Positions 1 to 55,710 of a stretch of 55,710 bases of DNA are shown here, piece by piece. Origin of the DNA: Pisciglobus halotolerans (lineage in GTDB: Bacteria > Bacillota > Bacilli > Lactobacillales > Carnobacteriaceae); assembly GCF_900113675.1 (NCBI RefSeq), contig NZ_FOQE01000012.1:1-55710 (forward strand), read 5' to 3'. Each line of letters opens with the position of its first letter. Within the stretch, counting starts at the first letter, position 1. The notes below the pieces were generated by a model. That model made no database searches and was not told the origin of the DNA. It saw only the letters and a list, made by a program, of their open reading frames with translations. The translations under genes were made by a program, and so were the position numbers.

Positions 1-295
1 TTTTTCATTTTCCCGTCGCCTCTATCAACCTCGCTTCACATCCTTTTAGTTGAGTTGCGCGAGGTAGAGTCTCGGGTAAAATTCTAAAGTCGCTCACATG
101 CGCAGGATGCTCTGTATCGCGCTTTTTCATTTTCCCGTCGCCTCTATCAACCTCGCTTCACATCCTTTTAGTTGAGCTGCGAAAGCTAGAAAGTTGTGCC
201 CAGCTTATCTTGTCCGCACGTCCACTCCGTTGGGACGCTTGCGTCAAGATTGCGCTGGTGCTCACTTTCTTTCGAGCTTTCTTCACATCCTGTTT
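1..295. repeat. GC-rich intergenic repeats downstream of smpB
   Basis: A 54-bp sequence at 1-54 recurs almost identically at 124-177, and both copies end in a TTTTAGTTGAG block. Read on the minus strand, the tract starts directly after the smpB stop codon with AGGATGTGAAG. It then shows GAAAGAAA, GAGCAC, GCAAGC, GTGCGGA and CAGCTCAACT in that order. The same blocks in the same order follow the gpmI stop at 14925-15109. The tract is more GC-rich than its surroundings and holds no convincing gene. The function is unknown; it could be transcribed as a 3' untranslated extension. Confidence 0.65.
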
Positions 296-754
296 TTATC
301 TGGCTTTTATGGCGCGGTCGATTTCTCTTTGTTGGGCTTTTCGTTTTAGGGTTTCTCGTTTGTCGTAGGATTTTTTCCCTTTGGCTAGGCCGATCAAAAC
401 TTTGGCGTAGCCGTCTTTGATATAAACTTTTAGCGGAACAAGTGTGTTTCCGCTTGTTTTGAGTTCGCCGACGAGTTTCATGATCTGTTTTTTATGCAGC
501 AACAGTTTTCTTGTTCTTACTGGATCATGGTTGAATTGGTTTCCTTGTTCATATGGGCTGATATGAACATTTTGCAAATATAATTCTCCATTACGAATGG
601 TTGCATAACCGTCTTTCAAGTTGATCCGCCCTGCACGAATCGATTTGATCTCAGTTCCTTGTAAAACTATGCCTGCCTCAAAAGTTTCCAAGATCGTGTA
701 ATCATGTCTGGCCTTACGATTTTGTGCAATCAGTTTGCCTGTTCCTTTTGGCAT
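296..754 (-). CDS. smpB: SsrA-binding protein SmpB
   Basis: SmpB binds the tRNA-like domain of tmRNA and delivers it to stalled ribosomes for trans-translation. The 152 residues are the normal length. The family core [15 protein letters not shown] lies near residues 28-42, and the basic C-terminal tail ([20 protein letters not shown]) normally enters the mRNA channel. The start is supported by GGGAGG 9 nt upstream. It begins 16 nt after rnr and is the last gene of the secG-est-rnr-smpB cluster. In Bacillus ssrA often follows, but I see no tmRNA gene here; the downstream DNA is repeats. Confidence 0.97.
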
Positions 755-769
755 TCTTTTATCCCTCCC

Positions 770-3151
770 TTATTTTCGTTTCTTTTTCCCTTTCTTCTTT
801 GCTACATCTTGGTAGAAGGGTTTGCCTTTTTTGTGTTTACTTTTTGTATTTTTTCTGTTGTTTTTTGATTTGTTTTTATGCTCATGATGTTGATTGCGGT
901 CACCATTTTTTTGTCCTTTTCTACGACCCTGGTGTTTAGCTTGTCGATCAGGCATCTGACCTTTACTTGCTTTTTCTTGGTGAGGATCTGGAAGCAATTC
1001 AAAATCGATCTCTCTAGTATCTGTATCTGCTTTTGTCAAACGTACTTTTACAGGTTGACCAATTCGATACATGTTCCCCGTTCTTTCACCGATCACCAAC
1101 AAACGTTCCGGCATAAAGTGATAGTAATCATCATTCATGTTGGAGATGTGGACTAAGCCCTCTACAGTATTCGGCAGCTCTATAAACAATCCAAATTTTA
1201 CGACCGAGCTTACGACGCCATCAAAAATTTCTCCCACTTTGTCTTCCATATACTCCGTTTTCTTCAATGCATCTGTATCTCGTTCCGCTTCAACTGCACG
1301 ACGTTCCATTTTAGAACTGTGTTCAGCAACTTCTGGCAAGATACCTGACCATTTATCTTTCATGTTCTTGCCGGTACCATTCTGCTCGTAAGAACGAATC
1401 AAGCGATGAAGCATCAAGTCAGGATAACGTCTGATTGGAGAAGTAAAGTGTGAGTAATATTCTGCTCCTAAGCCATAGTGGCCAATCGGTTCCGTATCGT
1501 AACGAGCTTGCTTCATACTTCTCAGCAACATCGTTGAAATAACCGATTCTTCCGGTTTTCCTTTTACTTGGTTCGTGACTTTTTGCAATTGCTTCGGCGA
1601 TACTGTTTCGCTTGTTCCTTTCATTACGATACCAAAAGCTGTGATAAATTCCATAAAGCTTTGCATTTTTTCACTATCCGGCTTTTCATGGATCCGATAG
1701 ATCAAAGGTACTTGCAAATGCGCATAATGCTCTGAAACTGTTTCGTTGGCTGCTAACATGAAGGATTCGATCAAGCGCTCGCCTACTCCGCGTTCTCGCA
1801 TCACGATATCAGTCGGATGACCTTCTTCATCTACTAAAATACTCGCTTCTTTTGTATCAAAGTCAACCGCTCCGCGTCGAATACGTTTGTTTTCCAAAAT
1901 CTTGTGCAATGAAGCCATTAGTTCAAACATATCAACTAAGTCTGCATGCTGCTCGCGTACTTCAGGATCTTTATCCATCAATATTTGATTGACTTCGGTA
2001 TACGTCATTCTCCGATAAGAACGGATCACACTCGGAAAGATATGGTGCTTCACAACATTTCCGCTGCCATCGATCTCCATTTCGCAACTCATCGTCAACC
2101 GATCGACATTTGGATGCAAGGAACAGATGCCGTTTGATAAACGCTGCGGCAGCATAGGAATGACACGGTCGGTTAAATACACACTCGTCCCTCTGTCAAA
2201 TGCTTCCCGATCCATCGCACTATTTTCTGTTACATAATACGAGACATCCGCAATGTGCACGCCTAAATAAAAATTGCCGTTATCTAATTGGCGAACCGTT
2301 ATGGCATCATCTAAGTCTTTAGCGTCCGCTCCATCGATCGTGATGATGGTTTCGTCTCGCAAATCTGTTCGGCCTTGCAAATCTTTTTCTGTGATTTTAT
2401 CAGGCGTTTGCTCCGCTTGTTTCAATACTTCTTTTGGAAACTCTGTCGGAATGCCATGATCATAAACGATCGTCAGGATATCAACGCCTGGATCGTTTTT
2501 ATGCCCAATTACTTTGGTTACAAGACCTTGCATGCTTCTTGGAAATTCAATATCTGGATAATGAGTGATTTCTACGATAACAATAGAGCCGTCAACAGGT
2601 TTGATCCCTTCAGCTTTAATAAAGACGCGCAGATCAGCTACTTTTTTATCGCTCGGCTCAACATAACCGTATAAGCCGGTCTCTTCTATTCCAGCATCAT
2701 CATAGGCCCAAAATTCCCCAACGATTTGAGTGAAGTTCCGCTCTAAGATGGCTTGGATTCTTCCTTCAGGCCCTTTATCATGCCATGGCTCGCCTGGTTT
2801 AGTGACATCTACTGACACCCTATCTCCTTCTAGTGCAAAGTTGGTGCTATTAGGCGGGATATAAATGTCTTGTTCTTCATCCTCTATAGAGACGAACCCA
2901 AACCCTCTGTCACTGGCCCGAAAAATTCCTGCCAACACGGGGTCTTTATGCGGTATTTTAAGTTTTCCACCTTTTGTTAGGAAAACAAGGCCTTCTCGTT
3001 CCATTGCAGCTAATGTTTGTACCAATAATTTAAAATCATCAGCTCCTGTCAGGTTCAATCCTTCACTGATGTCTTTTACTTCAAATGACGTTTTTGAACT
3101 GTCTGTCATAAAGACAAGAATCGCATCTTTTAGTCTTTGTTCTTTTGCCAT
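770..3151 (-). CDS. rnr: Ribonuclease R
   Basis: RNase R is a processive 3'-to-5' exoribonuclease that degrades structured RNA and works with SmpB/tmRNA on non-stop mRNAs. The 793 residues show an N-terminal winged-helix region and cold-shock domains (residues 70-230). The RNB catalytic core follows, with the metal-binding motif DGADAKDLDDAI near 273-284, then an S1 domain from about 635. A Lys/Arg/Gly-rich tail starts near 720 and is typical of RNase R rather than RNase II. The ATG lies 4 nt after the est stop, and its GGAGG ribosome-binding site lies inside the end of est, so translation is probably coupled. Confidence 0.97.
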   Translation of the reverse strand: MAKEQRLKDAILVFMTDSSKTSFEVKDISEGLNLTGADDFKLLVQTLAAMEREGLVFLTKGGKLKIPHKDPVLAGIFRASDRGFGFVSIEDEEQDIYIPPNSTNFALEGDRVSVDVTKPGEPWHDKGPEGRIQAILERNFTQIVGEFWAYDDAGIEETGLYGYVEPSDKKVADLRVFIKAEGIKPVDGSIVIVEITHYPDIEFPRSMQGLVTKVIGHKNDPGVDILTIVYDHGIPTEFPKEVLKQAEQTPDKITEKDLQGRTDLRDETIITIDGADAKDLDDAITVRQLDNGNFYLGVHIADVSYYVTENSAMDREAFDRGTSVYLTDRVIPMLPQRLSNGICSLHPNVDRLTMSCEMEIDGSGNVVKHHIFPSVIRSYRRMTYTEVNQILMDKDPEVREQHADLVDMFELMASLHKILENKRIRRGAVDFDTKEASILVDEEGHPTDIVMRERGVGERLIESFMLAANETVSEHYAHLQVPLIYRIHEKPDSEKMQSFMEFITAFGIVMKGTSETVSPKQLQKVTNQVKGKPEESVISTMLLRSMKQARYDTEPIGHYGLGAEYYSHFTSPIRRYPDLMLHRLIRSYEQNGTGKNMKDKWSGILPEVAEHSSKMERRAVEAERDTDALKKTEYMEDKVGEIFDGVVSSVVKFGLFIELPNTVEGLVHISNMNDDYYHFMPERLLVIGERTGNMYRIGQPVKVRLTKADTDTREIDFELLPDPHQEKASKGQMPDRQAKHQGRRKGQKNGDRNQHHEHKNKSKNNRKNTKSKHKKGKPFYQDVAKKKGKKKRK

Positions 3152-3154
3152 TAT

Positions 3155-3898
3155 TCAACCTCCATTCCATTGCAGTTTTGATAGAAACCGAATGACGTCT
3201 TGCGCTAGCGCTTTGTGACTCTTACCAACTGTGATCACATGCGGCGCACCTTCATACCAATGAAAATCAACAGTCGTATTCGTGAGTGCATCTGCCCAAT
3301 CATAAGCAGTTGCACTGTCGATCAGCTCATCATCACTGCCTTGACCAATAAAGATAGGCTTTCTGATTTCACTATAGTGCGGCATCATCGTTTTGACCAA
3401 ACCTTGGATCTCAGCCATTTGCTGATCCAATTTTTGTTCTAATACCGGCAAATACTGCTCATAGTCGCTTTCGGAAACGCCTATTTTTAATTTTTCTTGT
3501 TTCATAAATCTTAAAAATTCTGTACGAACATTGTTTATATCTGATGGGATCAAAGGTGAACTGAATGTTCCTCCAGCGACCACTTCTTCATCAATCAACG
3601 TCTTGATAGCGATCACACCGCCTAAAGACAAGCCGAACACGGCAATGTCTTGATAACCTTTTTCTTTTAGGAATAAAAGAGCTTCCTTAGCATTTTGAAT
3701 CCAGTCTTCCACTGAAACTTCCAGTACATTTTCTGGATCTTTCGTCCCGTGACCTGCAAAAACAGGTGCTAATACGGTATAGTTTTCTTTTTCTAACGCT
3801 CTGCCCAGCATTCGAACATCATTAGGACCACTTGAGTAAGCGTGTAATAAAATGACTGCTTTCGAGCCATTTTCAAAAAAGAATGTGTTATTCGACAT
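3155..3898 (-). CDS. est: Carboxylesterase, alpha/beta hydrolase
   Basis: This 247-residue cytoplasmic serine hydrolase belongs to the carboxylesterase/monoacylglycerol lipase-like group commonly found between secG and rnr in Firmicutes. The nucleophile elbow GLSLGG lies near residues 88-93, an Asp in GSDDELID near 186, and the His in GAPHVITVGK near 219, which completes a catalytic triad. There is no signal peptide. AGGAGGC precedes the ATG by 6 nt. The physiological substrate cannot be read from the sequence. Confidence 0.9.
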   Translation of the reverse strand: MSNNTFFFENGSKAVILLHAYSSGPNDVRMLGRALEKENYTVLAPVFAGHGTKDPENVLEVSVEDWIQNAKEALLFLKEKGYQDIAVFGLSLGGVIAIKTLIDEEVVAGGTFSSPLIPSDINNVRTEFLRFMKQEKLKIGVSESDYEQYLPVLEQKLDQQMAEIQGLVKTMMPHYSEIRKPIFIGQGSDDELIDSATAYDWADALTNTTVDFHWYEGAPHVITVGKSHKALAQDVIRFLSKLQWNGG

Positions 3899-4103
3899 TT
3901 AAAAGCCTCCTGATCTAACTGATACTTCTATTTTACTTGAAAAAACCTGACTTGCCTATTAAAAAAGAAACCCTCTACTATCCATGATACTTTTTTTGCT
4001 GTCACAGTCCAAAGATTCTACTCTGGAGCTGTTCACTTCGAGCGTTTCGCTGCTTTAAATAGACTTTTCGGTATATATTACACTAACTTTTTGTTATTCA
4101 ACC

Positions 4104-4135
4104 AAAAAAACTGCCTGGAAAGTTCCAGACAGTTT
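4104..4135 (-). terminator. Intrinsic terminator after secG
   Basis: On the minus strand an AAACTGTCTGG / CCAGGCAGTTT stem with one wobble pair and a short loop is followed by a run of T. It lies 12 nt past the secG stop, so part of secG transcription probably ends before est. Confidence 0.85.
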
Positions 4136-4147
4136 ATCCATTTTCTG

Positions 4148-4384
4148 TTAATGTGCAGATAAATAAGCTAATGCCAATGCCAGCACAACGAAAATTGTTC
4201 CTAGTACAACGGTGATCCGTTGTAAGACAGCTTCAAATCCACGTTTCTTTTGGTTTCCGAATAATTGTTCAGCTCCGCCTGTTAAAGCAGTTGAAGCACT
4301 GTTTGTTTTAGTCGGCTGCATCGCAACGATGATGATCAACAATACGGACACGACCAACTCAGCAATTAAAAGTGCATTATACAA
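4148..4384 (-). CDS. secG: Preprotein translocase subunit SecG
   Basis: SecG is the small auxiliary subunit of the SecYEG channel in the cytoplasmic membrane. The product has two hydrophobic helices (about residues 3-21 and 55-75) joined by a polar loop containing GGAEQLFG, the SecG signature. I place the start at a TTG with AGGAGG 7 nt upstream, giving MYNALL and 78 residues. An in-frame ATG 21 nt upstream would add seven residues but has a poor ribosome-binding site. Its position ahead of est-rnr-smpB matches the Bacillus order. Confidence 0.93.
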   Translation of the reverse strand: MYNALLIAELVVSVLLIIIVAMQPTKTNSASTALTGGAEQLFGNQKKRGFEAVLQRITVVLGTIFVVLALALAYLSAH

Positions 4385-4470
4385 TTTTATTGCCTCCTGT
4401 CTCATTTTTCTTCTGCAGTTAACTCTAACATAAATTCAGTCAAATTACTAGAAAAGATTGTGATTTCCCG

Positions 4471-5715
4471 CTACTGTTCAGGTGTTTCTAAATCATGGAT
4501 CAGCAGCCCGCTCAATAACTTTGGTTCAAACCAAGTTGATTTAGGCGGCATCATTTTTCCGCTGTCTGCTGCTGCTAATAGTTCTTCCATCGTAGGCGGA
4601 TACATAGCAAAAGCAATCGTGTATTCGCCACTATCCACTTTGTCTGTCAACCCTTTTAAGCCTTCGATCCCGCCGACAAAATCAATTCTTGGATCTTTTC
4701 GGACATCTCGGATCGCAAAAATGGGTTTCAACACCTCTTCTTGTACGATCGAAACATCTAAACCAGCAATCGGATCGGTTGCTCTTTTTTCGGATTTGAC
4801 CTTTAAGGCATACCATTGTCCCTTCAAATACAAGCCCAACATCCCTTTTTGGTTTGGCTTAAAAGCTTTATCCACAGGTTCGATCGAAAATGTAGGCGCA
4901 AGCTGTTCAAAAAAGTCACTAGGGATATCTACCTTCAATACTCGGTTATAATCTAATATAGCCAATTCTGTTTGAGGAAACATCACAGACAAAATCTTTT
5001 GAGACTCAGCTTCTTTAGACAAGTTTGGGAAAGCTTGTTTGCGAGATAAGGCAATGTTGACTGCCGAAGCTGCACGATGATGCCCGTCCGCAATATACAG
5101 ATGATCTATCGTTTGAAAGGCTGCGATTATTTCTTGCATCACATCCGGGTCGTCCATCACCCACATGCGATGTGTGACCTTATAGAAGCTGGTAAAGTCA
5201 TAAATAGGTGAATGGGTTTCTGTCCAATCTTTCATTAATGAGTAAATGTGCTCATTTTTTCGGTATGTCAGAAAAATTGGACTAGTTTGCGCATCTGTTG
5301 CATCTATATGGCGCATGCGATCTCGTTCTTTTTCTTCACGGGTATACTCATGTTTTTTGACTTTACCATCGAGCATATCTTCAATGGTTGTACAAGCTGC
5401 CAACCCCAATTGACTGTTGTTTTCACAGGTCAACTCATATAAATAAAGGGATTCTTGATGGTCTTGAATCAGCCAACGATTTTCTAAAAAACGTTTTAGA
5501 TGATCGGCTGCCTTTTGATAAACCCTATCGTCATCCGGTGCTGTCTCAGGTGGCAGATCGATTTCTGCTTTATCAATGTGTAAAAAGGAATAAGGATTAT
5601 ATTTGGCTAACTCTGCTGCTTCAGTTGAAGTTAAAACATCGTATGGTAATGAGGCGATCTTGCCAGCTAATTCTGCTTTTGGCCGGATTGCTTTAAACGG
5701 ATTGATCTGAACCAT
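4471..5715 (-). CDS. DUF1015 family protein
   Basis: This is a soluble 414-residue protein of the DUF1015 family. A conserved IADGHHRAAS segment lies near residues 203-212, and its His-His-Arg cluster suggests an active site. The biochemical role is not established. It overlaps the end of serA by 23 nt, so it is translated with the serine biosynthesis genes and a role in serine or phosphoserine metabolism is a reasonable inference. The ATG at 5715 has GGAGGG 8 nt upstream; a TTG two codons earlier is a weaker alternative. Confidence 0.88.
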   Translation of the reverse strand: MVQINPFKAIRPKAELAGKIASLPYDVLTSTEAAELAKYNPYSFLHIDKAEIDLPPETAPDDDRVYQKAADHLKRFLENRWLIQDHQESLYLYELTCENNSQLGLAACTTIEDMLDGKVKKHEYTREEKERDRMRHIDATDAQTSPIFLTYRKNEHIYSLMKDWTETHSPIYDFTSFYKVTHRMWVMDDPDVMQEIIAAFQTIDHLYIADGHHRAASAVNIALSRKQAFPNLSKEAESQKILSVMFPQTELAILDYNRVLKVDIPSDFFEQLAPTFSIEPVDKAFKPNQKGMLGLYLKGQWYALKVKSEKRATDPIAGLDVSIVQEEVLKPIFAIRDVRKDPRIDFVGGIEGLKGLTDKVDSGEYTIAFAMYPPTMEELLAAADSGKMMPPKSTWFEPKLLSGLLIHDLETPEQ

Positions 5716-6907
5716 GAGCAATTCCCTCCTTTCTGTTTAAGGGTCGAATGACACGAACACTCAATATGCCCTCTAGTTGTCGAACTTTATTTGCGATGTG
5801 TCCTAATTGGTCTGCATCGATCTCATCTATATCGATCAAGGTATAGGCATAGTCTCCTTTACTGCGGTTAAGAATATTCACGATATTGATCCCTTGTTCA
5901 GCCAGAATAGCAGACATTTGCCCGATTCTATTCGTGACATTTCGATTGGCGATCGCTAACCGGATCGGGGAACGAAACGCCATTTCAACATGAGGGAAAT
6001 TGACAGAATGCCGAATATTGCCTGTTTCTAGAAAATACTTCAATGTTTCAGCAGCCATTACACTGCAATTTGTTTCTGCTTCAGCAGTCGCAGCTCCTAG
6101 ATGCGGTAAAACCACAGCCCCTTCTATACCTAACAACCTTTCATCTACAAAGTCAGTCATGTACTGAGCCAACCGTCTTTCTTCTAAAGCTTCAACGACT
6201 GCCTCGATGTCGACTAGACCACCTCTTGAAAAGTTCAACAGTACAGCATTTTTCTTGATCCGTTGAATACTTTCAGCATCGATCATTTTGGCGGTTTCAG
6301 GCATCAAAGGAACATGAACAGTGATATAATCACAAGTTTCAAGTACTTCTTCGATCGATTCTACCCGAATAACGTGTCTTGAGATTTTCCAGGCAGTATC
6401 TACAGAAAGATAAGGATCATATCCTCTCACTTCCATGCCTAGCCGATAAGCATCGTTGGCGACCATTGCGCCGATCGAACCGAGTCCAATCACCCCAAGC
6501 CGCTTTCCTGCCAATTCACTGCCGACAAACCGCTTTTTTTCCGCTTCCGCTTTTTGTACAGCATCTGGACCTTTTAACGTTTTTGCCCACATGGCGCCTT
6601 CCAATATCGGGCGCGCTGCCAAAAGCAAACTGGCCAGTACTAATTCTTTTACTGCATTGGCGTTGGCACCCGGTGTGTTAAATACAACGATCCCTCGTTC
6701 GGAGCATTCTTTTAAAGGAATGTTATTGGTTCCTGCTCCAGCACGAGCAATGCCTTTTAATTGAAGCGGCAGGACTGTTCCATGCAAATCTGCACTTCGC
6801 AACAAGATTCCATCTGGATCATCCGTTACATCCAAAGCATACTGTTCTTTTTCAAATAGCTCTAACCCTTCTGCGGCGATTTCATTATAGCTGTTGATAT
6901 TAAACAT
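5693..6907 (-). CDS. serA: D-3-phosphoglycerate dehydrogenase
   Basis: SerA oxidises 3-phosphoglycerate to 3-phosphohydroxypyruvate with NAD, the first step of serine synthesis. The 404-residue protein has the Rossmann motif GLGSIG near residues 140-145. The catalytic Arg region is NFSRGGLVD near 230, and the catalytic His region is LPHLGAAT near 266. A C-terminal ACT domain (about 325-404) may respond to serine. The start at ATG (MFNINS) is chosen for a GGGGG site 9 nt upstream. It overlaps serC by 8 nt. No serB phosphatase gene is visible in the window. Confidence 0.95.
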
Positions 6908-7988
6908 CTCGATTTCCCCCATTCTGCTGCTCAAAGTCCTGCATAAAAGCCGTTAATGTTTCTACCCCAGTCAATGGAAAGGCATTATAAAGACTGGCTC
7001 GCATGCCGCCTACTGATCGATGCCCCTTTAGATTGACCAACCCAACTTTTTCCGCTTCTTTGATAAATTGGTCATCTAAGTCGGAGTTTCCGGTCATAAA
7101 AGGAATGGTCGTCAATGAGCGGTCTTTTTTCGCAACTGATGAGTAGAATAATGACGAAGCATCGAGTGTTTCATACAGCAACTGAGCTTTTTGCCGACTG
7201 CGTTGTTCCATCTCTTTGATCCCGCCTTGTTTTTTTAACCAGTCAAAAACCAAACCAGCAGCATAAATGGCAAAAGTCGGAGGTGTATTATACATTGAGT
7301 CATTTTCCGCTTGCAGTTTGTAGTCGATCATCGCAGGCAATCCCTTCTTCTTGCCCAACAAGTCTTTGCGTACGATCACGACCGTCATTCCAGCAGGTCC
7401 CATATTTTTTTGAGCCCCTGCATAGATCAGCCCGAAGTCTTTTACATCATAGTCAAAAGATAAAATGTTCGAAGAGAGATCCCCGACTAACGGTACATCT
7501 CCTGTCTTTGGCAAGGTGTAAAAAGCTGTCCCTTCGATTGTATTATTGGTCGTCAAATGAACGTAATCAAGGTATTGTGGTACAGATGTTATTTCAGGAA
7601 TATAAGTGAAGTTCTTTGCAGCAGAAGAAGCTAAAACAGCTACTTCTAAATCAGCCAGCTTTTCAGCTTCCTGAATAGCTTTTTTTGCCCAAATCCCCGT
7701 ATGGATATAGCCAGCTTTTTTTATGCCCAAATTTAATGGAACCATTGTGAATTGCAGACTTGCTCCGCCTTGCAAAAATAAAACATCATATTCATCTGGA
7801 ATCTGCATCAATGCGCGCAGTGTTTCCTCAGCCTTTTTGATGATTTCTTGAAACAAGGAAGAGCGATGACTCATCTCCAGCACTGATTGCCCACTACCGC
7901 GATAAGACATCATTTCATTTTGGATTTGTTTAAGGACTGGCTTCGGCATCACTGCAGGCCCCGCTGAAAAATTATATATCTCTTGCAT
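6900..7988 (-). CDS. serC: Phosphoserine aminotransferase
   Basis: SerC is the PLP enzyme that converts 3-phosphohydroxypyruvate and glutamate to phosphoserine. The 362 residues begin with [11 protein letters not shown], the family hallmark. The PLP lysine lies in [13 protein letters not shown] near residue 196. The ATG at 7988 has GGGAGGAAG just upstream; longer open frames run into the 52-bp repeats and are not credible as protein. It is first in the serC-serA-DUF1015 unit. Confidence 0.96.
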
Positions 7989-8078
7989 TTTGCTTCCTCC
8001 CTGATTCTTCAACTTACCTTTTATCATTAAATTTTCATTTTTCATCTTCATTGTACCATCTGCGATGAGAGATAGAAA

Positions 8079-8234
8079 GCCGCCCACTTGGTCACAGGTG
8101 ATAGGGCTGTGAACGAGTTGCAGCAGTTTACGACTCGACTTGGTCACAGGAGACGAGGCTGTGAACGAGTTGCAGCAGTTTACGACTCGACTTGGTCACA
8201 GAAGAAAGCTCTGTGAACAAGTTTTGATAGTTTA
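8079..8234. repeat. Three tandem 52-bp repeats upstream of serC
   Basis: Copies lie at about 8079-8130, 8131-8182 and 8183-8234; the outer two are degenerate. Each contains TGGTCACAG and CTGTGAAC about 10 nt apart, which form a small imperfect hairpin on either strand. They lie just ahead of the serC ribosome-binding site and so may be in its leader RNA. An adjacent palindrome-like AGCGAGCGCAGTGAGC tract lies at 8240-8258. Confidence 0.75.
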
Positions 8235-8398
8235 CAATAAAGCGAGCGCAGTGAGCTTTTGTTCCCTTTTCCTCTTTTGCTTTTTTTGTTTACATTCATC
8301 TATATCACGCCTGCTAAATAAAAGGAAAAACAGGCACTAAAAAACTGCATATTTGCTTATTCCATAGACAGATTGTTGCCCGAATCTTAACCATGTAA

Positions 8399-8443
8399 AA
8401 AACTGCCAGAACATGTCAACTTTTCTACATGTCTTGGCAGTTT
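8399..8443. terminator. Bidirectional intrinsic terminator after abiH
   Basis: An AACTGCCA-type inverted repeat interrupted by ACATGT pairing forms a long stem with A and T tracts on both sides. It ends abiH transcription (minus strand) before serC and would also work on the plus strand. Confidence 0.85.
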
Positions 8444-8476
8444 TTCTCTATTGAGCAATCTCGCGCTCATCGCTAT

Positions 8477-9403
8477 TCAATTTGGGTAGTCTATAAAACT
8501 GATCCGCTTGCTTTCTACCCCGCGCTTTAAAAAATATTGCCGGATCCGCTTTTTTTCTTGGCGTTTTTCAGCTTCATGATCATAATAAATATAGATCTTC
8601 CATAAAGAATGGCTTGGCAGCAATGAAAGGAGATATTCAAAATAAAGCCCATCAAGCGGGTTCAAAGATTGCCCGATAACATAGACCGTTTCGATTTGAG
8701 CGGCATTGATTTGACGAAAAAAATCAAGATTTTTTTCAATTTGCTTTTCACAGTTTTTATAAGTATCACGATAAAAATGTTGCGCCATTTGCTCCAGCTG
8801 TCTTGAATAGAGATAGCGGCTCGTTTTGCTGTTGGCTATTGCTTTATCCACTTGTTCTCGGTTTCGATGGCCGAAAACAACACTTTTGGGATTTTCGATT
8901 GTACCATGGATGTGACAAATGCGTTGAGCATGGATACCATAGATTTTTTCCAATAGTTTTGTATAATTGAACGTCAAAAATAAATTGCGGTTATGGATCA
9001 TTGGAAAATCTTTAGCCGCTAAGGTATCGACTTTCTTCTCAATGAACTGGATCCATTGTACGAAACTCTGTATTAAGTCCTTTGTAAACTTGGAAAGCTC
9101 TACCTGTAATTCTCGCTCAGAAAAATCAGCTGCTGTTTTTTCTTCATACTCTACTGCATACATTGAAAATAGCTCTTCCATTAAAAACTTAAAATCCATT
9201 TCTCCAAGTGCTTCCTCAAAATTTGCCCAAATAAATTGCTGTTCTGTTTGTTTGCTTAGTAAAATTGGAATATAGCGTTCCATAATCTTGATCAAATGGC
9301 GATAGTCTGGTCGTTGATTTAAAAAGTCGCGATAATGACGGTAACTGGATGGAAAATCATCATGATTACGGTCAAATCCATTTCCTAAAATGATCATTTC
9401 CAT
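8477..9403 (-). CDS. AbiH-family protein, putative phage defence
   Basis: This 308-residue protein matches the bacteriophage abortive infection AbiH family. It has N-terminal GNGFD (residues 7-11), FNYT near 148, HIHG near 163 and VIGQSL near 243. AbiH was named for a lactococcal abortive infection gene; its mechanism is not settled. It stands alone between helD and serC, with its own ribosome-binding site (AAGGGG) and terminator. There is no neighbouring mobile-element gene, so the mode of acquisition is not visible. Phage defence is inferred from the family only. Confidence 0.85.
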   Translation of the reverse strand: MEMIILGNGFDRNHDDFPSSYRHYRDFLNQRPDYRHLIKIMERYIPILLSKQTEQQFIWANFEEALGEMDFKFLMEELFSMYAVEYEEKTAADFSERELQVELSKFTKDLIQSFVQWIQFIEKKVDTLAAKDFPMIHNRNLFLTFNYTKLLEKIYGIHAQRICHIHGTIENPKSVVFGHRNREQVDKAIANSKTSRYLYSRQLEQMAQHFYRDTYKNCEKQIEKNLDFFRQINAAQIETVYVIGQSLNPLDGLYFEYLLSLLPSHSLWKIYIYYDHEAEKRQEKKRIRQYFLKRGVESKRISFIDYPN

Positions 9404-9493
9404 TTTTCCCCTTCATTCCTCTATTGTCCACTGATTTCAAGAGCTGTTACTTCCATTTTAGACTTTTCTGTTTTTCAACGCACCTGATAAGCT

Positions 9494-11746
9494 TTATTTG
9501 TTCAACATTTGCAATTGTTCGGCTGGAATGGATGAAAAGAATGAACTTAACTCATTCGTAGCTAAGATCGTTAGCCGATGCATGGCTCTCGTACAAATCG
9601 TATAAAGAATATTGCGATCCTCATCCGTATGGTATTGGTCTTGGTTCGCATCTAAACAATAGACCGCATCAAATTCCAATCCTTTAGCTAATGAGACTGG
9701 AAGTAAGACTAAGTCACGATCCAGGCGTCCTTTATCTTTTTGGATCCATTCAATCGCCGTTTCAGTATGAAGCGCTTGGTAAACTTGCTGGCATTCTTCC
9801 TGGTTTTTACAAATAATAGCTTTTTTTTCCTCTTTTGGATGTTGTCGTATATCTGAAAGCAAAGCTTGGAATATCTCTGATTGGTTCTTATATTGACCTA
9901 TTGCTGGTCGTGCACCTGAACGTCCATAAGCCTCGATGCCAGAAGCATCTTTTAAAATGTGGTTCGCAAATTGTGTGATTTCGCGTGATGATCGGTAACT
10001 GGTCTTCAAATAAACGTCCGTCACTTGTTCAGGGAACAGCTGATGAATATTGTCCACAACTGAAGTATTGCCGTAAATCAGCTGATTCAAATCCCCAGAT
10101 AAGGTATATTTGGCCCGTGGATACATATCATGAATCAACGCCACTTGAGCCGACGTATAGTCTTGAACTTCATCGATAAAGATATACCTATAAGCTGTGT
10201 GATGATCATCGTTCAGCATGTTGCGTTTCAAAGCATAATAAGCTACGCCATCGCAAAGCTGAATATTTTTTTGTTTCAATTCATGATGGACTTGCTCAAG
10301 ATGTTCTTCCCATTCTTGGACTTCGATCCCCCATTCAGCTAAGTTTATCAACTGAGGAACAACTGTTAAGAAGTGAAGATATTGCAACTTGATGTTCAAA
10401 AAACCAAGTTGTTGGGTTCTTTTTTCTGCTTTCGCATAGTGTTTATCGACTAAGTGTTGTGCCAGTTCTGCTCGAATAGTATCTCCATTTTCTTCGTCAA
10501 GCAGTTTTCCATTTCCTTCCATTTCTTGAAGAACATCAAGCGCCATGGTTTCGATCTCTTTCTCGATCGATTCTGACCGCTTCTCTTTTTCTTTTAATCG
10601 TTTGATTTTTTGTAAGAGTTTATGTTGAAGTTCAAGAATTTGTCCATGTAAAGGCAATTCTTTATTTGTCTTTTTAAACAGGTTACGCAGGTCTTTTTTG
10701 CTTAATATCGTTTCTTCATTTAGCCGGTAAGGAAAGAATTGAAGACCCTTTTCAGCCAAAGATTGTACATAATCTTCAAATAGCTTATAAAAGGACAAAC
10801 TTTCTTTAAAAGCAGTGATCGCATTGCTTTTGCGCTCTCTTTGAATGGTAAATTCCGGCAAATAAGGTTTCAAGAACTGATAAAACTCTAACCGTTGGAT
10901 ATCTTCCTCTCCTAAAGAAGGCAGCACTTGAGAAATGTATTCACTGAACAAATGGTTGGGTGAATACATCAGGATATCTTTCGACGATAGATGGTGACGA
11001 TGTGTGTATAATACATAAGCCATTCGCTGCATAATGGCTGAGGTCTTACCGCTTCCTGCTACACCTTGAACAAACAATACTGGACTTTTTTCATCACGAA
11101 TGATCGCATTTTGTTCCTGTTGGATCGTTGAAACAATCGATTTCATATGGCTGTCGCTGTTAGATTCCAGCACTTTGAGCAAGACTTCATCGCCTATCAC
11201 TTCCGTCGTATCTGCCATTGTTTCGATCACTGCCTGTTTAATGATAAATTGTCGTTTCAGTTGTACATTGACTGCTACTGCTCCATCCATCGTCTGATAG
11301 CTATTATCACCTAGCTTTCCTTCATAATAGAGAGAAGCGATCGGTGCTCGCCAATCATAGACGATATGCTGGCCGCTTTCAGCAAACGAGCTTAAGCCTA
11401 AGTAAACAGAAAAGTTTTCTTCCAATTCTTTATCCCAAACATCAATGCGACCAAAGTAAGGGCTATCTGCCATTTGATGAAGAACAAAGGCTCTTTTTTC
11501 CTCTTTGCTTCGTTGGAAATCTTTGATTTGCAATCGTTGTTCTTGCTCTCTTAATGATATATTCGATTCTACTATTTCATCAAAACTGTCGCCGCCAACA
11601 TTCAGTTGACCATTTTCTCTTAAAACCTCATTTAACTGAGCGGTAGTCTTTTTTAAGGATGAAAGAAGTCTTTCTCGCTCTATCGTGATTTTTTTGACTG
11701 TTTCGTCTACACGTTTTTGTTCAGCAAATTTTTCTGGCTGTTCCAA
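9494..11746 (-). CDS. helD: RNA polymerase recycling motor ATPase HelD
   Basis: HelD is an SF1 helicase-like ATPase that frees stalled RNA polymerase from nucleic acid in Gram-positive bacteria. The 750 residues start with a coiled-coil arm (about 1-60) of the type that enters the RNAP secondary channel. Walker A GVAGSGKT lies near 228 and Walker B FIDEVQDYT near 522. SGDLNQ and later SF1 motifs follow, including LAKGLEFDAV near the end. The start is TTG with GGAGG 7 nt upstream. No partner gene is adjacent. Confidence 0.93.
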   Translation of the reverse strand: MEQPEKFAEQKRVDETVKKITIERERLLSSLKKTTAQLNEVLRENGQLNVGGDSFDEIVESNISLREQEQRLQIKDFQRSKEEKRAFVLHQMADSPYFGRIDVWDKELEENFSVYLGLSSFAESGQHIVYDWRAPIASLYYEGKLGDNSYQTMDGAVAVNVQLKRQFIIKQAVIETMADTTEVIGDEVLLKVLESNSDSHMKSIVSTIQQEQNAIIRDEKSPVLFVQGVAGSGKTSAIMQRMAYVLYTHRHHLSSKDILMYSPNHLFSEYISQVLPSLGEEDIQRLEFYQFLKPYLPEFTIQRERKSNAITAFKESLSFYKLFEDYVQSLAEKGLQFFPYRLNEETILSKKDLRNLFKKTNKELPLHGQILELQHKLLQKIKRLKEKEKRSESIEKEIETMALDVLQEMEGNGKLLDEENGDTIRAELAQHLVDKHYAKAEKRTQQLGFLNIKLQYLHFLTVVPQLINLAEWGIEVQEWEEHLEQVHHELKQKNIQLCDGVAYYALKRNMLNDDHHTAYRYIFIDEVQDYTSAQVALIHDMYPRAKYTLSGDLNQLIYGNTSVVDNIHQLFPEQVTDVYLKTSYRSSREITQFANHILKDASGIEAYGRSGARPAIGQYKNQSEIFQALLSDIRQHPKEEKKAIICKNQEECQQVYQALHTETAIEWIQKDKGRLDRDLVLLPVSLAKGLEFDAVYCLDANQDQYHTDEDRNILYTICTRAMHRLTILATNELSSFFSSIPAEQLQMLNK

Positions 11747-11931
11747 TCATTTTCCTCCTCAAAAAGGCTGTTTGATCTATTCCTTTTTTTATCCTACTAA
11801 AAATAGCGGAATTTCCTCCTAGTAGTTTACCACTTTATCGCAAAGTTTCAACTGAACATCTTTCTCCATACAGTTAATGTACAGCAGGTTTCTCTATCAA
11901 TGGAAAAAGCAACATTTTAAGTTGCGTATTT

Positions 11932-12430
11932 TTAACCAATGTCATTTAAGATTTTTGATACAATTTCTTTTTCTGATTGATCCTTAGTAAAAAGGTATTC
12001 TCCAGAACGATTGAGAAGGTCTTTTTCTATCCACCATCTCTTCATTGCTTCTTCCCCAAATTCTTGAGACTTTTCTCTTTTTTTATGCCTAAACAATGTT
12101 TCCTGAAAAGAAATATCAAAATAGTAAGCAAAAACGTGATGCTCAAATAAATCATAAAGTTCTGTAAACAGCTCATTGTAAATGGCAGTCTTAAAAAATC
12201 CCCTCCAGAATCACGTAAAGACAACATCCCTTGCCATATATAGCGATATTCTTTATTAGATTTATGGCTAAGTTTTCTTTTGTATCTTTAACGCCTAACA
12301 TTTCTCTTCTGACAACATCTTGAGAAATGAGCAGAGCATTTCCACCGCCTAATCGTTCATGTAATAATTTTGCAGCAGTCGTTTTTCTGCTTGCAGCATT
12401 TCCACGTATAATAATGAATGTAGATTCCAT
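11932..12430 (-). pseudogene. Frameshifted P-loop kinase gene
   Basis: The first 79 codons encode a small P-loop kinase of the AAA_33/zeta-toxin-like type. The frame then stops at a run of six T near 12190. Dropping one T restores an open frame to the stop at 11932, for about 165 residues, including YYFDISFQETLFRH and FGEEAMKRWWIEKD, both typical of this kinase family. The phosphate-binding loop is also damaged: GNAASRKTT replaces the expected GNSGSGKTT. Both lesions indicate a dead gene. The family substrate is unknown. Confidence 0.82.
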
Positions 12431-12507
12431 CGCAGCTCCTTAAAGGTTAGAAACGGTCTCGCTAGTTAAACCAAACTTTTCGGCAAGTAACAGTATAGTT
12501 TTTGATC

Positions 12508-13093
12508 CTAATTTAAAAGCTTTGTTTGAAAGTCTTCAAGAATATCGACTACTTCAATCACGCCACCCATCAACACTTCAGAAACACCTTGACGATTGGG
12601 ATGACGCCAATGTTTTTTTGCTTGCTCCATTTTTTCTACAAAAGTAACATTGCGTGGAGAAGGCAACAATTCAGCATCGCCTTGAAAATAAGGTCCTTCT
12701 GATTCCAATTTCACAATTTGCAGAACTTCCCTATCAAGATTCAAATACCTCTTTCCATTGATAAAAATCTTTTAACTCTGTTGTGCCGCATAAGCACTTA
12801 AATCTTGAAGGATATATTGGAAAGTATTCTAATGCAACCATTTTCGTTATCACTTCTCTGATCGCTCTCGATTCATGTTCTTGCACATTGCTCAAGAACC
12901 TTAATTTTGCCGATGATATAGAATGACCATCTTCTCGAAATGCTTGCCACATCTCAGCGGCTGATTGTTTGTCATCATACTTAAAGTGATTGTCTAGAAA
13001 AAAGAATATAATCTATTTCGGCCCTCTTTCTCAAAAGTAATGTGCTTGACCGATCGTCATAGGTTTACGTGTTACCAAATGATAAAATCCCAT
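12508..13093 (-). pseudogene. Multiply frameshifted DUF2441-like gene
   Basis: The start MGFYHLVTRKPMTIGQAHYF at 13093 has a GGGGAG site. Later pieces in other frames give REDGHSISSAKLRFL, ARAIREV-like SRAIREVITKMVALEYFP, and, after another shift near 12744, LDREVLQIVKLESEG through EVVDILEDF. Together they resemble one DUF2441-type protein of about 190 residues. At least two frameshifts lie between 12960 and 13035, and one lies near 12740. Function is unknown and the gene is certainly not intact. It sits beside the kinase pseudogene, which marks a decaying accessory patch. Confidence 0.75.
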
Positions 13094-13265
13094 TTTTTCT
13101 CCCCTTCCCCTTTACATGCTAAGATTGTTTTTACCATTCCCTCTCCAAAACCAAACCAACAGTTTAAAGGATGTCCGTCGCTTTCTATCGTAAGTGATGG
13201 ACAAAAAATGCTCTATTAAGTATGAAATCAAGTTTCAAACGTATGTTTAGATTGTTCTAACAGCA

Positions 13266-13310
13266 CAAAAAGATGCCCTTCCTATCTTACTTTCCATAGG
13301 AAGGGCATCT
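13266..13310 (-). terminator. Intrinsic terminator of eno
   Basis: A perfect 15-bp stem (AGATGCCCTTCCTAT arm) with a 10-nt loop is followed by five T on the minus strand. It lies about 70 nt past the eno stop. Confidence 0.92.
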
Positions 13311-13378
13311 AACAGTTTATGATAACTGTTCAGCGGTAACTTTTTTAGAAGAATTTTCTTCTCTCAAGTAAACTGCTA

Positions 13379-14773
<1,395 letters not shown>

Positions 14774-14924
14774 CTATTTATCATCGTTTTGTTAGGATTG
14801 AGAAGAAGTTAGCAAAGTTTTTGTCTTAGCCTTCTTCATATTGTCATGGCTCTTTCGATTATAATCGCTTAGAGACAGGATATACTTTGCCGGAACGGCA
14901 ACAGTGCTTCCATACGGCTTTGCT

Positions 14925-15109
14925 TTTCAAGCCTTCTCCTCAACCTGTTTTTGCTGTGACTCTTTCGGGGTCGCTCCGCATCCTTGGAGTTGAGCTGCGT
15001 TCCCCAGAGATCTCCGCCTAATTTGTAACATCCGCACAACCGCTTCGCTGGGTTGCTTGCGTTGTTCCTGCATTAGTGCTCGTTCTCTTTCGGGGTCGCT
15101 CCGCATCCT
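14925..15109. repeat. GC-rich intergenic repeat downstream of gpmI
   Basis: On the minus strand it begins immediately after the gpmI stop with AGGATGCGGAGCGA. It then shares the ordered blocks GAAAGA, GAGCAC, GCAAGC, GTGCGGA, CAGCTCAACT and a second GGATGCGGAGC with the tract after smpB. It contains a 59-codon minus-strand frame (14927-15106) that may be incidental. The function is unknown. Confidence 0.65.
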
Positions 15110-16638
15110 TTATTTTTGGATGAGGCTTTGTCCTGTCATTTCGGCTGGTTTTTTGACTCCTAGTAGGTCTAGCATAGTTGGTGCGATATCTGCCAAACGG
15201 CCATCTGTACGTAATGTAACGTCTTTTTTCGTTACGATAACAGGTACTGGCACTGTTGTATGTGCAGTATGCGGTTCACCAGTTGGTGTGATCATAGTAT
15301 CTGAGTTCCCATGGTCTGCAAAGATGATAGCATATCCACCTTTTTCAAGGATCGCATCTACAACATTTCCTAGATTTTCATCCACAGCTTCAATGGCTTT
15401 GATCGTTGGTTCTAGTTTACCAGAATGTCCAACCATGTCTGGGTTTGCGAAGTTTAAAATGATGGCGTCATTTTTACCTGCTTTGATGTCAGCAACTAAA
15501 GCTTCTCCTACTTCGTAAGCACTCATTTCTGGTTTCAAGTCGTATGTTTCGACTTTTGGAGATGGAATCAAGATCCGGTTTTCACCGTCGAATTCTTCAT
15601 TACGTCCACCATTCATAAAGAACGTTACGTGCGGATATTTTTCAGTTTCTGCAATCCGCAGTTGTGACAAGCCTTCATTTGATAATACTTCACCTAAAAC
15701 GTTTTTCAATTCGATTGGTGGGAAAGCAACTTCTGCATCAATGCTTGGGTTGTAAAGGGTCATAGTGACCAACTTGACATTGTGTGGACGTTCGCCACGG
15801 TCAAAGTGTTCCCACTCTTCGTCTGTAACAGCATTTGATAATTGGATAGCACGGTCTGGTCGGAAGTTGAAGAAAATGATTGCATCATTATCTTGAACAG
15901 TAGCGACTGGTTTACCATCTTTTTCAATCACTGTCGGCACGATGAATTCATCCATCTTGTCATCAGCGTAGCTTTGTTTAACAGCTTCAATAGCTGAAGC
16001 GGCTTTATTGCCTTCGCCATGGAAAATGGCATTATAAGCTTTTTCTACACGCTGCCAACGTTTGTCACGGTCCATTGCATAGAAACGACCTGAAACAGTA
16101 GCAATTTCTCCCATGTTCATTTGAGACAATGCTTTTTCTAATTGCTCAATGTAACCAAGACCAGAATCTGGTGCCACATCGCGTCCATCTGTGAAAGCAT
16201 GGATATAAACATTTTTTACGCCTCTATTTTTCGCAGTTGCGATAAGAGAGACCAAGTGATTGATATGACTGTGAACGCCTCCGTCTGAAACTAGTCCAAA
16301 CAAATGCAGATTTGAATCGTTGTCAACAACTTGATCCATTGCGCTTGCTAAAGCTTCATTTTGTTGAAATTCGCCTTCTTCGATTGCTTTATCGATTCGA
16401 GTCAGACTTTGGTAAACAATCCGTCCAGCACCAATATTCGTATGCCCTACTTCAGAATTGCCCATTTGTCCATCTGGAAGTCCAACATCTAAACCAGAAG
16501 CTTTTAAAGTTGCATGAGGAAAAGTTTCCATGTAACGGTTAAAGTTAGGTTTTTTGGATTGTGCAACAGCGTTTCCTGTCGTTTCTTCTCTCCAGCCGAA
16601 TCCATCAAGAATGATGATAGCTACTGGTTTATTACTCA

Positions 16639-16639
<1 letters not shown>
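15110..16639 (-). CDS. gpmI: Phosphoglycerate mutase, cofactor-independent (iPGM)
   Basis: GpmI is the manganese-dependent 2,3-bisphosphoglycerate-independent mutase of glycolysis. The 509 residues start with an alkaline-phosphatase-fold metal motif (ILDGFGW). The catalytic serine lies in [15 protein letters not shown] near residue 62, and the C-terminal metal cluster is ADHGNSD. The start overlaps the tpiA stop (TAATG), so translation is coupled. It is the last gene of the cggR-gap-pgk-tpiA-gpmI operon; eno follows with its own promoter. Confidence 0.97.
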
Positions 16640-17415
<776 letters not shown>

Positions 17416-17418
17416 TCA

Positions 17419-17446
17419 GCAGACAAGTTCAATTAAACTTGTCCGC
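17419..17446 (-). promoter_or_regulatory. Hairpin between pgk and tpiA
   Basis: An 11-bp stem (GCGGACAAGTT arm, one wobble pair) with a 6-nt loop lies between pgk and tpiA. On the minus strand it is followed by A-rich rather than T-rich sequence, so it is not a terminator. It could set segmental mRNA stability in the operon, but that role is inferred. Confidence 0.5.
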
Positions 17447-17464
17447 AAACAGTAACAGCTTTTT

Positions 17465-18652
17465 TTATTTATTAGAGATCGCTGCTAATCCAGGTAATTC
17501 TTTACCTTCCAAGTATTCTAACGAAGCGCCGCCGCCTGTAGAAATGTGGGTGAATTTGTCTGCATAACCCAATTGTTGAGCTGCAGCTGCTGAATCTCCA
17601 CCGCCAATGATCGTGATGGCATCGTCCAATTCTGCTAAAGCTTTGCAGACACCGATCGTTCCTTTGGCAAAGTTAGACATTTCAAATACACCCATTGGTC
17701 CGTTCCAGACAACTGTTTTAGCGCCGTCCAATTCTTTTTTGAATTGTTCAATCGTTTTAGGTCCGATATCTAGCCCCATTTGATCTTCAGGAACACCATT
17801 TTCATGAACTTCAGTTGGTACGTCATTACTAAATTCTTTAGCTGTTACGTTGTCGACTGGCAATACTAGTTTATCTCCAGCTTTTTCAAGTAAAGATTTA
17901 GCCAAATCGACTTTGTCTTCTTCTAATAAAGATTTACCAATGCTGATGCCTTTAGCAGCATAGAAAGTATAAGCCATTCCGCCGCCGATCAATACTTTAT
18001 CTGCTTTTTCAAGCAAGTTTTCGATCACGCCGATTTTGTCGCTAACTTTCGCGCCACCTAAAATCGCAACAAATGGACGTTTTGGATTGTCCACTGCCTC
18101 ACCAATAAACTTGATTTCTTTTTCCATTAAGAAGCCGGCAGCTGATTCTAAGTTTGCTGCTACGCCTACGTTAGAAGCGTGTGAACGGTGAGCTGTACCA
18201 AACGCGTCATTCACGAATACATCGCCAAGACTTGCCCAGTATTTGCCTAATTCAGGATCGTTCTTGCTTTCTTTTTTACCATCAATATCTTCAAAGCGTG
18301 TGTTTTCAAACATCAATACTTCACCTGATTTCAACGCTGCGATCGCATCTTCTAATTCTTTGCCGCGCGTTTCAGGTATGAACTTCACGTCTTTGCCTAA
18401 TAATTCACTTAAACGTTCAGCGACTGGACGCAAAGATTTGCCTTCTTTGTCTTCTTCTGTTTTTACTTTCCCTAAATGAGAAAATAGTACCAATTTTCCG
18501 CCTTGTTCCAAAATGTATTGAATGGTTGGCAATGCAGCTTGGATACGGTTATCATTGGTGATTTGTCCATCTTTCATAGGAACGTTGAAATCTGCCCGTT
18601 CCAAAACAACTTTATCTTTTAAATCTAAATCTGTTACAACTTTTTTAGCCAC
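17465..18652 (-). CDS. pgk: Phosphoglycerate kinase
   Basis: Pgk makes ATP and 3-phosphoglycerate from 1,3-bisphosphoglycerate. The 395 residues carry [11 protein letters not shown] near the N terminus, [10 protein letters not shown] near 195-204, and the nucleotide site GGGDSAAA near 368. The start is GTG with AAGGAGG upstream. It follows gap after about 155 nt that contain a terminator-like hairpin, so read-through from gap is partial or processed. Confidence 0.98.
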
Positions 18653-18717
18653 TATGTTGTTCCTCCTTCAGATCTGCCTGTTGATGGGCATAAAGCAAAA
18701 CTTTTTGTTTCTGATTC

Positions 18718-18754
18718 AAAAATAAAAGCGGGGAAGCGCGATGCTCCCCCGCTT
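18718..18754 (-). terminator. Terminator-like hairpin between gap and pgk
   Basis: On the minus strand an AAGCGGGG(G)AGC / GCTTCCCCGCTT stem is followed by TTTATTTTT. Its place inside the operon suggests attenuation that leaves gap more abundant than the downstream genes. Confidence 0.7.
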
Positions 18755-18807
18755 ATCATTGTACTGTTCTTCTGATAGCTTCTGTTGTTAAACTGTTTAA
18801 ATTCGAA

Positions 18808-19809
18808 TTACAGTTTTGCGAAGTATTCTAAAGTACGTACTAATTGAGAAGTGTAAGACATTTCATTGTCGTACCAAGAAACAGTTTTAACTAATTGTTG
18901 GTCGCCAACGGTCATGATTTTTGTTTGAGTTGCATCGTATAATGAACCGTAAGTCATCCCTACAACGTCTGAAGAAACGATTGGGTCTTCAGTGTAACCG
19001 TAAGATTCGTTGCTAGCTTCTTTCATTGCTGCATCTACTTCTTCAATAGTAACTTTCTTTTCTAATACTGTTGTTAATTCAGTTAATGAACCAGCTGGAA
19101 CTGGAACACGTTGTGCAGATCCGTCCAATTTACCTTTGATTTCAGGAATAACTTCACCGATAGCTTTAGCAGCACCAGTTGAGTTAGGCACGATGTTTTC
19201 TGCAGCAGCACGAGCACGACGGAAGTCGCCTTTTTTGTGTGGGCCGTCTAATGTCATTTGGTCACCAGTGTAAGCATGGATTGTTGTCATTAATCCTTCA
19301 ACGATACCAAATTTGTCGTTCAATACTTTAGCCATTGGAGCTAAGCAGTTTGTTGTACATGAAGCACCTGAGATAACTGTTTCAGATCCGTCAAGTGTTT
19401 CGTGGTTAACGTTATATACGATTGTTTTGATGTCGCCTGATCCTGGAGCAGTGATGATCACACGTTTTGCACCAGCTTTTAAGTGTAATTCAGCTTTTTC
19501 TTGAGTTGTGAAGAAACCAGTTGCTTCTAAGATGATTTCAGCTTCAACTTCATTCCAAGGAATTTCATCTGGATTTGGAGTGCTGAAAACTTTAACTTCT
19601 TTTCCGTTAACTGTAAATGAGTCATCGCCAACAGTTACATCTGCATTGAAACGGCCTTGAGTTGTATCATATTTTAATAAATGAACCAACATTTTTGGAT
19701 CTGTCAAGTCGTTGACTGCAACAACTTCAATACCTTCTAATTCTTGGATACGACGGAATGCTAAACGTCCAATACGTCCAAAACCATTAATACCTACTTT
19801 AACTGTCAT
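18808..19809 (-). CDS. gap: Glyceraldehyde-3-phosphate dehydrogenase, type I
   Basis: Gap oxidises glyceraldehyde 3-phosphate to 1,3-bisphosphoglycerate with NAD. The 333 residues begin with the Rossmann motif [10 protein letters not shown]. The catalytic cysteine lies in [12 protein letters not shown] near residue 151, and WYDNEMSY is near the C terminus. AAGGAGG precedes the ATG. It is second in the operon, 52 nt after cggR, and probably the most expressed gene of the group. Confidence 0.98.
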
Positions 19810-19861
19810 AACTAGATTTCCTCCTTTAGAAAATCAAAAATATATTTTTATTTTAAAGGGG

Positions 19862-20890
19862 TTACCCTCTTAAAATCAAGTTAGCTGCACCTTCATCCGT
19901 AATCAGCCAAGATTGAGATGGTGCTTTTTTCATGTTCACTTCAATTGCTTCAGCTTTTTTCGCTCCGCCTGCTATCGCAATAACATTTGGAATCTGGGCC
20001 AATTGTTTGAACTGCAAACCGATCCGCGGAATCTTATAGATCACTTTTCCGTTTGCATCATAGAATTCGCCAAAAGCTTCGCCAACTGCAGCTTTTTCTT
20101 TTAATAGCTGGAGGGTTTCTTGATCCATACCTCTCCGCTTTGCCATTGGTATTGCTTCCCCTATACCATAGAGTACACAATTTGCAGAATTAATCAAATC
20201 TAACGCCTTACTGACACTTGGCTCTTGCAGCAGCATTTCGTATGTTCCTTTACCTACTTGTTCTGGAACATACAGAACTTGACTTTTTCCTCCTGTGGCT
20301 TTTGCCATTTGAGCACTGATCGAGTTTGCTTGAATTTCAACAGACTCTCCAATTCCTCCTCTGGCTGGGACAAAAATAAATTCACGGTTATGAGAAAGCG
20401 TTGTGTTGAATTGACCGGCTACAGCTGCCATGGTGGTGCCACCCATCACTGCAACAACACTTAAACCAGGGGGTAATAGAAAGTTTAGGGTTTCTAAAAC
20501 GACTCTGCCCATTTCTTCCTTCACCTTATCTTGTTCATCTACATCTCCAGAAACAATGACACATTGGTCGATCTGAAGGTGTTGAGCCAATCTCTTTTCT
20601 TTTTCACGTATGCCGAGCAGCTGTCCCATGAAAGTATCCAACGAACGAAAAACATCTTTTCCCATTGACGTAAGTTGCATGCCGGATTTTGAAGATACGA
20701 TTAGCTGCTGTTTTTTCAAAACTTCAACTTCTGTCCGCAAGCTTCTTTCGGTCATGTTCAGCTTGTCGGCAAGAACACGACGTCCCACTGGCGCCAGCAA
20801 GTAAATCTGCCGCAAGATCTGATGACGTTCTTTCAAAGCTTGCATCGCATCCGGTATGACCTTTTCAAATATTGACAACACTTCCTGCAT
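19862..20890 (-). CDS. cggR: Central glycolytic genes regulator CggR
   Basis: CggR is a SorC/DeoR-type repressor of the gap operon; in Bacillus its effector is fructose-1,6-bisphosphate. The 342 residues have a winged helix (about 30-75, with LADKLNMTERSLRTEVEVLK) followed by a SorC-like sugar-phosphate-binding domain with VMGGTTMAAVA. As first gene of the operon it is presumably autoregulated from the promoter at 21063-21091. Confidence 0.93.
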   Translation of the reverse strand: MQEVLSIFEKVIPDAMQALKERHQILRQIYLLAPVGRRVLADKLNMTERSLRTEVEVLKKQQLIVSSKSGMQLTSMGKDVFRSLDTFMGQLLGIREKEKRLAQHLQIDQCVIVSGDVDEQDKVKEEMGRVVLETLNFLLPPGLSVVAVMGGTTMAAVAGQFNTTLSHNREFIFVPARGGIGESVEIQANSISAQMAKATGGKSQVLYVPEQVGKGTYEMLLQEPSVSKALDLINSANCVLYGIGEAIPMAKRRGMDQETLQLLKEKAAVGEAFGEFYDANGKVIYKIPRIGLQFKQLAQIPNVIAIAGGAKKAEAIEVNMKKAPSQSWLITDEGAANLILRG

Positions 20891-21041
20891 GAGTCACCTC
20901 TTTCTACATTGGTCGTTTTCTGACCATGTAAGTCGTTTAGCGACCCTCGTTGAAGAAAAAAACAAAGAGATTTAAAATGAACGAAGACACCAATTTTTAA
21001 CAACCTGTTGTCTTTACCATTTTAGCAGCAAAACTTTACTG

Positions 21042-21130
21042 CTTTCATCCCTTACAAAATTTATTGTACCAGTTTGCAGGACAAGTTGCAACCAATAAGT
21101 TTGCTTCATTTTTTCAGTAAGGGATGAAAG
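21042..21130 (-). promoter_or_regulatory. Promoter and flanking inverted repeat of the glycolytic operon
   Basis: On the minus strand a TTGCAA -35 (21086-21091), a 17-nt spacer and a TACAAT -10 (21063-21068) make a good sigma-A promoter. It is flanked by a perfect 14-bp inverted repeat: CTTTCATCCCTTAC upstream (21117-21130) and GTAAGGGATGAAAG over the likely start site (21042-21055). The arms are candidate operator half-sites for CggR looping, although they do not resemble the Bacillus CggR operator I know. Confidence 0.72.
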
Positions 21131-21141
21131 AAAGTTTGAAG

Positions 21142-21672
21142 CTATTTCAATAGCTCTTTTTCAATTATTTCTTCCAGTTCCTGAGGTGTCATGTGTTCAT
21201 CAAAGATATGGTCTCCAATAAAAATAGTTGGGACAAAGACGACATTTGCTCTTTCCGCTTCTTGGATAATGCCTTGGATTTCATCTTCTATAGGATGATA
21301 AAGCAATCCGCGTTTTTCTTCTACATATTCTCCAATTTTGGCTTCGTCCAATGCGCCCCACTCATCTTGATGCGCAAAGAAATAATCCATCTCTTCAATT
21401 GCTCTTCCTGGATTGTTGTAGTCCATGTAATGGTGGACAACATTGCCTTTTCTCAAGCTTGGTTTCTCTTTATCAAACAATTTGATGATGCGCTGTACTT
21501 TGCCTTCATTTACATAGCGATTCAGCACTTCCCTGGATTCTTCATACCATTGCTTGCAATAGGGACAGTTCAAGTTGATAAACTCTAACACTTTTACCGG
21601 TGCTGATTCTTCTCCGTAACGAATACCACGCGTTGCGTCGACTTCATTTGCCTTAATATTTGAAATATCCAT
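21142..21672 (-). CDS. DsbA-family thioredoxin-fold oxidoreductase
   Basis: This 176-residue thioredoxin-fold protein carries a CPYC active site near residues 34-37 and the cis-proline segment VPTIFIG near 150. There is no signal peptide or lipobox, so it is predicted to be cytoplasmic, unlike classical DsbA. Similar Firmicute proteins are annotated as DsbA family or thioredoxin_4; the substrate is unknown. It has its own AGGAGAG site and ends directly next to the cggR promoter. Confidence 0.88.
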   Translation of the reverse strand: MDISNIKANEVDATRGIRYGEESAPVKVLEFINLNCPYCKQWYEESREVLNRYVNEGKVQRIIKLFDKEKPSLRKGNVVHHYMDYNNPGRAIEEMDYFFAHQDEWGALDEAKIGEYVEEKRGLLYHPIEDEIQGIIQEAERANVVFVPTIFIGDHIFDEHMTPQELEEIIEKELLK

Positions 21673-22007
21673 GCTCTATCTCTCCTCACATTTTGTCTCT
21701 TTCATTATTATAACGTGAAAAAAGCCAAATGAAAAACGAATCGTTTAAGGAAAACCAAAGAAATACCCCGATTCAAATGTTTAATTGATCATCAAGCAAT
21801 GAATAATTCATGCAACGTCTATCTATTTTTGCTTTCACTACACAATTGGTTGATCATTTGATCCTTGCTTATCGCAATGATGATCGGCTGTTTTAAGAAC
21901 AGCAAAAGAATAGTGTTATTCTATGTTAAGATGAAATAAGAATACTAAAAACAATGTACTTCGACGAGCCGGTTAAATCAAGTATTCAAAAAAGAGGAGG
22001 TGAAAAA

Positions 22008-22196
22008 GTGAATTTATCGCTTTGAGCAATAGTCTGTTTCATCATAATTGGGTTTGTTTTGTTTGCTTTTGTTAAAAGGAAGATGAAAAGCAAGAAATAT
22101 TCGGCTACGCAAACTATCTGGTGGATATTAGGAGTCACAGTCTGGGGAATAGCGAGTATCTTTCTTGTTGTTTGGTGGTTTTTTACTCAATCTTAA
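22008..22196 (+). pseudogene. Small two-helix membrane protein gene with in-frame TGA
   Basis: A strong GAGGAGGTG site precedes GTG at 22008, and the frame runs 62 codons to TAA at 22194-22196. Codon 6 is TGA, giving NLSL-stop-AIVCFIIIGFVLF. The continuation encodes two hydrophobic helices separated by KRKMKSKKYS. A Trp codon (TGG) changed to TGA is the simplest explanation, so the gene is likely broken. It is the only plus-strand gene in the window. The function is unknown. Confidence 0.6.
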
Positions 22197-22324
22197 TTAA
22201 AGTGATTTTCAGTGTATTCTGGGCACCTATTTTAGAACAGGGGTGACACTCATTAGAATAGTACGAAACTTGAACAGCAACTATCGAATTTAATGACAGA
22301 AAAATTAAAGAAGCTCTCATAAAG

Positions 22325-22369
22325 CAAAAAAGTGCTTGGATAGGTGATTTGCCTATCCAAGCACTTTTT
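22325..22369. terminator. Bidirectional terminator after clpP
   Basis: A 17-bp perfect stem (AAAAGTGCTTGGATAGG arm) with a 7-nt loop has T runs on both strands. It serves clpP on the minus strand and the small gene at 22008 on the plus strand. Confidence 0.92.
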
Positions 22370-22405
22370 ACTTTTCTTCTATACAAACTAGATGGGAAAG
22401 TTTCC

Positions 22406-23002
22406 TTATTTGTTCAATTCAGAATTGTTTTCCATTACGCCGTCAATCAATCCATATTCCATGGCATCTTGAGCAGTCATATAATTGTCGCGGTCTGTGT
22501 CGCGTTCAATAACTTCTAGCGGTTGACCCGTTCTGTCTGCTAAGATATGATTCAAACGTTCACGTGTCTTCAAGATATGGCGTGCAGCAATTTCAATTTC
22601 AGTTGCTTGTCCTTGTGCTCCGCCTAATGGTTGGTGGATCATCACTTCAGCGTTTGGCAAAGCATAACGTTTGCCTTTTGTTCCAGCTGTTAATAAGAAG
22701 CTACCCATAGAAGCTGCCATTCCCATTGCGATCGTTTGAACATCAGCTTTGATGAAATTCATCGTGTCATAAATCGCAAATCCAGCTGTTACACTTCCAC
22801 CTGGAGAATTGATATAAAGATAGATATCTTTTTCAGGGTCTTGTGCTTCCAAGAAAAGCAATTGAGCGATAACGGTATTTGCTACATCGTCATTGATCTC
22901 GCCGCTCAACATAATGATCCGGTCTTTTAATAAACGAGAGTAAATATCATAAGCACGTTCTCCACGTGAAGATTGTTCGATAACTGTTGGTACTAAATTC
23001 AT
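22406..23002 (-). CDS. clpP: ATP-dependent Clp protease proteolytic subunit
   Basis: ClpP is the serine peptidase that forms the barrel of Clp proteases. The 198 residues contain the nucleophile Ser in [11 protein letters not shown] near 98 and the His in MIHQPLGG near 123. The acidic residue lies in [10 protein letters not shown] near 172, completing the triad. AGGAGGAAG precedes the ATG. The upstream CtsR box places it in the class III heat-shock regulon. Confidence 0.98.
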
Positions 23003-23070
23003 GTAAACTTCCTCCTCTGATGTTGTTCCAGTTCATTGTAACATATTCTTTTCTTTGAGGTACAACTAGT

Positions 23071-23100
23071 ATTTTACTCCTTTGGTCAAAAAAGGTCAAA
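23071..23100 (-). promoter_or_regulatory. clpP promoter overlapped by CtsR operator
   Basis: The sequence GGTCAAA-AAA-GGTCAAA (23084-23100, plus strand) is an exact CtsR heptad direct repeat. On the minus strand TTGACC (23094-23099), 17 nt and TAAAAT (23071-23076) form a promoter, so the repressor would occlude the -35. Derepression on heat or protein stress is expected from the known CtsR system. Confidence 0.88.
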
Positions 23101-23192
23101 TGTTTTTCACTGCTTTTTTGATCCACAAGCAAATTGCCATAACTTGCATAATAAAGGAGCGACGCTTCATTAAGAAGTGTAGCGGTAAGCGT

Positions 23193-24566
23193 TCAAAAGA
23201 CTCTTTTTCTTTTAGAAGATGATGGAATATGCAAGTTATCTCGGTACTTGGCGACTGTTCTTCTGGAGATTTGAATGCCTTTATCTTTCAAAAGATCAAC
23301 AATTTTCTGATCGGACAAAGGTTTCTTCTTGTCTTCTTCGTCAATCAACTGTTTCAGTTCCTGTTTGACATTTTCAACAGAAACCAATTCATCCTCTACT
23401 TTTTTTCCAGATGTCTTTGGTGTGGATCTTGTAAGACCAGCAGTAAAAAAGTTCTTTAACTCAACAATGCCAAATGAGGCCTGCAAATATTTTCCATTAA
23501 CAGCTCGGCTGACTGTTGACTCGTGCAGTCCTACTTCTGCTGCGATTTCCTTTAATGTCAAAGGGCTTAAAGGCCGTTTCTCGTTAAAAAAATAGGCTTT
23601 TTGTTTTTCGACAATTGCTGCACCGACACGAGCGATCGTTTCGCCTCTTTGCGCCAAACTTTTTTGGATCCAATCATATTCTGTATATTTGCCTTTCATA
23701 AAAGTAGAAACTTCTTTGTCACCCAACGCCATCATTTGTTGGTAATACTCTTTTTGGAAAGTCACAATGGGCAACCCTGATTGGACAGAATGGACAGACA
23801 GCTCATGCTGATCTTCTCTAACGATCAAATCAGGACGGACAAACTGCTCATTCTCTCTTGCAAAAGCTGCTCCAGGGTGCGGCGACAGCAGTTGAACATA
23901 ATCAAAAACGATTTGCACTTCTTTCAAAGAAATCGCATATTTTTTAGCGATTTTTTCCCATTTGCGATTTGCAAAATCGTGAAAATCTTCTTCTAAAATA
24001 ACATAAGCCATGTTCGGTGCATACTCATCACGCTCTGTTTGCAGCATCAGACATTCCTGTAGATTCCTAGCGCCCACGCCTGCTGGTTCTAGTTGTTGCA
24101 ACAAAGTCAAAGCATCCAGCATTTGAATCTGCTCTGCCCCAGCTTGGCGACTCGCTTCCTCCAACGAAATCGTTAAGTAGCCATTCTTATCCAAAAACTC
24201 GCTTAACCATAAAACCAATTTACGTAAATAAGTTTCTCTCATATTCAAATGAATTTGTTCAACAACATATGCAAATAATGAAACTGGTTTATTCGGTAAA
24301 CGATTCATTCTTTCGTCCATAAATTGATGATAGGATTCAGAAGCTGTTCTAGAAATAATCGGTGCAGAAAAATCAGATTCAGCTGGACCTTTCACCTTTA
24401 CTTCGATCAAAGGATTCCCTAGCGCTTTTTGCTTTAAAAAGCCCGTCAAATCTTCGCGGTTCATTTGCAGCATCTGGATCGATTGTTGCAACTGCTGCGT
24501 CATCGCTAATTTTTGAACTTGTTTTTGATGTTGCGTATACGATTGTTCAAAATTCAATGTCTGCAT
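23193..24566 (-). CDS. rpoN: RNA polymerase sigma-54 factor
   Basis: The 457-residue sigma-54 begins with a Gln-rich activator-interacting region (MTQQLQQSIQMLQMN). A core-binding domain follows in about 90-280, then a helix-turn-helix near 340-365 (EIAAEVGLHESTVSRAVNGK). It ends with the RpoN box near 433-445 (SRRTVAKYRDNL). In enterococci sigma-54 is used mainly with LevR-type activators for PTS operons; none lies in this window. The AAGGGG site is close to the ATG. Confidence 0.95.
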   Translation of the reverse strand: MQTLNFEQSYTQHQKQVQKLAMTQQLQQSIQMLQMNREDLTGFLKQKALGNPLIEVKVKGPAESDFSAPIISRTASESYHQFMDERMNRLPNKPVSLFAYVVEQIHLNMRETYLRKLVLWLSEFLDKNGYLTISLEEASRQAGAEQIQMLDALTLLQQLEPAGVGARNLQECLMLQTERDEYAPNMAYVILEEDFHDFANRKWEKIAKKYAISLKEVQIVFDYVQLLSPHPGAAFARENEQFVRPDLIVREDQHELSVHSVQSGLPIVTFQKEYYQQMMALGDKEVSTFMKGKYTEYDWIQKSLAQRGETIARVGAAIVEKQKAYFFNEKRPLSPLTLKEIAAEVGLHESTVSRAVNGKYLQASFGIVELKNFFTAGLTRSTPKTSGKKVEDELVSVENVKQELKQLIDEEDKKKPLSDQKIVDLLKDKGIQISRRTVAKYRDNLHIPSSSKRKRVF

Positions 24567-24599
24567 CCCCTTTTCTTTTTCTTATTGTTTTTATTTTAC

Positions 24600-25091
24600 C
24601 ACAATTGTAAAGGCTTTATTCGCTGTTTTTTCAACGTTCTTTTTACTGTCAATCAGAAATGAGGCCATATCCAATACCTTTCTTTAACAGACAAGTTCTA
24701 TTGCAGTCTCTACCTCTGTTAAAGGAAATATTTTTTACTTAACGCATCATTTTTGAATGAATCTGCTAATCAAGTGTATCAAAAAAGCCTTGCGACTATG
24801 CTCTGCTCGTTGAGCCATAGATAACAAGACTTTCGTTCTTTTTTTGATAAAATCGTCTCTTGGAAATTGAAAAACTTTTTACAAGTTACTATCATATACT
24901 AAACAGATTTTTATTACAAGACTTGGCTTTGTTTAAAGAAAGACACCAACTCCTTACTTGTAAACCTTTGATTGATTTCATAAAGCTCTGTCCCTGTGTT
25001 TCTTAGAAACGAGCAGCTCGGAATCAGTTTCGGTATCGCTATTGCTCTTTTTAATATAAAAGTTTTGCGATAATCGTGCGACCGCAAAATA
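24600..25091. other. Intergenic region between rpoN and the tRNA attachment site
   Basis: About 490 bp without a convincing gene. On the minus strand an open frame of about 58 codons ends at 24923 (segment ELYEINQRFTSKELVSFFKQ). It has no clear start and may be the remnant of a gene I do not recognise. An imperfect 73-nt inverted repeat sits at 24777-24849. Confidence 0.4.
24777..24849. repeat. Imperfect long inverted repeat
   Basis: TATCAAAAAA at the left pairs with TTTTTTTGATA at the right. Inside, CTTG pairs with CAAG and CTATG with CATAG, around a small loop. It could be a terminator-like structure, a small RNA or a miniature element; the sequence does not decide. Confidence 0.4.
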
Positions 25092-25114
25092 AAAACGCCT
25101 AGTCATAGACGTTT
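25092..25114 (-). terminator. Terminator of the host tRNA at the attachment site
   Basis: On the minus strand a 9-bp stem (AAACGTCTA arm, one wobble pair) with a TGAC loop is followed by TTTTATTTT. It lies just past the tRNA-like 3' end, as expected for a tRNA transcription unit whose body is displaced to the far end of the prophage. Confidence 0.7.
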
Positions 25115-25129
25115 AAGCAGTGTATATGA

Positions 25130-25149
25130 TGTCTCCTGAGGGAATCGAA
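25130..25149 (-). other. Candidate attL core, 3' end of a tRNA gene
   Basis: Read on the minus strand, the 20 nt start with TTCGATTCCCTC, a tRNA T-loop and 3' T-stem. They continue with AGGAGACA, a 3' acceptor strand plus discriminator base. The 5' T-stem partner is absent, so only the tRNA end is present here. This is the pattern left when a prophage integrates into a tRNA gene and the intact copy is rebuilt at the other end. The acceptor sequence would suit tRNA-Arg(CCU), a common target, but that identity is a guess. Confidence 0.55.
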
Positions 25150-25183
25150 TACTATTGATATATTAGCGTTTTCTAGACAATCA

Positions 25184-25203
25184 TACCAGATTCTTACCAG
25201 ATT
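25184..25203. repeat. Direct repeats, possible integrase arm sites
   Basis: TACCAGATT occurs twice with an 11-bp period (25184-25192 and 25195-25203), about 35 nt inside the attL core. Short direct repeats on one DNA face next to a core are typical of arm-type binding sites of tyrosine integrases. Confidence 0.45.
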
Positions 25204-25228
25204 TAAACTGTTTAAATGAATTAATAAA

Positions 25229-25268
25229 ATAAAAAACACCTGCAGCTGATCACTGCAGGTGTAAAAAA
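25229..25268. terminator. Bidirectional terminator at the prophage left end
   Basis: A perfect 10-bp stem (ACACCTGCAG arm) with a 7-nt loop has an A run on the left and on the right, so it works on both strands. On the minus strand it would stop phage transcription from entering the host tRNA terminator and rpoN region. Confidence 0.85.
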
Positions 25269-25295
25269 TGGATGTATATTAATATAGATTTTATA

Positions 25296-25323
25296 TTGCG
25301 GACCACGTTTATTTTGCTATAAT
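25296..25323 (+). promoter_or_regulatory. Plus-strand promoter of predicted small RNA
   Basis: TTGCGG (25296-25301), a 16-nt spacer and a perfect TATAAT (25318-25323) are preceded by an A/T-rich stretch resembling an UP element. It points into the prophage against all phage genes. Confidence 0.7.
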
Positions 25324-25329
25324 AAAGCC

Positions 25330-25428
25330 AGACACCACTCCACGTTGTCGTGATGACGCGACATATTGGGGCGATTTCGACATAAGGCGTCCTCGCGCCA
25401 AGCCCTCAGACGTGAGGGCTATTTTTTT
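25330..25428 (+). ncRNA. Predicted small RNA at the prophage attachment end
   Basis: A strong promoter is followed, about 70 nt after the expected start, by a textbook terminator: an AGCCCTCA / TGAGGGCT stem, a 4-nt loop and seven T. This defines a transcript of about 99 nt. Internal stems are possible (TGTCG/CGACA near 25345-25362, GGCG/CGCC near 25386-25399). No start codon with a ribosome-binding site is present. Its last bases are antisense to the 3' end of the gene at 25419. I do not recognise a known RNA family; no Fst-like toxin frame is adjacent. Confidence 0.6.
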
Positions 25429-25862
25429 GCTTTTAAATATGATACTTGCATTTCTTTTCCCACAGAGTCAACGATGTAGCTATCAATTACATTATTGTTT
25501 TTTTCGTCATCATTTTCGGAGGCAAGTTTGATTTCGACAATCGTTTTAGCAAAATCTTTTGTATAACAAGAAACTGTTTTCCCTTTCAAAATAGCGCTAA
25601 TGTCAAAACCAGTTAAGTTGCTGCCTAATTCTTTTTCTGATAAATCATCTTCAACAAAGTTCTTTAGTGCTTCGTATTCTTCTAGCATTTTTTCTCTTTC
25701 GTTAATCATTTCTCTCAGCTCCTCTAAGTCTTCTTTTTCTGCTTTATTTCGGATAAACGATCTTGCAGACGTTCGCTGCTTTAAGTAATTTCTGCGCTCT
25801 CTGTTCTCGCTTTCGTATCTCTTTTGAGCCGATTTAAGTGGCTCTGACATTCCTTTGCTCAT
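25419..25862 (-). CDS. Phage cargo protein, unknown function
   Basis: The protein has 147 residues. The N-terminal 35 residues are very basic (KSAQKRYESENRERRNYLKQ, then SARSFIRNKA). A charged helix (about 40-70, EDLEELREMINEREKML) follows, and the C-terminal half is of unknown fold. The basic opening resembles short phage and plasmid accessory proteins that may bind nucleic acid, but I cannot name the family. It follows 25875-26366 by 12 nt and shares its promoter. The stop codon overlaps the plus-strand small-RNA terminator. Confidence 0.75.
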   Translation of the reverse strand: MSKGMSEPLKSAQKRYESENRERRNYLKQRTSARSFIRNKAEKEDLEELREMINEREKMLEEYEALKNFVEDDLSEKELGSNLTGFDISAILKGKTVSCYTKDFAKTIVEIKLASENDDEKNNNVIDSYIVDSVGKEMQVSYLKAKK

Positions 25863-25874
25863 TCTTGTTCTCTC

Positions 25875-26366
25875 CTATCCTAAAAAGTATTCTTCTTGCC
25901 CCAAACGGCTAAATCCGACATTTATCAGCTGTGCTTTTGTCACTTTATTTTCTTCAACAATTAATTCTTTTTCGTATTCGTGTTCCACATACCCTACAGC
26001 GCCTTTCACTTGGTAAGCAGGACGTTTGTGATCACTGATTCTAACTTCTTCGCCACTATCGTTAATGGCGTACAAGCTACGGCTGACATTTGATTTTTCT
26101 ACTTCATAACCTGATTCTTTCAAAACTTCTTCGATCATATCTTTCTCTTTGACTAACATAAAAGAAATGTCATACCCGATCATATGTTCAGCTAATTTTG
26201 TTGCATCTTGTGCACTAATTAATTCGTGTGCTTTTTGTAGTTCTTCTTGCTCATCTTCTTGTGGATCTTCAAAAACGTTATAAAACTCTTCGTCTAATGC
26301 TTCATGTAACATTCTTCTAAGCCCTGCGATTGATAAGTCATAGATATTATTTTTAAACTCGATCAT
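25875..26366 (-). CDS. Phage cargo protein, unknown function
   Basis: This is a 163-residue acidic soluble protein with no motif I recognise. It is rich in Glu/Asp (for example EDPQEDEQEELQKAHEL near 33-49) and has no signal peptide or membrane segment. AGAGGGAG lies ahead of the ATG. It is the first gene of a two-gene unit with its own promoter, set apart from the lysis genes by a terminator. That arrangement is typical of genes expressed in the lysogen. Confidence 0.75.
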   Translation of the reverse strand: MIEFKNNIYDLSIAGLRRMLHEALDEEFYNVFEDPQEDEQEELQKAHELISAQDATKLAEHMIGYDISFMLVKEKDMIEEVLKESGYEVEKSNVSRSLYAINDSGEEVRISDHKRPAYQVKGAVGYVEHEYEKELIVEENKVTKAQLINVGFSRLGQEEYFLG

Positions 26367-26398
26367 TTTAACAACTCCCTCTCCTTATTTCTATTTAT

Positions 26399-26427
26399 AT
26401 TATAGTACATGTACTAATAAATAGCAA
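26399..26427 (-). promoter_or_regulatory. Promoter with palindromic operator for the cargo unit
   Basis: On the minus strand TTGCTA (26422-26427), 17 nt and a perfect TATAAT (26399-26404) form a sigma-A promoter. The spacer and first bases of the -10 contain the 14-bp perfect palindrome TAGTACATGTACTA (26403-26416). This is a likely operator for a dimeric regulator whose gene is not identified. Confidence 0.75.
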
Positions 26428-26460
26428 GCATTTATTGCAATTAATTTTAAAAAAACGCAC

Positions 26461-26494
26461 AAAAAAATACCCCAGCTAAATTAATAGCCGGGGT
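26461..26494 (-). terminator. Intrinsic terminator after the endolysin gene
   Basis: On the minus strand an ACCCCGGCT / AGCTGGGGT stem (one mismatch) is followed by seven T. It closes the late operon 14 nt past the endolysin stop and isolates the cargo unit. Confidence 0.87.
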
Positions 26495-26507
26495 TCTCTT
26501 TTGTTTA

Positions 26508-27776
26508 TTAAAATTTTCCTTGATTTAATGCTCTCTGCATTGCTTTGACAACAAGCGAAGGTCTAGACAGCTTGCCGTCTTGCGGTGTACCATAGCGTTT
26601 TTGTAGCGCTCTGATTGTTGCAGGTCCAATGTTGCCGTCTTCCGTTACACCTAGTTCTTTCTGCATTGCTTTAACAACAAGACTACCACCATCACCAAAT
26701 GTTACACCTTGAATCTGTGTGGTAATAGCATTTTTGTGCTGCTTGCTGATGATCCCGTCTACCGGCGTTCCTAGAACTTCTTGCAGAAGCTTAGTGGTGT
26801 TCTTACCCCAATAGCCGTCTACATCAATTGTTTCAGTAGCTGATTGTTTCTTACCAGCTTTCATTTTTTCTAATAGCTGCGTATTCTGTGTGGCAGTACC
26901 TGAATAGTTACCAATTCCATATTCTGCTGCTAATTTTTTGCGGTTAGTAAAGGAACCGTTTTCGTTGTGAGCTTTCAAGTAATCCACGATAGAGCCGCCA
27001 GACGGTTTACTTTCTGATTTTCCAGAATGTTCGGCTTTTAGCATATCTAACAGTTTAAGGTTTTGTTCAGCCGTTCCTTTATAGTTAGTAATACCACGTT
27101 TTTCAGCCAATTCTTTTCTGTGTTCAAAACTACCACTTTCCCCAATAGACACAAGGTAGTCTCTGATCGAGTTGCTGTTAACAGTAATAGGTTTAGTATC
27201 GCTTGGTTTCAAGCCTGATCCTTCGACAGTAACATTGCCGCCTTTGCCTGGCTTATACGCTTTCGCCTCTTTAATTAGAGCCGCTTTGCTGATACTTGTT
27301 CCTGGGCAAGTTTTAGAGCTAAACTCATTGTGTAGGTGAATTGGTTTACCTTTCTCTACGTTAAAGAAATGTAAAATAGCTAACACTGATTCTAACTGTT
27401 TTCCAGCTAGTTTATCATGCCCAATGTCAAAATTTCCGACAGTCTCAAACATGAACGGGTGCCAGCTGCTTGATCCATTATGACCAGTTGCACTAGCGGG
27501 TGCTTTTGTAATTGGTCTACCTGTAACAACCTTACCGTCTTTACCAACAGTAACATGCTGTGCAATATCAGACCAACCGTTAGTGCCTACGTGATACTTT
27601 CGCATGTTCTGGTGCAAGCGCAACGTTGACTGCGTATTGCTGTGGTTAGGAGACCACGTGTGGTGTACGTGTGCCTCTTTAATGTTGTTTTTAACAGTGT
27701 TAGGGTATGCTGTTTTTAACCAGTCTACAAACTCTTGCCCACTTTTAAATACCTTATCTTTTGGCCAACTATTCAT
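26508..27776 (-). CDS. Endolysin, N-acetylmuramoyl-L-alanine amidase
   Basis: The 422-residue lysin cuts peptidoglycan at the end of the lytic cycle. An amidase_2-type domain (about 20-165) shows VHHTWSP with a zinc His and, later, HNEFSSKTCPG with the second His and Cys ligands. Two related repeats of about 45 residues follow (about 203-247 and 264-310: DYL, NRKKLA or HRKELA, YKGTA or YSGTA, QN). These look like cell-wall-binding repeats. The C terminus (about 318-420) has two peptidoglycan-binding-like modules (DGYWGKNTTK; DGNIGPATIRALQ). It lacks a signal peptide and depends on the holin encoded just upstream. Confidence 0.92.
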   Translation of the reverse strand: MNSWPKDKVFKSGQEFVDWLKTAYPNTVKNNIKEAHVHHTWSPNHSNTQSTLRLHQNMRKYHVGTNGWSDIAQHVTVGKDGKVVTGRPITKAPASATGHNGSSSWHPFMFETVGNFDIGHDKLAGKQLESVLAILHFFNVEKGKPIHLHNEFSSKTCPGTSISKAALIKEAKAYKPGKGGNVTVEGSGLKPSDTKPITVNSNSIRDYLVSIGESGSFEHRKELAEKRGITNYKGTAEQNLKLLDMLKAEHSGKSESKPSGGSIVDYLKAHNENGSFTNRKKLAAEYGIGNYSGTATQNTQLLEKMKAGKKQSATETIDVDGYWGKNTTKLLQEVLGTPVDGIISKQHKNAITTQIQGVTFGDGGSLVVKAMQKELGVTEDGNIGPATIRALQKRYGTPQDGKLSRPSLVVKAMQRALNQGKF

Positions 27777-27778
27777 AT

Positions 27779-28138
27779 TTATTTTTCCTCCTTCAATTCA
27801 ATCATGCCGACTTTAGTGCTGTTAAATGCATCATTCATGGCTTTTACTGAAGCTTCAATCAAAGCGTCAAGTTCAGTTTCTGTGATTGATAGTCCATTAT
27901 CGTTAAACAAGCTCAATATCATTTGTTTCGCTTTCTTGAGTTTGACTTCTCCCTCTTCATTCTGATAAATCTGCTCAATAGCGTTGACTGCGAGATCTAC
28001 TAAATATCGCTTCTTGTTTAACTTTTCTGTTACCCCCTTTTCATTCAAAAAAGCCACCACTTTCTTAGTGATGACTCCGATCAGTGCAACTAATATAGCG
28101 CTTAATGCACTAAGTATTGCTGTTTGTACTTCTTCCAT
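27779..28138 (-). CDS. Phage holin, LLH family
   Basis: This 119-residue protein matches LLH-type holins. It has an N-terminal hydrophobic helix (about 6-28), a conserved basic segment with AVNAIEQIYQNEEGEVKLKKA near 52-72, and a charged C terminus. It forms the membrane lesion that lets the endolysin reach the wall. It lies 2 nt upstream of the endolysin gene. Confidence 0.9.
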   Translation of the reverse strand: MEEVQTAILSALSAILVALIGVITKKVVAFLNEKGVTEKLNKKRYLVDLAVNAIEQIYQNEEGEVKLKKAKQMILSLFNDNGLSITETELDALIEASVKAMNDAFNSTKVGMIELKEEK

Positions 28139-28545
28139 TATTTTTCCCCTCTCAATGATGCGATAATGTTGTCTTTGACAATTATCTTGCCTTCCAATTC
28201 CTCGATTTCGTCATCTTTTTGTTCGATTTGAATCTCAAGAAACGCAATTTTCTTCTCGTACTCTTCGGCTTTTTGCTCTTGTTGTTCTTTAAACTCTGCA
28301 AACTCTTGTCTAACTGCTGCTAGTTCATTTTTGAAGCCTGCAACTTGCTCTTTATATTCTGTCAATAACACACTCATATTTTTTATATAAAGTGTTTCGG
28401 CGCTGTTATCGCCTTCTGTTTTTATCTCATCTATCTTCTGCTTTCCTTGAATCTTAGCGACTGTTTTTGGCCCCCAAACAGCAGACACGATAATGCCCAC
28501 TAAAGTCAGGAAAGCGGGTAAACCACTGTTCCAAAAGTTATCCAT
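28138..28545 (-). CDS. Phage membrane-anchored coiled-coil protein
   Basis: The 135 residues start with one transmembrane helix (about 8-26). A Lys-rich linker and a long heptad-rich coiled coil (about 55-130, ending EIEELEGKIIVKDNIIASL) follow. The start ATG at 28545 follows GAGGGGG. The gene lies between another membrane protein and the holin and overlaps both, so a lysis-cassette role (holin regulator or spanin-like) is inferred. No motif proves it. Confidence 0.75.
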   Translation of the reverse strand: MDNFWNSGLPAFLTLVGIIVSAVWGPKTVAKIQGKQKIDEIKTEGDNSAETLYIKNMSVLLTEYKEQVAGFKNELAAVRQEFAEFKEQQEQKAEEYEKKIAFLEIQIEQKDDEIEELEGKIIVKDNIIASLRGEK

Positions 28546-28984
28546 TATCTTCCCCCTCAATTACCGTTGTTACAGGCATAAGTATGCTTGTACTCATACC
28601 AACGATAATAAAGGAGTAGATCCACAAGGAGTTTTGATTTCCTTGTAAGAATGAGATAAAAAAACAGATAGCAAGTGTGAACCATAAAAACAGCAGGGCG
28701 AAGTAAAGTGGCAATTTGAACATAGTTTTGTCAGAAATGATCCCGTACAGCTTTAGACATCCAAGAACGATAAACACTAGGCCAAAGAAACGGCCACCAA
28801 CAAAGCCAAATAAAGCATCTAAAGTTTTGTAGGCGTCGGAATGGATCAAAATTTTGCTGTTAAAAAAGTGGTAGCAGCCGTATCCAACCGAGCCGATCGT
28901 GAACGAAAAGGATGCTCGTCTATCTTTTACATAAGTCCAAGCTTGGCGCAGTTTACTAGGCGGTTTTCGCGGTAGTTTTAACAT
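28538..28984 (-). CDS. Phage integral membrane protein, unknown function
   Basis: The 148-residue product has a basic N terminus (KLPRKPPSKLRQ) and about four transmembrane helices between residues 30 and 140. I do not recognise the family. It is the first membrane gene after the tail module and overlaps the next gene by 8 nt, so it probably belongs to the lysis cassette. Confidence 0.72.
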   Translation of the reverse strand: MLKLPRKPPSKLRQAWTYVKDRRASFSFTIGSVGYGCYHFFNSKILIHSDAYKTLDALFGFVGGRFFGLVFIVLGCLKLYGIISDKTMFKLPLYFALLFLWFTLAICFFISFLQGNQNSLWIYSFIIVGMSTSILMPVTTVIEGEDNG

Positions 28985-29039
28985 TTCTCACCAACTTTCT
29001 GTAAATTAAAAGAGCGCCCGTTTGAGCGCCCTTACCGTT

Positions 29040-29285
29040 TTATTCCACTGCTTCTTCCTCAGCCGCAATTTCATCTTCGATCGCATAAACCATATCTTGG
29101 AACTCACGGACATCTTTACGTACAGCTGTCTTATTTTTTTCGTACAATTCCGTATTTTGCACATATTGGCTAACATTACCAACTCCTGTGTCGTCTGGAA
29201 TTGTTGCGGTTAAACTTACCACCACTTGTCCGTCAATAGCTGAGTTACCTGATAGTGTGATTTGTTTTCTAGTTTCTAATGCCAT
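29040..29285 (-). CDS. Small phage protein after the tail module
   Basis: The 81 residues begin MALETRKQITLSG, with AAGGAGG 7 nt upstream. An upstream in-frame start lacks this site. Small proteins of this pattern often follow the tail-tip genes in Gram-positive siphophages; the role is unknown. The start lies just after the stop of 29287-29499. Confidence 0.75.
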   Translation of the reverse strand: MALETRKQITLSGNSAIDGQVVVSLTATIPDDTGVGNVSQYVQNTELYEKNKTAVRKDVREFQDMVYAIEDEIAAEEEAVE

Positions 29286-29286
29286 A

Positions 29287-29499
29287 TTATTTTTCCTCCT
29301 TGATAGTTGTTTTTCCATCTAATAGGATATTACCGCATTTTATCGAAGTAGCGGAAATAGTTCCTCCGTCAATACGATCTGGTTGATCTAACAGCTTTTT
29401 CTCTAAATCATCCACTTTAACATCTAAAGTGTTTATTTTGGCTTGTAGAGTACTTATTACTGCGTTCAATTGGCTTAACTCAGAATGACTATCACTCAT
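29287..29499 (-). CDS. Small phage coiled-coil protein
   Basis: The product has 70 residues. Residues 5-38 form a coiled coil (LNAVISTLQAKINTLDVKVD), and the rest resembles the short tail of base-plate accessory proteins (GGTISATSIKCGNILL). It is coupled to the DUF1617 gene, whose stop overlaps its start. No function can be assigned. Confidence 0.72.
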   Translation of the reverse strand: MSDSHSELSQLNAVISTLQAKINTLDVKVDDLEKKLLDQPDRIDGGTISATSIKCGNILLDGKTTIKEEK

Positions 29500-29939
29500 T
29501 ATTCTTCCTCCTCTTTATCTTCGTTAGCTTCATAAGCGTCCATTAGTTCATTGTATGCGAACGCGTCTTGACCGCTTAATTCTATTTCCAGATTGTCTAA
29601 AGCAGTGAACAAGTTTTCATATTTGGTGGAGTATTCGCCAAAATGAATTTCAAACTTCTCTTCGTTCAATTCTTTAATTTTCTCGTTGACTTCTGTTTCT
29701 TGTGATTCATCTTTGTAAATATATTTGTCATTTTCAATAATGAGTTCGCCATTTTCATCAATCTCGAAATATTCTTTTCTAATTTCATCTAAAGCTTCAT
29801 TAAACTCTTTGTTTTTTTCCTCCAATCGTTTTGAAAATTGTGTGCGTCCACGGCTTGCTTTATTTGCCTTCAAATTAACACTTTGTAAGAAATTAAACAC
29901 GGGTACGATTGATTTGTTTTCTAGTTTGATTGTTTTCAT
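29499..29939 (-). CDS. DUF1617 family phage protein
   Basis: The 146-residue acidic helical protein is consistent with DUF1617, found directly after tail-tip genes in Lactobacillales siphophages. The first 25 residues (KTIKLENKSIVPVFNFLQ) are the most family-like part. A minor structural or assembly role is inferred from position. Confidence 0.75.
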   Translation of the reverse strand: MKTIKLENKSIVPVFNFLQSVNLKANKASRGRTQFSKRLEEKNKEFNEALDEIRKEYFEIDENGELIIENDKYIYKDESQETEVNEKIKELNEEKFEIHFGEYSTKYENLFTALDNLEIELSGQDAFAYNELMDAYEANEDKEEEE

Positions 29940-32900
29940 TAAGCTGCACTCTCCAATTGTTGTATTTTATTTTCTAGTTCTGTTATCTTATTTTTTAATT
30001 GTTGAATTTCTAAATCATGTTGATTGATAAAAGTGTCTATACGAGCAACATCTTCATTTAATCTATCTATGCTTAGCAGTCTCATTTCATGTCTGTCGAC
30101 AGTATTACTCAATTCTTGCGTTGCTTTGACAGCATGGAAAAGAACGTTATTCGTGATAATACCTTTGTCGTTATCATTCGTCAACTCACAGGGTGCATCA
30201 TCATAGATCAACCCGACGCTTAATTTATCGTCACTTTTCTCCCATTTGTATCTAAAACTAACAACATCTAAATGATTGATCAATTCGAGTGACTGTTGCC
30301 CGTTCACGGAAGAGATATCTTTCTTCAAACGACGTTCAGACTTTTTAACAAAATCAGCTGCAACCATGTTGTAGAAATGAGATTCTGCACGGTCGCTGGC
30401 GACTACAGAGCCAGAGCCACTCGGAGTCAAATATATATTCCGATTATCGAACCGTGGTGTTTCTAATCGGTCTCCTACTAAGATCAAGGAGGTTCCATTT
30501 ACATGACGGGTCTGAAAGTTCGCGGCCTGTATGATTCCCTGCGTGTCACTTCCACCATATGGAGCAATCTTAACTGCCCCGTTCGGCGCATGCATGAGGG
30601 TCATGTCATTTGCCTCGCTTTGCACTCTCATGTTGATTCCATCACCGGATATAAATTGTAGATACTGAAAAGAACCTGTTCCCTTCCCTTTTATGTGGAA
30701 AGAGCTATTAGCTCTGGGGGTCAATGAACCCGCTTCGGTCATGAGTCCTTCCGATGTCCAGAAAAGGTTTCGGATGTTGTTTCCTTTTGCGAAATACAGG
30801 TTTAAAGGATTAACGCCCACTCGATACGTTCCATCATCAAAATCTATTTTCCCGCCGTTCAGTTCTGCGGTTCCGTATCTGTCTGAATAACTGATAATAC
30901 GACCACCATCGAGCGTTGCTTTTGTAGTCGTTCCTGACAATCTTGTTTCCAAAATTCCAGTATTCAAATTCCAAGATGAGTTGGCACCATTGATAGTTCC
31001 GGACGTGATACTATTGGCGTTTAAATTAACAATGTTCATATTTGCACCATTAAACGTACCGCCTGTAATTCTATCCGCTACAATATCTACAGCTTTAACA
31101 CTGTTAATAAAAGCAGCTTTACCGGTCAATACATTAATGTTAGCGTCTGTAGCGAACAGCTTATTGATCATTGCTGTATCAGATTTAAGCATTGTCGAAG
31201 TGATTACATCTGCTGTTAATATTCGTGTACGTAAGTCAGCAATATCGGCTCTAACAGCGTCTAGTGACTTAGTTTTAATGTCGTTAGCAAACGTGGTTCC
31301 GATGATATATGTGTTGCCGTCTAACAATATCTTATTGTTCTGTATAAGTGTCTGCCCTGCCTCAACGTTTATCTGTCCTACAACGTCGCCTTTCTGCACT
31401 CGCAAGTTAATAGCTTCATCTAACTGAGTCACCTTACTGTTGTAGTCTTTCGATTCCACTTTACTGCTAACTAGTCCGGCCAACTGAGTTACCTGCGACT
31501 GTTCCGCTTTATTTGAAACTTTAGTCTGCAAGCCGTTTATATTTGCCTCTATACTGGTTACTTTTTCTAGTGTGGCATAATCTTCAAAGGCCGGAGAATA
31601 GGACGTGGCTTTATTGCCTTTCTGGAACTTAACTGCGTCAATGTAACCCCCGCCATTTCTGCGGTAGTTAATTCTCACTACACATCTAACTGCTCCGATT
31701 GGTGCTGTTTCTGTAATGGAGTTAATTCTAAACATGTAAGGACTTTGTTTTTCTATGATTAAATCACGGAACCCGATATTATCGCCACTGGGATCAATCC
31801 AATTTAAACGAGCGAAGAACCCTTGATCGTTAGTGGAGTCTCCCATAGATTTGTAAGCAAAAGATAATGTATATTCTTCTCCCTCAATTACCTCTACCTC
31901 CTGCCACACACCAGGAAAGTTATTGACAGTAGAGTCTTTTTGCAATATTTTAACTGCTTTATTTCCTTCGTATACAGCATGTTCTGTGGATATTACTTCT
32001 ATACCGCTGATAAACCAGTGATCTAACCCGTTCTCAAATGATCCGTTTAAAATCAAATTTCTGTCGGAAATATCTAGATTGCTAAAAGCACTGCTAACCT
32101 GTGTAATATCCGCTTTTAGACCTTTAGCAGTAGCATTCAGAGACGTTTGATTAACATAGTTCTTGCCTTCCACCAAACTGTTAACTTGTGCTTGCGTCAG
32201 CCTAGCGCTTATTTCCTTAGCATTGGCAGCAATCTGATTAGTGTGATTGGATACTGTTCCGCTTAAACTGTTAACGGTACTTGCCTCAGCTTTTAGCTTT
32301 AAGCCATCAGCGTTGGCTTTAATCTGTGTAGTATGTGTATCTACTGTTCCTTTGATTGTATTGACCAAACTACTATCAGCTTTTAATCCGAGTGCTTTTG
32401 CATTAGCTGATATAGCAGTACTATGATTGGTTATCGTTCCTTTGATTCCATCTACAGTAGTCTGGTCAGCTTTTAATCCCACTGTCTTTGTCAATTCGTC
32501 ATATGAAGCTGTAAGATTACCAGTAGTTACTTCAACTGCACCAACCTTAGTTAACGCAGAATTGGCGTTTGTTAAAGCTTTGCTAGAATCAGTTATTGCT
32601 GTCTCAGCCTTACCTAGCGCTGTTGCAGCGTCTCCTTTTGCTGTGCTTGCCTCTGTTTTAGCAAACCCAGCGTCTTCTATCGCTTTATCAGCTTTGGTCA
32701 CTGCGTCGTTAGCAGTTTTAGTTACTTCTGTTTTTACTGTGTTGATTTTACCAGTAAGCTCTGCGGCTTTCGCTTCAGTGTAGTCCTTCGAATCAGAAAC
32801 AGATTGGTTAAACTTCTGCTCTGCATTTGCGCGGTCTGCGTCGGCTTGGGCGATGACGGAGGAGACTTCTTTTTTTACAGATGACAGTTCAGCAGTGTCG

Positions 32901-34192
32901 GCAATTTTTTTCCAAAACTTCTGTCCACTTTCTTCTACATATTGATACATTTCTGTTTCGGATCCGTTTGGTTTGTACCATAAATCGTTTATATTGGGAT
33001 TGCCAGGCTCATTATCTCCACGGTATATGGTATTTTTTCCATCTGCTGTCGCTTGAATAATAGTAGTTGCTTCTGATATTTCTGATATTTTGTCAGACAT
33101 GGACTGAACATTTGAGTATGTTTTTGTCAAACTTTCAGCAAAGTTTCCTAATTCAATACCCAAGTACTTCTTAGCAAGTGGATTATATCTATAACTGATA
33201 ACTTTTGCTTCAATTTTAATGTCATCTTCTTCATGGATAACAGTTATCGTGTCGCCAATAGCTACTTTTTGAAGATCCTGTAAGTCCTTATATTCTTCCG
33301 TCTGATCAAGCGTAACAAAATCAACTTTATAATTTGCATGCGGAACATCTACATGATTATTCGTATATTCTGCTTTAGCTGCTTTGCGTAACAAGCGATA
33401 AGCTTCTTCTAAAGGTACAGCATCTTCATCGTCTGCATATTCTCCGATAGCCGCTTTAATGTCTTGATACTCAATCATCTTTATTTTAGGATAAACATAT
33501 TTATTGATCATCGGGCTATCTACATATTTTTCAGGAAGAAGTAAGCCATCGAATCCTTTCGGCATAATGCGAGTGGTTACTTCCGTCCAATCTACATCTG
33601 CTTCATATCCAATCAAGTCTTTACGATGTCTGATTTCTTTTCCTCTATTTGACCCAATAGCTTTGTTAATACGAATATCAAAGTTATTTCGCTTTATTTC
33701 TCCACCCCAACGATTGATAAAAGAGTTTTCTTTTCCGTCATCCAGTAGCGCTTCAATCGGGTTCATGCGTACAATACGAGCACTTGCTGACGTATCAATA
33801 TCAGAAAACACTCTAAACTTATGTTTGTATTGTGTCGCTCCTAAAAGCTGGCTGAGAGCATTTTGTCCATTTTTCCACACGATATTTGTATCTTCGATAA
33901 AATTGTCGATTAAATCGTAGAAGATGTGATAACAATTTACTTCTAAATATCCCATTGATTTAATTGGACGATAAACTCTAAAAAGTTGATCTTCTTCGCT
34001 AGGTACAGGAGATCGAATAACAGACTGTCCTTCAATTTCTAAGCCATGTGGCGCAAATAGTGGATATCTGAATGTAAATTGATAAATACCGTTTAAGTCT
34101 TCGGAAACGACTGGATCAATAATATTTTTGTCCAACACGCCTAAGCCGTTATGACTAAAATCAGTTTCATCCGGTTTAAAAATAGTTATCAT
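29939..34192 (-). CDS. Tail tip lysin/receptor-binding protein (Tal) with S74 chaperone
   Basis: This 1417-residue protein is modular. Residues 1-395 are the gp27-like/prophage endopeptidase tail hub. Residues 400-700 are helical linkers with repeats such as ALGLKADSSLVNTIKG and LKLKAEASTVNSLSG. Residues about 712-867 form a jelly-roll carbohydrate-binding module (LILNGSFENG to GGYIDAVKFQKG). A beta-rich shaft follows. The C terminus (from about 1282) is a Peptidase_S74 intramolecular chaperone with SERRLKKDI, in which the Ser and Lys match the self-cleavage motif. The ATG at 34192 overlaps the dit stop (ATGA). It probably carries host receptor recognition. Confidence 0.88.
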   Translation of the reverse strand: MITIFKPDETDFSHNGLGVLDKNIIDPVVSEDLNGIYQFTFRYPLFAPHGLEIEGQSVIRSPVPSEEDQLFRVYRPIKSMGYLEVNCYHIFYDLIDNFIEDTNIVWKNGQNALSQLLGATQYKHKFRVFSDIDTSASARIVRMNPIEALLDDGKENSFINRWGGEIKRNNFDIRINKAIGSNRGKEIRHRKDLIGYEADVDWTEVTTRIMPKGFDGLLLPEKYVDSPMINKYVYPKIKMIEYQDIKAAIGEYADDEDAVPLEEAYRLLRKAAKAEYTNNHVDVPHANYKVDFVTLDQTEEYKDLQDLQKVAIGDTITVIHEEDDIKIEAKVISYRYNPLAKKYLGIELGNFAESLTKTYSNVQSMSDKISEISEATTIIQATADGKNTIYRGDNEPGNPNINDLWYKPNGSETEMYQYVEESGQKFWKKIADTAELSSVKKEVSSVIAQADADRANAEQKFNQSVSDSKDYTEAKAAELTGKINTVKTEVTKTANDAVTKADKAIEDAGFAKTEASTAKGDAATALGKAETAITDSSKALTNANSALTKVGAVEVTTGNLTASYDELTKTVGLKADQTTVDGIKGTITNHSTAISANAKALGLKADSSLVNTIKGTVDTHTTQIKANADGLKLKAEASTVNSLSGTVSNHTNQIAANAKEISARLTQAQVNSLVEGKNYVNQTSLNATAKGLKADITQVSSAFSNLDISDRNLILNGSFENGLDHWFISGIEVISTEHAVYEGNKAVKILQKDSTVNNFPGVWQEVEVIEGEEYTLSFAYKSMGDSTNDQGFFARLNWIDPSGDNIGFRDLIIEKQSPYMFRINSITETAPIGAVRCVVRINYRRNGGGYIDAVKFQKGNKATSYSPAFEDYATLEKVTSIEANINGLQTKVSNKAEQSQVTQLAGLVSSKVESKDYNSKVTQLDEAINLRVQKGDVVGQINVEAGQTLIQNNKILLDGNTYIIGTTFANDIKTKSLDAVRADIADLRTRILTADVITSTMLKSDTAMINKLFATDANINVLTGKAAFINSVKAVDIVADRITGGTFNGANMNIVNLNANSITSGTINGANSSWNLNTGILETRLSGTTTKATLDGGRIISYSDRYGTAELNGGKIDFDDGTYRVGVNPLNLYFAKGNNIRNLFWTSEGLMTEAGSLTPRANSSFHIKGKGTGSFQYLQFISGDGINMRVQSEANDMTLMHAPNGAVKIAPYGGSDTQGIIQAANFQTRHVNGTSLILVGDRLETPRFDNRNIYLTPSGSGSVVASDRAESHFYNMVAADFVKKSERRLKKDISSVNGQQSLELINHLDVVSFRYKWEKSDDKLSVGLIYDDAPCELTNDNDKGIITNNVLFHAVKATQELSNTVDRHEMRLLSIDRLNEDVARIDTFINQHDLEIQQLKNKITELENKIQQLESAA

Positions 34193-34878
34193 ATATATCG
34201 CCACCTCGTTTCTACTTCAATTTTTTTTACAGCTGAATTCCAGGAAATGCCATTCTCTCCAATTTTAAAAACAGGAAATTCACCAACCATTATGTCATTT
34301 CGTGATACGCCATTTCTATGTGCTTCTTTCAATTCGCAATCAACAGAAATATAATCAGCCATACCGTTCAATTTGAAGGTTTGCCCATTAACGGTTATTG
34401 CTGCGTTTCCCGTTCCAAATACTTTTAATAATGGTTCTGATTCAATCGTTCCTGGATTGGTCAATTTTCCAGGAGCGTTTAGTGTTACTTTATCGGACAT
34501 TTCGTATTGGAAAGGAGAACAAACAAAATTGACTGTAAATAAACCATACTGTTCAATTTCGTTATTTGTTTCGCTGATTTGTAAGCTTTTTATCTTGTAA
34601 AAAACATTGTCATCTGTAAATCTAAGCATTTTTTTACCAAAAAAATAACCTCTTATTTTGCGTAAAAGAGGTTTAATGTTCTCATCTTCAAGGATATTAT
34701 ATTCGATTGGAAACTGTATATCTTTAAATGCTCCTTTTTTAGTTAAAGAACCATGTCTACCATCAACTTCAATTGTTTCTATCATTTGTTCAGGTGTCGG
34801 AATATCAGGCCTGGAGGTAGGGGATAGTTTAAAATCAGAAGATGGTATTCCATCTAATAAAGTATCGAACATTTTCAT
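34189..34878 (-). CDS. Distal tail protein Dit
   Basis: The 229-residue protein fits the siphovirus distal tail family (gp19.1/Dit), which forms the hexameric hub between tail tube and tip. Typical features are GRHGSLTKKGAFKD near residues 40-53 and FTVNFVCSPFQYE near 107-119. It lies in the invariant order tape measure, Dit, Tal and is translationally coupled to both neighbours. Confidence 0.9.
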   Translation of the reverse strand: MKMFDTLLDGIPSSDFKLSPTSRPDIPTPEQMIETIEVDGRHGSLTKKGAFKDIQFPIEYNILEDENIKPLLRKIRGYFFGKKMLRFTDDNVFYKIKSLQISETNNEIEQYGLFTVNFVCSPFQYEMSDKVTLNAPGKLTNPGTIESEPLLKVFGTGNAAITVNGQTFKLNGMADYISVDCELKEAHRNGVSRNDIMVGEFPVFKIGENGISWNSAVKKIEVETRWRYI

Positions 34879-37800
34879 TACCTCCTTTTCCCTATTCCGA
34901 AATCTTTACTGATTCCTTTATTAGCTAGCCAATGATCAGCTTTATCAAACATCATATCCATATCTGCAGGAGATTGAACAACTGGATTGAATACGATTGA
35001 TATATTCTGATTACCAAAATTATTGACTAAATTATCTAACATATCTCTCAAATCGTTACCACCAAACATAGCGTTAGCAATTCCTTTACCGATACCTCCT
35101 AAATTTTTCTCGTTTAGGGGCAATACTGCTTCTTTACCAGCTTCTCCTACACCTTGCAACTTACCACCATATTCTCCGATGATTGTTGGTCTATTAAAAA
35201 TCCCACCTTTTGCATTCCATGTTACACCAATGCCAGTTGGATAAGTGATTGTTTTTCCTAAAACCGTTTTAGATGAAGTTTTTAAACTAAAATGCGGCAT
35301 TTTAGGCATACTAGGTTTAGGAATTTTCAATTTTAAATTGCTAAAGAAACCTTTTATTTTGTCAATATATTCACTTATTTTATCTTTAGCAGCTTTTATC
35401 GGATCGATAATAGCGTTCTTTGCTGCATTGAATTTTGAAGATGCACTACTACGAATCGATTCGAACTTACTTGTAACAGAAGACCACATATTCGAAGCAG
35501 TAGTAACTACAGCGTTTTTTGCAGCTTTAAAAGGACTTGTTACTGCTGTCTTTACAGCATTCCATTTTTGAGCAGCTGCGCTTCTCACTTGTTCAAATTT
35601 AGACGTAACACTAGACCAAATATTACTTGCTATTTTAACTACTGTATTTTTAGCAGACGTGAAAGCTGTTGCTATGGCGTTTTTCACAGCATTCCATTTT
35701 TCAGAAGCAGCTGATTTTATTGCATCAAACTTCTGAACAACTCCGCTCCACATTTCTTGTAATTTAGCAGAAACATTAGCCCACGCTTCTTTTATGGGAT
35801 TGACGATATGTTCTTTTATAGCGTTCCAAGCTGTCGAAGCTACTATTTTTATAGCTTCCCAAGCAATGATCGCTCCATCTTTTATCAATATCCAGATTGC
35901 TTCTAATCCAGTTTGAACTAAAGAAATTGGAACCATAATCACATTTATTAGCCCGTCAATGATAGGCTTCATAAACTCAACTAAGGAATTCCATGCTTCT
36001 ATCGTTGTATTTGATATACTATCCCAAATACCGCTCAAGAACTCTACAAGTCCGTTCCATATGTTTGAAGCAGACTCAACAATTGAACTCCACGTTTCAG
36101 TTAAAAACGTTGTAAAAGTAGTCCACATATCAGATGTTGTCTGAGAAATAGTATTCCAAAGATTTGAAAAGAATTCAGATAAAGAATTCCATGCGTTTGT
36201 AGCGCCTTCTGTTATAGATGACCACAATTCAGAAAAGAACTCTTTCAAGCTATTCCAAACATTGACAGCTGTTTCTTTTATGGTATTCCATGTTTCAGAC
36301 AAAAATTGTTTTATTTCATCCCAGTTTTTAACAATAGCAATTGTTAGTGCAACTACTGCCGCAATAACGATTGGTATGACAACGGCTATCCAACCAACAG
36401 CGCCTGTAGCTATACCAAAAATACCAGCTACTGCTTTTACAATAGGAATTAGAGCAGCTAGAGTCTGTATTAAAGACCCAACGATGAATAATACGGGACC
36501 AGCAGCAGCTACTATGCCTGCAATTATCATAACTGTATTTTGAACAGCTGGGCTAGCTTCTGAAAAAGCTTTTGCTAAATCTGTGACAACATCAATTACA
36601 GGTTGTAAAGCATCTAGTGCGCTTCCTAGAGCATCCATAAGTGGCCCGCCAACTTCAATACCAATATCTTTTAGCTTATTTTTTACGATTTCTAGCTTCG
36701 ATTGGAATGTTTCATATCTTTTTTGCGCTTCTTCTGTTAGAGCAGTGTTTTCTTTCCAAGCATCTGCCGAAGTATCCAGCGCTTCAGAAAGAAGATCTCC
36801 AGCGCCTGACAAACGCAAAAGCGTATCAATTTCTTGCGTGGAATTGATACCCATATCTTTCAAAGCACCAGAAACATCTCCGCCAGATTCTTTCACTCGA
36901 CCTAAACCTTTTACGAACTCAGTGATTGCGCTAGCCGCATCATCTTTCCACGCTTTTTGAAACTCACTAGATGACATACCAGAAATTTTTGCGAACTTTT
37001 TTAAGTTCCCTCCGCCAGAAAGCACATCAGAGTTTATTTTTTGCATAACACGTGACATCGATCCGCCACCAGCTTCTGCATTAATACCTACAGAACTCAT
37101 TGCAGCGGCTAAAGCCAAAATTTGGTCTTCAGACATGCCAGCTTGCTTTGCAGAACCAGCCAGTCTAAGAGACATATTAACGATGTCTGCTTCGGTGGTT
37201 GCCATGTTATTACCTAATTCTACAATAGCAGAACCAAGATTATCGAATGATTCTTGTGGCATTTTTGTAATATTTGCCAACTGCGCTAAAGAACTAGCGG
37301 CTTCTTCACTGGAAAGGTTAGTGGATTCTCCCATATCAATCATTGTCCTGGTAAATTCTAAAACATTTTCAGTTTTTATTCCAAGTTGCCCAGCAGCTTC
37401 TGCAACTGCAGATATTTCAGTAGTGGAAGCTGGGATCTCTTTGGCCATATCTCTAATGCCTTTTTCGAGATCTTCATAAGAAACAACTACTTTCCCGTTT
37501 GCATCTCTAACTTCATCTACAGTTTTCTTTCAATTTTGTTATCGTAAAGGCTTTTTATCCTCTACTTCTATATGTTTCCATATAGTTCGGCGTACATTTT
37601 CAACCCTCAAAAAAAAGGCTGTCGAACACTCGTGGAAGTATTATATTTATTCAACTTCTACGCTCTACACTGCTTAATAGCCTTTCGTTATCTATTAAGT
37701 TAGCACGGTATTAGCATATGTTTTTTGGTATATAAAAAAAGCACCTAAATTAATCAGATGCTTTAACGAAAAAACAATTAGCTTTCACCGTTTTTGCTCG

Positions 37801-38729
37801 ATTTAATTACTCTAATATTACTATTAGAGAGGGCAAAGATTTACCCCGATAAACGCGCTATCAAAGTCGCTTGCTGCTTTAATAGACAATCCAACACCAG
37901 CAACAATTGGAGCAGTTACATATTTGCTCATGCTAGAACCGATGTTTTTCATTGCTCCGCCGACTTTATCCGCTTTTGCAGCAAAATTTTTCAATTTATC
38001 TGTAGAATCTTTGAAGCTGTTAGCAAACTCCTGATTTGCTATTTTTGCATCTAACAGTTCTTTTTCTAGTTCGTCAACTTCTTTAGAATTTTCTCCATAA
38101 ACTTGTTTAGCAATATCTAACTGCTGTTCTAAGTTTTTAACTTCATCAGCAGTAACCTTCATTTGCTTAGCCAAATATTCTTGCTTTAATTTGGCTTTAT
38201 CGCTCTCTTTGGCGTTGCTTCCAAGTTTAGCAACTTGTAATTCATACTCTTTAGAAAGCTTCTCAGATGAGCTTTTTAATGTGTCTTGTGACGCCTTTAA
38301 TTCATTCAGCTTTGCTTTTCTTTTTTCCGTTTCAGAAGTATTTTTCTTTTGTGCTTCTGTTGCTTTATCAAGTTGTTTAGATGTATCATCAATAGCATTT
38401 TTTAGATATTCTTCATTCCGCTTAGCATCAAGAAGTTTATCAGTCCAAATACGCGTTTCGTTTGAGTTATCTCCGGTTACTTCCCGAACGTTTTGTAAAG
38501 CTGTCTCTACCATTCTAGTCTTTTGCTGGGCAAGTTCATATTCTTTATTCAACTTGTTTAAGTTTGACTGAAGTTTGTCTGTCTCGCTAGAAGAGTTTCG
38601 CATTTGTTCTTTCTGAAGTTTGAATTCTTTATTCAGCGTATTAACAGATCGATTCATTTCTTTAATGCCACGATTAAATTCTTGATTGATTACTTTATAT
38701 TCAACTTTAACACTAGGCTGTTTAGCCAT
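34878..38729 (-). CDS. Tape measure protein, interrupted by a group I intron
   Basis: The tape measure protein sets tail length and enters the host at ejection. The gene is split: exon 1 is 38729-37843 and exon 2 is 37530-34878. Exon 1 encodes a coiled coil and ends at FDSAFIGV. Removal of 37531-37842 joins GT to AAAG and gives V-KKTVDEVRDANGKVV, the sequence normally seen in this family. The total is 3540 nt, or 1179 residues. Exon 2 has a membrane-like segment (about residues 610-680 of the spliced protein), Trp-rich repeats (WNSLKEFFSELW type), and the C-terminal GEAGKEAVLPLN. Without splicing, exon 1 would stop six codons into the intron. Confidence 0.93.
37531..37842 (-). ncRNA. Group I self-splicing intron in the tape measure gene
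   Basis: The 312-nt element follows exon base T 37843 and ends in G 37531, as group I introns do. P1 is GGGGU of the exon paired with GCCCU of the intron, with the U-G wobble at the splice site. P2 is CTCTAATA-GTAA-TATTAGAG with a GNRA loop. A 9-bp P5-like stem (AAAGCATCT arm), an 8-bp P6-like stem (CTTAATAG arm) and a P8-like GAAGT/ACTTC stem follow. CTATATG-GAAA-CATATAG is a P9-type hairpin. P3 and P7 were not resolved by eye. No homing endonuclease frame is present. Confidence 0.88.
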
Positions 38730-38745
38730 TTAATTCCTCCTCTCT

Positions 38746-39299
38746 TTAGTCAGAATTAATAAATCCTTGTATCGATAATTTATTTATTGCGATTTTTTTA
38801 ACATCATTTATAGGCAAATTCCAGACAGTCCAAGAATCTAGTCCAACTAAAAAAGCATAGAAGCTATACACGTCTTCTATGCTTTCAACTCTTATTTTTG
38901 GCATCCGTTTGTTTGATTTACCTTTTTTATTTACTTTTTTGTTGCTTTTTTAAACGCCTTAGCCATTTCCGCGTTATTTGTTCCACCACTTACAATTTGA
39001 GCATAGATTTGTCCAAATAGTTCTAAATCATTCGGGAGCAAGTTATTGAATTCGTCTCTACTTAACCCTCCAGGATTGGCAAATCGGTATGCAATGTAAG
39101 GCGCATTTTCCATATCTTCAAAATTCGCTTTTGACGGGTCTTTATCCGCTAAAATCATTTCTTGAAGATAATTCTTGGAAAATAAGCCCTCAGCTTGAGC
39201 TCGTTTCATGGCGCCTAAAGAAATGTTAGTCTTAATATCAACAACTGATCCGTCTGTTAACGTGATCTTTTTGATCGGTTCTTTTTTTTCTTCGCTCAT
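38746..39299 (-). CDS. Tail assembly chaperone gpGT by -1 frameshift
   Basis: The zero frame ends ACA AAA AAG TAA at 38931. The heptamer A_AAA_AAG just before the stop is a canonical -1 slippery site. After the slip the frame continues VNKKGKSNKR and then 52 more residues (including EDVYSFYAFLVGLDSWTVWNL) to TAA at 38746. The fused product is 184 residues. This mirrors lambda gpG/gpGT: the T domain recruits the tail tube protein to the tape measure during assembly. Confidence 0.85.
38931..39299 (-). CDS. Tail assembly chaperone gpG
   Basis: The 122-residue unshifted product coats the tape measure protein during tail assembly. It lies between the major tail protein and tape measure genes, the standard place. 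A Lys-rich end (AKAFKKATKK) is encoded by the slippery site. AAGGAG precedes the ATG. Confidence 0.88.
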   Translation of the reverse strand: MSEEKKEPIKKITLTDGSVVDIKTNISLGAMKRAQAEGLFSKNYLQEMILADKDPSKANFEDMENAPYIAYRFANPGGLSRDEFNNLLPNDLELFGQIYAQIVSGGTNNAEMAKAFKKATKK

Positions 39300-39329
39300 G
39301 TTTATTCTCCTTATTATTTAATGCTAGTT

Positions 39330-39347
39330 TCCCCTATTGTCAGGGGA
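39330..39347 (-). promoter_or_regulatory. 3' hairpin after the major tail protein stop
   Basis: Four nucleotides past the stop codon, TCCCCT-GACAAT-AGGGGA forms a 6-bp stem without a T run. The same layout follows the major capsid gene. An mRNA-stabilising or translation-ending role is inferred. Confidence 0.5.
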
Positions 39348-39350
39348 CCA

Positions 39351-39929
39351 TTAGGGAGTAGTATTTTTAACTAATTCTTCATCAAAGTTTTCATGCCAAC
39401 CTGACTTAACGTCCTCATCTGTAATCTCATCCGCAAAGCCTTCGTAATAGAACTTTTTGTTCTTGTCTAAATGAGCCGCAAACGGAATTTCAATTTGTGC
39501 AATTTCATCTCCACCATTTTCTAAAGAGAAATTTAAACCACCTGTAAAACTGACATTTGGAAAAGCGATATATTTAACTGTTTCTTCAGTGATATCTGTT
39601 ACGTCAAAAGTCAATGCTCCTGATCCTCCAACAGACTTGGAACCATATCCATATACACCATCTTTTAAGTCATCAGCCGTCAATCCGAAAATATCGCGAA
39701 GTACAGCAACTTTAATATGGCCAACAAGCGTACCGTTTAAACGAATTGGCTTGCTGTATCGTTTTGCTTCCACACCTTCACACATTTTCACTACCTCCTG
39801 AATCTCGGGTTCAACAGAAAGAGACCCTGTGCAACCCAATTCTTCTGCTGTTCCTAGTGTTCCATTTTTGTCAAATCTAATATGGCCGTTTGTTACTTTA
39901 TATTGATCAAACTCTAAAATTTCCGCCAT
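39351..39929 (-). CDS. Major tail (tube) protein
   Basis: The 192-residue protein forms the tail tube. It has the N-terminal phage tail family pattern (AEILEFDQYKVTNGHIRF) and a core with RLNGTLVGHIKVAVL near 62-76. It lies between the gp10-like completion protein and the tail chaperone. AGGAGG precedes the ATG, and a compact hairpin follows the stop. High expression is expected. Confidence 0.88.
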   Translation of the reverse strand: MAEILEFDQYKVTNGHIRFDKNGTLGTAEELGCTGSLSVEPEIQEVVKMCEGVEAKRYSKPIRLNGTLVGHIKVAVLRDIFGLTADDLKDGVYGYGSKSVGGSGALTFDVTDITEETVKYIAFPNVSFTGGLNFSLENGGDEIAQIEIPFAAHLDKNKKFYYEGFADEITDEDVKSGWHENFDEELVKNTTP

Positions 39930-39949
39930 GTTTATTTCCTCCTATTAAT

Positions 39950-40348
39950 TTAATTTCCTAACGCTTTATTGCTTGCTTCTTCTAGAGCAAGCACAACGTC
40001 ATCCAAAATACTATCTGTTACTTTTTCTAGTCCATTTTCAAAGAATTGCTGCTTAACTGGATTACTTCTACCTATTCCGTCATTCGGAAAAACTAAATAG
40101 CCAAAACGCGGTTTAGGCGTTATTTCAAAACCTAAATTGATCATATTTTGTTTCAATGGATTAGAAAGTTTTGCATGAGCTTTTTTTCGGTCACTTATTG
40201 GCATAAATCCAACAATTGACTCAATAGCTTTCTTTACACCTTTTGATTTAAGAACGTCATTTACCATGCGTTCAGATTCTTCCGGTATCCTTGCCATTGC
40301 CTGTTCAATTCGCTCAGATTCTTGAGCGTTTAATTGGAATTTGACCAA
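39950..40348 (-). CDS. HK97 gp10-like head-tail/tail completion protein
   Basis: The 132-residue protein resembles HK97 gp10 family proteins. Features are LNAQESERIEQAMARIPEES near the N terminus and a central basic region ending in PNDGIGRSNPVKQQFFENGL, typical of the family. It joins the head connector to the tail. It starts one base after the preceding gene. Confidence 0.82.
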   Translation of the reverse strand: MVKFQLNAQESERIEQAMARIPEESERMVNDVLKSKGVKKAIESIVGFMPISDRKKAHAKLSNPLKQNMINLGFEITPKPRFGYLVFPNDGIGRSNPVKQQFFENGLEKVTDSILDDVVLALEEASNKALGN

Positions 40349-40714
40349 CTAGCACACCACCAATGCTTGATGGAAATTGAAAGTGGTCATCCTTGCTTCT
40401 CTTTCTGTATCAGCAATACGTCCATAATCATATTCGGTATTATCAAATCTCAGTCGGCATTTCTGTAAAGCCAAAATCAATCCAAATTCATCAATTTCAG
40501 CATTTTCTTTTGTAATAAACATTAAGATGAAATCTCTCAAATATTGATTTGATCCATCCGCTTTTGTTATCGGTCCTTTATCGTAATAGATAAAAAACGA
40601 CTCATTAGAGTCCACTTCATCTTTTTTCATGTCTGTCCCAAAAACTTGATATCCGCCAACCGCTTCAATCGTTTTGATTACTTTTTCTAAATCAAACACC
40701 CTCAAATTCACCAA
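40349..40714 (-). CDS. Putative tail terminator/completion protein
   Basis: The product has 121 residues. Position four in the connector run (connector, head closure, this gene, gp10-like or the reverse order) is usually a tail terminator or DUF3168-like protein. The sequence shows a mixed alpha/beta pattern with no diagnostic motif, so the assignment rests on gene order. It overlaps the head closure gene by 23 nt. Confidence 0.65.
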   Translation of the reverse strand: MVNLRVFDLEKVIKTIEAVGGYQVFGTDMKKDEVDSNESFFIYYDKGPITKADGSNQYLRDFILMFITKENAEIDEFGLILALQKCRLRFDNTEYDYGRIADTEREARMTTFNFHQALVVC

Positions 40715-41036
40715 CTCTCTGTAAATACCAAAAAAGATATCGTCTATCAGTCGTAGGATCTGTATCTGTTATGTCGTACAAGACTTCATCAATCAACACT
40801 TTATGTGATTCCTCAATTCCTTTTACATAAAAGGTTTTTACTTTTAAATCTACAGTTTTATCGTGTGTTCCGTAGAAATCAAAATCTACTTGTCTAATTG
40901 TTGTATAGTTGAAGAAAAGACTACCGTTTAGAATGAAACGTTCACCAATTATCTTCTTTTCTGCGTTTCTAACGGTCTCTGTTCTCCCAAACTCTAACAG
41001 TCCATCATTGAATCTTTCTTCATCTTTGAATTTCAT
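40692..41036 (-). CDS. Phage head closure protein
   Basis: The 114-residue beta-rich protein fits the SPP1 gp16/HK97 gp7-like head closure group. It has a VLIDEVLYDITDTDPTTDRR segment near residues 80-99 and follows the connector. It closes the capsid portal after packaging and accepts the tail. The ATG overlaps the connector stop. Confidence 0.75.
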   Translation of the reverse strand: MKFKDEERFNDGLLEFGRTETVRNAEKKIIGERFILNGSLFFNYTTIRQVDFDFYGTHDKTVDLKVKTFYVKGIEESHKVLIDEVLYDITDTDPTTDRRYLFWYLQRVGEFEGV

Positions 41037-41323
41037 TAACGTTCAACTCGCTTTTTGGCATTGGTTATCTGCAGATTTAGTAGCATATGCCGGTAGTTCT
41101 CTTCAAAAAACGAAACAGAACCATTCCAGTAATAGCGACAATAGTCCTTTAATAAAGTCAAAGCAAGTCCTTGTTCAAAATCACAAGGACCTGCTATAGA
41201 TTCAAAATAGGCCATTCCCTCTTCAACCATATCTTTTACTTCATCGTCTTGATATTCCCAAGTGATTCGCAAGTGCCTTTTAACTTTTGGCAACAATTCA
41301 GCAATCAAATCATTTGTATTCAT
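41036..41323 (-). CDS. Head-tail connector protein, gp6-like
   Basis: The 95-residue all-helical protein fits the phage gp6-like head-tail connector family: the first helix has KVKRHLRI, and an acidic DDEVKDMVEEGMAYFESIAG follows. It docks below the portal. AGGTGATC precedes the ATG. Confidence 0.82.
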   Translation of the reverse strand: MNTNDLIAELLPKVKRHLRITWEYQDDEVKDMVEEGMAYFESIAGPCDFEQGLALTLLKDYCRYYWNGSVSFFEENYRHMLLNLQITNAKKRVER

Positions 41324-41331
41324 TTGATCAC

Positions 41332-41490
41332 CTATTTCGATTTTTTATTTGCTGATTTAGTTTTAGATTTTGTTTCTTTTTCATCTTCTTTGTTACCAAA
41401 AATAGCGTCAATCAAATCATGGAAATCTTTTTCAGTAGGCGTAGAACCTTTTGAAAATGCTTTTTTTAGTTCTTCTTTTTTCTTAGCCAA
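41332..41490 (-). CDS. Small protein downstream of the capsid gene
   Basis: The frame encodes 52 residues from a TTG start with GGAGGG 7 nt upstream. A segment STPTEKDFHDLIDAIF (16-31) resembles the short trimerisation-like motif seen in phage head decoration or fibre proteins. The C terminus is Lys-rich (KETKSKTKSANKKSK). It sits between the capsid and connector genes. A capsid accessory role is possible but unproven. Confidence 0.72.
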   Translation of the reverse strand: MAKKKEELKKAFSKGSTPTEKDFHDLIDAIFGNKEDEKETKSKTKSANKKSK

Positions 41491-41534
41491 TTGAATCCCT
41501 CCTTATTTAATTTTAAAGTTTTCTTCAATAGCTG

Positions 41535-41553
41535 CCTCTCCTAGAACGAGAGG
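41535..41553 (-). promoter_or_regulatory. 3' hairpin after the major capsid stop
   Basis: Starting four nucleotides past the stop, CCTCTC-GTTCTAG-GAGAGG forms a 6-bp stem without a T run. The preceding CCCTAATAATCC echoes CCCTAATGGTCC at the end of the major tail gene. Confidence 0.5.
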
Positions 41554-41557
41554 ATTA

Positions 41558-42772
41558 TTAGGGCAATTCTTCTGTTTCAGGTTCAGGTTCAGTTGTTGGA
41601 ACCCCTAAGTTATTTGTTTTTTTAACATCTGCTTTACCTTCCAAGTCAGGAATAGTAGCACCATCCATTTCAGCCAAATCTGCTACAAAAAACGCATTTT
41701 CATTTTTCGCAACACCATTACCGAAGAATTTAGCTACAAATAAATCATAGTCTTCAATCGCCAATGTTTGATCATAACGTGTTACGCGTACATCTCCAGC
41801 TACGCCCAAGAAGTAGTTTTCAGGAACGCCGAATATAGCTGTATTTTCTGGAACAGCATGAGATTCAATGATTTCATCACCAGTTACTAGTCCTGTAACT
41901 ACCCAATTTCCGTTTTGGTCTTGGAAAGAAAGTTTTGGAAATACTTTTGACCAATAAGTTTGTGGATTAACCAACATTGCCACACGTCCATTATCTGTTT
42001 TAGCTTTTGCCAAAGCAGCATGAATTCCGGCAAGAGTAGTAGCACTGAAATCAGTAACCTCAATCTTATCTTTAGCTGGATAAACGCCATCTACAGACCC
42101 ACTTAATTTGCGTGTCATACCGATTGGCTGTTCTTTACCATTTCCATCTACAATTGCAACTTCTAATGTTGCTTGCATGATTTCTTGTAAAGTCGTTACA
42201 ACATATTGAGCTAACCAGTTCGGTCCTAATTCAAAGAAACCTTTTGGTAAAGCAATATACCCGCTTAGCTTGCTTGTTTCAAGGTTGATCGATTTAAACG
42301 CACCTAAAAGAATTTGTTTAATATCATCAGGCACACGTCCCCAGAAAGCTGTTGCTTTAGTTGGATCTGCATAAACGTATTTCATCAAAGCACCAGTAGC
42401 GACTGCATCTACTCGACTCAATAGCGGATGTTCGGTAGTTAAGTTTTTGAAAACATCAGCAACAATTGTTACCGGAAATACTTCTTCAATCCCTTCAAAT
42501 GTTTGTTTTTCCACAACTGCATTGAAGTATTTTTTCTCATTAGAAGTTAGTGTTCTTTGCAATCCGCGCTCACTCAAAACACGTTCATCATTATAGTCAT
42601 TTCCAAATTTGTCCATATAAGCCTTTGCTTCTTCCATTGTTGCTTCTTGAATACCAGCAAACAAATCGTTGAATGCTTTGGATTGAGCGTCTGCATCATC
42701 AGTTTTTAAAGCATCTACTACAGCTTGCCGCTGAGTAGCTAGTGTATTTTTAACAAAATCAAAGTTTTTCAT
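41558..42772 (-). CDS. Major capsid protein, HK97 fold
   Basis: The 404-residue protein belongs to the HK97-type capsid group. Residues 1-100 are charged and helical (LATQRQAVVDALKTDDADAQ), as expected of a delta domain removed by the upstream protease. The mature part begins near FEGIEEVFPVTIVADVFKNL and includes EQPIGMTRKLSG near 215. The Pro/Glu-rich tail (EPEPETEELP) is probably flexible. The gene follows the protease with no gap. Confidence 0.92.
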   Translation of the reverse strand: MKNFDFVKNTLATQRQAVVDALKTDDADAQSKAFNDLFAGIQEATMEEAKAYMDKFGNDYNDERVLSERGLQRTLTSNEKKYFNAVVEKQTFEGIEEVFPVTIVADVFKNLTTEHPLLSRVDAVATGALMKYVYADPTKATAFWGRVPDDIKQILLGAFKSINLETSKLSGYIALPKGFFELGPNWLAQYVVTTLQEIMQATLEVAIVDGNGKEQPIGMTRKLSGSVDGVYPAKDKIEVTDFSATTLAGIHAALAKAKTDNGRVAMLVNPQTYWSKVFPKLSFQDQNGNWVVTGLVTGDEIIESHAVPENTAIFGVPENYFLGVAGDVRVTRYDQTLAIEDYDLFVAKFFGNGVAKNENAFFVADLAEMDGATIPDLEGKADVKKTNNLGVPTTEPEPETEELP

Positions 42773-43504
42773 TTATTTTTCCTCCATTACTTTAATTAAA
42801 TTTTTCAAAAGATCATTACCTTTATTTTCTTTTTTTATATCCGCTGCCGGTTTTTTAAGCTTTTCAGCAGCTATTCTTTGAATCAATGTATCTTTAGCGC
42901 TAATTTCATCATCTGCTTGATTGTCATTTTCTTCAGAGTCAATTTTGTCAGCTAAACCAAAAACAACACATTCTTCAGCTGTTAAATACGTTTCTTCGTC
43001 AAGAAGTTTTCTCAACTCATCTTCCGTGCCAACAAAACGATCAATATATGTTTTTTCTAAGCTGGACTGCATTTTTTCTAAATCATCAGCTACTTTGTGC
43101 AATTCTTTAGCATTTCCAAAAGCAACTGTCCAAGGATTGTGGATCATCAACTGTGAATCTGATGGCATAATGATTTCATTTCCAGCCATAGCAACAATAG
43201 AAGCTGCGCTTGCTGCGATACCATCAATATAAATAGTAATTTTTTCATCTCTACTTCGCAAAAGGTTTTTAATCGCTATCCCTTCAAATAAGTCGCCACC
43301 GTATGAATTGATATGCAATTCAATTTCATCAGAGTCAATTTCTTTTAACGCATTTTGAATTGTTCTTAAAGAAAAACCGTCATAATAACCGCCGACAGTT
43401 CCATACAAAAAAACTTTTGCTGGTCCATTTTCTTCATTCTTTAATTTAAACTCGTTCTTAATTGGTCTTTGTTTCATTAGTTCTTCCAGTCTGCTCATTA
43501 TCAT
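42773..43504 (-). CDS. ClpP-like prohead protease
   Basis: This S14-type phage maturation protease is about 240 residues. The nucleophile lies in GIAASAASIVAMAG near 101, the His in MIHNPWTVAFGN near 121, and an acidic residue near 170. It removes the capsid delta domain during head assembly. The start is uncertain among in-frame ATGs at 43504 and 43498, both after AAAGGTGGTGAG inside the portal gene; the overlap is about 45 nt. It is unrelated in role to the chromosomal clpP. Confidence 0.9.
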   Translation of the reverse strand: MIMSRLEELMKQRPIKNEFKLKNEENGPAKVFLYGTVGGYYDGFSLRTIQNALKEIDSDEIELHINSYGGDLFEGIAIKNLLRSRDEKITIYIDGIAASAASIVAMAGNEIIMPSDSQLMIHNPWTVAFGNAKELHKVADDLEKMQSSLEKTYIDRFVGTEDELRKLLDEETYLTAEECVVFGLADKIDSEENDNQADDEISAKDTLIQRIAAEKLKKPAADIKKENKGNDLLKNLIKVMEEK

Positions 43505-44711
43505 TCTCACCACCTTTCAAATTGTCAACAACTTCATAGTTTTTAGTGACATAGTGATTATCTGCCCATGCCTCATCAATTGTTTCCTCGTCTAATTTTT
43601 CCAATACTTTATTTGGAGAATAAACTCCAATTCTCATGAATGCTTCAGCTGAGTTTGCGAATTTAACAGGATCATAAATCATTACTTTATCTGTCATGAT
43701 TTTCATTTTTGTATTTTGAATAACTTCATTTTTTCCATACATTTTACGATTGAATTCTGTTTCGATCTCTTTCGTCAACGGTCGCAATCCGAAGTTGATA
43801 AAGTTTTCTGTAATTGCTTCTGCATCAGCTACATCGCCTTTTACAAATCCTCTCGGAATGCCAAAAGCATCTGCAACAATGTTCAAAATATCATCAAACA
43901 TTGCGGATATGTCTCGTGTGGTACTGGCTCCGGATTTTGTGTTTTTAGCCGTTCCGATTGAATCGATTTCTAAACCATCTTCTAAAGGTGTAGCTGAGTC
44001 TCCATCTGAAAACACACCTTTTAATCGATTCTGGAAAATGTCATCGATTGCTGTATCGTATTCTGTTTCGCCTGTTTCTTCGTCTACTTTGTTTTTTAAT
44101 TGCTCAAACATGGCTCCAATCTTCACAATTAATTTGATTGAGTTGCCACGATTGTAGTTACGAATCGATCCAGCAATCAATTTTCCAAAATCATCATAGA
44201 TTGAATCAACGATATCTTTAACTTTAGAATTATTCAGTTTTAATCGAATTACATCACTTTCAAGATAGCTACTTTGAAGCTTAAGACCGCCAGGCAATTC
44301 TATTCTTGTATAAACATTATCCTTAAAAGCAAACTCGCCAACTTCATAATCATCAGCGACAACTAAATACCCTTCTTGTGATTGGTAAATCAATGCACCA
44401 TTGCTATCAAAAATCATTTTCTCTAGCGCTTTATACCAAAAATCAACAGCATTTTGATTAGGATTTGGTTCAAAATTCAATTTCCACCAATTTTCGCCTT
44501 TTATATTTTTCCCTTTTTCATATGTTTGAAAGTCACATAAAGATAAAGCATTAGCCAATTTATTAATGCAAAGATAAATGGCATATCTTTTAAATTGGAT
44601 ACTTGCACCCCATTCGTTGGTTACGGTAATCATTTTATTTGAATTCTTAGTTCTATTTGGAAAAAGCCAATTAATAATAGGTAGCTCTTTAATATTCTCT
44701 TTTATTGCCAT
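43458..44711 (-). CDS. Phage portal protein, HK97 family
   Basis: The 417-residue portal forms the dodecameric DNA entry ring. Family features include the N-terminal region up to WWKLNFEPNPNQNAVDFW near residues 74-91, and FGIPRGFVKGD near 288, the usual PxxF/LG segment. The order TerS, TerL, portal, protease, capsid is the standard HK97 module. Confidence 0.92.
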   Translation of the reverse strand: MAIKENIKELPIINWLFPNRTKNSNKMITVTNEWGASIQFKRYAIYLCINKLANALSLCDFQTYEKGKNIKGENWWKLNFEPNPNQNAVDFWYKALEKMIFDSNGALIYQSQEGYLVVADDYEVGEFAFKDNVYTRIELPGGLKLQSSYLESDVIRLKLNNSKVKDIVDSIYDDFGKLIAGSIRNYNRGNSIKLIVKIGAMFEQLKNKVDEETGETEYDTAIDDIFQNRLKGVFSDGDSATPLEDGLEIDSIGTAKNTKSGASTTRDISAMFDDILNIVADAFGIPRGFVKGDVADAEAITENFINFGLRPLTKEIETEFNRKMYGKNEVIQNTKMKIMTDKVMIYDPVKFANSAEAFMRIGVYSPNKVLEKLDEETIDEAWADNHYVTKNYEVVDNLKGGENDNEQTGRTNETKTN

Positions 44712-44769
44712 TTATATTTTCTCACCGCCTTTCAAGGCACAAAAATAACCGCTAGCAATGGCTACCGAT

Positions 44770-46407
44770 TTAATAGTTATATGTTTTTAATTTCTTGTTA
44801 TATTTAACTGTCCTTACTTCTAATTGCTCATCAAGACTTAGCGCATGAACCAAAGCCATAAATCCATCTGTTTTTCTTGTTTCAGGCTCGATTTTTTCAT
44901 ATGTTTTATTTCCTTTGTTATCCATTTTTACATATACGTTATTTGTATACCAACGCATCATCATGTCATTTCCATAAACAATTGTATGATTTGCAAACAT
45001 CGTATCAATCAAAGGAGCAAGTTTGCCATGAGTAATCGGACCGCTTGGAACTTCTTGCCAAGGCAATCCAGCTTCTTGAAACGCTTCTTTTAATACACTT
45101 ATCCGGAATCTATCCATTGCTATGTTTTTAATACGGTAACCGTGTTTGTTAACTTGTTCAATAAACCAATTAGTAATATATGCAGGATCCATGATCGTTC
45201 CTGGAACAATAGTCACTAGCCCTTCATTAACTGCTCTGTCAATATCCAGTTTAAATTTTGTTAATTTAAGGGATTCAGCAACGACAAATGTATGGTGTCT
45301 CCAGTAACGTTTGCCGTCTTTTTTAAATAATAACCCAACTCCAATAAAGTCGCGAATATCCGCATAGTCAACTGCTCCAACACATTGCATACCATCTAAT
45401 TTTGGTATTTCTTGATTAGTAGCTAAAATGTCATCCCAACTAGCTACCGAAGCAGAAGTATCTTCGAGCGGCCAATTCAAACGTTTTGTCAAAAATTCAA
45501 TTTTCATTGCTGGATTCTTTTTAGCTTTTTTGTAGTCTCTCATATAGGCTTTTTTTAGTTCTGGAAGATATGGGAGCATTGGATTTGCTTTTTCCCAACT
45601 GTCAGGATCTTCCCATTCCTCATAAGAGTCAATCCGGCACATCATAGGAAAAAGTGTACTTTCTGTGTCCATTCCTTGTAAAACTTCTAGTGCTTCCGTC
45701 TTTTGGTCGTCAAGAACTGCTCCTCTTACGTATCCATCTGTTGTAGTATAAAAAATGCGAGCAAAAGGAACTTTTCCCAAAGCAGAAGTGAACACTTTTA
45801 ATTGATCGTAATTCTCATACTGGTGTGTTTCGTCAAAACCGACCGCTCCTGGTCTTAAACCGTCTTTTGTTGCTGCATTGCTTGTATAATATCGGATAGT
45901 AGAATTCGTTTTCTTGAATGTAATTCTTACCAAACTTCTGTCATACGCCGGTATCAGATTCTTATTATTCCCGATCGTTTCATGAACGTCCATGAACGAA
46001 GTTTTGGCTTGATCCTCACTGTTTGCGACAATATCGAAATTATACCTATTCACTCCATGCCGGTTGCTAGTCAAATAAAAGGCTGCATCCGTCAGTATTG
46101 CATTTTTACCAAATCCACGAGCGATATAGAGAAAAAATTCCTCAAAAACAAGGTCTCCATTATCATAAAAAAGCCCCGATATGCAGGCATGGATAAATCG
46201 CTGTATCGGTGCTAGTTTGTAAGGGCGATATTTTTCTATCAGTTCAATACAGTTTTTCACTTTTAATTGATCGACATAAGTATTGGGTAGATTCAATTTT
46301 TGTTTGACTAACCTAATGAGCAATTTCATTTCTTTGTTTGTTTTCTGTTTCCCAGTGTCAACTATATCGATCCAGTCGTCTAAGTGTCGACATCCACCAC
46401 TATACAT
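44770..46407 (-). CDS. Terminase large subunit
   Basis: TerL is the packaging ATPase and nuclease; here it has 545 residues. A Walker A-type loop lies in IARGFGKNAIL near residue 90, Walker B in VGFDETHQYEN near 190, and an RNase H-like nuclease starts at VGAVDYADIRDFIG near 345 with later acidic residues. The ATG at 46407 follows GGGTGGAG and overlaps TerS by 8 nt. It fits the lambda-distant HK97/YmfN-type large terminases. Confidence 0.92.
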   Translation of the reverse strand: MYSGGCRHLDDWIDIVDTGKQKTNKEMKLLIRLVKQKLNLPNTYVDQLKVKNCIELIEKYRPYKLAPIQRFIHACISGLFYDNGDLVFEEFFLYIARGFGKNAILTDAAFYLTSNRHGVNRYNFDIVANSEDQAKTSFMDVHETIGNNKNLIPAYDRSLVRITFKKTNSTIRYYTSNAATKDGLRPGAVGFDETHQYENYDQLKVFTSALGKVPFARIFYTTTDGYVRGAVLDDQKTEALEVLQGMDTESTLFPMMCRIDSYEEWEDPDSWEKANPMLPYLPELKKAYMRDYKKAKKNPAMKIEFLTKRLNWPLEDTSASVASWDDILATNQEIPKLDGMQCVGAVDYADIRDFIGVGLLFKKDGKRYWRHHTFVVAESLKLTKFKLDIDRAVNEGLVTIVPGTIMDPAYITNWFIEQVNKHGYRIKNIAMDRFRISVLKEAFQEAGLPWQEVPSGPITHGKLAPLIDTMFANHTIVYGNDMMMRWYTNNVYVKMDNKGNKTYEKIEPETRKTDGFMALVHALSLDEQLEVRTVKYNKKLKTYNY

Positions 46408-46726
46408 CGACTCCACCCTCATTCTTAATGCCAGTTGCCTGAAGGCCTAGTTTGTCTAGAATGGATAGCATTTGCTTGTTCACATTCACAAGCATTCCAA
46501 CAGAATCATTTTTCTTAATACTTGTCGGCCCTTCTACAGCAACTCCTCTTTCTTTAATATCATATTCAAGTGCAATCGTTGTATCCCAAAGGCTCATATA
46601 CCTTTCGATCATATCGCTATACGGTTCATGATATAAGTTTTTTTCTTTTAATTGTTTGATTAGCGCGTTTCTAATCTTTCCGCGAGCCAATTTGTAGGCC
46701 GCTTCAGTCATTCTTTCACTACTCAA
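46400..46726 (-). CDS. Terminase small subunit, P27 family
   Basis: The small subunit recognises the packaging site. I choose the TTG at 46726 because AAGGAG lies 8 nt upstream, giving 108 residues. A longer frame from TTG 46792 has GAGGGG only 3 nt away and adds 22 residues. Helical segments RYMSLWDTTIALEYDIKERG and NKQMLSILDKLGL (C-terminal) fit P27-type proteins, as does the position just before TerL and after HNH. Confidence 0.8.
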   Translation of the reverse strand: MSSERMTEAAYKLARGKIRNALIKQLKEKNLYHEPYSDMIERYMSLWDTTIALEYDIKERGVAVEGPTSIKKNDSVGMLVNVNKQMLSILDKLGLQATGIKNEGGVDV

Positions 46727-46799
46727 GTTACTCACTCCTTTTTGATAAAAATCACGCCCTTTCATGATATGGCGATTAAATATTTTTTCCAATGACCCC

Positions 46800-46862
46800 T
46801 CCCCGTTGCTAGCCTCCCCAAAAGAATCAGCGTTTGGTTTGACCCGGGGGGGTTACGTACGA
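46800..46862. other. Candidate cos packaging site
   Basis: This non-coding stretch between HNH and TerS has a C/G-run block GACCCGGGGGGG and the palindromic TACGTA/CGTACG. Phages with an HNH gene next to P27-type TerS generally package from cos ends near this point. Neither nick position nor overhang length can be read from the sequence. Confidence 0.45.
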
Positions 46863-47186
46863 CTACCATCTTTCTTCATTGGTGAACTTTTTCTTCTGGT
46901 TCGGTAACTTATCATGCACCTTGTTATGGCAAGCATTACATAGCGTTTGCAGGTTACTTAAAGCAAGAGCCAGTTCAGGATTGTCTTTAACTTCTTTTAT
47001 GTGGTGAACCATGTCGCCTTTAGAATACTTACCATTTGCTTTACACATTTGACACTCGTTATGATCTCTCTTCTTAGCAATAGCTCTTAGCTTCCGCCAC
47101 TCTTTAGATTTGTAAAACCTAATCATGTCATTGGCAGCAATGTATTCTTTTAATTGTTTGAGTATCAAAGGAGTCATAAGATTCAT
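46863..47186 (-). CDS. HNH endonuclease of the packaging module
   Basis: The 107-residue protein shows two CxxC pairs (CQMC, CNAC), HHI near residue 64 and the final HNKVH, a complete His-Me finger nuclease with a structural zinc. In cos phages such proteins assist terminase cleavage. A free-standing homing role is less likely because it is fixed next to the terminase genes. Confidence 0.9.
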   Translation of the reverse strand: MNLMTPLILKQLKEYIAANDMIRFYKSKEWRKLRAIAKKRDHNECQMCKANGKYSKGDMVHHIKEVKDNPELALALSNLQTLCNACHNKVHDKLPNQKKKFTNEERW

Positions 47187-47497
47187 GACTTACCTTCTTC
47201 TTTCTTTGCGAACTCTTTAGCATACTCACCTGCTAGAATCTCTTGGATTAGTAGAGTAGCTTTAAGCCCTAGTGTATCAGGTGTTAAATTCAACCGTTCT
47301 AAATATTCTTTATTGTTATCGCCTTTCAATACTTGGATCATAACAGAAGTTAACAGTGCTGCGGTCTCAGCATTTGTCAATCCATACAACGTTATCATGT
47401 CATAGATATGTTGTTGCATTTCGTCAAGGTTCTTCTCTTGATTATTAACAAACTCTTCTATGTTCCTTTTCTGAAACCTATTTAATTTATCAGACAT
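47183..47497 (-). CDS. Small phage protein at the start of the late operon
   Basis: The 104 residues start MSDKLNRFQKRNIEEFVNN. The protein is entirely helical and I do not recognise the family. It is the first gene after the late promoter and leader terminator and overlaps HNH by 4 nt, so a packaging accessory role is plausible. Confidence 0.7.
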   Translation of the reverse strand: MSDKLNRFQKRNIEEFVNNQEKNLDEMQQHIYDMITLYGLTNAETAALLTSVMIQVLKGDNNKEYLERLNLTPDTLGLKATLLIQEILAGEYAKEFAKKEEGKS

Positions 47498-47515
47498 GTT
47501 CTCATCCTTTCTATT

Positions 47516-47545
47516 AAAAAAAGAGAACCGCATAAACGATTCTCT
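47516..47545 (-). terminator. Intrinsic terminator in the late operon leader
   Basis: On the minus strand AGAGAATCG-TTTATG-CGGTTCTCT (9-bp stem, one wobble pair) is followed by six or seven T. It sits between the late promoter and the first late gene, so late expression may be limited by termination and require read-through. Confidence 0.8.
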
Positions 47546-47567
47546 CTTCTAAAGGAGTATTCTCATA

Positions 47568-47606
47568 TTAATAATATACACCTTCAAATCGTGCAATGTC
47601 GTGCAA
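47568..47606 (-). promoter_or_regulatory. Late promoter with activator-type direct repeats
   Basis: On the minus strand TTGCACGA occurs twice with a 10-bp period (47599-47606 and 47589-47596). The inner copy's TTGCAC could be a -35, with a 17-nt spacer and TATTAA (47568-47573). Helically phased repeats immediately downstream of arpU suggest the ArpU binding site. Confidence 0.6.
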
Positions 47607-48029
47607 CTATTTATTTTCTTTCAAATTGTTGTAAAAACTATTAACTATTTTCTCACGCCATCGATAAAGCGTACTTACATCTATATTAAGTTTAGCAGAC
47701 ACTCGCTTCGCATGTCCTCTGTATGTTCCATGCCGATTGATATAAAACTCCGTCATTGCTTCCTGTAAGTATTGCGGTAATTCTGCATAAGTTTTTTCAA
47801 TCGCGAACCCGATAGATAAATACTTATTTAGCGTTTCATCTTCATCTAATTTGATCAAAGTTCTGAGCGTGCTCTCATCTACGTGTTGATTACTGGACTT
47901 ACCGCCGCCAATGTTCTCATCTACTTCTCTCATAGGATTTCGGATAGCAAGTTCAATCAGTTTTGATTCTTTTAAGTACCATTTATATTTAGCAAGCATC
48001 TTCTCTAGCTCTTTAAAGTTATATTCCAA
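47607..48029 (-). CDS. ArpU-family late transcriptional activator
   Basis: The 140-residue protein fits the ArpU/DUF722 (RinA-like) regulators that switch on phage packaging and lysis genes. A sigma-70 region 4-like helix-turn-helix lies near 105-130 (AKRVSAKLNIDVSTLYRWRE). It is the last early gene, directly upstream of the late promoter. ArpU was first named in Enterococcus hirae. Confidence 0.85.
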   Translation of the reverse strand: MEYNFKELEKMLAKYKWYLKESKLIELAIRNPMREVDENIGGGKSSNQHVDESTLRTLIKLDEDETLNKYLSIGFAIEKTYAELPQYLQEAMTEFYINRHGTYRGHAKRVSAKLNIDVSTLYRWREKIVNSFYNNLKENK

Positions 48030-48041
48030 TCTCCCACGCTC

Positions 48042-48173
48042 CTAGAATAGACTAATCACTTTCATCCATATACTAATCGCACCAAGCACCGCTAAGCCTG
48101 TAACAAGTATCGCGATAGCAACTAGTGCAACAAACACGATTGCAGCAAGTATATCCGCAACTAAATCTTTCAT
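48042..48173 (-). CDS. Small phage membrane protein
   Basis: The 43 residues are almost one long hydrophobic segment (residues 8-36: AAIVFVALVAIAILVTGLAV) framed by MKDLVAD and MKVISLF. The start overlaps the preceding gene's stop. The function is unknown. Confidence 0.55.
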   Translation of the reverse strand: MKDLVADILAAIVFVALVAIAILVTGLAVLGAISIWMKVISLF

Positions 48174-48367
48174 CTACATCCCACCCCTGTCAATTCCAGC
48201 ATTTCTTCTCTTGTCATATACCCCAAATAAATGTAGTCTAGCCTGTCTATCTCGTCCGGTTCCAAATACTCTTCTGTCGCTACAATTCCATAAACAGACG
48301 CTACCCAGTTACTTGGTGGTCTGGTGTGTTTCTTGCGTGGCTTCCACCAATAAAAAGTTGGTTCCAT
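48170..48367 (-). CDS. Small phage protein, unknown
   Basis: The 65 residues are rich in Trp and Tyr near the start (EPTFYWWKPRKKHTRP) and Glu-rich later. The ATG at 48367 has AGGAG 8 nt upstream. It is an early-region accessory gene without a recognised domain. Confidence 0.65.
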   Translation of the reverse strand: MEPTFYWWKPRKKHTRPPSNWVASVYGIVATEEYLEPDEIDRLDYIYLGYMTREEMLELTGVGCR

Positions 48368-48381
48368 TGGCACATCTCCTT

Positions 48382-48735
48382 TTAAGAGTTATTCCAGCTA
48401 ATTCTTATCCGCTCACCTTTATTGACAAACTCCATATTCAAAAGTTTGGTCTTGTATTCTTTCTCTTCCCAAACAACGTCAAAGCCATCTCCTAGCCTTT
48501 CTTTTATCTTCTTCGTTGTACGTTTATCTCTCAAACGTCTAACCAAATAAACTTTTTTATCGTCCCACGTTGATTCTTTTTCGTCTGTTTTCTTTATAAA
48601 AATATTCGCTGTACTTATCCCTTGTTTAGCCATTTCGATTATTTGAGATTCTATATCCATCTTTTTGTACCAACGTTCAAACCACAAATTGTATGATTCC
48701 TTGTCTACGCTTATAACTTCATCTATCAGACTCAT
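48382..48735 (-). CDS. Small phage protein, unknown
   Basis: This is a 117-residue charged soluble protein (LVRRLRDKRTTKKIKERLG near 65-83, a basic helix). The ATG has AAGGAGAG upstream. The basic helix hints at nucleic-acid contact, but no family is recognised. Confidence 0.68.
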   Translation of the reverse strand: MSLIDEVISVDKESYNLWFERWYKKMDIESQIIEMAKQGISTANIFIKKTDEKESTWDDKKVYLVRRLRDKRTTKKIKERLGDGFDVVWEEKEYKTKLLNMEFVNKGERIRISWNNS

Positions 48736-48740
48736 CTTTT

Positions 48741-48857
48741 TTATCTCTCCTTTTTAAATATCACATTTACTAAAATGTCCCACGCTCTCTCAATTACGAT
48801 CGGTAGTTGGTCAAATAGCCGCTCAATCGAAGCGAGCCACTTAAACAGTTTATTCAT
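48741..48857 (-). CDS. Micro-ORF, amphipathic phage peptide
   Basis: The frame encodes 38 residues (NKLFKWLASIERLFDQLPIV and then a hydrophobic end), preceded by GGAGG 7 nt upstream. It looks like an amphipathic helix that may sit on the membrane. The function is unknown. Confidence 0.5.
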   Translation of the reverse strand: MNKLFKWLASIERLFDQLPIVIERAWDILVNVIFKKER

Positions 48858-48900
48858 TTCGTTTCCTCCTCTGCTTCCTTATTAAACTCGTCGTACACTT

Positions 48901-49413
48901 CTACATTATCTCCTCAACTTCTCCGCCAACCAACTCCGCCACACCTTTAGCTTGGTTTCTGCTAGCGAACTTTAAAGCCTTGTCTTTTACTGAAAATTTA
49001 TAATTAAAATCTAAAGGTTCGACAACATCTTTATATAAATGTAGCGATTCCACGTATAGGTAGTTTAATCCTTGGTCTACTTTAACCCGATACAACTTCT
49101 CTTTCTCAACAGTATAACCAAACCATGCTCTAGCGAATACATCTGGGTTATCCAGTGCCCATTCTTGGGCTCGCTCATGTTTATTATTTTTTAAAGTGAA
49201 GACGGTTCTAATATTAAAATTAGGCTTTATCTCCGTTATGAAATCAGCAACAAATTTCGGAATAATTGGTTTTTCTGGTTCTTCTAATTCTTTAGCCAAT
49301 CCTAAAACAAATTCCAAGCCTTTTTTAAAGCCTTCCATTTGTTCTCCTTTTCCACCATAAATATTGATCTGTTTTGTTATTTCTTCCACCAACCATTGTT
49401 TATCTTTTTCCAT
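48901..49413 (-). CDS. DUF1642 family phage protein
   Basis: The 170-residue protein has the DUF1642 layout: an N-terminal helical part (KDKQWLVEEITKQI), the linker KPIIPKFVADFI near 67-78, and a C-terminal part with LYRVKVDQGLNYLYVESL. The start MEKDKQW follows AGGAGG; upstream in-frame codons overlap another small gene. DUF1642 proteins are common in Lactobacillales phage early regions, with unknown role. Confidence 0.8.
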   Translation of the reverse strand: MEKDKQWLVEEITKQINIYGGKGEQMEGFKKGLEFVLGLAKELEEPEKPIIPKFVADFITEIKPNFNIRTVFTLKNNKHERAQEWALDNPDVFARAWFGYTVEKEKLYRVKVDQGLNYLYVESLHLYKDVVEPLDFNYKFSVKDKALKFASRNQAKGVAELVGGEVEEIM

Positions 49414-49433
49414 GGCTATTCCTCCTAAAATAA

Positions 49434-49562
49434 TTAACTTACCGAACGCATCCAAAATATAAATAGACCGATGATTAAAAACATAACCAAGTGAAATATA
49501 AAAAATTCCCAAGGCGTGACTGATTTATCTAAAAATCTGTTTACTTTGTTACGCAAATTCAT
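49434..49562 (-). CDS. Small phage membrane protein
   Basis: The frame encodes 42 residues with one transmembrane helix (about 19-37: FIFHLVMFLIIGLFIFW) and a basic N terminus. The ATG overlaps the preceding DUF1642-like stop. The function is unknown. Confidence 0.55.
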   Translation of the reverse strand: MNLRNKVNRFLDKSVTPWEFFIFHLVMFLIIGLFIFWMRSVS

Positions 49563-49906
49563 TCCGTTACCTCCTCTGCAAATGCCCAAAATCGTTCGTC
49601 TATGTTTCTAATTTCTTGTTCTGTTAAATGGTACTCTTGTTTACTTTTATCATATACTTTCATATTGTCTCCTACTTTTACGCTACCACTTTCTCGATAT
49701 AAGTAGACACCTTGTCTAGTTCCTATCGGTGCAAAACAAGCGGTATACTGTGGGATAACAACTTTCTCCTGCTCTGATTCTTCTAGTTGTTCAACAAAAT
49801 TAAGCACCCAGTTTGTGGATATTATCGAATTGCTTTCGTCTAAACCTGCGGGCACATATGACATTCTTGATATTTCATTCTTCAACCACTCTTTATCTTT
49901 TTTCAT
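49559..49906 (-). CDS. DUF1642-like phage protein
   Basis: The 115 residues share the KDKEWLKNEI start and a C terminus NIDERFWAFAEEV typical of DUF1642, so this is a shorter relative of 48901-49413. The start at 49906 has GGAGG 7 nt upstream. Two related genes so close suggest duplication or mosaic acquisition. Confidence 0.75.
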   Translation of the reverse strand: MKKDKEWLKNEISRMSYVPAGLDESNSIISTNWVLNFVEQLEESEQEKVVIPQYTACFAPIGTRQGVYLYRESGSVKVGDNMKVYDKSKQEYHLTEQEIRNIDERFWAFAEEVTE

Positions 49907-49940
49907 GACAATCCTCCTCAAATATATCTGCATCATTGTC

Positions 49941-50186
49941 TTAATCTACTAACTCACCATTCATATATACATTTACAGAATCGTGATATATAACATCATC
50001 TTCCGATATTACCGCAAGAACATCGTCATTCTTTTTGGTGACTATGATACTTGGATAACACCCTTGTTCCCTTGTATCACTTTTGTTATCCATTGATATA
50101 CCAACCGCTTGATTCAGTTTATTTCTATACTTCACGACTACTCCAAATGCTGTAAGCGTTACTGCTGCTAATACTATTTTTTTCAT
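49941..50186 (-). CDS. Small phage protein with N-terminal membrane segment
   Basis: The product has 81 residues, with an uncleaved-looking hydrophobic N terminus (KKIVLAAVTLTAFGVVV) followed by a soluble domain. GGAGG precedes the ATG, which overlaps the broken gene's stop (ATGA). No family is recognised. Confidence 0.65.
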   Translation of the reverse strand: MKKIVLAAVTLTAFGVVVKYRNKLNQAVGISMDNKSDTREQGCYPSIIVTKKNDDVLAVISEDDVIYHDSVNVYMNGELVD

Positions 50187-50415
50187 TCCACTTCCTCCTT
50201 AACCTCTATCAATTCCCACCCGACAATTACTCGTTCAAACAATTCTGGCGTGAAATTAAAATAGCCATTTTCTGCAAAGATAGAAACCATCAGACTGTTT
50301 TTATCCCATTTTTATATTGAGCTTCGTATACTTTCCCTTCATAGAAATGACGTCCTTCTGCCTCAAATGATTCCTCTGTTTTAAATTTACGTACTGTACC
50401 TTCTTTATAGTTCAT
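50183..50415 (-). pseudogene. Frameshifted small phage gene
   Basis: The frame from ATG 50415 stops after 41 codons at 50290. A second frame overlapping it continues DKNSLMVSIFAENGYFNF and FTPELFERVIVGWELIEV to TGA at 50183, which overlaps the next start. One missing base near the AAAAATGGGATAAAAA stretch (about 50297-50311) explains both, giving a 77-residue intact form. This could also be a sequencing error. Confidence 0.6.
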
Positions 50416-50690
50416 TCTGATTCCTCCTTCTTTTTAAAACTTTCCCATTCTTCTTTCATGTTATCTCGGATGCAAAACTCTTCTAAAAAACCTTCCGTAT
50501 TGATTAGTTCTTTTTTATGCAAGTCTTTAAAAATTTCCGCTTCTGGTAAAATATATAGAGTGTAGAAGTCGCCGTCTTGGATTCCTCTTATAAAAATAGC
50601 TGTTCTTCCTTTTTGGATAACCTCTCCCGTCAAATAGCATTTGTGTTCTTTTCTGGTGTTAACTATTTTTTCTTCTAGTATTTCGAACAT
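50412..50690 (-). CDS. Small phage protein, unknown
   Basis: The 92 residues include a possible zinc-ribbon-like N-terminal stretch with HKCYLTGEVIQKGR, a pattern seen in several short phage proteins, but only one clear Cys there. The C terminus is acidic and helical. It overlaps the broken gene by 4 nt. Confidence 0.66.
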   Translation of the reverse strand: MFEILEEKIVNTRKEHKCYLTGEVIQKGRTAIFIRGIQDGDFYTLYILPEAEIFKDLHKKELINTEGFLEEFCIRDNMKEEWESFKKKEESE

Positions 50691-50708
50691 TCCGATTCCT
50701 CCTTCAGC

Positions 50709-50906
50709 TTAAATTCGATTTGAGTTAAGAGTTCCTTTTGTGTATTCCAAATCCTTCTTATATTCTGCCAAATATCTCCTTATTTCTTTTTCGTCAGTTA
50801 TCATTGGAAAAGGCGTTTTTTCCCACAATATCCAGTCTGCTTTTTCATCTGAAATGTTAGGGAAATATTCTCTAACTAAATCAAGATAATTCTTTTCTGT
50901 TTTCAT
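50709..50906 (-). CDS. Small phage protein, unknown
   Basis: This is a 65-residue helical protein (NYLDLVREYFPNISDEKADW near residues 6-25) with AAACGGAATG context and a GGAGG site. It is coupled to the 50903 gene by a 4-nt overlap. Confidence 0.62.
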   Translation of the reverse strand: MKTEKNYLDLVREYFPNISDEKADWILWEKTPFPMITDEKEIRRYLAEYKKDLEYTKGTLNSNRI

Positions 50907-51127
50907 TCCGTTTCCTCCTGTTCTATTTCTCTAAACAAACGTACAGCATGGTCATGACCTGCCACGGCTTGGTCTACGTTATCATATAGCGCCTGATAAA
51001 CTTCTCCCCAGTCAGTGACCTCTTGATTTTCAGACATAAAAACCATTGTTTCCCAGCCACGATCAAACGTGTCTTTATTACTTACAAAATATTCATAACC
51101 TTTCGTATCTTTTACCCAGCTTTCCAT
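50903..51127 (-). CDS. Small phage protein, unknown
   Basis: This is a 74-residue acidic protein (ESWVKDTKGYEYFVSNKD start). AGGAGGG precedes the ATG. It contains AVAGHDHAVRLF near 55-66, without a recognised domain. Confidence 0.62.
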   Translation of the reverse strand: MESWVKDTKGYEYFVSNKDTFDRGWETMVFMSENQEVTDWGEVYQALYDNVDQAVAGHDHAVRLFREIEQEETE

Positions 51128-51139
51128 ACTATCCCTCCT

Positions 51140-51223
51140 TTACACCAACTTCTCTACACACTGTTTTGCTGTTCCTTCTGCAAGGAGTTGATAACCTTTG
51201 TAGATGGCGAATGTTTTGGTCAT
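51140..51223 (-). CDS. Coupled micro-ORF
   Basis: The frame encodes 27 residues (TKTFAIYKGYQLLAEGTAKQ, then CVEKLV). The start overlaps the upstream stop (ATGA). It resembles the N terminus of longer phage proteins of the YKGxxxxxEGTAKE type, so it may be a truncated remnant. Confidence 0.4.
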   Translation of the reverse strand: MTKTFAIYKGYQLLAEGTAKQCVEKLV

Positions 51224-51447
51224 TTCTCTAACTCTCTTTTCGCAAATTCTGAGAACTCTTTGAGATTCATAGTTTGACCTGTATTTTCCACAACTTCATG
51301 TTCCTGAATATATATTTCTTTATAGTCATCATTACCTAGTTTGTTAGTGTATTCACTCTTAACCATCGCATCTCCGACATCTTTAAAAACTCCGACAATT
51401 TCACTCGTGCCATCTTTCTTTTCGATTACCACTACCCATACTTTCAT
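51220..51447 (-). CDS. Small phage protein, unknown
   Basis: The 75-residue protein begins KVWVVVIEKKDGTSEIVGVF and has a ferredoxin-like alternation of strands and helices. It is common in style among Gram-positive phage early genes; the function is unknown. Confidence 0.65.
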   Translation of the reverse strand: MKVWVVVIEKKDGTSEIVGVFKDVGDAMVKSEYTNKLGNDDYKEIYIQEHEVVENTGQTMNLKEFSEFAKRELEK

Positions 51448-51450
51448 TTA

Positions 51451-51669
51451 TTAGTCCTCCCAATCTTCCACCAAATCAATCGTTTTGACTTTTAAGCAAC
51501 AAGCGAATTCGTCTAGCTTATCAATCCCCATGTTTGTTTCAGCGTTCTCGTAACGATCGATTTGTGTCGCATTCATCCCCATCTTTGCAGCTAACTGTGT
51601 GATGCTCATGCCTAACTCTTTGCGGTAACGTTCGATGTTCTCGCCTACTACTATTCTTGTCGGTCTCAT
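51451..51669 (-). CDS. XRE-family helix-turn-helix regulator
   Basis: The 72 residues form a single Cro/CI-type helix-turn-helix domain (about 8-62, with MSITQLAAKMGMNATQIDRY). There is no effector or oligomerisation domain. It sits in the middle of the early genes rather than at the lysogeny switch, so it is probably an accessory regulator, not the CI repressor. Its start overlaps the upstream stop. Confidence 0.85.
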   Translation of the reverse strand: MRPTRIVVGENIERYRKELGMSITQLAAKMGMNATQIDRYENAETNMGIDKLDEFACCLKVKTIDLVEDWED

Positions 51670-52037
51670 CTTTCTTCACCTGCATACACGAATTTATATC
51701 CATCCCGATAACCCCAACCTTTTTTCATTTGCCTTTTGATAGCACTGTAAGGGAAATTAAAATACACAGTGGCTTTCTTCAACGAAGGAAATACTTCAAG
51801 CACTTTACCGTCTTTATAAACAGCAGTTTTTTTAGAACTCCCTCTGCCTCTCTTGTGACTGTTTATTTTTGTAGCTCTTCTCTCGTCCTCAGTATTGTCA
51901 GCGATCAACTTGCCACCATAAAGTGCTCTCAATCTAACCAATTCTGCATGTCCTTCGTCTAGAGCAACAACAGAACCATAATCTCTTTCTATTTTTCTAA
52001 GTTGTTCAAACGCTTCTTTCCTATTTTCTCTATTCAT
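51666..52037 (-). CDS. Phage protein with NUMOD1-like C terminus
   Basis: This is a 123-residue protein. The N-terminal half is helical and charged. The C-terminal half, VYKDGKVLEVFPSLKKATVY with SAIKRQMKKGWGY, looks like a NUMOD1-type DNA-binding motif seen beside homing nucleases. No nuclease domain is present. The ATG at 52037 has GGAGG 9 nt upstream. Confidence 0.62.
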   Translation of the reverse strand: MNRENRKEAFEQLRKIERDYGSVVALDEGHAELVRLRALYGGKLIADNTEDERRATKINSHKRGRGSSKKTAVYKDGKVLEVFPSLKKATVYFNFPYSAIKRQMKKGWGYRDGYKFVYAGEER

Positions 52038-52254
52038 CGTCATTTTCCTCCTTTGCAATCTCTTTTAATTTATCCAAGTAATAACCCGCTTTATCCAAAT
52101 CTTCCAAGCCGTTCTTCTTGTCAAAACGTGTTACATATTTCAGCACGTTCATTCTGTAAAAACCCTTCAGCTCATCTTGTGTGAAGTTTTCTTCGCCAAA
52201 TTTGATAACGTCTATGTTGCCGTTGTGGTAGTAGGAAGGTTTTAGCTTTTCCAT
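52030..52254 (-). CDS. DUF3310 family protein
   Basis: The 74-residue protein carries the DUF3310 pattern YYHNGNIDVIKFGEE and YRMNVLKYVTRFDKKNGLEDLDKAGYY (motif positions about 8-22 and 33-59). These small phage proteins resemble MazG-like nucleotide-binding helices; their role is not settled. Confidence 0.85.
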   Translation of the reverse strand: MEKLKPSYYHNGNIDVIKFGEENFTQDELKGFYRMNVLKYVTRFDKKNGLEDLDKAGYYLDKLKEIAKEENDDE

Positions 52255-52260
52255 TGTTCG

Positions 52261-53013
52261 TCACTCCCTAATTATTTTCTTTCCAGTTATTCTGTACCCT
52301 GATCGTTCCAGCTTTCCTCTTAATCCCATTTCTGTCCTGCCGATCATTTTGGCAACTTCCGCCAATGGATATCCGCTTTTATACAAGTCTATCGCTTTGT
52401 CTATTTCTTCTTGCGTGTATGGAGGAACTGCCGTACGGTTGACATATACCGGCCAGGGTAGGTTCAAGTCATATATCTTTCTTTTCAGCGCTCCTTGAGA
52501 TCTGTTTAACTTTTCTGAAATTTCTGGATAAGTGTATTTTTCTTGGTTCAATAGAAATTTTAATTCGCTGATCTCCCAGGTTGTCCACGGTCTGCGCTTG
52601 CCCACTTTGGATTTCCCTGCTTTTCTCGCCACATCTACCCAATCAGGTTCTTTTCCGAAAATATATTTTGGAAACTCTGGCCATTGGATACGATGTTTGT
52701 TTTCTTCTGCCCAAATCCAGAAACTATCTGGATATATTCGCACATATTTCTTTGCAATTGTCTTACTTTTCTTAGCAGGGAAATCGCACTCGTTAATCCA
52801 ATATTGAACAGTTGTTCTGCTTATCCCTGTTGCTTCACAAAAGTCAGTTACCGTGAACCAGCTTCCATTTTCTTTCTGTGTGATACCTAATCGAACAGCT
52901 TTATTTAATATTGACTGTTCACTCCTATTTAATTCCATCTGCAAAGTCTCTATTCGTCTGTTGCCATATTCTTCCTTCAGGATATCTATTTCTTCAGTTG
53001 TCCATCTTCGCAT
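52261..53013 (-). CDS. Phage DNA-binding protein with three Myb/SANT-like repeats
   Basis: The 250 residues contain three similar units: RRWTTEEIDILKEEY (1-15 onward), RPWTTWEISELKFLL near 141-155, and PPYTQEEIDKAIDLY near 197-211. Each is followed by a recognition-helix-like stretch with NRS or GRT. Between the first two lies an excisionase/MerR-like helix-turn-helix (TVTDFCEATGISRTTVQYWI). This suggests multi-site DNA binding. The target is unknown. Confidence 0.78.
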   Translation of the reverse strand: MRRWTTEEIDILKEEYGNRRIETLQMELNRSEQSILNKAVRLGITQKENGSWFTVTDFCEATGISRTTVQYWINECDFPAKKSKTIAKKYVRIYPDSFWIWAEENKHRIQWPEFPKYIFGKEPDWVDVARKAGKSKVGKRRPWTTWEISELKFLLNQEKYTYPEISEKLNRSQGALKRKIYDLNLPWPVYVNRTAVPPYTQEEIDKAIDLYKSGYPLAEVAKMIGRTEMGLRGKLERSGYRITGKKIIRE

Positions 53014-53021
53014 CTTGTCAC

Positions 53022-53960
53022 CTACGCTATCTGCATCAATGTTCCGATTATTTTCTGGTTGTCTTTCTGCTTCAGATCATCTAAAACATGAGCATAAGTC
53101 TCTTGTGTCACCGTTACATTAGCGTGCCCTAGCCTTGCTGAAATCGAATGAATCGAAACGCCTGCAGCAAGCAAAACACTTGCATGCGTATGCCGCAAAC
53201 CATGAATGCTGATGATCGTGATTTCTAATTCTTTACACTTTCTTTCCAAGTAACCGTTTATCGTTGAATTGAACTGCCTTACGTACGATCCATCTTTATT
53301 CTTTTTAACGAATATTGGTTCATTCTCTGGCATCCCTTGTATAACTGGCCTGAATTGTCCAACGATTTGCCAGTCAATCGCAATCGTCCTGATCGATGTT
53401 GATGTTTTCGTTTCAACGAAGCCGCCATCTTTAGACTTGTATTTCCACGTTTTATTGACATGCAGCACATTTTGATCAAAATCAAAGTCGGCTGGCGTTA
53501 GCGCTAAAGCTTCTGCATATCTCAACCCTGTTTTAGCGATAATCATGATGAGCCAATCACTATTGATTCCATTTGATAGGTCTAGTGATCGGATCAGTTT
53601 TGTCAGTTCATCAATTTGCAGAAACTTATTCTTTTTACGATGATCTGGCTTCTTACCTTTGATGATTGCTCGATATGTCGGATCCCTATCCAGGATGCCA
53701 TCGTGGAACATATCCTGGACACACGCTTTGACTTGATGATGAAAGTCGGTAGTCGTTGCTTTTTCGTGTGTCTTAGCGTATTCATTAAGTATTTTCTGAT
53801 ACACACGCCTATCCAACTTGTCTATCGTTAAATCAGGAACGATGTTGCTTAAACTTCTGTGTGTCATCTTATATTTATTCAGCGTGACATCTCTGACAGC
53901 GCCGACTTTATACGTTTCAACCCATTCCTTGAAGTAGTCAACAAATAGTTCACTTTCCAT
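53022..53960 (-). CDS. Tyrosine recombinase in the early module
   Basis: The 312-residue recombinase has a core-binding domain (1-100) and a full catalytic domain: Arg in TGLRYAEAL near 146, HGLRHTHAS near 253, LGHANVTV near 276 and the Tyr nucleophile in QETYAHVL near 287. It lacks the usual N-terminal arm-binding domain of phage integrases, and it is deep in the early genes, not beside attL. It is coupled to the methylase-like gene by an 11-nt overlap. Confidence 0.85.
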   Translation of the reverse strand: MESELFVDYFKEWVETYKVGAVRDVTLNKYKMTHRSLSNIVPDLTIDKLDRRVYQKILNEYAKTHEKATTTDFHHQVKACVQDMFHDGILDRDPTYRAIIKGKKPDHRKKNKFLQIDELTKLIRSLDLSNGINSDWLIMIIAKTGLRYAEALALTPADFDFDQNVLHVNKTWKYKSKDGGFVETKTSTSIRTIAIDWQIVGQFRPVIQGMPENEPIFVKKNKDGSYVRQFNSTINGYLERKCKELEITIISIHGLRHTHASVLLAAGVSIHSISARLGHANVTVTQETYAHVLDDLKQKDNQKIIGTLMQIA

Positions 53961-54621
53961 TATTGACCACTCCTTTTAAATGTTCTGGCATTCCTTCGCT
54001 TTCAGTATGCTCAATAGCGTCTTCCAGCCATTCTTTCACGCCGAACTCTTTAGCAGCTACTTCACTATGAGGCATCACGTTTAAAGAGCTGAACGCCATG
54101 AAGTCATCGTTTTCGTTTTGGATAAAGTAGATCTGCTTTGCTTCTCTCAATAACGAATCACCATGCACAACAGTTGCGTTCATGCCTCTAATCATCAAAT
54201 TGAACAGCAAGAAAGGAATAGCTCTATCTGATAACTCCTCACACTGATAAAAGTAATTTGACGGCTTGTATTCCCATGGAGATTGTTGTAAGCGATCGTG
54301 ATGCCATTTAGCGATTGTGATCCCGCCTGTTCCAGCCGCTACATCTAACGTTCTGCCGCATCCATTTTCTCCTACTGTCAATCTAGCTAGCAGATGAGAA
54401 ATGGATTGCGGAGTGAAATCTTGTTTCTTACTTTTCTTTTCTGCATGTTCCTCTTGAAAATATTCATGAAACCAATCAAAGTCCATTTTATGTTCATGTT
54501 CAAGAAACTTTTTGAACATTGCTTCTCGTTTTTCTTTATCAAACAATGTTTTCATAAGTTTCTCAGGAGCTTGATAAGATTCTGTGATGCCTAATATGCT
54601 GTTTACCGTTTTTAGATCCAC
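53950..54621 (-). CDS. HsdM-like N6-methylase domain protein lacking NPPY
   Basis: The protein is about 223 residues from a GTG at 54621 (VDLKTVNSILGITESYQ). An ATG at 54675 would overlap the upstream gene by 53 nt. DFTPQSISHLLARLT and the SAM motif DVAAGTGGIT near residue 95 match type I methylase subunits. After the HGDSL motif, where NPP(Y/F) should occur, the sequence reads NENDDFMAFSSLNVMPHSE, so no catalytic motif IV is visible. Such truncated forms occur in other Lactobacillales phages; enzyme activity is doubtful. Confidence 0.8.
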   Translation of the reverse strand: MDLKTVNSILGITESYQAPEKLMKTLFDKEKREAMFKKFLEHEHKMDFDWFHEYFQEEHAEKKSKKQDFTPQSISHLLARLTVGENGCGRTLDVAAGTGGITIAKWHHDRLQQSPWEYKPSNYFYQCEELSDRAIPFLLFNLMIRGMNATVVHGDSLLREAKQIYFIQNENDDFMAFSSLNVMPHSEVAAKEFGVKEWLEDAIEHTESEGMPEHLKGVVNNGK

Positions 54622-54622
54622 A

Positions 54623-54841
54623 TCACACCAACTTTCTCCAACCTTTTTCCACACCTCTCCAAACGTGTATACCATGCCTGTTTACGAGATAAAGCTTTAT
54701 CCCTTGTCTAGTCGCTCCTTCTTGTCTGTATCCTCCAAATCCTTCTTTTATAGGTCCATTTGGTTTGATTCTATTCTCATGCATCCAAGAATGGAGCTTA
54801 ATCATCATTTTTTGCTTTTCAGTTTTTGGTACTTCACACAT
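54623..54841 (-). CDS. Small phage protein, unknown
   Basis: This is a 72-residue basic protein (EKQKMMIKLHSWMHENRIKP; GYRQEGATRQGIKLYLVNRH). GAGGAG precedes the ATG. It sits between RusA and the methylase-like gene; role unknown. Confidence 0.65.
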   Translation of the reverse strand: MCEVPKTEKQKMMIKLHSWMHENRIKPNGPIKEGFGGYRQEGATRQGIKLYLVNRHGIHVWRGVEKGWRKLV

Positions 54842-54845
54842 ATGA

Positions 54846-55229
54846 TCACTCCTCGTATTCCTTAATCAATATCTCAACTCTCGGGTTCTCTCTATCTAGC
54901 AATACTCTTGATCCATCAACCGACTTAACGATCTTTGAAGAATCATCTGCAATGATTGCTGAATCTTGCAGCAAGTCATGTGTTGCGTTCATCAAATTAG
55001 TAATATCAACGCGTCTTTTGTCTGGCATATAATACAAAGCAGTAATGCAGACAGGGTTGTTGATTGGTTCTTTCGGTTTGGCTGACATTGCTTGGATGAT
55101 AAAATCTTTCTTGTATCGCTCATATTGAGCAGACGGGGCAACAAATGGCTTGCCCGTCCGTCTATTCCTCAATATACGCTGGCTGTTTTTCTTGGTTATT
55201 GGTTTTCCGATTATCGTTAATTGCAACAT
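54846..55229 (-). CDS. RusA-family Holliday junction resolvase
   Basis: The 127-residue protein matches RusA: the N-terminal strand LTIIGKPITKKNSQR, the basic loop, and the acidic active site RRVDITNLMNATHDLLQDS with IIADDS near residues 72-97. It resolves branched DNA during phage replication and recombination. The start overlaps the stop of the replication gene. Confidence 0.9.
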   Translation of the reverse strand: MLQLTIIGKPITKKNSQRILRNRRTGKPFVAPSAQYERYKKDFIIQAMSAKPKEPINNPVCITALYYMPDKRRVDITNLMNATHDLLQDSAIIADDSSKIVKSVDGSRVLLDRENPRVEILIKEYEE

Positions 55230-55710
55230 TTATTTTTCTTCCACCTTCTTTTTAGATCTAATTTTCTCTAGCCTGTTTCTAAACGCTTGCTGATCTTCTA
55301 CACTTGCTGGCTTCTCTTTCGGCTCTTCGTAATCGTCTTTCGCCCAATCTGGCAGAACTTCTTTTCTAACTGGTTGTTTAGAATAAGAAGTTTTCTTTTT
55401 GCTCTGATTTGCAAATGCAACATCTTCCGCTTCTACTTGTTCCATAGTCCGGATATTCTTCTTATCCCAATTTCTCATTATGCCCTCAGCATATCTAAAT
55501 CCTTTTTGATCAATCGCAGCTCTGCGCATAGCTTCAATAACAAGCTCTTGGTTCAAATCTTCAATCCACATTTCAATCGTCTGCATAACTGTTGGGTTTT
55601 CTATTCCAAAGTTATTTTGATAAAAATCATGTGCATTAGGCTGAGTAGTAGTAGCAGGAATTTCTTCTTTACTACTACTATCCTTACCTAACCTATCCTT
55701 ACCTAACCTA
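55230..55710 (-). CDS. DnaD-like phage replication initiator, partial
   Basis: The open frame continues past the right window edge, so only the C-terminal 159 codons are seen. It includes NAHDFYQNNFGIENP and a DnaD C-terminal (DnaB_2) segment: MWIEDLNQELVIEAMRRAA, then FRYAEGIMRNWDKKNI. The internal ATG at 55586 is not a likely start. Such proteins open the origin and load the helicase loader in Gram-positive phages. Confidence 0.85.
   Translation of the reverse strand, partial: RLGKDRLGKDSSSKEEIPATTTQPNAHDFYQNNFGIENPTVMQTIEMWIEDLNQELVIEAMRRAAIDQKGFRYAEGIMRNWDKKNIRTMEQVEAEDVAFANQSKKKTSYSKQPVRKEVLPDWAKDDYEEPKEKPASVEDQQAFRNRLEKIRSKKKVEEK
55680..55709. repeat. Two tandem 15-bp repeats in the initiator gene
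   Basis: Two exact copies of a 15-bp unit (AGGTTAGGTAAGGAT on the minus strand) encode RLGKD twice. They may continue beyond the window. Repeats inside a phage initiator gene are candidate origin iterons, as in lambda O. Confidence 0.6.

Follow-up and report, generated by a model that had tools for sequence, protein, structure and literature searches.

Repeats interspersed in bacterial genomes are usually seen as scattered, species-specific junk or as relatives of REP sequences. REP and BIME elements, which go with the RAYT proteins related to IS200/IS605, are 20-40 nt long, have a GTAG or CGTC foot and are partnered by a Y1 transposase. The BOX elements of streptococci are modular intergenic hairpins of the Lactobacillales assembled from A, B and C modules. 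Mycobacterial MIRU are tandem units that lie between genes in sense orientation and abut a stop codon; they are not known to have a conserved long covarying hairpin or unit types that can replace one another. In Enterococcus faecalis, EFAR elements were reportedly described by Venditti and co-workers in 2007. They are named among the MITEs of enterococci in excerpts of one paper (PMC3733652), and excerpts of another (PMC2267715) present the Efa-1 family, with 163 nt, 65 copies and a double hairpin, which is possibly the same family as EFAR. Neither a placement at stop codons, nor unit types that covary, nor growth next to the stop is mentioned in these excerpts, and no account of stop-codon hairpin cassettes was found in the open-licence papers searched.

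The window, i.e. the whole 55,710-nt stretch of Pisciglobus halotolerans DNA analysed here, carries two arrays of a hairpin repeat, both on the minus strand. One abuts the stop codon (296-298) of smpB (296..754, -; an ORF matching the NCBIfam equivalog NF003843/TIGR00086) and consists, reading away from the stop, of AAAC (4 nt), a unit at 291-169, AA, a unit at 166-47 and, after another AA, 44 nt belonging to a third. Unit 1 (169..291, -; 123 nt) is of the GAAAGC..GCTTTC stem type and scores 72 bits (E 1e-18) against our structure model, this unit being one of the 29 from which the model was built. Unit 2 (47..166, -; 120 nt), of the GCGAGGT..ACCTCGC stem type, scores 86.5 bits (E 1e-22), and unit 3 (1..44, -), truncated because the contig stops at position 1, matches model positions 1-44 (E 2e-6). 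The second array directly abuts the stop codon of gpmI (15110..16639, -; ORF and TIGR01307) and precedes eno. Its full unit (14987..15109, -), of the GCGACCCC type, scores 56.5 bits (E 2e-14) and has the tail CAACTC in place of CAACTA; a truncated second unit with an approximate right border (14943..14984, -) was recognized from its sequence and repeat family D2. All three full units fold better than shuffled sequences. Unit 1 reaches -49.5 kcal/mol (z -5.0) and unit 2 -40.6 kcal/mol (z -4.3), each unequalled in 200 shuffles, and the gpmI unit (14985-15109) has z -3.0, with 1/200 shuffles as good.

The original prediction had drawn attention to an ordered series of blocks behind smpB, and this series (AGGATGTGAAG, GAGCAC, GCAAGC, GTGCGGA, CAGCTCAACT) is indeed there, starting 4 nt after the stop codon and recurring in equal order directly at the stop of gpmI. 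The internal duplication noted at the same time in the smpB copy is a genuine repeat (68 nt, 94% identity, 122-nt spacing), which proves to be simply the tandem unit structure, the truncated unit 3 repeating the head of unit 2. The feature missed was the organization as modular tandem arrays of several unit types.

Further copies, which the original prediction called for, abound in the 2.44-Mb genome. The smpB array gave 60 BLAST matches (E<=10) and a three-unit query at least 87 (E<=1), many of these matches being partial; both counts include the window copies and come from the best 40 of 52-53 candidate regions scored. The repeat in the window is therefore not a matter of chance. Units span ~115-125 nt, from a head AGGATGYGGA to a tail GCARCTCAACTA, and the unit types of this genome are nearly equal in length (120, 122 and 123 nt) and intermixed in tandem arrays. 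Among the 34 arrays containing one or more heads and one or more tails, 31 start with a head and 26 finish in a head without a tail, i.e. in a truncated unit. Spacers are 1-7 nt between units and -1 to 12 nt, mostly 0-8, between gene and unit; gene-unit and unit-unit junctions are of one form, TA-N(mostly 0-8)-AGGATG. A peptide-coding unit was considered and rejected: frames from the ATG of the head vary by type and stop at varied places. Membership of an Rfam family was likewise rejected, no score exceeding the gathering threshold in the window (0 matches) or in 13 other loci, nine of which gave no match with E<=0.1 and four of which gave six matches, all below gathering, the best with E 0.15. 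The assembly breaks inside or beside array copies at window position 1 and in contigs C42, C67 and C85. Type-A units are in places followed or interrupted by another recurrent module (GCAAAACCGTTATCGGAAGCACTGTTGCCGTTCCGGCAAAGTG...CGATTAAAATCGCAAGAGCCATGACAA), at array ends in L093, L094, L099, L107, L109 and L110 and at ~14850-14925 (-) of the window, and a hairpin similar to it stands behind smpB in G017 (L170).

These units recall several known systems. Like REP and BIME, they are clustered intergenic palindromes at gene ends, but they measure 115-125 nt and end in AGGATGYGGA and GCARCTCAACTA instead of being 20-40 nt long with a GTAG or CGTC foot. Unlike MITEs, they are not bounded on the outside by 15-30 bp of terminal inverted repeat: between head AGGATGYG and tail CTCAACTA, only the basal GA/TC and GY/RC pairs and the variable arms are complementary. 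No clean target-site duplication is visible in comparison with array-free relatives because the 3′ flanks differ. MIRU share the tandem, sense, intergenic arrangement abutting a stop codon, and BOX has A-B-C modules of other sequences. By analogy, integron attC and CRISPR arrays are alike in having conserved junctions, variable interiors, one end that differs and another that has decayed; the present units, by contrast, occupy many loci, have as interior a hairpin of a few recurrent types and probably act at the level of RNA. Only one of the boxes RYYYAAC and GTTRRRY of attC is found on either strand. EFAR is an interspersed, intergenic, structured repeat of similar size from a related bacterial family, and may be an already described member of this hairpin family.

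Most units adopt one bulged hairpin, in which the stem letters can be wholly different yet complementary. The shared fold opens with a head of 10 nt that contributes four conserved basal pairs; a stem of 7 bp, a bulge of 4 nt and a stem of 6 bp come next, then a further internal-looped stem and the tail. RNAalifold, proposed at the outset as a check of folding conservation, confirmed a conserved fold with strong covariation: for 29 representatives of 109 distinct units (<80% identity, MFE below -28), it gave 15 pairs, and in 12 of these both partners vary. In a named 17-pair structure, 92.9% of the cells are paired, against 65.3% in shuffled alignments and 24-41% when the partners are slid, and the covariation score is 0.723 against 0.196; 0/500 shuffles reach either value. 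One of five covariation measures, that of further pair types, is not above the shuffles (235/500). When units are not filtered by folding, they form 32 clusters, two of them above -28 kcal/mol, whose own arms pair at 11.3 of 13 positions on average (lowest 4) compared with 6.9 when paired with the arm of another unit. At least 11 of 13 stem pairs are formed in 83/109 units, and some exchanges cut through a unit to leave mismatched arms (L146).

The hairpin has a sense bias. Among 1404 stem cells from 108/123 units, the other 15 with <9 Watson-Crick pairs having been dropped, G-U occurs 33 times and A-C 11 times, with other mismatches in 70 cells; in the 29 non-redundant units, G-U outnumbers A-C by 10 to 2. 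The sense MFE lies below the antisense MFE in 84/109 units and in 29/29 representatives, the latter having been selected by a sense-folding filter. The G-U excess over A-C and the stronger sense folding favour a sense RNA. Both the covariation and the strand counts overstate the certainty because related units are not independent.

Fixation at the stop codon, a central element of the original prediction, is borne out by the wider sample. The sample comprises 76 array starts in 22 genomes or records, of which 62 are placed -14..+12 nt from a stop codon in sense (that of an open frame of >=50 codons), as against 7.1% of 4000 random positions in own-genome loci; in the own genome, the figure is 24/30. 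Two pairs of loci (L080/L150 and L082/L138) share a 40-nt context and are probably one species entered twice, and without the copies the count is 60/74. The 14 starts off a stop were sorted by eye: six are array-internal behind a diverged tail, four stand behind a terminator T-run and four are unclear (L065, L086, L096, L113). Starts just behind a T-run, again by eye, are those of L083, L089, L111 and L116, and also of L195 and L240. Stops that coincide with the head or precede it are TAA in 42 cases and TAG in 17, and three TGA cases lie inside the element. Counting ORFs of >=150 aa with overlaps kept, TGA ends 27/158 in the own loci and 27/334 in the stretches from G010 and G014; the TGA deficit is the weaker because TGA use is only 8% in the latter.

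Core genes whose ends bear arrays include smpB, gpmI, rpoB, guaB, uvrA, leuS and mnmE. Some arrays are operon-internal, lying between rpoB and rpoC, gpmI and eno, and mnmE and the gene that we take to be mnmG. Because arrays sit inside operons, co-transcription with the upstream gene is implied, and to judge from this arrangement the arrays would be transcribed 3′ elements, as first proposed. A terminator finder, too permissive for the purpose, gave hits behind 11/24 arrays and in 126/300 random windows.

DNA matching recovered tandem units with nearly equal ends in 10/17 family relatives (11/18 including the own genome) and, among 11 further stretches, in contigs of Lacticaseibacillus, Ligilactobacillus and Carnobacterium; four of these stretches, from unrelated taxa, held no unit. 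The structure model found matches in 174/395 genomes of the order, in eight families (f1-f4, f6-f9; E<=1e-3), and in 55/398 genomes of the class (E<=1e-5), counts for which the best <=9 candidates were scored per genome, with rough E-values and without an outgroup control. A strict DNA pattern finds 15/395 where the model finds 174/395, so searches for exact sequence undercount. Tandem spacing of ~119-126 nt supports the matches in G003, G028, G039, G091, G122 and G204 and, outside the order, in G444, G534, G557, G631 and G671; nearly equal ends recur in two genomes of another order (L240, L242). Four g8 genomes (Streptococcus, at a guess) have a unit 3 nt behind the stop of a protein ending ...MAEANRAFAHFRW, presumably ribosomal protein S7. 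One genome of the same group, G186, has 81 model matches of ~108 nt, an expanded shorter variant.

The g22 genomes of family f2, which we guess to be Enterococcus-like, and G003 contain related hairpins with other end sequences. Six of seven g22 loci inspected are antisense and lie just upstream of ribosome-binding sites, the downstream genes being, by our assignment from their N-termini, menB-, ysxC- and ligA-like. These hairpins are related to our units by the structure model but differ in their ends and in their mostly antisense placement before ribosome-binding sites, and the stop-codon rule is therefore not universal. In g22 and other Bacilli there is a sister group, whose ends are AAGCGGAAC..GCAGCTAGAT or GCTGGACA (L244 in G524; L197-L206, L210, L215, L229).

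Turnover of units is seen when genomes are compared. At the smpB locus, inspected by eye over 320 nt, none of the 17 family relatives has a unit, and across 58.7 kb around smpB the structure model gave a single match in the 17 (8.6 bits, E 0.63). Matching regions were compared between two related genomes, G010 and G014, which are relatives of Carnobacterium jeotgali. The named locus L084, to which L066 of G011 is 100% identical over 1758 nt, matches the G010 and G014 loci at 81%. Between G010 and G014, orthologous gene ends bear different units. At the IKKYT locus, G014 has a unit between the stop and the unit common to G010 (47 of the first 52 nt), and at the FKMHRK locus, G010 has two units ahead of one shared with G014 (103/104 nt); at both loci, the units private to one species adjoin the stop codon. 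These may represent gain in one species or loss in the other. At the YTHVFD locus, 3/4 species have the same type of truncated unit in last place, and the first units differ. A site that we take to be P-II-like is empty in G010, and a manA-like site in G014 is reduced to a truncated unit.

Several complete units find their nearest counterpart behind another gene, with identities of 0.97 and 0.89 between species and 0.94 within G014; the flanking genes of G010 and G014 are 79-89% identical. Compared with complete units behind the same gene in the other species, the best identity is 0.37-0.63, and 0.90 at one locus; these values refer to complete units, and units that are shared but have a broken tail, as at FKMHRK, are left out. 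Identical neighbouring units are a sign of local duplication. Farther afield, the gpmI and mnmE ends carry arrays in different genera, and the glutathione reductase end carries them in different families (G000, G062), in each case with different units. The unit-free smpB loci of the relatives and the near-identical units at non-orthologous genes agree with the spread between operon ends that had been suggested from the window.

The explanation that we favour, and regard as rather probable, is that of a transcribed, structured 3′-UTR cassette that grows from the stop codon. Each unit would be a non-coding cassette of ~115-125 nt that folds as sense RNA into one long bulged hairpin. Cassettes stand in tandem directly behind the stop, presumably co-transcribed with the upstream gene, and the arrays change through gain, loss and exchange of whole units. 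Growth next to the stop may be the general rule, the last unit usually being truncated. As both kinds of junction share TA-N-AGGATG, the TA of the stop codon takes the place of a unit's own tail, which may have a mechanistic meaning. In the likeliest role, the structured RNA would lie at the edge of the ribosome as it terminates and would shield or tune the 3′ end of the mRNA, and units may also spread by recombination at the shared junction. One covarying hairpin architecture extends across the Lactobacillales and beyond, with near base-level precision at the stops of core genes, and its units behave as cassettes that can replace one another, in arrays that probably grow at one end. The family offers a testable case of how translation stops become the target of a non-coding element, and its naturally occurring, covarying RNA hairpins lend themselves to work on mRNA 3′-end control.

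The arrays could instead be ordinary 3′-UTR hairpins, inherited vertically and reshuffled by ectopic recombination and replication slippage. Their presence at equal gene ends in different genera and families speaks for such descent, as does the unit that G010 and G014 share almost letter for letter at one gene, and hairpins flanked by direct repeats are hotspots of deletion. Local duplication is indicated by the identical neighbours, and the shuffling could come from ectopic gene conversion, or from slippage at short repeats, without an element-specific enzyme. Vertical descent is harder to reconcile with an smpB array missing from every relative, with differing units on the stop-codon side at IKKYT and FKMHRK, and with identities of 0.97 and 0.89 at non-orthologous loci of species having flanking genes that are 79-89% identical. 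We consider this account possible, though doubtful as a whole; plain ectopic recombination is a serious rival for the shuffling and less so for the founding of new arrays.

Mobility of some kind would account for dispersed copies with no common ORF and for an smpB array confined to its own lineage, as expected of a selfish, non-autonomous MITE- or REP-like DNA element moved by a transposase in trans, for which the stop site is a tolerated insertion point; the classing of EFAR as a MITE in the excerpts of PMC3733652 points the same way. Such an element is unlikely here. The unit ends AGGATGYG and CTCAACTA do not form a pair of inverted repeats, and tolerance alone leaves the exact sense placement at the stop unexplained. 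RAYT/IS200 mobilization is not supported, the Y1 transposase (PF01797), the partner of REP, being found in 2/18 family genomes (G006, G017) and not in the own genome. No carriage by phage or plasmid was found: two array queries had no DNA-level match in 72,556 plasmid records, and two pattern matches in viral contigs contained no unit and look like chance. More improbable still are single-stranded DNA cassettes recombined as folded hairpins in the manner of integron attC, with the stop codon as entry site. They would explain a shape conserved with free sequence, short conserved ends, tandem cassettes and units that differ at one end, and the minus-strand tail GTTGAGY fits the consensus GTTRRRY, but the other end has no RYYYAAC partner, the units are scattered over many loci and not gathered on one platform, and the better folding of the sense strand and the excess of G-U over A-C are as expected of RNA.

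The favoured reading of a 3′-UTR cassette growing from the stop codon can be carried further, to RNA-hairpin cassettes found class-wide and inserted singly behind the terminating ribosome or at the transcript 3′ end. Entry would be at the TA of the stop or behind a terminator T-run, for example by RNA-primed copying or by a recombinase reading TA-AGGATG. We think this extension rather improbable; if it were true, each array would be a polarized record of past insertions and the family a new kind of transcribed genomic cassette.

Two minor observations may be added. In seven near-finished relatives (G005, G006, G007, G010, G012, G013 and G014), all listed units (E<=1e-8) lie on the arm opposite to the direction of dnaA, if the terminus is assumed to lie opposite dnaA, and all are in the leading-strand sense; 4/6 listed units of G004 conform and G003 does not, and there are few independent cases because many arrays are shared by descent. 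Elsewhere in the window, at 8086-8241, three tandem 52-nt repeats (100, 92 and 69%) stand at the start of the serC ORF, each bearing a TTGGTCACAG..CTGTGAAC motif, an arrangement that resembles a leader or operator array.
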